Below are positions 1 to 38,939 of a stretch of DNA of 38,939 bases, piece after piece. Position 1 is the stretch's first letter. Each line of letters starts with the position of its first letter. A program made the translations under genes and the position numbers. Under the pieces are notes generated by a model, which worked only from the letters and a program-made list of their open reading frames with translations, was not told the DNA's origin and made no database searches. This DNA comes from Synergistaceae bacterium (lineage in GTDB: Bacteria; Synergistota; Synergistia; Synergistales; Synergistaceae), in the NCBI GenBank assembly GCA_031289955.1, contig JAITOL010000026.1, positions 1-38,939 of the forward strand, in the 5' to 3' direction.

Positions 1-6
1 AGGAAT

Positions 7-1314
7 ATGGGCTACAAACTGAGGCTGTTTTTGGGCAACGTCGATGAAATATCCCTCCGGCTGCTCCAATTGATCTGCAATCAGCCGGTCACGCTCCTGG
101 ATCCAACGCTGTGCGACGGACGGGCCAATACGAGATGGCTCTTTCAGCAGGCGGCGAGCCCGGATTGCCTCAACCTCATACTGACGAGCCTCGGAGGCCG
201 ATGGACGGAGGATTCGCCGTTCCGCATACCGAAGGAGTGTTTTCTTCTTCCCGAGTGGCTGGAGTGCGAGATTACGCCGGCGCTATACAGCGATTCATCC
301 TCCACATTGACTGTCCGCACGCTCAATGAAGTTATGAACTCCTTCCAGAAAAACAACTCCGTCGCGATTCGTTCCGTTCTGTTCCGGTCGGTATTGAACG
401 ACAGGGAATACGAGCTGGTGGACCGGGAGGCGGGGCGACAGTTCACCATAGTACCCATTGGATCCATTCCGAAAAAACTGGACAGGGACGCGCCTTTATT
501 GACCGATCTCTTCTTCGAGGAAGCCACCCGTTCGACATTGTCGATTAAATCCGCCGCCCTTCAGCTCATGAACATGGACTATCAGGTCAACTGGGCGATC
601 TTCAGCGCGCTGGCGAACCTCAGCTCAAACTGGTCTCCCCAACCCAGGCTTTGCGAACCGATCACCGACAGCGGCAAAGTAAACATAGCCGTCGTAAGGC
701 ATGAAACCCTGACGCTCGGAGGGGACGGCACTGAACACCTGCTCCGCGCTCTCGGCTGCAACGTCGTCGAAGTGCCCCTGGAGGGGAACATCGTTCATAA
801 CGTGCCGATACACGGAGTCTATATACCGCACGGACCATCCTACCTGGCGCTGCCCAAATTCTTCGGCAATATCTATCTCAAGACGATGTTGAACAGGGCC
901 TCGAACGGAAACTCGTTCATGCTGGCGGAAGGCGCTTCCGCCCCGATACTCGGGGACAAAATAGCCCTGCCTCCGGGACACGCGGGAGGAGGAGTGGGAA
1001 GAGGGTTCGGCATACTGCCGTACGACAGCGAATACAAGTCGGCCACGAGCGGCGCGCCGCAGAAGTCGGTCGCGTTCCGCAAAAAACTCAACCCGCTCAT
1101 ATCGGGCTCCCAGGAGTGGGTATGGGGATACTCGTCCCCCAACCTGGCCATGGAGGCCAAATCGCCCGGGGACGAATGTTGGGAGACGAAGGAGAGCCTC
1201 GAGGGAAAGCGGTCCGCCGCGGACGGCTGGTGTAAAGGCCGCATACTCGCGTCGTCCATGAGACTGGAACCGTGGAGCGCTCCCGCTTCGTTCCGCCGCT
1301 GGCTCGAAGGTTAG
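7..1314 (+). CDS. CobB/CobQ-like (cobyrinate a,c-diamide synthase fold) glutamine amidotransferase-like protein, probably a pseudoenzyme
   Basis: 435-aa ORF. The C-terminal half follows the CobB GATase layout (VNIAVVRHETLTLGGDGTEHLLRALGCNVVEVPL..IHGVYIPHGPSYLAL...FMLAEGAS...GFGILP...GRILASSMRLEPWSAPASF). The Cys of AECGG and the His of the C-terminal HLHF-type motif are absent. The ORF starts 6 nt from the window edge, so the true start may lie upstream. Confidence 0.6.
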   Translation: MGYKLRLFLGNVDEISLRLLQLICNQPVTLLDPTLCDGRANTRWLFQQAASPDCLNLILTSLGGRWTEDSPFRIPKECFLLPEWLECEITPALYSDSSSTLTVRTLNEVMNSFQKNNSVAIRSVLFRSVLNDREYELVDREAGRQFTIVPIGSIPKKLDRDAPLLTDLFFEEATRSTLSIKSAALQLMNMDYQVNWAIFSALANLSSNWSPQPRLCEPITDSGKVNIAVVRHETLTLGGDGTEHLLRALGCNVVEVPLEGNIVHNVPIHGVYIPHGPSYLALPKFFGNIYLKTMLNRASNGNSFMLAEGASAPILGDKIALPPGHAGGGVGRGFGILPYDSEYKSATSGAPQKSVAFRKKLNPLISGSQEWVWGYSSPNLAMEAKSPGDECWETKESLEGKRSAADGWCKGRILASSMRLEPWSAPASFRRWLEG

Positions 1315-1317
1315 GAC

Positions 1318-2514
1318 ATGAGGACTTTGGATTTTGAAACGGCGTCCCAAACGGGAATCAAACTTCTGGCTGAAGCGGAGGGCATAGCCCGCGACCTCGT
1401 CGAGTGGAGAAGGAGTTTTCATCAATTTCCGGAACTCGGCATGGAGGAACACATGACTTCGAGCAAAATAGAGGGCCTGCTCTCCTCGCTGCCGGGTGTG
1501 GAGGTGACAAAGGGCTTCGGCCTGTCGACCTGCGTGATAGGAAAGATAGGCGCGGATCTGCCGGGAGGCGCTCTGGCGTTTCGGACGGAGATAGACGCCG
1601 TCGAGGTTCGCGAGGACACCGGGCTCCCATTCAGCTCATACGACGACAGGGTATCGCACGTCCAGGGACATGACGCCCACATGGCGGCAATGCTCGGCGC
1701 GGCGTTTTTATTGTCCGACCACAGAGCCCAGCTCAAACATCCGGTCGTGTTCATATTTCAACCGGCCGACGAGGGCAAGGGCGGCTCGCGATACCTCCTC
1801 GACGCCGAAATAAAGGAAAGATTCAACATCGAGAGGATGTTGTGCGTACACTGGGTACCGTATCTTCCCTACGGGCAGGTCTTTACAAACAAAGGCGGGG
1901 TAACCGCGATCACGAACAAGCTGCATATAGGCCTCCTGGGACAGGGAGGCCACGGCTCCACTCCGCACCTGACAAGCGACCCGCTCTACCTGTCGGCCCT
2001 CATACAGATAGCCCTTCAATCTATAATCACCCGCGAGGTCGATCCACAGAAGACGTCGGTTCTATCGTTCGGACGCATCGACGCCGCCGAGGTCTACAAC
2101 GTCATCGCGGAAGAGGTGGATCTCTGGGGAACGCTTCGAACGGTCGACCGGGAAACCCACAGATTCCTCAGGCGCCGCATAGAGGACGTCGTGCGGGGCA
2201 TGGCGCATATGGCCCACATCTCGGCCTCCGTGGAATATACGCTCGATTATGGGCAGGTTATGAACGACGACAAGCTCGTATCGGATATATTCAAGGTGGG
2301 AACGGCCCTTCTGGGCAGCGACGCCATGTGCCTCCTCCAAAATCCTCTGCTCGTAGGAGAGGATTTCTGCTATTTTGCGGAAAGGATACCGTCCTGCATG
2401 ATGTTCCTGGGAACCGGAATGGAGTATGGCCTGTATCACTCAAGATACGACATACCGGAAAACCTGCTGCCCTTCGCTTCGGCCTGGGGAGCGTATCTCG
2501 CCCTTTTTCTGTGA
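1318..2514 (+). CDS. M20 family (M20D-like) metallopeptidase/amidohydrolase
   Basis: 398 aa with WRRSFHQFPELGMEE, QGHDAHMAAMLGAA, FQPADEGKGG, CVHWVPYLPYGQV, GQGGHGSTPH, GEDFCYF and LYHSRYD, matching M20D motif order. Starts 3 nt after the preceding stop. Confidence 0.85.
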   Translation: MRTLDFETASQTGIKLLAEAEGIARDLVEWRRSFHQFPELGMEEHMTSSKIEGLLSSLPGVEVTKGFGLSTCVIGKIGADLPGGALAFRTEIDAVEVREDTGLPFSSYDDRVSHVQGHDAHMAAMLGAAFLLSDHRAQLKHPVVFIFQPADEGKGGSRYLLDAEIKERFNIERMLCVHWVPYLPYGQVFTNKGGVTAITNKLHIGLLGQGGHGSTPHLTSDPLYLSALIQIALQSIITREVDPQKTSVLSFGRIDAAEVYNVIAEEVDLWGTLRTVDRETHRFLRRRIEDVVRGMAHMAHISASVEYTLDYGQVMNDDKLVSDIFKVGTALLGSDAMCLLQNPLLVGEDFCYFAERIPSCMMFLGTGMEYGLYHSRYDIPENLLPFASAWGAYLALFL

Positions 2515-2554
2515 ATTCCTTTGAATTCGGGCAACCCAGGAGGCGCTATTTTAT

Positions 2555-4030
2555 TTGAATAACAGACTCGATGAGATGATAATGCATGGCTGCGCCGCCG
2601 CCCCAGCGGAACCGTGCATCTGGTGGCGGGGCGCGTGGTGGTCGCGAGGCGCTTTTCATGAAATGATTACGGAATGTGAGGAGAATCTGGTAAAGTGCGG
2701 ATTCTCGGCCGGACAGAGGCTCGCTTTGGTAATGCCAAACAGCCCGATTCTTCTGGCAAGCTGCGTCGCGGTCTGGAGGCTCGGAGGAACAGTCGTCCCC
2801 GTAAACCCTCAGCTCAAATATCCGAGCGTTCCCGAATATCTGAAGAGCGTAGACGTCTTCGGCGCAATAGTGAGCAAGGAGGCAACCGGGGTAGTGGACG
2901 CGCTGAGGGAATCCGGCATACCGGCCGAGGGGGCGGACTTAGGCGATGCTGTGCCGATAATAGAGGGCATAACTGGCATTCCCGATCCGGATTCGTCGAT
3001 AGCGGCACTGTTTCATACGAGCGGCGCCGGCGGAGTCGTAAAAGCCGTACCAATAACCCACGACAACATCGTTACGCTTCTCGAATCCATAATGAAAGTC
3101 ATATCCGACATGAACGAGGATGACGTCATCTTAAACGCCATACCTAACTATCACTCGCTCGGCTTCGTGGTCGGCGGCATAATGCCCCTCGCTTCCGGCA
3201 TACAGCAGGTGCTCCTCCCGTCGTTCATGCCGCCCAAAAACACGCTTGCCGCCATACGCTCGGCCGGGGTGACGATAATCCCCGCTGTTCCGATAATGCT
3301 CAGCATACTCCTCGGACGCGGGAAAGATATAATTCCCATGTCGAAAATAAAACTTGTCTTCTGCGGAGGCGGCGCCCTCATTCCGGGAATAGCCGAACGC
3401 GCGCGGGAAGTGTTCGGCGTCCGCCCACTCTCCGGCTATGGGCTGACCGAGGCGTCGAGCGTCCTCGCTGTAACTCCGTCGGAAGGCGAAATCAGACCCG
3501 GCACGTCGGGCAGAATATTGCCGTGTTTCGACGCGAGGGTGGTCGATTCGGATGGAAATCTGCTGCCGTTCGATACGGACGGAAGGCTCTGGATACGCGG
3601 GAAAGCCCTCGCCAAAGGCTATTACAGGGCGCCGGATATATCGTCCGAGCGTTTCCGCGACGACTGGTTCGACACTCAGGATATTGTCAGATTGGATGAG
3701 GCCGGCTACATAACGATAGTATCGACCACCGTCGACACGATAATGGCGGAGGGTATGCCGGTGTATACCGGGGAGATAGAGGCGGTGCTGTGCTCTCATC
3801 CCCAGATAGCCAAAGCCGCCGTCATTGGAGTGCCGCGAAAAAACAAGGGCGAATATCCGAGGGCATATATAGTCCTGGAGGAGGGCGCAACGCTGCGCCC
3901 CAGCGACATCATCAAATACGGGCGCAGCAAGCTGCCCAACTACAAAGCTCCGAGATCGGCCAAAATATTGCCGGAACTTCCAGCGGACAGCCTCGGAAAG
4001 GTTCTGAAACATGAACTTCGGAACCTTTGA
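2555..4030 (+). CDS. ANL superfamily AMP-forming acyl-CoA synthetase/ligase
   Basis: 491 aa, TTG start. P-loop-like HTSGAGGVVKAVPITHDN, YGLTEAS, TQDIVRLDEAGYITI, and the C-terminal lysine region PADSLGKVLKHELRNL. Confidence 0.85.
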   Translation: MNNRLDEMIMHGCAAAPAEPCIWWRGAWWSRGAFHEMITECEENLVKCGFSAGQRLALVMPNSPILLASCVAVWRLGGTVVPVNPQLKYPSVPEYLKSVDVFGAIVSKEATGVVDALRESGIPAEGADLGDAVPIIEGITGIPDPDSSIAALFHTSGAGGVVKAVPITHDNIVTLLESIMKVISDMNEDDVILNAIPNYHSLGFVVGGIMPLASGIQQVLLPSFMPPKNTLAAIRSAGVTIIPAVPIMLSILLGRGKDIIPMSKIKLVFCGGGALIPGIAERAREVFGVRPLSGYGLTEASSVLAVTPSEGEIRPGTSGRILPCFDARVVDSDGNLLPFDTDGRLWIRGKALAKGYYRAPDISSERFRDDWFDTQDIVRLDEAGYITIVSTTVDTIMAEGMPVYTGEIEAVLCSHPQIAKAAVIGVPRKNKGEYPRAYIVLEEGATLRPSDIIKYGRSKLPNYKAPRSAKILPELPADSLGKVLKHELRNL

Positions 4031-4035
4031 CGAAG

Positions 4036-4090
4036 CTTGCCGCCGTGTAAAATGATCCGTGCGGCGGCAAGAGGAAATCGCCGCACGGAT
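4036..4090. terminator. Two overlapping inverted repeats between convergent genes, probable bidirectional terminator
   Basis: cttgccgccg (4036-4045) pairs with cggcggcaag (4062-4071). atccgtgcggc (4055-4065) pairs with gccgcacggat (4080-4090). Both are perfect and they share 4062-4065. Confidence 0.55.
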
Positions 4091-4101
4091 TCATATTTCA
4101 C

Positions 4102-7100
4102 CTAACCTACGGACCAGTAAAGTATCACCGAATCTCCGCTCGTAACTTTCGACGAACCTCCCGCGGATGCCGGAAGACCGGTAACCTCGACCATGTTGGG
4201 GCTGCCGTCGATGCCCTTTACGTTCTTCTGACCGACGCCTTTCGGATCGAAATTGCCGGACAGGTTGTCAAGGCTGACGAGCAGACTGTTGCGATTGCCG
4301 TTTTTAACCTCCGTAATTCCCGTTATCCTGACCCCGTCCAACGTTATATATTTAGCCTTGCCGGATTTATCTCCCCCCGACCAGAAATTTGCCGCGCCGC
4401 TCGTCACGTCGAGAGCGTAAAGACGGGAATCCCCGTTTATGTTCTTTTTAAACGCGCATACGTCCAAATCGTCATCTTCCGGTCTGCCCCTTTGGATAAA
4501 CGTGGAGATAAACAGCGTTCCGTTGATGAGAACCGGCTTTGCCGATACGTACTCCCTGAAGTTTCTCGAGCTTCTTTTCATCAGGGGAATGTACCATCCC
4601 ATATAGTTCTCGCCGGAGGTCAGCGAGCTCATCGGATCGCCCGACGAAATAGATTTCATCTTCGCCCTCGTAAAAGGAGCTCCTTCAATATCCGCGCGGA
4701 GGCCAAAGATCATCTGGCTCTCATTGGGGATAACTCCTCTCGGGTAGTCTTTGCTTCGCCCGGCAGCAGAGTCCGCGGTGCCGCCCGAGGCCCAGATCAT
4801 TCCCTTGACGCTGCCCACGGACAGTCCATGAGGTATCGAGTAGCTGTGCGAGTTTTTGGCGGCGGAGATATCGTCGGCCTGCAATGTGGCTATCGTCGAT
4901 ATACGCCAGCCGCTCACGCCAAGAGGCCTGGCGGCGCCGCTCGCGTCTTTGCCCTCCATGGAAACGCGGAAAATATTTCCCCTGTTGTCGGCCGCAAATA
5001 TCCGCCCGGTCAGATACGGGCTGATATTTGACCGAAACAGCGTAAGCTCGGAGTTCATCATTCCCATGTACGGAGCGGGCCCCTTCTCGCCTCCGCCTAT
5101 TTTCGAGGATGTCCGCCCGAGATGCGCGCTGTCGAATTCCCTGAGCACCCGGCCGTCTTTTGGATCCAGCAGGAGCAGAGTGGCGCCTTCAAGTCCGTTG
5201 TTGCTCAAGTCCACGTTGGTCTGCGTTCCGCCGGCCATAGCGATGAAGTTCTGTTGTTCGCGAGCCCGTAATCCCCCGGTTACGCCCATTCCAGGCCTTG
5301 GGCTGTTGAATCCCAGCTTCATATACGGCTTCTCGAACCCGCTCAGGTCACTGTACCGCGCGATGACCGGCTCGTTCGACGAACTATCCATAGCCGCCAT
5401 GGCGTTTCCGACTTTCTCCCTGTACCACAGCAATTTCGGATTGCCGCGAGAGGAGACGTCGAGCATATAGAGCCCGCTGCCGCCCCTGCCGAGAGCGCCG
5501 AGAAGATACGTCCCCCATCCCGATCCGTCGCGGGGAGACGACATGTCGAAATTTCTCTTTTGAAGGGATCCGTCGAGCGTATAGACCGGGTTGGACCTCA
5601 GCTTTCCGCTGCCCTCCGGCGCCTGTACGTCTATCCACTCCATCTTGTTCTCAAAAATACGAGTCTTCAATGTGGCGAGCCTTGCGGGCAAAAGCGCCGG
5701 CGGAGGCAGTATCGCGGATTTTTCATCTCCGCTCTTCGGGTCGACCGTGTGCAGTATGCCATCGTTCGTCTGAAGATACAGCGTGGGCGGCTGAGTCAGG
5801 TTTTTATCTCTCAAATGCTTTGCCCACGCCATATGACCGGGCAGAGAATCGATCTCGGGCGGATCGCTTACAAGCGTTATCGCGCTCTGCCCTATATCTG
5901 CCAGCATGTTGGATCGTTCGAAATCCATGCCTCTCGCGTAGGAATGATCGTATCCCTGCATCCACGCGTATAGAGCCTTGTGCGGAGGGTATGATGAGAA
6001 TGACCCAGGCGGCAGCCCGTGCGACGACATGCTCTTGTCCGTCATGCCGGTGAGCTTCATGAAATTGGGGTCGCCGGCCATGAGGTCGACAAAACGCCCG
6101 GAGGCGCCGCTCCAGTATTTCAGATTCCTTCTTCCCCGATCCTTTCTGATGCTGTCTCCAAGCTCCCAGGAGCGGGTCATGACCAGATTGCCCGCGTTGT
6201 CCCTCGAAGCCTCGTAACGCCAGAGCGAGCCAACCCATTGATCGGACCGCATCGCACGGTAGCTGTAGGCGTACATGTCGAGCGTCTCCCCGGGAGAACC
6301 GGAGGAGGGGGCGGAGGGCACGGCGCCCTTGCCGGGGCGTTCCGTCGGGAAATCGTTTATGTAGTTCATGGCCTCCTTGATGGCATCTATCAGCGACGGC
6401 ACATCGTCCGCGAAGTACGCGGTTATGTCGGAATTATTATCGTAAGGATCGGCGCCCTGACCGGCGCGCGCCATCCTGTTAAGGTTTGTCCTCATTTTTC
6501 CCACCTGCTCGCGCAGGACAGGGTCTTTTTTTATCTCCGGATCCTCAGGATCGGCGACTATCCCGATTACAAGCGTCCTTATCGGGCGCTCCAGATCTAT
6601 GAGTTCAAGCTTGCGCTTCTTCCTGCCGTCGCCCGCGTCCCATTTGTATGACATCCGGGTGAGACGCCCTCTTCCGGTTTTGTTCTTTTTCGCGTCCGTA
6701 TATTCGTAGAGGTTTTTTATGGCGTCCCACGAATTATAACTGTATGATTTGTCGTCCACCGGCTCTATCTCCATTCCGGACGCTATGATGACGAGCCAGT
6801 TATCCTCGCAGGCGTTTCGTATCGGAAACGACAGGTCGACGAGGTTTTCGGGCCCCATCGCCTTGGAATTTGCGACGTAACCCCTCCTTACAATATCCTC
6901 CTTCGCGATTTTATAATAGATATACGGGGAGAAAAAATCGATAACCGAACCTGCCGCCTCGCCCGAACCGGCGTTGAAATACGCCTTGGAACTGCCCAAA
7001 TCCTGAGTTTTGTCGATCCTGTGATATCCTATGTAATTTGTGTTCGAGACCGAATCCGAATACCAGACGCTCCGGGATCCTCTTTCGATATTGACCTCGC

Positions 7101-8778
7101 GGCTAAGGTCGTATTTCGGATTCGGGTCGGGGAATATGGCGTTAGGCAGGGCGAACGTGCCGGCTATTCCGATCTCCGGATCCTTGAAATAGTGAAACTG
7201 GGAGTTTCTGGCCTCCTTATCGGTATTGGACGTGAAACTTTTCGCGTCGGTTCTTGTGGTGTAAGGCACAGCAAGTGTGGGGCCGGCGCTCTTCATATCG
7301 GCGAGCCCGTTTATCCAGAGCCTGATTTTGTCGGCGTGCTTCATCTCATACGTCTTGTAATTGTACTTTTTCTGCCACGTATAATCGTAATCGGCGATGG
7401 GAACGTGAAGGGACGCCCTGTTCTCGAGCTTGAAAAGCGACCGTTCCGTATCGGTCCATCCGGATTTCCAGCCGTATGGGTCGTTCTCCATGTTGTAATT
7501 CGGCGCCACCTGGGTGTTCGCCCACATCGTGAAAAACTGGCCGTGCATTCCCTCCCAGGCGGAAGGATGTCCCGTTATGTTCATCAAAAGTATTCCGTTT
7601 TTGAATTGAAGCGTCGAATAACGATCTTTTAAATTTGGCGGAACCGGTATGGCGCCGTCCGGTCTCTTGGAATCCATGCTATAATCCCAGTAATTCGCCG
7701 GAGAGTAGTTATTTTGCGAATCGAAGTACCTTTGAGTATAGATATTTCCTCCGAAGGGCCTCACCCTGAAAATTGTGTTGAAATCCGTGCGGTCGCTGCC
7801 GCCCGTATGATGATCGTTTCCGACGTACGGCCTGTTCGGAAATCCGTTGGCCGTATTGACCGGCGACAGAAACGTCGTAGCGAGCCCAATTCTTATATTC
7901 CTGAAGAGGTCTTCATCCTCCAAAAGACGCCACAGCGCCAGCTTTGCCTGATACATTCTGCTGTCGTTGGGCACGAGATCATCGGCCGCGGGGCTCCCCG
8001 AACCGGTCCATCCCGTCTTCCAATACTTCGGATCCTTGAAAACGAGCGCGTAGGGAAATGGGCCGTTATCCAGGTTATTATAGACGTAGCGAGCTGTTTG
8101 GGAGGCGCCCATGTATTTGCTGATCACCGTATAGTCCGCCTGGTAATGCGTTTTGGCGTCGTACGGGCGCGACTCGCCCGTAAAGTGAGTTTCGAGCGGG
8201 TCTTTCTGGTTCGAGTAGGCCTCCTTGATCGACATCGCGCGCGCGGGGTCGGCGAATGGAAAATAATATTTGTCCTTGTTCGCTTCGAGATCCGCCTCAA
8301 TTGTTCCTCCGGATTTAACGTAGTTGTTGCTCCCCACGATATCCTTGCCATAGAGATTGCGCCCCTTCATTACGGATAGACCGCTCCATGCCGCGGGCAG
8401 CGCGCCCATCCCGAACGTGCTTTGCGACATCAGATTCTGGGCGTCGTTAAAGCCATAGCCGTAAACATCCTTTGTTTTCTTCCAATCCGCGGCTTCCATC
8501 GTGCCGTAATTCCATTTCGGGTTCATGATAACGACCGGCATCGCTCCCTTAGGGGAAAAGCTCATGGCGGCGGTCGACTCCATCAAAAAAAGCACGTTTG
8601 CCTTTTTTACAGCCTCCACAATTTCATCCGCGTCCTCGTCGGCCATCTGACTTTTGAGGGGCGCTCTCGCCGCAGGGATAACGGCGGCCCTCGCCGGCAA
8701 AATGTCCAATGCTATAAATAGCAGGAACATGATCGCAATTGCCGTCTTTTTAACGATATTTGAGTTACTGTGCTGCAT
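4102..8778 (-). CDS. PilY1/PilC-like type IV pilus-associated adhesin
   Basis: 1558 aa with N-terminal hydrophobic signal, degenerate VWA start (NVLFLMESTAAM) and C-terminal propeller motifs LQTNDGILHTVDPKSGDE, WGTYLLGALGRGGSGLYMLDVS and GRIFAADNRGNIFRVS. RBS ccaggagg lies upstream on the minus strand. Confidence 0.75.
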   Translation of the reverse strand: MQHSNSNIVKKTAIAIMFLLFIALDILPARAAVIPAARAPLKSQMADEDADEIVEAVKKANVLFLMESTAAMSFSPKGAMPVVIMNPKWNYGTMEAADWKKTKDVYGYGFNDAQNLMSQSTFGMGALPAAWSGLSVMKGRNLYGKDIVGSNNYVKSGGTIEADLEANKDKYYFPFADPARAMSIKEAYSNQKDPLETHFTGESRPYDAKTHYQADYTVISKYMGASQTARYVYNNLDNGPFPYALVFKDPKYWKTGWTGSGSPAADDLVPNDSRMYQAKLALWRLLEDEDLFRNIRIGLATTFLSPVNTANGFPNRPYVGNDHHTGGSDRTDFNTIFRVRPFGGNIYTQRYFDSQNNYSPANYWDYSMDSKRPDGAIPVPPNLKDRYSTLQFKNGILLMNITGHPSAWEGMHGQFFTMWANTQVAPNYNMENDPYGWKSGWTDTERSLFKLENRASLHVPIADYDYTWQKKYNYKTYEMKHADKIRLWINGLADMKSAGPTLAVPYTTRTDAKSFTSNTDKEARNSQFHYFKDPEIGIAGTFALPNAIFPDPNPKYDLSREVNIERGSRSVWYSDSVSNTNYIGYHRIDKTQDLGSSKAYFNAGSGEAAGSVIDFFSPYIYYKIAKEDIVRRGYVANSKAMGPENLVDLSFPIRNACEDNWLVIIASGMEIEPVDDKSYSYNSWDAIKNLYEYTDAKKNKTGRGRLTRMSYKWDAGDGRKKRKLELIDLERPIRTLVIGIVADPEDPEIKKDPVLREQVGKMRTNLNRMARAGQGADPYDNNSDITAYFADDVPSLIDAIKEAMNYINDFPTERPGKGAVPSAPSSGSPGETLDMYAYSYRAMRSDQWVGSLWRYEASRDNAGNLVMTRSWELGDSIRKDRGRRNLKYWSGASGRFVDLMAGDPNFMKLTGMTDKSMSSHGLPPGSFSSYPPHKALYAWMQGYDHSYARGMDFERSNMLADIGQSAITLVSDPPEIDSLPGHMAWAKHLRDKNLTQPPTLYLQTNDGILHTVDPKSGDEKSAILPPPALLPARLATLKTRIFENKMEWIDVQAPEGSGKLRSNPVYTLDGSLQKRNFDMSSPRDGSGWGTYLLGALGRGGSGLYMLDVSSRGNPKLLWYREKVGNAMAAMDSSSNEPVIARYSDLSGFEKPYMKLGFNSPRPGMGVTGGLRAREQQNFIAMAGGTQTNVDLSNNGLEGATLLLLDPKDGRVLREFDSAHLGRTSSKIGGGEKGPAPYMGMMNSELTLFRSNISPYLTGRIFAADNRGNIFRVSMEGKDASGAARPLGVSGWRISTIATLQADDISAAKNSHSYSIPHGLSVGSVKGMIWASGGTADSAAGRSKDYPRGVIPNESQMIFGLRADIEGAPFTRAKMKSISSGDPMSSLTSGENYMGWYIPLMKRSSRNFREYVSAKPVLINGTLFISTFIQRGRPEDDDLDVCAFKKNINGDSRLYALDVTSGAANFWSGGDKSGKAKYITLDGVRITGITEVKNGNRNSLLVSLDNLSGNFDPKGVGQKNVKGIDGSPNMVEVTGLPASAGGSSKVTSGDSVILYWSVG

Positions 8779-9025
8779 ATTTCGAAACCTCCTGGTCCAA
8801 ATTAATTAAAAAGATTTTACCATCAGTAATTATGCTTGTAAACCCTCATTCGGGCATTGGTTATTATTGATAACTCATATTTAGCCTTTTTAAATTAAGG
8901 AGATTAATTAATTTGCCCACGCACAACACAATGACATTGCGAAAACGTAAACCCCTCAAAATGGGCCTCTGCGTTTTATTTTAATCAATATAAGTCAATC
9001 CCTTAATCATCAATCCGCGCCCAAA

Positions 9026-9126
9026 AGCAGGATTGCCACGTCGGAGAATTCATCCTCCTCGCAATGACGGCTTAAAGCAAGGATTGCTGCGTCAGAAAAT
9101 TCACCCTCCTCGCAATGACGGCTTAA
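9026..9126. repeat. Two tandem copies (about 50-51 bp) of a REP-like intergenic repeat
   Basis: agcaggattgccacgtcggagaattcatcctcctcgcaatgacggcttaa, then agcaaggattgctgcgtcagaaaattcaccctcctcgcaatgacggcttaa. Copy 1 has internal inverted segments attgc/gcaat and ggag/ctcc. Confidence 0.8.
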
Positions 9127-9250
9127 AGAATTGAACAAGAGTCCACAAATGACATTTTTTGCGTTCAAACGACTTGATTAATATTGACCATTACAACAAA
9201 AAACCCGTTTTGATGTATATTTTAGTTAAGCGGAAAGGAGTTGAAATTTT

Positions 9251-9739
9251 ATGGAGGCAAGTCATGAATTCGATTACGAGATATGCAACTCCCGCATCAG
9301 ACCCATTGCGGACTCACTTATAAAGAAGTTCGTGGAACTGAGGCACATAGATGTGGAGAGCGTTCTATTCATCGTGAATCACAAATACGCGGGGGCGAAG
9401 AACAAAGTGGTTCTCGCCAGAACATCCCGCGTGCAGGAGAAGTGGAGGGATATTCTGTATCAGCTCGGAGCTTGTTCCTATTTACACGTCATGGAGTTTT
9501 TCGGCAAGACGACCGACTGTCTCGACGAGAACCAGATAACCGCGCTCGTGTACAGGGAGCTCAGAAGGATAGGGCCGGAAGGGGCGATCACCGCGCCGGA
9601 CACCAACGAGTGGTGGCAGGTATTGATGGGGTTGGGACGTCACTGGTTTTACCCGGACATGAGCTGTCCAAACCTTCTCGATGATAAGGTCGACTGGAAA
9701 ATGCTCATGGGTTCGGATTATGAGGCGCCGGGAAACTAA
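9251..9739 (+). CDS. Putative metallopeptidase-like protein (phage-type metallopeptidase fold) lacking HExxH
   Basis: 162 aa, RBS aaaggag upstream. The layout VLARTSRVQEKW...LHVMEFF...DENQITALVYRELRRIG...DTNEWWQVLMGLGRHW resembles phage-type putative metallopeptidases (HELxH then HDVxEF), but the HExxH position reads YRELRR. Family call made from pattern only. Confidence 0.45.
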   Translation: MEASHEFDYEICNSRIRPIADSLIKKFVELRHIDVESVLFIVNHKYAGAKNKVVLARTSRVQEKWRDILYQLGACSYLHVMEFFGKTTDCLDENQITALVYRELRRIGPEGAITAPDTNEWWQVLMGLGRHWFYPDMSCPNLLDDKVDWKMLMGSDYEAPGN

Positions 9740-9772
9740 AGAACCGCTGATTCAATAACTTATAAAGGAGTT

Positions 9773-12700
9773 GTGGTAGAGGTGCACAGAACTGAGCTGT
9801 CAACGCGCGTACGCATGGTAATGTTTCTGGCGGTCGCTTTCTTATTGGCGCCGTTTCGTCTTTGGGGAGGAACGCCCGCAGAATCCGCCGACAAATTTGT
9901 GGTGTCGGAGTTCTCTCCGCGGGGACTCGTATCCGGCCCCACAAATATAAGCGTCACATTTTCCACCCCCGTAATTTCAAGCGACGACGTGGGCAGGAGC
10001 GTCGACTCGAAAGCGATGCCCATCGTTTTCACTCCATCGATTAGCGGGCAAGGAAAGTGGGTTTCACGTTCGACCTTTCTTTACCAATTGCCATCAGGAC
10101 ATCTCCAGGAGGCGACGGAATTCAAGGCCGTAGTATCCGAGAAACTGAAGGACTACAGGGGGGTTCAGCTGGGCGGCGCAAAAGAGTTCGCGTTCAATAC
10201 CGCGCCTCTCGAGCTTTTGGATGTGAGGCAGACTGACGCCGACATGGAATACGAAACAGTCAAATATCAGCTCCAGTTCAACGCTCCGGTAAATCCGGCC
10301 AAGTTAAACTCATACATGAGCATTACCGACGAAAAGGGAGATAAAACCGAATTTTATTTCGAAAACACCGGCGCCTCCAATATCCTTTACCTTAGAGTGC
10401 CAGTGCTTGACGCGACCCCCATCGTTTTTTCCATAAAACCGGGACTTACGAGCGAACGAGGGCCGTTGTCCATGAAGAACGCTTTCAATGCGAAGGTTGA
10501 CAGGGACGTATCGCTTAAGATACGCAATTCATGGGTCGGGAACGATTACTCCGGATCCGTCATATTTATAGGTACTACGGCAGAGGTGGACGTCGATAAA
10601 GCCAAGCCGTTCATCGAAATAACGCCCTCCGGGGATTTCAGCATAGGCAATGACGGATCGGGGCTTCGGATATATGGGGACTTTCCCCCGAGGGAACTGA
10701 TAACCGTCAAGCTCCGCGCCGGCCTGACGCCCTACGATAAGCGGGGAGGATCTCTTGCGGCCGACTGGGAAAGGTCTTTCGTCTTCCCTGACTACGACCC
10801 ATCTCTGGATTTTACGTCGCAGGGGAGGTTTATATCCCCGGCAAACGAGGAATTGCTCATGCCGCTGTCTTCCGTCAATATCAAGAAGATAGATGTAACG
10901 GTGGACAGAGTCTACGATAATAATGTAGTTTTTATAACAAGGGATGAATGGCCCTACTACATCTCAACTCTCTCAAAGGAGATATACCGAGAGTCTTTCG
11001 ATATATCGTCCGAACCCAACGAGAAGTCGGAACATTCTCTGGATATAGGCAAGATATTGAACGGCCAACATGGACTCTTTCAGATAACGGCCGCCAATAG
11101 CGGCTCCTGGCCCAGAACTACACGCATTATAAATGTCACTGATATCGCGGGAAGCGTCAAGATGGGAGACGATACAGCGCTCGTTTGGGCCAATTCTCTC
11201 AGGGAAGGAAAACCTTTGGAAGGGGTCAAAGTGGAGCTCTACTCTTCCAGCAATCAGATCATAGCTTCCGGCCTGACGGATAAGCACGGAGTATATCTCC
11301 TCAAACGCGAAGAAGACTGGGAACCGAATCTGTGGCCCAGCCTAGCGATACTCAGCAATGGAGACGACGTTTCCGTTCTGCGTTTCAACGGAAATATATG
11401 GAATACAGGAAACGAAGCGTATACAGGCGCTCCATATCTCAATGGCAAATACCAGGGCATTTGCTATGCGCCGCGAGGCGTGTTCAGGCCCGGTGAAACT
11501 GTGCCGATACAGATGCTGATAAGGACAGGTGACCTGTCACCGGAAAAACCATTCCCCGTTCAGCTCAAGATCTACACCTCAATGGGCAGGGAGTGGAGCT
11601 CCTCTTCCGTAATGTTGTCCGAGATGGGAATGGGATCGGCGGACATCAGCCTCAGCGACGCCGCGCCATCCGGAACGTGGCGCGCTTCCGTCCATGTCCC
11701 CGGAGAAACGGCGCCTATAGCCGCTGGGGAATTTCGGGTCGAGGACTTCGCGCCGCCGAAGATAAATGTCACGGCGTCAAGCGATGTGAAGGAACTGTTT
11801 CGCGGAGACTCGCCAGCGATCAATATATACGCGGAGTATCTTTTTGGCGCCGCCGGCGAGGGATTGAGCTACGAGGTAGAGACGTCGTTTATTCCCCGGG
11901 AATATTCGCATCCGAACTGGCCCGATTATTATTTCACGGATTACCGACTACAATTCAGCCCTCACAGCAACATAGAGGCAACTGGCGAGTTGTCCTCGGA
12001 TGGAATGGCCAGCGTAACGCTTCCGGCGATAAAAGAGAACGCCGGATCCATTTTGGACGCGTCATTCAGGGTGGGGGTGAGAGAGGACGGCGGCAGATGG
12101 GTCTATAAGAGCGTGAGCGTTCCTTATTATCCGAGAAAGACGCTGCTTGGCATAAAATCTCCCAGGGAGGGTTTTGTGACTAATTCGCCAGTGCCTTTCG
12201 CCTTCGCCGTGATCGATACCGCGGGCAATCCGCTCGACACCGACGGCGTCACATTGACCGTCTATAAGGAAAGATCGCGCCGGATAACCACTACCGTCGA
12301 CGGCGCGCGGCGTTCGGAGCTGCGCACCGAGAATATGCCGCTAGTGTCTTTCGATAAGGCGCTTGTCAAATTCGAGAAGGGGCGGGCGGAAACATCGGTG
12401 ACATTCCCGAGCGGTGGTTCTTACAGCGTCGTTCTCGATGACGCAAAGGGAGAAGCCAGCGCGGCTCTTCATTTTTATGTGTATGATTCCAGATGGGCTT
12501 ACGGCGACGAGGGCGACGCGACTCTTCCGGAGACTCTCACGATAAAACTCGACAAAGATACCTACAAAACAGGAGAGCGGGCGACCGCCACAATTTCCGG
12601 ATCGTTCGGAGGAACCGCTCTGCTATCGGTGGAAACAAACTCGATCATACACTACGATACGTCCGCCGAGGGCGGCAAGAGCGTATCTTTCTCGTTCGAA

Positions 12701-15208
12701 GTGACGAGCGACATGATGCCGAACGCATGGGTCACGGCGCATATGATTCGACCCGTCATGCCGGAGGACGCGTGGTCGGCCCACAGAGCTTTCGGGGCCG
12801 TTCCTATCGTTGTGGACACGAGCGAAAAGAAACTAGCCATCGAAATTGCGTCGCCTGATCGCATCGAGCCCGCTCGATCGAATGATTTTTCGCTTCAGAT
12901 AAAAGACTCCGCAGGGCGTGGGGTCAAAGGAGAAGCGGCGGTAATGCTCGTGGACGAAGGCGTTTTGGGATTGACGCGCTACAAGACTCCAAACTTCTAC
13001 GAGTTCTACACGAAAAAACGAGCGCTGACGCTCTCGGCGTACGATATATATACCGAGCTGATGCCTCTTTATCTCAAAGCGCCTTCAGTCCTGACGCCCG
13101 GGGGGGGATACGACGACTCGATGGAATCCATGATGAAAGCGTCGATGTCGCCGGTAAAGGCCGACCGATTTAAAATCCTGAGCCTGGTGCGCAGGGTGTC
13201 TACCGATGAAAACGGAAGGGCTGACTTTACTCTCGATATACCCGAATTTGCGGGGCGGGGGAGACTGATGGTCGTCGCGGCCTCCGCTGCGGCATTCGGC
13301 TCGGCGGAGAGTACGCATACGATTGCCCGGGATGTGGTTACGGACATAACATTACCGAGAGTTCTATCGCCGCGGGATGTATTTGAATCGGAGATACAGC
13401 TCTTTAACAGGACGGGCCGATCATTGGATATGGAGCTTGAACTTACGCTTACCGGCCCTCTCTCGCTTGCGTCAGTATCCGGAAAACCCGCAGCCGAGAG
13501 TAAATCCTACAAACAAAAAATCGCCATTCAGGCCGGGGAAAAACCCTCGGCAATACCGCTTGTGATAAAAGCCGATGATAATTCAGGCGTCGCGACCGTA
13601 TCTCTTCGCGCGCTGTATGGCAAAAACACACAGGAACAGACGATCGACATAGCCGTAAGACCTCCTTACCCCAGGATAACAAAAATGGGGCTCTTTACGC
13701 TCAAACCAGGCGAATCATCCGTACTTGACCTGCCTTCCGACTGGTTCCCCGGAACAAGACGCGCCGTTGTGACAGTCTCCGGTCTTCCCGTAGTGGGCAT
13801 TACCGATATGGCGAAATTTCTTCTCGAATATCCATATGGCTGTCTCGAACAGACAGTTTCAAGCGGCTGGACATTGCTGACGCTTCCCGATCTGGCCGCG
13901 CAAATCGATCCCAGACTCGCAACGCGGGAACAGATGGAATACGCTATATCCCGGGTTATAATGAGAATTCAATCGATGCAGCTCTATAATGGCACATTCT
14001 CGTCATGGCCCGGCGGAGACGCGCTGGATTGGAATACGGTATACGCGACTCATTTCCTCTCCGAGGCGGAAAAGAGAGGATGGGGTGTCCCAGTTCAAAC
14101 GCTGAGAGCTTCTCTGGAGAGCCTCAGATATTTAATTTCACTTCCTCCTCAGGGCGAGGATAAATATGTTTATGGCGCCAGCCTATCGGTCAGGGCATAT
14201 GCCGCTTATGTCATGGCGCTAAGAGGCGAAGCCCCGAGGGCATGGATGTCGTATCTGAAGGACAACATGTCATCAATGCACCAGTATGGCCGCATCCTAC
14301 TTGCCGCGGCATACGCGGCCTCGGGCGATAAAAAAACCGCGTCCAGCCTGCTCGGTGATAACGTGCCTCCGATAGTGCAAGGAGACGGAACCGAAAAACT
14401 CAACTATGACTCTCAGTTGCGCACACAGGCGCTTTATCTCGCCGCGTGGAACGAAATAGACCCGACATCTCCAAACACTCTCAAAGCCGCGGCGGAATTA
14501 CTCTCGATGTTCCATTCCGCCAAATGGTACACCACTCAGGAAGCAGGGTGGACGATGTTGAGCCTCGCTAACTTCTACTCCTTCCATAAAGACGAGGGTA
14601 CGGCGTTTCTCACAATGTCCGCCGACGGCATGGACGATTTGAGCACGAGTGGCGACGTGACGATGACATCGCGCATTTCCGCCGATACAAATAAAGTGAC
14701 CGTCAAAAACAGCGGAAATGGAACCGGATACGCGACATGGGCATCGGATGGAGTTCCAAATGCCACGCCTGAAGCGGTCGACTCGGGCATCAAGGCAATC
14801 GTAACCTACTACGATTCGAAAGGTTACCCCATCACCCAGGACTCGATCATCGAAAATGGCTCGCGCGTACGCGCACAGATCATCCTGCGTCCGCTTGCCG
14901 GCGAAGTGAAAAACATCGTGGTCGCGCTCCCGCTCCCTGGAGGACTTGAGATTGAAAACCCCAGGTTGACGACGCCCGATGATTCGTCCTACGAATATTC
15001 CGGCTACTCGTATTCCGCGCGCACCGAAATGAGGGACGACAGACTGCTGCTCTTCGTGGACTACATCTACAACAAGGAATTCAAATGGGAATTCACCATG
15101 CGGGCGGTAACGCCAGGCGCCTTCATATTGCCCCCGATAGCGGCGGAAGGAATGTATTCTCCCGGAACTCGCAGCATCGGTGAAACCTCAAAAATAACCA
15201 TAAAATAG
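9773..15208 (+). CDS. Alpha-2-macroglobulin family protein (bacterial A2M, YfhM-like)
   Basis: 1811 aa with MG-type domains, LVDEGVLGLTRYKTPNFYEFY, and thioester motif YPYGCLEQTVSS (CLEQ codons at 13841-13852). GTG at 9782 is an alternative start with better spacing to aaaggag. Confidence 0.93.
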   Translation: MVEVHRTELSTRVRMVMFLAVAFLLAPFRLWGGTPAESADKFVVSEFSPRGLVSGPTNISVTFSTPVISSDDVGRSVDSKAMPIVFTPSISGQGKWVSRSTFLYQLPSGHLQEATEFKAVVSEKLKDYRGVQLGGAKEFAFNTAPLELLDVRQTDADMEYETVKYQLQFNAPVNPAKLNSYMSITDEKGDKTEFYFENTGASNILYLRVPVLDATPIVFSIKPGLTSERGPLSMKNAFNAKVDRDVSLKIRNSWVGNDYSGSVIFIGTTAEVDVDKAKPFIEITPSGDFSIGNDGSGLRIYGDFPPRELITVKLRAGLTPYDKRGGSLAADWERSFVFPDYDPSLDFTSQGRFISPANEELLMPLSSVNIKKIDVTVDRVYDNNVVFITRDEWPYYISTLSKEIYRESFDISSEPNEKSEHSLDIGKILNGQHGLFQITAANSGSWPRTTRIINVTDIAGSVKMGDDTALVWANSLREGKPLEGVKVELYSSSNQIIASGLTDKHGVYLLKREEDWEPNLWPSLAILSNGDDVSVLRFNGNIWNTGNEAYTGAPYLNGKYQGICYAPRGVFRPGETVPIQMLIRTGDLSPEKPFPVQLKIYTSMGREWSSSSVMLSEMGMGSADISLSDAAPSGTWRASVHVPGETAPIAAGEFRVEDFAPPKINVTASSDVKELFRGDSPAINIYAEYLFGAAGEGLSYEVETSFIPREYSHPNWPDYYFTDYRLQFSPHSNIEATGELSSDGMASVTLPAIKENAGSILDASFRVGVREDGGRWVYKSVSVPYYPRKTLLGIKSPREGFVTNSPVPFAFAVIDTAGNPLDTDGVTLTVYKERSRRITTTVDGARRSELRTENMPLVSFDKALVKFEKGRAETSVTFPSGGSYSVVLDDAKGEASAALHFYVYDSRWAYGDEGDATLPETLTIKLDKDTYKTGERATATISGSFGGTALLSVETNSIIHYDTSAEGGKSVSFSFEVTSDMMPNAWVTAHMIRPVMPEDAWSAHRAFGAVPIVVDTSEKKLAIEIASPDRIEPARSNDFSLQIKDSAGRGVKGEAAVMLVDEGVLGLTRYKTPNFYEFYTKKRALTLSAYDIYTELMPLYLKAPSVLTPGGGYDDSMESMMKASMSPVKADRFKILSLVRRVSTDENGRADFTLDIPEFAGRGRLMVVAASAAAFGSAESTHTIARDVVTDITLPRVLSPRDVFESEIQLFNRTGRSLDMELELTLTGPLSLASVSGKPAAESKSYKQKIAIQAGEKPSAIPLVIKADDNSGVATVSLRALYGKNTQEQTIDIAVRPPYPRITKMGLFTLKPGESSVLDLPSDWFPGTRRAVVTVSGLPVVGITDMAKFLLEYPYGCLEQTVSSGWTLLTLPDLAAQIDPRLATREQMEYAISRVIMRIQSMQLYNGTFSSWPGGDALDWNTVYATHFLSEAEKRGWGVPVQTLRASLESLRYLISLPPQGEDKYVYGASLSVRAYAAYVMALRGEAPRAWMSYLKDNMSSMHQYGRILLAAAYAASGDKKTASSLLGDNVPPIVQGDGTEKLNYDSQLRTQALYLAAWNEIDPTSPNTLKAAAELLSMFHSAKWYTTQEAGWTMLSLANFYSFHKDEGTAFLTMSADGMDDLSTSGDVTMTSRISADTNKVTVKNSGNGTGYATWASDGVPNATPEAVDSGIKAIVTYYDSKGYPITQDSIIENGSRVRAQIILRPLAGEVKNIVVALPLPGGLEIENPRLTTPDDSSYEYSGYSYSARTEMRDDRLLLFVDYIYNKEFKWEFTMRAVTPGAFILPPIAAEGMYSPGTRSIGETSKITIK

Positions 15209-15253
15209 GGCGATTGGGCGCATGAACGGCATAAAGGAAGAGGAGATTAGATA

Positions 15254-17500
15254 ATGAAACGCGCGCGCAATGTATTTTTAGCGATTGTTTTAGCACAGGC
15301 GATAAGCGCCATCCTCTTCCTTTATTGTGTGGATATACCATCTCAGTTCCCTTTGTTTCACGTGAAACACTATGAAACGTCTCCGCTCGTCCTCGATATG
15401 AACGGAGATGTTTTAAACGTTTCTCTCTCAAAGTCCGAGGAATGGTGCATACCGGTCTCCCTCGACAAAATGGGGCGATGGACAGAGTCGGCAACGCTAG
15501 GCATAGAGGATGGCCGATTTTTCAGACATCACGGAGTTGACCCAATTGCCATTGCTCGCGCGCTCTTCACCGACATCAGGCGAGGCCGCGTCATCTCCGG
15601 AGCTTCAACCATAACAAGCCAATTGATACGGATCTCCGTTCCAAGAAAAAGGACGCTTTATACAAAACTGCTGGAATTTTGGGCCGCCATGCGAATTGAA
15701 AATTACATGAACAAAAAAGAAATCCTGGAACTATATCTCAACAGAGCTCCGTTCGGGGGCAATATAAGAGGAGTAGAGGCGGCAAGCATTGCATATTTCA
15801 ATAAGAAAGCGAACATGCTGTCACTCGGAGAATCCGTGACGCTCATATCCATGTTATCCTCTCCCAGTAAATTAAGGCCCGATAGATTCCCGGAAAGAGC
15901 GAGAGAATCCCGCGACAACAAACTTGCCTTGCTTTACGAAAAAAGAATTATTTCCCAGGAAAATCTGGATAACGCCATGAACGAATACCTGCCCGGCAGG
16001 AGATATTCATTTCACAACGAAGCATCCATGGCGGTGACGCACGCCATTAAACTTGCGCCCGGTGAATCAATCGTGAAATCGACCATCGATAAAAACCTAC
16101 AGCTCGTTCTCGAAAAGAAATTAGGCGACGCGTTGATCTACTACCCGGGGAAAATAACATCTTCTGGTATTGTAATTGAAAATTCAACAGGGGCAGTCAA
16201 AGCATATGTCGGAAACGCGAGGCATGGCACATCGCTCCCGAACGCGCAGGTTGATTGCGGAGATGCGCTGCGCTCTCCGGGATCAACCTTAAAACCATTT
16301 ATATACGCGGCCGCCTTTGAAAGAGGGATACTGACGCCATCCTCCCTTTTGGCGGACACTCCGCTGGCTTTCAGGGGAAGCGCGCCGAGAAATTTCGACA
16401 TGTCCTACAGAGGACCAGTCAGCGCGCGCGTGGCATTGTCATCATCTTTAAACGCGCCAGCCGTGAGGGTGCTCAGGAAAGTGGGCTATACGAGCGCAAA
16501 AAACCTCTTGAATCAATTCGGCTTCTCACACATAAATCAAGCCGCGTCATTCTATACGGATTCACTCATCCTCGGGGGATGTGAGACTACGCTCATCGAA
16601 TTGGCCTCGGCATATAGAGCTCTCGCTATGGAGGGCGTCTATACTCCGGCGAAGTGGACTCAAAATTCTCCGTCCTCGGCAAGGCATGTCATTTCTCCGG
16701 AGGCGTCTTATCTGGTTACCTCTATTCTTCAGGATGAGCGAAGATTATTGCCTCTTTATCAGGAATTGTTCCAGGAGAAAAACCAATCGCTCGCTTTTAA
16801 AACAGGGACATCATATGGACTGAGAGACGCCTGGTGTATAGGGTATACCTCAAAACACACGATAGGAATATGGGTAGGCTCTCCTCCCGGCGAAGGCAAT
16901 CCGTCTTTAGTGGGTTTACAAGCGGCCGCGCCAATATTACTGGAAGTTGCCCGCGACCTGTGGGATGAACACGATAATCATTTATCGCGCCCCAAGGATG
17001 TATATGCCCGAAAAGTATGCGCCCTTTCAGGCGAGATACCGACAAAAAACTGCCCGCAAGTTACGGCCGATCTCGCGATAAGGAACGTCACACAAATGAC
17101 GCTCTGCGCTTTGCATAAAAATATAGATGGAAGATCATATATTGCATGGCCGCCCGAATTAAAAAATTGGATGCAGGCGCCGGAAGATTTGACGCAATCC
17201 GCAAATACGGTGAAGATCATACGTCCCGCACGAGGCCAAACGATGATACTCGAAGAACAGGACGAGACGGGAAGAATATTTCTTTCCGCTGAAGGGGATG
17301 CCCCGCACTACTGGTATCTCGATGGTAAATTCATCGGCATATCTTTAAACGGCGAGGGCATCTTTATGGATGTTTCACGTGGAACACACAAGGCGAGCGT
17401 AATGTCGGGCGACTCGAGCGACACGGTCTCCTTCGAGGCAAGAACGCCAAAAGAGATAGGTAGCTCCTTAAATAAATGGAAAGAGAACGTGCTCAATTAA
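15254..17500 (+). CDS. pbpC: Penicillin-binding protein 1C (bifunctional transglycosylase/transpeptidase)
   Basis: 748 aa. Glycosyltransferase motifs GIEDGRFFRHHGVDP and GASTITSQLIR, transpeptidase motifs SPGSTLKPFIY, SSSLN and FKTGTSYGLRDAW, and a C-terminal BiPBP-like domain. Directly follows A2M. Confidence 0.92.
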   Translation: MKRARNVFLAIVLAQAISAILFLYCVDIPSQFPLFHVKHYETSPLVLDMNGDVLNVSLSKSEEWCIPVSLDKMGRWTESATLGIEDGRFFRHHGVDPIAIARALFTDIRRGRVISGASTITSQLIRISVPRKRTLYTKLLEFWAAMRIENYMNKKEILELYLNRAPFGGNIRGVEAASIAYFNKKANMLSLGESVTLISMLSSPSKLRPDRFPERARESRDNKLALLYEKRIISQENLDNAMNEYLPGRRYSFHNEASMAVTHAIKLAPGESIVKSTIDKNLQLVLEKKLGDALIYYPGKITSSGIVIENSTGAVKAYVGNARHGTSLPNAQVDCGDALRSPGSTLKPFIYAAAFERGILTPSSLLADTPLAFRGSAPRNFDMSYRGPVSARVALSSSLNAPAVRVLRKVGYTSAKNLLNQFGFSHINQAASFYTDSLILGGCETTLIELASAYRALAMEGVYTPAKWTQNSPSSARHVISPEASYLVTSILQDERRLLPLYQELFQEKNQSLAFKTGTSYGLRDAWCIGYTSKHTIGIWVGSPPGEGNPSLVGLQAAAPILLEVARDLWDEHDNHLSRPKDVYARKVCALSGEIPTKNCPQVTADLAIRNVTQMTLCALHKNIDGRSYIAWPPELKNWMQAPEDLTQSANTVKIIRPARGQTMILEEQDETGRIFLSAEGDAPHYWYLDGKFIGISLNGEGIFMDVSRGTHKASVMSGDSSDTVSFEARTPKEIGSSLNKWKENVLN
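15354..15369. promoter_or_regulatory. parS: parS centromere site TGTTTCACGTGAAACA (perfect 16-bp palindrome)
   Basis: Exact match to the bacterial parS consensus TGTTNCACGTGAAACA. Lies in the pbpC coding region, about 3.3 kb from parB. Confidence 0.93.
17371..17386. promoter_or_regulatory. parS: parS centromere site TGTTTCACGTGGAACA (reverse complement TGTTCCACGTGAAACA)
   Basis: Its reverse complement is the canonical B. subtilis-type parS. Lies near the 3' end of pbpC. Confidence 0.95.
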
Positions 17501-17505
17501 AGTGG

Positions 17506-18150
17506 TCATTCCCCGCCTATGAAATATTTGAACATGCTGCCCCTTGTCCTCATGTTATCAAATTCATCGAGGATCGCGGGAAGTTCGGCCGTGGGGATAA
17601 GTATTTCACCGGAAATAACTTCCTCGAATGTGGGCGACAGAGAGTCGATTTTTATCCGATACTTCTGAAGGATGGAAAGGAATGAGTTGTAATAATCATA
17701 AGAACATGAAAATTTTAGCGAGGCGCGCGGTTCCTTAATCACGATATCCGCATTGGCAATTGCCCCGAGCGTGGTTTCGCCATAAGCCGCGATGAGCCCC
17801 CTTACCCCTAATTTCACTCCGCCATAAAATCTTGTCACAACGGCCATGACATTTAAGAGAGAGTATTTTTTTAGCGCGCCCAAAATAGGCCGCCCGGCCG
17901 TACCCGAGGGCTCGCCCGCGTCAGAAGAATGTTCGAGCCCGGACGCGACAAATCTATATGCCCAGCAATAATGTGTGGCCTTTGGAAATAACGCGACTAT
18001 TTTTTTCAATTCTTCTTCGAATTTATCCCTGGAAGACGCGAACCTCAAAGAGGCAATAAAATGAGAGCGGCTTATCGTGGCCTCAAAATCGGTTGGATTT
18101 TCTATCGTGTAATATTGCCCTTTATTCAAGATATGTCCATTTCGTTCCAC
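17506..18150 (-). CDS. YigZ/IMPACT family protein
   Basis: 214 aa with SRSHFIASL, HYCWAYRF, DAGEPSGTAGRPIL and VVTRFYGGVKLGVRGL. The 5' end overlaps the HIT gene. Confidence 0.9.
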   Translation of the reverse strand: MERNGHILNKGQYYTIENPTDFEATISRSHFIASLRFASSRDKFEEELKKIVALFPKATHYCWAYRFVASGLEHSSDAGEPSGTAGRPILGALKKYSLLNVMAVVTRFYGGVKLGVRGLIAAYGETTLGAIANADIVIKEPRASLKFSCSYDYYNSFLSILQKYRIKIDSLSPTFEEVISGEILIPTAELPAILDEFDNMRTRGSMFKYFIGGE

Positions 18151-18641
18151 GTCTTCAGTATTCTCTTTCTCGTAACTATGAGCGCTTCGGGAAGAACTTT
18201 GGTCTCCGAGGTTACGGACATAAAATTTGTATCGCCATTCCAGCGCGGAACTATGTGCAAATGGAGGTGCGCGTCTATTCCAGCGCCAGCGACTCTTCCG
18301 ATATTCATGCCGAGGTTAAAACCGTCCGGCTGCATTGTGCATCCAAGAACAGATACAGATGTTTGAGCCAACGACATCGTTTCGAGTTTTTCTTCGTCGG
18401 ATAGCGATCCGAAAACGGATGTATGACGATAAGGCACAACCATCAAGTGCCCTGTGCTGTATGGATACCTGTTTAATATGACGAAAGCGGATTTTCCTCT
18501 ATATAGAAGAAGATTTTCCTCGTCTTTATCCTCTTGCGGATAAACGCAAAAAATACAGCCGTTTTTTTTAGAACTTCTTTGAGCGTCGTCCGTCGATGAA
18601 TCTATATATTCCATTCTCCATGGGGCGCGTAAAATATCCAT
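18126..18641 (-). CDS. HIT family nucleotide hydrolase/transferase (Ap4A-phosphorylase-like)
   Basis: 171 aa with CIFC, NRYPYSTGHLMVVPYRH, and HIT motif HLHLHIVPRW. Confidence 0.92.
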   Translation of the reverse strand: MDILRAPWRMEYIDSSTDDAQRSSKKNGCIFCVYPQEDKDEENLLLYRGKSAFVILNRYPYSTGHLMVVPYRHTSVFGSLSDEEKLETMSLAQTSVSVLGCTMQPDGFNLGMNIGRVAGAGIDAHLHLHIVPRWNGDTNFMSVTSETKVLPEALIVTRKRILKTWNEMDIS

Positions 18642-18655
18642 TATTTTCCCCTTTC

Positions 18656-19573
18656 TTATTCCCTTGGGAATAGTTCCTCGCTATGCTGTTCCAGATATTC
18701 AAACAAAAGATGCAGCTGCCACTTCTTCAGGCCTTTTATGACGAGCCCCATGTTTTTCTTGTTCCCGGCAACTTTTATATTGAGATTGTAGTTTGCCGAC
18801 AATAACGCTATCTCATCATCAAATTCGCTTCTGGGGGCGGGCTTTGTGGGAAACGCTGCGTCCAGCTTGGCGGTAAGAGGTAAATTTCGCACCATCTCCT
18901 CCAACTGCCTGACGTTTAGGCCGCTCTTGATGACGAGTTCCGCTAATTCCACCATCTTGTCCGTATTAGGAAGAGCAAGCAGCGCTCTTCCGTGACCTTC
19001 CGTTATCTCGCCCGACTCCAGCATATTCAGCACTTCCTTCGGGAGTTGCAGAAGCCTCAATTTGTTGGTGACCGCCGTCCTGCTGAGTCCTATTTTTTGA
19101 GCGGCTTCCTCATGCGTGAGGGAAAGTCTCGTTATCAGATCCTGTATGCCCTGAGCAATCTCTATGGTCGAGAGATCCTCGCGCTGTAAATTCTCTACAA
19201 GCGCAAGCTCCATCGCCTGAGCGTCGGAAAGATCGAGCACCCTGATTGGAACTTCCAGCAGACCGGCCAACTGCGCGGCGCGCCATCTTCGCTCTCCGGC
19301 GACAATCTGGTAGCCCATTTGGCTATGGCGCACAAGTATCGGTTGAATGACGCCATGTTCTTTAATAGAGGCCGCCAAATTTTCAAGGGAATCTTCCTCT
19401 ATAGTGTGCCTGGGCTGAAATGGATTTGGGGAGAGGGAATCACACTCCGCCACCAACAAGAAACGTTGTTCAACTGGCGGTTGAGGCGTATGAGTCGGCG
19501 CTTCTTCAACCTCCGGCGCGCCGGTCGGTATGAGAACGGAAAGCCCTTTGCCTAAGCCTCTTTGCTTTGCCAT
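18656..19573 (-). CDS. parB: Chromosome partitioning protein ParB (Spo0J-like)
   Basis: 305 aa with KQRGLGKGLSVLIP, NPFQPR, GERRWRAAQLAG, LVENLQREDLSTIEIAQG and HTH LTHEEAAQKIGLSRTAVTNKLRLLQLP. Confidence 0.96.
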   Translation of the reverse strand: MAKQRGLGKGLSVLIPTGAPEVEEAPTHTPQPPVEQRFLLVAECDSLSPNPFQPRHTIEEDSLENLAASIKEHGVIQPILVRHSQMGYQIVAGERRWRAAQLAGLLEVPIRVLDLSDAQAMELALVENLQREDLSTIEIAQGIQDLITRLSLTHEEAAQKIGLSRTAVTNKLRLLQLPKEVLNMLESGEITEGHGRALLALPNTDKMVELAELVIKSGLNVRQLEEMVRNLPLTAKLDAAFPTKPAPRSEFDDEIALLSANYNLNIKVAGNKKNMGLVIKGLKKWQLHLLFEYLEQHSEELFPRE

Positions 19574-20346
19574 CTCTTGAGAACCTCCTTTGCGAACTTG
19601 TTATACGCGGTCGTGCCGGGACTTGTGGCATCATAATACTGTACCGGCATGGCATGGCTCGGGGCTTCGCTGATCCGGACATTTCTGGGAATGGCGGACT
19701 TATATACATGATCGCCAAAACGTGAGCGGACCTCTTCGGCAACATCGCGCGAAAGACGCGTGCGCGAGTCGAACATCGTCAGAAGCAGGCCGTCAAGGGT
19801 AAGCGATGCGTTGAGATGCGACTTGACAAGGTCTATAGTTTTCATCAGCTGCGAAAGCCCCTCCAGCGCGTAATATTCGCACTGAATGGGGATTATGATG
19901 GAGTTCGAGGCGACGAGGGAATTGAGGGTCAGCAGTCCGAGCGAGGGAGGACAGTCAATTATGACATGATCGTATAATGTTGCGTCATTGAGCGCTTTTT
20001 TGAGGCGCGTCTCCCGGCTTATCATGGATACGAGCTCGACCTCGGCGCCGGCGAGATCTATGGTCGATGGCAATACCGATACGCCTTTCCACTCTGTTTC
20101 AATCACGCACTGCTCCAGACGCGCGTTCTCGACCAGTATATCGTAGACGCTCATCTCGATCGTGTTTCTCTCGATGCCCAACCCGCTCGTGCTGTTGCTC
20201 TGTGGATCCATGTCCACAAGCAATATTTTCTTTCCCATGAGACCGAGCCCGGCACACAGGTTGACGCATGTCGAAGTTTTCCCTACTCCGCCCTTCTGAT
20301 TGGCAATGGCTGTTACTCTCAATGTTCGCACCTCCATCATATCCAT
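19552..20346 (-). CDS. parA: Chromosome partitioning ATPase ParA (Soj-like)
   Basis: 264 aa with deviant Walker A ANQKGGVGKTST, LLVDMDPQSNSTSGLG, and VIIDCPPSLGLLTLN. Overlaps the parB start. Confidence 0.96.
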   Translation of the reverse strand: MDMMEVRTLRVTAIANQKGGVGKTSTCVNLCAGLGLMGKKILLVDMDPQSNSTSGLGIERNTIEMSVYDILVENARLEQCVIETEWKGVSVLPSTIDLAGAEVELVSMISRETRLKKALNDATLYDHVIIDCPPSLGLLTLNSLVASNSIIIPIQCEYYALEGLSQLMKTIDLVKSHLNASLTLDGLLLTMFDSRTRLSRDVAEEVRSRFGDHVYKSAIPRNVRISEAPSHAMPVQYYDATSPGTTAYNKFAKEVLKRWQSKEA

Positions 20347-20501
20347 CTACAAAGGAAAGCCTTATATAAAATATATTGTTTTATCCTACCATTATAACTG
20401 CACTTCTTAGAATATTGTACGTAATCCCTGTTCAAAACCAGTGACAAATGATAGTATTAAACCATTAACATTAAGTTTTTCTTTTTTTGGAGGATAATAG
20501 T

Positions 20502-23500
20502 TTGACGCGGGCAAGAAAATTTACATTCCTATCCATGTTGCTAGCAATATGTATTCTCGTCGCATTCGGGTATCAAATCCTTTCCGGGCGCACATTTTAT
20601 GTCGATGTCGTCGCCGAAAAGATAGCGGAAGCGCTCTCATCCGCGGGAGATTACAAAATATCCTGGAATTCGATAACCGGCAATCCCATAACGGGAGTCA
20701 ATTTTTCAGGAGTAGTCCTGACGTCGGCGGGATCGGACCTAATGACCGCAGACAGCATATCGCTTCGAGTGGCGCTTTCCACGCTCGCCTCGTCGAGCCC
20801 GCGCATGGCAAGCGTAACTATTTCCGGACTCAGAGCGGATTACAGAGCGTTATCCGATCATCTCCCCCAAAAAAGCGCGAACGCATCGGCTCCGGCGCCG
20901 CTCGACAACCTCTACATCGTCGATTCAACGCTGACATTTCCAAATGGGAGGATCGATATAAGCCGCGCTGAACTTTCCCTGCTTACAACAGGTTATCAAT
21001 TCGAAGCAAACGGACGTTTCAACGACAGGGATTTTGCGGTTTCGGGCAGAATGGACAGGGAAGAAGGCAGGCTCGTAGCGCGCGGCGTCAATGCGATGTT
21101 TGCCGATGCGCAAGCAACAGCGGAGGGGGCGCTGACCCCATCCATGGACGTTATCTGCGATATAAAAAATCTCGATTTCGATATCGCGGCTGAATTGATT
21201 CCCTCCCTGAGGAATTCGAGCATCTCCGGAATTTATTCCGCCTCTTTTCTTATAAAAAACGACGACTTGTCAAACGCGAGAGGTTTTGACGTCTCCGGCG
21301 CCATTTCCTCCTCCGGGGGGAGGCTCTGGAAATTTCCATTTCAAAAATTCGCCTCAGAGGTCAAATACTCGGGCAATAACATAAATTTTCAGGGCATCGC
21401 CGCCGATCTGTTCTCCGGCAACATCACAGGCGCCGCCAACGTAAAACTGATCTCCGGCAAGGCGCCGAACATCGTGGTGAAGCTCGACATACATTCTCTC
21501 GACACAAAATCCATGGCGCCCGAATTTCCATGGATATCCAATTTCAATGGGATAATCGACAACGCGTCGTGCAATATATCCGGATTTCTGGGAGATTTGT
21601 CCGGGAAAGCGCGATTTTCGTCGCCATCCATATCTGCGGCCGGTTTTCCCTGCAAGGAAGTGAGCGCGAATATCGATGTGAGGAAGAGCTCGGTCATAAA
21701 CATCAATTTCCTGGGAAATATAATGGGATCATCCGCGAGGGGAGGGGCCGCGATATCACTGGCAAACGACGTAACGGTGAGCGCGGACGTGACTCTTCCC
21801 GCTATGAACATCGAATCTTTGGCGGGACAGTTCCCGCAGATAAAACAGTGGAATCTCAAGGGAGTTACCGAGACGTCATTATTTATACGGGGGCCGGCGT
21901 CGAACCTGTCTTATCGGATAGGGCTATCCTCGCGGTCACTCAACGCGCTGGATTCTTACAACCTCACAGAGGTCACAGCGGAACTCATGTACTCGGACGA
22001 CTCGCTCGCGGTAAAGTCCGCCCGCGCGAAATGGAATGAAGCGCTCATCACGACGGAGGGAAGCGCCGGCATAAAACCGAACGGAACGACCGTGATGTCT
22101 TTCAACGGAAGCGTCTCCAACCTCAATTTGACCCGACTGACCAAATGGAGCGACGCCATTAAAACTTACAACATGAGAGGAATTGTGTCGGGGAATTGGA
22201 CGATCTCAGGGGATTCGACAAACCCCGCCTCGAGCCTCGATCTTTCCATACCCCGACTTACCGTTGGCAATGACGTCGTTTTGAGCGATGTTCGCGCGGC
22301 GGTCGGCTATAAAGATCCCCGGATCGACATCGCGTCGATGAGCGCCAGAGTTGGGGGCGCGCAAGCGGCGGCATCCGGCGGCATTTCACTCGCGGGCCCC
22401 AACAAACCCATGGAATACAATATCAAAGGAAGCTTCAGGGATATGGACCCATCGATACTCGCAAAACTTGGCATAGTCTCCGCCGACCTATCAGGAAGGT
22501 TCACTGGAGACGCCAGGATTTGGAAGGCTGGGGCGGACGAGCCCTCGTGCAGAATATTCTTCAGGGACTCCGATATAAAATACGCGAAGGATATCGACCT
22601 TGACGGAATCAATGGGACGCTCACCTACAACCGGGGAAACATCGTAATGGATCATCTCAGAATGGGGATGAATACCGGAAACATCAGCGTCTCGGGAACG
22701 GTGGGCAATATCGAGGGGTGGAAGAAACCGGATACCGTCCCTCTCGACATTACCGCTTTAATAACGAGCGCTGATATAGGGCGCTTATCCCGCATATTCA
22801 ATCCGCTGGCGCACGGGCTGCAGGGAATTGTGAACGGAACGGCCACTGTAAAGGGCAACGCGGCTTTTCCGATACTAAAGGCCGATGGAGATTTAAGGGG
22901 ATTGATGGCGTTCGGACTGTTTCTCCCGGTCGTTCAACTCAAGGGAATAACGGGCGGAGCGAATCGCATCGACTTTCCGAATGTCAGAGCGATTGTCGGA
23001 AGAGGCGTGATCCAGGCCAGCGGACATCTTGTCAAATCCTCCGACTGGGAGGCGTCCGTCAGGGCTGAGGGTAAAAGCGTCGACATCCGCAGCCTCACGT
23101 TCTCGCTCGATAACGATACAAGACGCGCCATAACCGGCGCGCTCGACTTCAATTTCGAGGGCGACGGCTCGTTCAGCTCTTTCAGCGGGAAAGGACACGC
23201 CCATGTGCCCAAGCTATCCGCGATGGGAGTGAACCTTTCGGACGCCGACGCCAATTTCAGCATAGCGGACGGCTTCGTCATAGTGGAGGACTCCCGTGCC
23301 GACGCATACGGCGGAATTGCGCGCGCCCAGGTCGTAAAGGATCTCAACCTGTCCGGCTGGGGAGGACGCGTCAGCGTAAAAAGCGCGGACATGGCGCCCG
23401 CGTTCAAGGATATCTTTCCCGAGTCCACAGGGTCTATCACTGGCACGACTAATTTCACAATGAGATTTATTGGCGACTCGAAAAGAACCAGCATGCAGGA

Positions 23501-24170
23501 CGGCGATGGAAATCTCGAAATTCTGGACGGCGAAATCTTCGGGTTCGAGGGAACGAAGTCGCTATCCAAAATGATCGGTGGGAAAAATCTCAGGTTCCGC
23601 TCGGCCAATTTCAGCTTCAGCGTCGACGGCAAAACGATATACATATTGCCGGGCAGCCGCGTATCGGCGCCGAGGGAGGATCCTGTCTACAAATATATCA
23701 TGCTCGACGGCAGCGTCACAACCGAGCAGGAAGTAAACCTGTCGTGCATAGGAAATGTCAACATAAGGGCGCTGAACGCTCTTGCGGCCGGCATCCAGGG
23801 CGTTATGTCGGCCGCTGTCGAAAGCGGGGGCATAGAGGACTCCGAGGCTCTTCTGCAAAACTTCCTCGGCAATACGATTACAGGATTTGCCAGGAACGAA
23901 TTCCGCGACGTCAGCCTCAAAGTATCGGGACACCCCGGTAAAATAGCGTTCTCCAATGTGAATATCGCGGCCCCCATTAAGGCCAATACCATTCCGGAGG
24001 CGTTGCGCGAGCCGGAGGGAAGCAAGGAAAAGATCGACGACAAAATGCAGATAAAGATCGAGTTTCCTGTAGGCCCCGGCGGAGAAGGCCATTCGTCTCG
24101 GAATATCGGCGGTCAGGTCGGCGGTCAGGTGTTGGATCAAATATTGAAGGGGCTCATTTTCGACGATTGA
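20502..24170 (+). CDS. AsmA/TamB-like large envelope protein
   Basis: N-terminal TM anchor then repetitive beta-rich sequence with an AsmA/TamB-like C-terminal region. The ORF track starts at 20487, but ggagg lies at 20489-20493, so TTG 20502 is the better start. Confidence 0.7.
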   Translation: MTRARKFTFLSMLLAICILVAFGYQILSGRTFYVDVVAEKIAEALSSAGDYKISWNSITGNPITGVNFSGVVLTSAGSDLMTADSISLRVALSTLASSSPRMASVTISGLRADYRALSDHLPQKSANASAPAPLDNLYIVDSTLTFPNGRIDISRAELSLLTTGYQFEANGRFNDRDFAVSGRMDREEGRLVARGVNAMFADAQATAEGALTPSMDVICDIKNLDFDIAAELIPSLRNSSISGIYSASFLIKNDDLSNARGFDVSGAISSSGGRLWKFPFQKFASEVKYSGNNINFQGIAADLFSGNITGAANVKLISGKAPNIVVKLDIHSLDTKSMAPEFPWISNFNGIIDNASCNISGFLGDLSGKARFSSPSISAAGFPCKEVSANIDVRKSSVININFLGNIMGSSARGGAAISLANDVTVSADVTLPAMNIESLAGQFPQIKQWNLKGVTETSLFIRGPASNLSYRIGLSSRSLNALDSYNLTEVTAELMYSDDSLAVKSARAKWNEALITTEGSAGIKPNGTTVMSFNGSVSNLNLTRLTKWSDAIKTYNMRGIVSGNWTISGDSTNPASSLDLSIPRLTVGNDVVLSDVRAAVGYKDPRIDIASMSARVGGAQAAASGGISLAGPNKPMEYNIKGSFRDMDPSILAKLGIVSADLSGRFTGDARIWKAGADEPSCRIFFRDSDIKYAKDIDLDGINGTLTYNRGNIVMDHLRMGMNTGNISVSGTVGNIEGWKKPDTVPLDITALITSADIGRLSRIFNPLAHGLQGIVNGTATVKGNAAFPILKADGDLRGLMAFGLFLPVVQLKGITGGANRIDFPNVRAIVGRGVIQASGHLVKSSDWEASVRAEGKSVDIRSLTFSLDNDTRRAITGALDFNFEGDGSFSSFSGKGHAHVPKLSAMGVNLSDADANFSIADGFVIVEDSRADAYGGIARAQVVKDLNLSGWGGRVSVKSADMAPAFKDIFPESTGSITGTTNFTMRFIGDSKRTSMQDGDGNLEILDGEIFGFEGTKSLSKMIGGKNLRFRSANFSFSVDGKTIYILPGSRVSAPREDPVYKYIMLDGSVTTEQEVNLSCIGNVNIRALNALAAGIQGVMSAAVESGGIEDSEALLQNFLGNTITGFARNEFRDVSLKVSGHPGKIAFSNVNIAAPIKANTIPEALREPEGSKEKIDDKMQIKIEFPVGPGGEGHSSRNIGGQVGGQVLDQILKGLIFDD

Positions 24171-24215
24171 TTTATTCCCCGGAAATATGAAACGACGGCG
24201 CCATATACTGAAGCT

Positions 24216-24989
24216 TCATGAATCGGAACTTGCCGGAATGACGACAAGCCTTTGTTTCTCGCCGGTGGACCATATCTCCCACGGAATATCGTAGACGTTC
24301 AGAAGGATATTTTCATCGATGCCGCGCGCGGGGATATTGCCATATATAGCGCCTTTTTTGAGAAATATGAGCCTGTCCGCGCAATCGAGCGCCATGTTAA
24401 CGTCGTGGATCGCGATTAATATAATTCGCCCCGACGCGGCCAGCTCCTTTATAATACGCGCTATTATACGGGAATGTCCCGGATCGAGCGCCGACATGGG
24501 CTCATCGAACAGAATCATTGGAGAGTCCTGCGCAAGAGCCCTCGCTATGGAGACTCTCGCCGCCTCGCCGCCTGAAAGCGTGGTGACAATTCTGCCCTCG
24601 AACCCCTCCAATCCTACTCTTGCTATCATATCCTCCGCCATGCGATAATCATGTTTCCCGTAGCTTCCGAAACGCGTTACATGTGAATAACGGCCCATCA
24701 CTACGCTTTCCAGAACGGTATAAGAGGAACTGAAAACTGTATTTTGAGGAACACAAGCGCATAAACGGGCTCTCGCCATCGAATCGATGAGGCTCAGATC
24801 CTTTTCGTCGAATATTATCTCGCCGGAGGATTTTTTCACAAGACCGAGTATCGTTCTTATGAGAGTGCTCTTGCCGCATCCATTGGGTCCGAGGATGGCG
24901 GTGACTACGCCGGGCGGCGCATCGAGTGACACCCCGTTCAGTATTTTATTGCCGGCGAGTTCGACCGTCAGGTTTTTTACGCAAAGCAT
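24216..24989 (-). CDS. FecE/BtuD-type ABC transporter ATP-binding protein
   Basis: Walker A GPNGCGKST, signature LSGGEAARVSIARAL, Walker B MILFDEPMSALD. Confidence 0.93.
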   Translation of the reverse strand: MLCVKNLTVELAGNKILNGVSLDAPPGVVTAILGPNGCGKSTLIRTILGLVKKSSGEIIFDEKDLSLIDSMARARLCACVPQNTVFSSSYTVLESVVMGRYSHVTRFGSYGKHDYRMAEDMIARVGLEGFEGRIVTTLSGGEAARVSIARALAQDSPMILFDEPMSALDPGHSRIIARIIKELAASGRIILIAIHDVNMALDCADRLIFLKKGAIYGNIPARGIDENILLNVYDIPWEIWSTGEKQRLVVIPASSDS

Positions 24990-24992
24990 GCC

Positions 24993-25973
24993 TTATTTTC
25001 TCCTCCACAGTATGAAACAGAAAACAGGCCCGCCAACCAGCACGGTAAGAACCCCGGAGGGCAATTCGTTGAATCCCTTGGCTATCGTATCGGCTGCGCA
25101 CATGAGCGCAGCGCCTCCCGCAAGGGACAGAGGAAGAAGATTGCGATGGGACGGGCCAAAAAGTATCCGCAAAAGATGAGGAACCACGAGACCGACGAAA
25201 CCGATAACCCCGAAACGGCTCACTACGAAGGAAACGGCGAGCGAAACACCGGCCAAAAGCGTCAACCGCACGCGCGCGACATCCACTCCGAGCGCCTCGC
25301 CGTCCGATCCGGACGCCATTATATCGAGCTCCCTGAAGTAGGCGAGCGAGAGCAAAACAACCAGACACAAAGCCCACGACATTGGCCGGACATCTTGCCA
25401 GCCCGCGGCGGAGAAGCTTCCCATCATCCACATGACCATCGCGTTCATCTTGTCGCCGGCGATGGCCTTGAGGAGAGTCAAAGCGGCGCCCAGGATGCTT
25501 CCAACGATGACGCCGGCAAGGACGGTGCCGGAAACGTCGTGACCATCCCGTTCCCCCAGAAACCACACCAGCAGCATGGCCCCGGCGCTCCCCGCAAAGG
25601 CCGACGCGGTGATCCAACCCACGCCGAAGAAAATAGCCATGGAAGCGCCGAAAGAGGCCCCGCTCGCCACACCGAGGGTATATGGTTCGGCAAGAGGATT
25701 GCGGAGGACGGCCTGAAACATCACTCCGCCCGAAGCCAGCACCGCCCCGGACATGGCGGCGGTCATCACCCTCGGCACACGCAAATCCCAGACAAGGGTG
25801 TATTTAGCGGCCTCCGTCGTCACTCCGCGCGGCCCTAAATCCAGCATTGCAAGGAGATCCCACAAAGACATCGGCACAGGGCCGAAATAGAGCCCGCAGA
25901 AGACGGACACTATCAACACAGATAAGACTGCCGCATAGCCGAAAGCGGCGGGCAGCCGTTTCGTATCCGTCAT
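24993..25973 (-). CDS. FecCD/BtuC-type ABC transporter permease
   Basis: 326 aa with WDLRVPRVMTAAMSGAVLASGGVMFQAVLRNPLAEPYTLGVASGASFGA and FGVIGFVGLVVPHLLR. Confidence 0.95.
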   Translation of the reverse strand: MTDTKRLPAAFGYAAVLSVLIVSVFCGLYFGPVPMSLWDLLAMLDLGPRGVTTEAAKYTLVWDLRVPRVMTAAMSGAVLASGGVMFQAVLRNPLAEPYTLGVASGASFGASMAIFFGVGWITASAFAGSAGAMLLVWFLGERDGHDVSGTVLAGVIVGSILGAALTLLKAIAGDKMNAMVMWMMGSFSAAGWQDVRPMSWALCLVVLLSLAYFRELDIMASGSDGEALGVDVARVRLTLLAGVSLAVSFVVSRFGVIGFVGLVVPHLLRILFGPSHRNLLPLSLAGGAALMCAADTIAKGFNELPSGVLTVLVGGPVFCFILWRRK

Positions 25974-25975
25974 TA

Positions 25976-26968
25976 TTATGCCTTGGGTTCCAATATATTT
26001 TTGTACAGTTCGTTGGTTCTCGCGATTATTCTGGACACATCCACGCCCTTGTACGAAGCGTAAAGGACGATTCCCCCGGCGCCAACCCCCTCTTTGACAT
26101 AACCGCGCTCATAATCGGCAAGCCCTTTATATGGGGAAGAGGAAAAATCGAGGGGCGCGACGTAGGTCTCCACTCCAAGTTCGGCAGCGGTGGCGTTAAA
26201 AGACGACGTCTCGTCGCTGGCGACATATTTTGTGGTGGCCACTTTTATCTTCCCGGTATTTCCCATAGCCCTCAAGCAAGCGGCCACGGCGAGCATCTGT
26301 GTCCCGCCGGCCAATATCACCTCCGTTTTACTATCGAGCCCCGAAACAAAACCGAGAACGGCGGCCTGCATCGGATCGCCGAGCTCTTCTATCGCGCGCA
26401 GCGGTTCGCCCGCGCAATCGCCGGATTTTATGCCGGATCGCGACGACGCTTCGCTCCAAATTTTCTCCTTGATGGATATAGGATTCACGGGGCCGGCGGC
26501 CGAGACCATACAGTCATAACCGAGGGCGCGCAGCACGAGCAGAGCCGTGGTCGTTCCGCCCGGAACGCTTTCGGCCAGCATCACCCGCTCGCTCGTCACG
26601 CTGTTTTTCGAGAAGAAAGCGCCGCGGGCAAAAATATCTCCGGCGGAAGGAACGGCGGTTTCCAAACTGGGATCATGACCGGCTGGAGCGCCCAGTTCCA
26701 CATAGGGAGGTTCGGGCGGCAGAAACGATCCGGCCCGAACGACGCAGACGGGAACGTCCGCCTCGAGGACGGCCGCCCTCGTTATGATGGCTGGGGTCGG
26801 ATGTCCGTCCGGATCCAACGGAAAACAATCGATCGACATGGGATGGCCGAAACGTATCACGTCGGCGTCCGCTCCGGAGGTGAAGGGAAGAACGTCCACA
26901 TTGGCGCCTGCCGCCGAAAGACCTGGTACGCGCGCTACTTCTGTGCCGCTTATGAACAGAAAGAACAT
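25976..26968 (-). CDS. CobT-like (TIGR00303-type) nicotinate-nucleotide-dimethylbenzimidazole phosphoribosyltransferase family protein
   Basis: 330 aa with AESVPGGTTTALLVLRALGYD and YVKEGVGAGGI (Glu equivalent to the CobT GEGTGA motif). 2 nt from the permease start. Confidence 0.8.
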   Translation of the reverse strand: MFFLFISGTEVARVPGLSAAGANVDVLPFTSGADADVIRFGHPMSIDCFPLDPDGHPTPAIITRAAVLEADVPVCVVRAGSFLPPEPPYVELGAPAGHDPSLETAVPSAGDIFARGAFFSKNSVTSERVMLAESVPGGTTTALLVLRALGYDCMVSAAGPVNPISIKEKIWSEASSRSGIKSGDCAGEPLRAIEELGDPMQAAVLGFVSGLDSKTEVILAGGTQMLAVAACLRAMGNTGKIKVATTKYVASDETSSFNATAAELGVETYVAPLDFSSSPYKGLADYERGYVKEGVGAGGIVLYASYKGVDVSRIIARTNELYKNILEPKA

Positions 26969-27018
26969 GAAAACACCCCAATCAATTATATTCTTGCCCG
27001 TATTCTAACATTTACCCC

Positions 27019-27046
27019 TTGTTTTTTTTCATGCGAGGTTTAGAAT
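27019..27046 (+). promoter_or_regulatory. Possible sigma70-like promoter for the V-ATPase operon
   Basis: TTGTTT at 27019-27024, 16-nt spacer, TAGAAT at 27041-27046. RBS ggagg and the subunit D start follow. Confidence 0.35.
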
Positions 27047-27125
27047 CAGCTACGAAAAAATATAGAAAATTTGCGTTCCCATCATTATTATAGCAAATAA
27101 AATATTCGGAGGTTGAGAAACTGAC

Positions 27126-27779
27126 ATGGCGCGAAGGATGGCTCCGACCAGGGGCAATCTCGTAAAACTTCAGAAGTCTCTCGCTCAGGCCGAAAGCGGA
27201 CACGACCTTCTCGAACAGAAGCGTCAGGTGCTCATGATGGAGCTCGTCCGTCACATAGATTCGGCGCGGGATCTTCAGCGCGACGTCATAACGATATTCG
27301 ACGACTCCTATAAGGCGCTGCAAAAAGCCAACATATCCCTTGGAATAGACACGGTCGAGGATATAGCGGGATCCGTGCCGGTGACGGACGAAATAATGGT
27401 CCGGCTGCGCTCCGTCATGGGAGTCGAAATACCCGATATAGATGAAATAGACTGCTCTATAAAACCAAGTTACTCTTTCATCGATTCGACGAGCGCAATG
27501 GACGACGCGTATCTGTCTTTCCGGAACGTGCTGTCGACACTGCTGAAACTGGCAGAGGTGGAAACGAGCGTATATAGGCTGGCGGTTCAGATACGCAGGA
27601 CTCACAGGAGGGTCAACGCTCTCGAAAAAGTTGTAATACCGGCAAACGAGAATGAGAGCGCGTTCATCAACGGCGTGCTGGAAGAGGGAGAACGCGAGGA
27701 TTTCGTCCGCATGAAGATAGCGAAGGCGAACAGGGAAAAAAAGAAACTTGCGCATGATAACGAGCCGGAAGTTGTATAA
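27126..27779 (+). CDS. V/A-type ATP synthase subunit D
   Basis: MAPTRGNLVKLQKSLAQAESGHDLLEQKRQVLMMEL and C-terminal NALEKVVIP. Confidence 0.95.
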   Translation: MARRMAPTRGNLVKLQKSLAQAESGHDLLEQKRQVLMMELVRHIDSARDLQRDVITIFDDSYKALQKANISLGIDTVEDIAGSVPVTDEIMVRLRSVMGVEIPDIDEIDCSIKPSYSFIDSTSAMDDAYLSFRNVLSTLLKLAEVETSVYRLAVQIRRTHRRVNALEKVVIPANENESAFINGVLEEGEREDFVRMKIAKANREKKKLAHDNEPEVV

Positions 27780-27836
27780 TATCTTATTGGGCTCCGCATC
27801 GCAAGCGGAACTGTTTTTTGCAATGGGGGAATATAA

Positions 27837-28175
27837 ATGAGCGCACTGCAGGAAGTTCTGACAGTCCTTCTCGGCGCCGAAAGCGAAGCCAAACGGATAG
27901 TCGAGGACGCGAAGACCGAATCCGCCGGAGTGGTCAAGACTACGCAGGAAGTCTTCATTCCGGACAGGGAAAGCAAAATGGCGTCCGCCAGGGAGCAGGC
28001 GAAGAGCCTCATGGCCAACGCGCTGACATCGGCCCAGACTGAGGCCAAGCAGATACTCGATCTCGGCAGAGAGGAGCGGGAACGGGTCAACAGGCGATTC
28101 GAAGAGAATGTCGACACGGTAGTGGCGGCCGTCTTGGCCGAGACCGTGGATAAAATATTGTCCGGAGGCGCGTAG
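27837..28175 (+). CDS. V/A-type ATP synthase subunit G/H-like stalk protein
   Basis: 112-aa charged coiled coil (AESEAKRIVEDAKTESAGV...REQAKSLM) within the ATPase operon. Confidence 0.75.
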   Translation: MSALQEVLTVLLGAESEAKRIVEDAKTESAGVVKTTQEVFIPDRESKMASAREQAKSLMANALTSAQTEAKQILDLGREERERVNRRFEENVDTVVAAVLAETVDKILSGGA

Positions 28176-28177
28176 GT

Positions 28178-29278
28178 TTGTCCTGGTCGTCCAGAGGCGA
28201 GTGCCTCTCCGTCGGAGTAAAAGCCCATGTGCTCTTCAGCCGTCTTTTATCCATAGACGACTACTGGAATTTTTTGGGCAGCGACACGGTGGCGGAGATA
28301 GGCCGGAAAATGAGCGACACAGCGTACGACGACGTAATCTCGACGCTGCCGGCCACCCCTCATAGACACGACCTGGAATCAACGATAAAAAATACGCTCT
28401 TCACCCAGGCGGAGAGCTTCCTCTTCCACATGAGCAGCCCCAGGGACACATTCTTCAGAACGCTCATGTATCGCCACGAAGCCGACAATTTAAAGAGCAT
28501 ATTCAGGTACATAGCGTCCGGCCGAACAAACCGCGACGAGCTCAGACGCAGGCTCTATATGTCGAAAAACTCAAAAATTTCGTACGATAACGCACTTGCG
28601 GCAAGAGATTTTATGGAGCTGTCCGAGGTTCTGCGGGGTTCACAATATTACAGGGTTCTGGCGGAGCCCCTCAGGAGGCTGCACACAGGAGAGGAACACA
28701 GCCTGTTCCCGCTGGAAATGGCTCTCGACCTCTTCGTCGAGCTGTCGATTTACAAGGCGCTGAAAAAACTCGAGCCGTCGGAGAAAAACCGGCTCATGCC
28801 TATTTTCGGGGTCAGGCTCGATCTTTACAATATATATATACTCTACAGGGCGCACACTTTCTACAGCCTCACTCCGGAGGAGGCTTTAAACAGGCTTCTT
28901 CCCGCCCGGTTCAGGGTCACGATGCAGGCGCTGCGGGAAATTGTGCGGATGGAGGACGTCTCGCAGATCAACGAGCTGCTGAAAAACCGATTTCCGCAGT
29001 ATGCCGGACTTTTCTCGGACGCGATGGCGGACGAACATCCGCATCTATCGATGGAAAGAAACATCAAAAGGTTCATATACACTCAGGCGCGGCGAGTGTT
29101 TGGAGACGGCCCGCCGGGATTTCACACGGCTGTGAGCTACTATATACTGAAGGAGTTTGAAATCGCGGACATCGTGCGCATAATAGAATATGTCCGTTAC
29201 GGTCATGACCGGCGCAGCGCGGCGGCCTACCTTACGAGACCAATCGTCATAACGGGAGGTGAAACCGAATGGCAGTGA
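28178..29278 (+). CDS. V/A-type ATP synthase subunit C
   Basis: 366 aa, TTG start. NTLFTQAESFLFHMSS..., MYRHEADNLKSIFRY and LYNIYILYRA, typical of subunit C/AC39. Confidence 0.88.
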   Translation: MSWSSRGECLSVGVKAHVLFSRLLSIDDYWNFLGSDTVAEIGRKMSDTAYDDVISTLPATPHRHDLESTIKNTLFTQAESFLFHMSSPRDTFFRTLMYRHEADNLKSIFRYIASGRTNRDELRRRLYMSKNSKISYDNALAARDFMELSEVLRGSQYYRVLAEPLRRLHTGEEHSLFPLEMALDLFVELSIYKALKKLEPSEKNRLMPIFGVRLDLYNIYILYRAHTFYSLTPEEALNRLLPARFRVTMQALREIVRMEDVSQINELLKNRFPQYAGLFSDAMADEHPHLSMERNIKRFIYTQARRVFGDGPPGFHTAVSYYILKEFEIADIVRIIEYVRYGHDRRSAAAYLTRPIVITGGETEWQ

Positions 29279-31221
29279 TGAAAATGATCGCCCTTACGAT
29301 GGTCGGGCCTCACGAGGAAATGGAACCTGTCGCGAGGCAGATGGTCCTCTCGGGAGGATTTCAGCCCCTGCCTCTTGATTTTCTCATAAACGACAGAAAC
29401 CTCAGATCGCGCGTCACGACGGAGAGCGACAATCCATACGACGACCTCCTCGGCAAAATGTCAATGGTGTGGAGGGTCGCGGGAGAGATTCTGCCGGACC
29501 CGGAGCCGATAGCGCTCGACTCCAGTTTCAGCTACCACAAGGCACGCCGCCTCGTCGAGGAGACGACCGGCAAGCTGGAGATATGGGAAGGACGCCGTGA
29601 GGTTCTCATGGAAGAACTGGAGCGCCTCGAGGCGACGAGAGTGTTCGTCGACGCGCTGACGTCGCTCGCGATGAAACCTCGCGAACTGTCGGAGTCTCAG
29701 TTTGCTGTGGCGCGCTTTGGCCGGATGTCCGACGACAATTACAAACGGCTCGAAGAGACGACTCTCGACGCCCCGATACTGGCCGTGGAGCTCTCCAGAC
29801 ATGAGGACAACGTCTGGATACTCGTCTTTACCGTGCCAGGCTACAGAGATGGCGCTCAGAAAATACTGGACGCCGTATACTTCAAAGAATTCCCTCTTGC
29901 GGAAATGACGAACCGTCTATCGGGCGACAATCCGCTCGAACAGGTGGAGCACGGCATAGAGTTCCACAAACGCTCCATAAAGGGGCTCGAGGACGCGGCG
30001 AGCGGCATACTAAAGGAACGCCGCGACGAATTTGAAAAGCTGTATTCGCGCCTTTATACCATGCAGCGGGTTTACGACCTTTGCAAAGGGCGGGGCGAGA
30101 TAGGCGGCATGTACGTCCTGTCGGGATGGATACCGGAGGATACGTACGAGAATGTAAGGGCGCATATAGAGCGTGACGCGCCGAGGACATCCGTGACTGT
30201 CGAGCAGGTGAAGAATGTCGCCTCCTCCGGTGTGCGTATTCCAACAATGCTCCGCAACAACAAGGTCGTGCGGGCTTTCCAGGACGTCGTGGCGCTTTAC
30301 AGCGTTCCGTCGTACGGCGAGGTCGATCCGTCTCCGTTCGTCGCCATAACGTTCATCCTGTTCTTCGGGTTCATGTTCGGCGATGCGGGGCATGGAGTTT
30401 TACTCTGGCTCGCGGCCACATATCTCGGAAAAAAGAGGATACTGAACAGATCCCTCGCGTATGTGATGAAGTGCGCCTCGTGCAGCTCGATGGTGTTCGG
30501 CCTGCTCTACGGAAGCGTGATGGGTATGGAACCGAAATGGCTTCCCGCCCTGTGGCTCTCCCCTATGCACGACACGGGAAAGCTGTTTGCCGTCGCGATA
30601 GCGTTCGGCGTCGTCATGATAAGCGTGGGAATGATCCTCAATATGATAATAAGGTACAGGGAAAGGGATTTCGGAAGGCTGCTCTTTGACGGTCAGGGGT
30701 TCGCGGGGCTTTTCGTCTACTGGGGATCCTCCATAGCGATATACATATCAGTGATGAACGTCAAGACTCCATTTCCGGTGGCATATCTCTGGTATGTCAT
30801 ACTCGCGATGCTGATTCTGACGCTCTTCCGCGATACCCTGGCCCGCACGCTGCTGCATCAGCATGTCGAACACGAGTCGGCCGCCCTGCAGATTTTCGAG
30901 GTGCTCCACAACCTGATGAACTATTTCACGAACACAGCGTCGTTCGTCAGGCTCGCCGCGTTCGCCCTGAATCATGTCGCGCTCTCCTTCGCCGTCTTGA
31001 TGATATCGAAGATGATGGGACGGCTGCCGGGCGGAATGATGCTTAAAATACTCGTTCTCGTTTTGGGCAACTTATTCATAGTGGGACTGGAAGGGCTCAT
31101 AGTCTTCATACAGGTTCTGCGTCTCGAATACTATGAATTCTTTGGGAAATTCTACCGCGGAGGCGGCAACGTATTCAAACCCGTGACGTGGAAGAAGGAC
31201 AAGTCATTACAAAAATCCTGA
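29269..31221 (+). CDS. V/A-type ATP synthase subunit I
   Basis: 650 aa with GWIPEDTYENV, FFGFMFGDAGHG, ANYFTNTASFVRLAAFALNHVALS-like segment, and C-terminal LEYYEFFGKFYRGGGNVFKP. Confidence 0.95.
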   Translation: MAVMKMIALTMVGPHEEMEPVARQMVLSGGFQPLPLDFLINDRNLRSRVTTESDNPYDDLLGKMSMVWRVAGEILPDPEPIALDSSFSYHKARRLVEETTGKLEIWEGRREVLMEELERLEATRVFVDALTSLAMKPRELSESQFAVARFGRMSDDNYKRLEETTLDAPILAVELSRHEDNVWILVFTVPGYRDGAQKILDAVYFKEFPLAEMTNRLSGDNPLEQVEHGIEFHKRSIKGLEDAASGILKERRDEFEKLYSRLYTMQRVYDLCKGRGEIGGMYVLSGWIPEDTYENVRAHIERDAPRTSVTVEQVKNVASSGVRIPTMLRNNKVVRAFQDVVALYSVPSYGEVDPSPFVAITFILFFGFMFGDAGHGVLLWLAATYLGKKRILNRSLAYVMKCASCSSMVFGLLYGSVMGMEPKWLPALWLSPMHDTGKLFAVAIAFGVVMISVGMILNMIIRYRERDFGRLLFDGQGFAGLFVYWGSSIAIYISVMNVKTPFPVAYLWYVILAMLILTLFRDTLARTLLHQHVEHESAALQIFEVLHNLMNYFTNTASFVRLAAFALNHVALSFAVLMISKMMGRLPGGMMLKILVLVLGNLFIVGLEGLIVFIQVLRLEYYEFFGKFYRGGGNVFKPVTWKKDKSLQKS

Positions 31222-31259
31222 ATCAACCGCGTTAGGGCAATAACAATTTCGAGGGAAGG

Positions 31260-31709
31260 ATGATTCGAATGTTAGGATTGGTTTTGAGCGTTTCGGCCGT
31301 GATAGGCACGATAGGCGCGGGAGTGGCGATGCGAGGGATGGGCTTTAAAGGTTCGAAGAAATTGCTGTTTGGGATAATCGCGGCTTCCTGTTGCCTGGTG
31401 TTGAGCGGAGCGGCGGTGAACCTGACGTCATCCCCGGCGGTTGCCGCCGAGGAGACGGGGATCGCGGTCGTCAACCCCGAGCAGGCGTCGAGCAACGGAC
31501 TCGGTTTCATAGGCATGGCGCTCGCCACAGGGCTTGCGTGCATAGGCGCCGGCATAGCGGTCGGGAGCGTCGGATCCGCAGCCATCGGGCTTGTCGGAGA
31601 ACAGCCGGGCGCAATTGGAACGACGCTCATATACGTCGGTTTGGCGGAGGGCGTGGCGATATACGGCATAGTCATCTCTATGCTCATATTCAGCAAACTG
31701 GCTTCATAG
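31260..31709 (+). CDS. V/A-type ATP synthase subunit K (c-ring proteolipid)
   Basis: 149 aa with C-terminal hairpin GLGFIGMALATGLACIGAGIAVGS...AIGTTLIYVGLAEGVAIYGIVISMLIF. N-terminal extension noted in findings. Confidence 0.93.
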   Translation: MIRMLGLVLSVSAVIGTIGAGVAMRGMGFKGSKKLLFGIIAASCCLVLSGAAVNLTSSPAVAAEETGIAVVNPEQASSNGLGFIGMALATGLACIGAGIAVGSVGSAAIGLVGEQPGAIGTTLIYVGLAEGVAIYGIVISMLIFSKLAS

Positions 31710-31719
31710 GCATGACGCG

Positions 31720-32031
31720 GTGAAGGCGTATCTCATAAGCGACAACCACGATACTTTGGTCGGCATGAAACTCGCCGGCATAGAGGGCGTTGTCGTTCAC
31801 GGCCACGACGAGGCCGCGTCCGCCATGAGCGGGGCGCTCAAAAGAACCGACGTGGCGATACTCGCGGTCACCGAAAAAATAGCGGAGCTGCTGCCCGATA
31901 CGATGCAGCGCCTGCGAGAGCACGGCGAACTGCCTATAGTGGTCGAGATACCTGACAGGCACGGCACGAAACGCAGTCCCGATTTTTTGACGAAATACGT
32001 CAGGGACGCCATTGGGGTGAAAATGGAATGA
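31720..32031 (+). CDS. V/A-type ATP synthase subunit F
   Basis: 103 aa, GTG start. DNHDTLVGMKLAGIEGVVVH, AILAVTEKIAE, PIVVEIPDRHG. Confidence 0.92.
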   Translation: MKAYLISDNHDTLVGMKLAGIEGVVVHGHDEAASAMSGALKRTDVAILAVTEKIAELLPDTMQRLREHGELPIVVEIPDRHGTKRSPDFLTKYVRDAIGVKME

Positions 32032-32645
32032 ACGAAATAGCGAACGAAAAAATTTCAGCTCTGCAGAACATCATACTGGAGCACGCCAACCAGCAGAGGG
32101 AAGCTCTGGCCACGGACGCGAGGAAAGAGGCGGAACAGTGGCTCTCCCGCGAGATGACCAAACTGGAACGCGAGACGAATTCCGTGCTGGCGGACGCTAA
32201 ATCGCGGGCCGAGGAAATACACAGACGACAGATTCTTTCGGCGGAGAGAGAGAAGACGACGGAGGCATTGAGACAGCAAAACAGGCTTTTGAGCGAGACC
32301 CTGAAAAAATTCCAGGACTGCCTCGTACACCTCAGAGACCGTCCCGATTACGATAAGATATTGACCGGTCTCGCGCTCGAAGCGGCAAAATCGCTCGCCA
32401 GGGAGCAGGGAGCGCTGAAATTGAAGCTGGCCGCGCTCGACGCTGCTTTTGGAGAGCGCGTTGCCGCGGGGGCGAACGAAAAGCTGGGACAATCCAGGAT
32501 AGTCTTCGATCACGAACCCGCTCCGATAATAGGCGGAATCTGGATGACAATCAACGACGGCCGCCGGCAGATAAACTCAGACTGGCAGTCCAGAACGCAG
32601 GAAACGGCGGATACTTTGGCCGATCGCCTCCTGCCCCTGCTATAA
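32028..32645 (+). CDS. V/A-type ATP synthase subunit E
   Basis: 205-aa N-terminal coiled coil followed by a subunit E-like C-terminal domain. 4-nt overlap with F. Confidence 0.85.
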   Translation: MNEIANEKISALQNIILEHANQQREALATDARKEAEQWLSREMTKLERETNSVLADAKSRAEEIHRRQILSAEREKTTEALRQQNRLLSETLKKFQDCLVHLRDRPDYDKILTGLALEAAKSLAREQGALKLKLAALDAAFGERVAAGANEKLGQSRIVFDHEPAPIIGGIWMTINDGRRQINSDWQSRTQETADTLADRLLPLL

Positions 32646-32651
32646 GGAGGG

Positions 32652-34469
32652 TTGGTTTTGGACAGCGCTCCGAACAAAACATCCACTGATTCGAGGACGG
32701 GCTTCGTGTCAATGATAAACGGCCCCGTCATCCACGCGACAGGCATGCGCGACTTCGGTATGCGCGAGATGGTGCACGTGGGCGATATGAGGCTTTTGGG
32801 CGAAATAATACGCATGGATGGCGACGAAGCCACCATACAGGTATACGAGGAAACTCAGGGAATGAGGCTCGGAGAAAGGATAGAGGGTTCGGGAGAAGCT
32901 CTGTCCGTCTCGCTCGGGCCCGGCCTCATCGGAGGATTTTTCGACGGCATAGGGCGTCCTCTGGGGGCTCTTCTCGAAAAAGAGGGCATGTACATAACCC
33001 CCGGCATAGAAGCGCCGATGATCTCCCCCGACAGGCTGTGGGACGTAACCCCGGTCGTAGCGGCCGGGGAAATGATCTCGTCCGGCGCGCTTCTCGGAAC
33101 GGTTCAGGAGACCGCCCTCATGCTGCATCGGATAATCTGCCCGCCGGACATAGAGGGCGAGGTCGTGTGGATGACGCCCGCGACAAAGGTATCGAGCGGC
33201 GGAATAATCGCCAAGGTGCGCAATGCCCTGGGGAGGATCGTCGAGGTTCCGCTGACCCAGCGCTGGCCGGTCAGAACATCGCGGCCCTATCGTGAACGCC
33301 TGCTGCCCAACGAACCTCTCGTGACGGGACAGAGGGTCATAGATGGGCTTTTTCCCATTGCCAAGGGAGGTACGGCCGCCATCCCGGGTGGTTTCGGAAC
33401 CGGCAAGACCGTAACCCAGCATCAGCTCGCGAAGTGGAGCGAGGCGCAGGTCGTCGTCTACATAGGCTGCGGAGAGCGCGGCAACGAGATGACCGACGTC
33501 CTCGAACAGTTTCCCGTGCTCGAGGATCCGCGTTCGGGACGCCCGCTCATGGAGCGCACGATACTCATAGCAAACACGTCCAATATGCCGGTCGCCGCTC
33601 GTGAAGCGTCGATATATACCGGCATAACGATAGCGGAATACTTCCGCGATATGGGATACGACGTAGCGCTCATGGCCGACTCGACGAGCCGCTGGGCCGA
33701 GGCTCTGCGCGAAATTTCAGGACGCCTCGAGGAAATTCCCGCCGAGGAGGGCTTCCCGGCATATCTGCCATCCCGGCTCGCGGAGTTTTACGAACGCGCG
33801 GGAAGGGTCGTCACGCAGTGCGGCGAAAACGGAAGCGTATCGATCATAGGCGCGGTCTCGCCTCCCGGAGGCGACTTCACGGAACCGGTGACGAGGCACA
33901 CGAAGCGATTCATACGCTGTTTCTGGGGGCTGGATAAAAACCTCGCGAACGCGCGCCACTTCCCCGCCATCTCATGGCTCGAATCATACAGCGAATACGC
34001 CTCGGAGGTCGAAGACTGGTTCCAGGGGAACGTCGACCCCAAGTGGGGCGAGCTGAGGGAGAAGGCCCGCGCGATACTGCTGGAGGACGAGAAAATACAG
34101 CAGGTCATAAGGCTCGTCGGAGAGGATGTCCTGCCCGACGATCAGAGGCTCGTGAACTACACAGCCTTCCTCGTCAAAAACGGCTACCTGCAACAGGCCG
34201 CTTTCGGCTCGGACTCCTATTCCCCGCCCGCGAAGGGGTTCGCTATACTGGACATGATACTGCACTTCTACGACAGGGGGCTCGAGCTCGTTCGTCAGGG
34301 CGTTCCGATCTCGCTGATAAAGGGGAGCGACGCGGTCGAGGACATAACTCACCTGCGCGAATTCTCATCCGAGGATAAATCGTCCTTCGAAAGGGCGAGA
34401 AAGAAGCTCGACAATCATCTTAACCGCGTCGGATCCGAAAGAACGCGCGAAGAGGGAGGGATTAAATAA
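32652..34469 (+). CDS. V/A-type ATP synthase subunit A (catalytic)
   Basis: 605 aa with [68 protein letters not shown]. Confidence 0.98.
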
Positions 34470-35845
34470 TGCCGCAGTCCGAATATGTCGGAATATCACA
34501 GGTCACAGGACCGTTCATCCTCCTTGAGGACGCGGGAAGCGACGCGTTCTTCGGCGAGCTCGTCGATGTGCGGGTTCCGGGAGGCGTCACGCGGCGCGGC
34601 AGGATAGTATCCCTCTCCGAGGGAGCGACGCTGGTTCAGGTGTTTTCGGGAACCGACGGCCTCATCCCCAACGACACGAGAGTGCGCCTCTTAGGACGCA
34701 CGCTTCAGGTTCAGCTCGCCCCCTCCATAATAGGGCGCACGTTCAATGGGCTGGGAGAACCGGCGGACGGATGCGGGCCGGTCTTCGGAGGCCGCCGGGC
34801 CGACGCGAATGGCATGCCGCTCAACCCCATGGCCCGCCAGTACCCAAAGGACTTCATACACACGGGCATATCGTCGATAGACACGCTTACCACCCTGATC
34901 CGCGGACAAAAATTGCCCATATTCTCAGGCAACGGTCTGCCCCATAACCAGCTTGCCGTTCAGATAGCCACACAGGCGCGGCTTATGGGTTCCGAGAACT
35001 TCGCCGTTGTCTTCGCGGGGATAGGAATCAAACACGACGACGCCGAATTCCTGATGAGAGAATTGTCGGAAAAGGGCAGGACGAACAACGTGGTAACGTA
35101 TCTCAACCTCGCCGACGATCCGGTGATAGAACGCATCGCCACTCCAAGGATGGCCCTTTCAGCCGCTGAGTACATGGCCTATGAACTCGGCCTTCACGTG
35201 CTCGTAATCATAACGGATATGACGAGTTACTGCGAGGCGGTGCGGGAGCTCGGAGTGGCCGCCGGAGAAGTTCCAAGCCGCAAGGGATACCCGGCGTACC
35301 TCTACAGCGACCTGGCGTCGCTCTATGAGAGGGCCGGAGTCGTCAGAGGGCTGAACGGCAGCGTCACACAGCTCCCCATACTGACGATGCCGAACGACGA
35401 TATAACCCACCCGATCCCCGACCTGACAGGTTTCATAACGGAAGGTCAGATAGTCTTGAGCCGCGATCTCGACGGCAAGGGCATATATCCTCCAATCGAC
35501 GTGCTGACGAGCCTCTCCCGCCTTATGAAGGACGGCATAGGGAAGGGCTTCACGCGGGACGACCACCCGAACCTGGCCAGCCAGTTATTCGCCTCCTACA
35601 GTCACGTCCAGGATGTTCGATCTTTGGCTGGGGTCGTTGGAGAGGACGAGCTCTCGAAGACCGACAAGCAGTCGCTCGCTTTCGGAGGACTCTTTGAGAA
35701 CAAATTCCTGAAGCAGGGCAAAGACGAGGACAGGGAGATAGGCCAGTCCCTCGATATGGCGTGGGATATACTCTCCTCGCTGCCCAAAGGCGACCTTACG
35801 AGAGTTTCCCTCGACGAGATAAAAGCTCACATCAAAAATCAGTGA
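34469..35845 (+). CDS. V/A-type ATP synthase subunit B
   Basis: 458 aa with FSGNGLPHNQLAVQIATQARL, VLVIITDMTSYCEAVRE, PSRKGYPAYLYSDLASLYERAG. 1-nt overlap with A. Confidence 0.98.
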   Translation: MPQSEYVGISQVTGPFILLEDAGSDAFFGELVDVRVPGGVTRRGRIVSLSEGATLVQVFSGTDGLIPNDTRVRLLGRTLQVQLAPSIIGRTFNGLGEPADGCGPVFGGRRADANGMPLNPMARQYPKDFIHTGISSIDTLTTLIRGQKLPIFSGNGLPHNQLAVQIATQARLMGSENFAVVFAGIGIKHDDAEFLMRELSEKGRTNNVVTYLNLADDPVIERIATPRMALSAAEYMAYELGLHVLVIITDMTSYCEAVRELGVAAGEVPSRKGYPAYLYSDLASLYERAGVVRGLNGSVTQLPILTMPNDDITHPIPDLTGFITEGQIVLSRDLDGKGIYPPIDVLTSLSRLMKDGIGKGFTRDDHPNLASQLFASYSHVQDVRSLAGVVGEDELSKTDKQSLAFGGLFENKFLKQGKDEDREIGQSLDMAWDILSSLPKGDLTRVSLDEIKAHIKNQ

Positions 35846-35893
35846 CGCTATCAGGGATTGCTATGATTGGAGGTTCCGCGGAATTGCGATAAC

Positions 35894-35911
35894 ATGATCC
35901 ATATGGATCAT
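35894..35911. repeat. 18-bp perfect palindrome ATGATCCATATGGATCAT
   Basis: Read directly. Intergenic between the V-ATPase B gene and the zinc-ribbon protein. Confidence 0.9.
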
Positions 35912-36017
35912 AAAAATACTCAAAATGAATTGCATGAACATAACTTCTTATCTATAATTACATTATGAGAGTTTATGCTCCGATAATAGTAGTGTGTTAG
36001 AGGAAGGAGTGTGTGCC

Positions 36018-36797
36018 GTGTTCTGCAACAACTGCGGGTTTGTGAATGCGGGAAACGAAACGCTGTGTACCACTTGTGGACACGATCTGCACGCGGAACC
36101 ACACCTCTCCGATATTACCTACGGCAACACGGCGATATGCGAAGTATGCGGGTCGATGAATCTGGATGACTCCAATTACTGTCGCTCATGCGGGAAGAAA
36201 CTGAAGAACGTGATCGTCCAAACGCTGGCCGGCGCCGCATCTATGGCTGGAGCTTATTCCGAGATCCCGATGAATGTCGTGATAACGCCGACAGGAACGG
36301 ATTTCACATCGTTCGGAGGCTTGCCGCCCCTCGCGGAGGAATCTAAAAAACCTCTTTATGATGAAACTCTACCCTCACCCGCGGAATTCATACCGCAGAT
36401 ACAAGTCAGACACGAGAGTCTGCTGGAAAGGCTGGATAAAATGGAGAGAGAATTGGAGACTCGCCAGAAAGAAATTCTTCCGGAAACCAACGAAACGACT
36501 CCGGATGAGCTGGACGCTCACGAGGAGACTCTGAAAAACATAGCCTACACACTGGACTCCCTCATATCCGATCTGCTGGAGGCTGAGGTGAGGGAATACG
36601 CATTCCCCGACTTCATCCATCCGGACGAGACAGGTTTTCCGATGAATGACGCCGCCCCACCGCCCAAACAAAATGTAAAATCGGATAAGAAAGGCAGGAA
36701 CCTACAGGAATATCTCGTTATAATGGCCCTCATAGCGGCCATATTTCTGGTGGGGCTGAGCTTCGGTCTTTGGGGGTCATATTTCTTCGGAATCTAG
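36018..36797 (+). CDS. Double zinc-ribbon protein with C-terminal transmembrane anchor
   Basis: Two ribbons, CNNCGFVNAGNETLCTTCG and CEVCGSMNLDDSNYCRSCG, and terminal TM LVIMALIAAIFLVGLSFGLWGSYF. The ORF track begins at 35994, but the aggaaggag RBS favours GTG 36018. Confidence 0.8.
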   Translation: MFCNNCGFVNAGNETLCTTCGHDLHAEPHLSDITYGNTAICEVCGSMNLDDSNYCRSCGKKLKNVIVQTLAGAASMAGAYSEIPMNVVITPTGTDFTSFGGLPPLAEESKKPLYDETLPSPAEFIPQIQVRHESLLERLDKMERELETRQKEILPETNETTPDELDAHEETLKNIAYTLDSLISDLLEAEVREYAFPDFIHPDETGFPMNDAAPPPKQNVKSDKKGRNLQEYLVIMALIAAIFLVGLSFGLWGSYFFGI

Positions 36798-36874
36798 GAC
36801 GGATGATGTTCATTTATAGAACGCCGTAGTTTCGTATTCCCTGGGAATAAATATGTAATAGGAGAGAACGATAA

Positions 36875-36899
36875 AGCCGCCGAAAGGCGGCTCTTTTTT
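36875..36899 (+). terminator. Intrinsic (Rho-independent) terminator
   Basis: AGCCGCC-GAAA-GGCGGCT stem-loop followed by C and a T-run (cttttttt). Confidence 0.93.
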
Positions 36900-36902
36900 A
36901 TA

Positions 36903-36952
36903 GCGCCAGAAGGGTTATACCATTCATGGAGACACACGGTATAAATCGGCGC
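36903..36952. other. Nested inverted repeat of unknown function
   Basis: Outer gcgcc (36903-36907)/ggcgc (36948-36952) and inner ttatacc (36915-36921)/ggtataa (36938-36944). Confidence 0.4.
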
Positions 36953-37079
36953 CAAATTGTCAGAATAAGCGCGAGAAAGGATTAACTAATATTGACTATT
37001 TATGTCAAAATCCCATGGAGAGGTGTTTTGATAAAGAAGTGGTTTCCGCTTCAATATCACCCCTCCTTCAATTCCCGAC

Positions 37080-38939
37080 TTATCTGAGGGTCAGTCCTCT
37101 GTACCTCTCCATCAGTGTCGCCACAATACTCGCTTCCGCGGAGTCTTTGACAGAGAACCCATACGCCCGCATGACAAGCCGGTCGAGCTCCCTGTGCGCT
37201 TTCAAAAGCTCCGGCGGCATGGTCAGCGGGTCGTACAGATCGGCAAGAGAGCTGTCGGGGAATTGCGCACGCGCGTTAAGCACATTCTGAGCGGCGGATT
37301 CTATTGCGGCCTTTTGTTCGTCAGTCGCGTCCGGCCATGGGAAATTGTTGTAGACGATATCCTTTGAATAGCGGTAGTCGCTTTTCAACCGCGCACCAAC
37401 TACTCTCATCCACGCCATGTGTACGTTTGAAGTCAATATCCCAAAATGAAATAAGGTTCCATCCGCGATAATAAATAAAGTATTGCCTGCGATCGTATTT
37501 TCATCAAGATACCCAATGGGAATGTAGCGTCTTGTTTCCGTCGACGTTATTGGAATAGCGACAAATTTATTTGGATTTCTGGATTCCCTAAATAATGTAG
37601 GTGTTTCAGACAATCTGCGGGCGCCAGGGTCGTTACTATTTGCTCGCATTTTTCTTACTCTATCTACTCTCTCTAAAACCAAAGGCATTTGGCGTAATTC
37701 CGAAGGCGGGCAATCTTTCAGCCATAAACAATAGCGCGGTCCATTATTGATAAATTCACGCCCCATCATATATTTTTTGATATACTTTGTCGCAAGTGGT
37801 TCTCTTTTAACAATATCCTCGTAATCCACAGCTTCAATTATCAGGTTCCCGCCATCCATAGCCTGATTGCCCATAATTATTTCAGGCACGTCGCATAAGG
37901 GTTTTACCCTGCCTGTAACAACAATATTTTCAGCATTGAGCAGATATGGGTTTATTTTTTCGACATGCGCGGGAATTCCAGCGCCGGAGACATCTTCATA
38001 GTCAATCAAAAGTTTAGGCCTTTGGTTAAAAAGTGAAAAACCGATAATCACGCAATGCACGGCGGCCTTGCCCTTCGCCTCGTTACTCCACTTGAAAGTT
38101 CTGTGAGCAAAATTGATATGAACACAGTACCGTTCAATTAAAATACCCCATAATTGGCCTACTTGCGTACCTTGCACGATACTATTCGTTGAAACAAAGG
38201 CCACTTGGACAATCGTTCCCTGTATATATTCAGCCGCTTTTTTATACCATGCGCTCACATAATCCAGTAAAGCTGTTTTGCAAATCTCGCCAAAAACAAG
38301 ATGCATATCATCTTTTTGCTCTTGTGTAGCATACTTAAAACCCTTGAACGGCGGGGTCCCCAAAATATAACTCAACTCATCCTTCGGAACGACGCTCTCC
38401 CAGTCGAGCGTGAGCGCGTTTCCGTGAACGATCATCGCGGTTTTCTCCAGCGGCAAACGGACATAATACGAGCCAAACTGCTCCGACGCCTGTATGTTCA
38501 TCTGGTGATCCATCAGCCACATGCCAACCTGGGCTGTCTGACATGGAAAATCCTCGCGCTCGATGCCGTAAAATTGCTCGACGCTCACTTTCAGCAGCAT
38601 CGACAAATCGAGAACGCGCTGCCTGGAGCCGGACATTTTTAGAATCTCAAACTCCAGGCGGCGAAGCTCGCGATAGGTGATGATGAGAAAATTTCCGCAT
38701 CCGCAGGCGGGGTCGAGGAATTTCAGACGGCTGATTTTATCGTGGAACCGGCCGAGCTGAACGGGGTCGGTTTTTACCCTGTCGTACTCCCGCCACAGTT
38801 CGTCCATAAAGAGCGGGTTTATCAGCTTCAAAATATTCTCTTCGCTTGTGTAATGCGCGCCCAGCTCGCGGCGAGCCCCTTTGTCCATGACGCCCTGGAA
38901 CATCGCGCCGAAAATGGCGGGGGAAATTTTGTTCCAGTC
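37080..38939 (-). CDS. MmeI/YeeA-like class I DNA methyltransferase (type IIG-like), 5' end off the right edge
   Basis: GAHYTSEENILKLINPLF, motif I FLDPACGCGNFLI, motif IV-like YILGTPPFKG. The frame stays open to 38939 (DWNKISPAIFGAMFQGVMDKG), so the ATG at 38903 is internal. Confidence 0.87.
   Translation of the reverse strand, partial: DWNKISPAIFGAMFQGVMDKGARRELGAHYTSEENILKLINPLFMDELWREYDRVKTDPVQLGRFHDKISRLKFLDPACGCGNFLIITYRELRRLEFEILKMSGSRQRVLDLSMLLKVSVEQFYGIEREDFPCQTAQVGMWLMDHQMNIQASEQFGSYYVRLPLEKTAMIVHGNALTLDWESVVPKDELSYILGTPPFKGFKYATQEQKDDMHLVFGEICKTALLDYVSAWYKKAAEYIQGTIVQVAFVSTNSIVQGTQVGQLWGILIERYCVHINFAHRTFKWSNEAKGKAAVHCVIIGFSLFNQRPKLLIDYEDVSGAGIPAHVEKINPYLLNAENIVVTGRVKPLCDVPEIIMGNQAMDGGNLIIEAVDYEDIVKREPLATKYIKKYMMGREFINNGPRYCLWLKDCPPSELRQMPLVLERVDRVRKMRANSNDPGARRLSETPTLFRESRNPNKFVAIPITSTETRRYIPIGYLDENTIAGNTLFIIADGTLFHFGILTSNVHMAWMRVVGARLKSDYRYSKDIVYNNFPWPDATDEQKAAIESAAQNVLNARAQFPDSSLADLYDPLTMPPELLKAHRELDRLVMRAYGFSVKDSAEASIVATLMERYRGLTLR

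Follow-up and report, generated by a model that had tools for sequence, protein, structure and literature searches.

A CobB paralog retained across Synergistales that has lost the catalytic residues of both active sites

The window analysed here is the whole of contig C190 (38,939 nucleotides) of a Synergistaceae bacterium, and its first base falls inside a gene for a degenerate paralog of cobyrinate a,c-diamide synthase (CobB), which we call pseudo-CobB (Table 1). An identical stretch of 119 bp is common to the window start and the end of contig C213, and this overlap joins the two contigs into a 464-residue reading frame whose TTG start codon, with AGGAGG ahead of it, is 81 bp upstream of the first window base. 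The same start region is found on unbroken contigs in eight near relatives (L004-L011). The Met encoded at base 7 is therefore residue 30. An earlier note on this DNA had described an intact reading frame from 7 to 1314; the frame is indeed uninterrupted through 1-1314, but base 7 does not hold as its start, and the upstream sequence to which the note had looked for the true start places it at the TTG codon on contig C213.

Table 1. Pseudo-CobB, its family-defining positions and its operon partners in the window
Feature	Position	Strand	Remark
Degenerate CobB paralog (pseudo-amidotransferase), residues 28-464 of 464	1..1314	+	residues 1-27 on contig C213
Asp42-Glu43; Asp42 = first Asp of CobB GPDYID	43..48	+	D in 54/63; second Asp unconserved
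CLNLILT (83-89), strand where CobB has (D)IAVIEG	166..186	+	Glu position L/I/F/V
NDREY, family-specific near-invariant N-x-R-E-Y (N160, R162, E163, Y164)	397..411	+	near former nucleotide site
PHG (303-305), at CobB oxyanion-strand GG	826..834	+	His304 in 55/63
AEGAS, nucleophile elbow, CobB AECGG	925..939	+	profile alignment; Cys to Gly338
SSMRLEPWS, C-terminal strand, CobB YLHxNF	1252..1278	+	R448 at His position; new invariant W452 63/63, S453 61/63
M20 amidohydrolase (TIGR01891)	1318..2514	+	3 bp past pseudo-CobB stop; conserved operon partner in part of the order
AMP-binding (acyl-CoA-ligase-like) enzyme	2555..4030	+	conserved operon partner in part of the order

Further along, the window encodes on the minus strand a 1558-residue protein (4102-8778) that seems to carry a signal peptide and matches the PilY1 beta-propeller below threshold. 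At 9251-17500, a small gene of the PhageMetallopep family is followed by genes for a bacterial alpha-2-macroglobulin (1811 residues) and a penicillin-binding protein with a BiPBP_C domain, the latter two being a familiar pairing.

The gene neighbourhoods, defined by homology, vary across the order. In the window's lineage, pseudo-CobB heads a tight operon, and the gene order is a divergent PPDK_N-type gene, pseudo-CobB, the M20 amidohydrolase, the AMP-binding ligase and then usually a NudC-like NUDIX gene. Many genera have pseudo-CobB together with M20 and the ligase, or with the ligase alone, and certain genera lack M20 or both. In other families the gene after the ligase is either citrate-lyase-ligase-like (exceeding the TIGR00124 cut-off) or an RfaE-like kinase, with a HAD hydrolase and a PdxR/MocR-like regulator further downstream. 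In a second clade, two genes lie upstream of pseudo-CobB in 6 of 12 loci, one Tex-like (assigned by visual inspection of its sequence) and one for a TIGR00275 flavoprotein, and the loci have no downstream gene in common. Since M20 and the ligase stand beside pseudo-CobB in part of the order and are absent elsewhere, the link with these partners is real in part and not universal.

Several neighbouring genes have features of their own. The citrate-lyase-ligase-like gene (L103:12126-13187; 303 bits against a TIGR00124 cut-off of 262) follows the ligase in several genera and is swapped for the NudC-like gene in the termite lineage. Behind the NudC-like gene of L090 we identified by eye, on sequence only, a CbiD-like and then a CbiE-like gene (L090:13115-14871), and L092 has the CbiD-like cluster in common with this locus. 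The M20 amidohydrolase of the window carries Gln at the Cys of HxCGHD, and all termite-lineage copies read SHVQGHDAH or SHAQGHDAH, against MHACGHD or MHGCGHD elsewhere; the other M20 motifs are mostly kept. This Cys is a metal ligand in M20D enzymes, and the M20 partner may, to judge from the motif, be an altered enzyme too. The AMP-binding ligase keeps the YGLTE motif; in relatives of the window's copy (L077, L102, L103), the C-terminal GK motif reads GE, the expected Lys being absent.

The protein encoded at the window start matches CobB over its full length. A profile of 26 orthologs aligned end to end over 441 columns with a profile built from 15 canonical Synergistales CobB proteins (hhalign, E=2.4e-21), and with all 63 family members the value became 4.5e-27, both E-values being those of single comparisons. 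By the reverse route, the family profile recovered canonical CobB genes in whole genomes at ~1e-11. A CobQ-type origin was rejected, as CobQ aligned weakly and over only 144 columns of the glutaminase part (hhalign, E=5.4e-5). The profile comparison, which could have put the protein outside the CobB/CobQ GATase family, grouped it with CobB. Pfam gave no match for pseudo-CobB, with GATase_3 below its cut-off, and NCBIfam gave only a sub-threshold CobBC match, with the CobB model below its cut-off; the true CobB of the host genome passes the curated CobB cut-offs. Searching PDB sequences with the family profile returned just weak GatD matches (E ~0.05).

The AlphaFold (AF2) model of a close ortholog (L083; 464 residues, 81% identical) has a mean pLDDT of 89.3 and a pTM of 0.91. 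Foldseek comparison of this predicted model with the PDB matched the C-terminal half to GatD, HisH, PdxT and the glutaminase portion of CTP synthase (probabilities of 0.99-1.00, with E-values around 1e-7 to 1e-5), and the N-terminal half to HypB, FleN, CooC and the nitrogenase Fe protein NifH. Pseudo-CobB is predicted from this model to comprise a SIMIBI-type half and a class-I glutaminase half. The full-length profile alignment and the structural matches agree with the CobB-like fold order proposed in the earlier note.

As the note had also proposed, both active sites have lost their characteristic residues. The analysis shows loss of the catalytic Cys and His, the GKT of the P-loop, the Glu of EGVMG and the RHLGL motif. 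In the profile alignment, AEGAS indeed lies at the nucleophile elbow in place of AECGG, and the nucleophile Cys is replaced by Gly338 (window 931-933) in 63 of 63 family members. The catalytic Cys of GatD adopts a Ramachandran-disallowed conformation (PMC5871853); Gly may have become fixed at this position because it tolerates such a conformation. At the position of the catalytic His, the window protein has R448, and the family has mainly Arg (30 members), followed by Cys (8), Lys (7), Val (5), Tyr (4) and His (3 of 63). SSMRLEPW had been assigned to the correct strand, with coordinates one codon off (1252-1275 rather than 1249-1272).

In the N-terminal half, the equivalent of the P-loop is ADEQRPGKIMSG, residues 9-18 (ADEQRPGKIM), which lies off the window and is degenerate. 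It departs from (S/T)GxGKTT, the Lys being retained in 24 of 63 members and the two Thr being mostly V/I and P/M/A/S. The assignment of the N-terminal MGYKL stretch to the P-loop position is thereby superseded, and MGYKLRLFLGNVDEIS aligns with RGLxVxPFKxGPDYID of CobB, not with the P-loop. The EGVMGL(Y/F)DG motif is lost, with L, I, F or V at the Glu position, and RHLGL is absent. These replacements strongly support the view that pseudo-CobB would be non-catalytic as a CobB-type amidotransferase.

Conservation differs between the two domains. Of the positions invariant in CobB, 21 of 63 keep the same consensus residue in the pseudo-CobB family. In the N domain, the CobB-invariant columns show no more conservation than the rest (1.93 vs 1.95 bits, permutation p=0.45). 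Those of the glutaminase domain, by contrast, still exceed the rest in conservation (1.91 vs 2.37 bits, p=0.0035), and the conserved positions include Gly positions and H304, a pattern that fits a pocket possibly kept without its chemistry. The family also has near-invariant residues of its own, namely E11, F37, D61, F75, N85, N160, R162, E163, Y164, R173, G181, W225, W437, W452 and S453.

Of the 188 Synergistota genomes, 79 have a match to the family profile; in G009, G109 and G117 the match is a canonical CobB gene, and setting these three aside leaves 76 genomes. Pseudo-CobB is present in 30 of the 63 sampled genera, about half, all belonging to the order Synergistales, and a scan of one genome per species over 84,980 species, based on one motif, returned Synergistota only. 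All 63 members form one clade (100/100) in a maximum-likelihood tree, distinct from CobB and CobQ. Pairs whose dS was unsaturated gave dN/dS values of 0.10, 0.15 and 0.16. Between genome G000 and more distant genomes, the identity of pseudo-CobB (58-72%) is similar to that of true CobB (56-64%). Gly for Cys in every member and the low dN/dS confirm that the residues were lost and the gene retained beyond chance; the low ratios and the order-wide retention also support the selection for a non-catalytic or repurposed role that had been suggested from the window. In the open-access literature, we found no report of such a protein family.

Because the key residues of both sites are lost and the gene is nevertheless under strong selection, a new, non-amidating job is very likely. 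On balance, we favor the view that pseudo-CobB is an ancient, non-catalytic CobB paralog and most likely a ligand-binding, regulatory or scaffold protein, whose likeliest partners in the window's lineage are the M20 amidohydrolase and the ligase. A duplicate of CobB would have given up glutamine hydrolysis and CobB-type ATP use while retaining the two-domain fold. Both sites would have been dismantled, by the change of Cys to Gly at the nucleophile elbow and the loss of the His, the P-loop and the Glu, and the product would now act by binding, regulation or scaffolding, most probably with the two enzymes encoded in the same operon. We infer the absence of activity as well as the binding role; a binding, regulatory or scaffold role is likely, the partnership in this lineage is plausible, and the identity of the partner and of any ligand is speculative. 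Two observations weigh against this reading: several genera lack the partner genes beside pseudo-CobB, which is there either solitary or preceded by the Tex-like and flavoprotein genes, and the new near-invariant polar residues E11, N160, R162, E163, Y164, R173 and H304 could form a new catalytic site.

The second observation is the core of the main rival explanation, a neofunctionalised enzyme that lost the old chemistry and built a new site from E11, D42, N160-x-R-E-Y, R173, H304 and E450-x-W-S. Numerous polar near-invariants are unique to the family, several of them would lie, according to the model, just past the ends of strands, as do the active sites of SIMIBI and GATase proteins, and the gene is placed among enzymes of amide hydrolysis and acyl activation. 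However, no catalytic motif can be recognised in the protein, it exceeds the cut-off of no Pfam or NCBIfam family, and the N-domain columns of the CobB active site are without special conservation. We regard such an enzyme as rather unlikely.

A connection with B12 is more improbable still. The host genome also carries intact CobB and CobQ. Hand counts over the high-quality genomes (completeness of 90% or more, contamination of 5% or less) gave 28 with both the family and CobB, 16 with the family only, 43 with CobB only and 29 with neither, and the two are not associated (Fisher p=0.70, a guide only, as the genomes are non-independent through shared ancestry). Co-occurrence thus gave no sign of a B12 role, and since the presence of pseudo-CobB is unrelated to that of CobB, a role in B12 synthesis is unlikely. 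Pseudo-CobB proteins should not be annotated as B12 biosynthesis genes. The counts likewise make it improbable that pseudo-CobB is a prozyme-like regulatory or dimerising subunit of canonical CobB, or that it binds corrinoids within B12 metabolism: homology to CobB and a BtuR corrinoid adenosyltransferase gene nearby in several termite-gut genomes would suit such a role, but 16 of the 44 high-quality family genomes, including Acetomicrobium, have no detected CobB, and 43 of the 72 without the family have one.

An unusual active glutaminase or amidotransferase with displaced catalytic residues is very improbable. The fold is kept, and two His residues, H304 (55/63) and H261 (34/63), are located within or close to the former glutaminase pocket, but no ortholog column among the 63 members provides a Cys/His pair there. 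The most conserved Cys, C280, sits at a strand start, outside the pocket, which forms at strand C-termini. The displaced dyad, named in the earlier note as an observation that would count against loss of activity, was looked for and rejected, and GatD, a relative, requires both its Cys94 and its His189 (PMC5871853). Finally, a decaying pseudogene or assembly artefact, to which the split of the gene across two contigs might point, is refuted by the low dN/dS and by the intact copies that dozens of separately made assemblies contain, including those of complete genomes and of an isolate.

It is possible, if doubtful, that early in the history of Synergistales a CobB dead at both sites became a new ligand sensor, an allosteric subunit or a new enzyme serving acyl-amino-acid hydrolysis and acyl activation. 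If true, such a function would be new to the CobB/CobQ superfamily. The family, overlooked by family databases, persists in about 30 genera of a single order whether or not a genuine CobB is present, and offers a natural case of the use of a two-domain ATP-dependent amidotransferase fold after its chemistry has been lost.

Compared with CobB/CbiA cobyrinate a,c-diamide synthases (TIGR00379, NF002204), pseudo-CobB has the same collinear, full-length two-domain architecture and keeps L60-D61, D42, G279, G305 and N317. It differs in its ~14-16% identity, in the loss of the P-loop, Glu, RHLGL, Cys and His, in scores far under every CobB model and in forming a separate clade. GatD of the lipid II isoglutaminyl synthase MurT/GatD (PDB 6gs2, 5n9m, 9sq9) is among the best structural matches of the predicted C-terminal half, although the equivalents of both its essential residues are replaced in pseudo-CobB. 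The prozyme of trypanosome AdoMetDC is described as a dead paralog retained as an activator of the active enzyme (PMC6221367); there the active partner is known, whereas pseudo-CobB co-occurs with active CobB no more often than by chance. Human CPS1, which retains an inactive class-I glutaminase-like domain with Ser294 in place of the catalytic Cys (PMC4655335), is a precedent for a retained dead glutaminase domain. Its partner ATP-using domains stay active, however, whereas the ATP domain of pseudo-CobB is degenerate too. Glutamine amidotransferase pseudoenzymes are mainly known as such single dead domains on live partners, and here both halves of a CobB-type enzyme appear to be dead.
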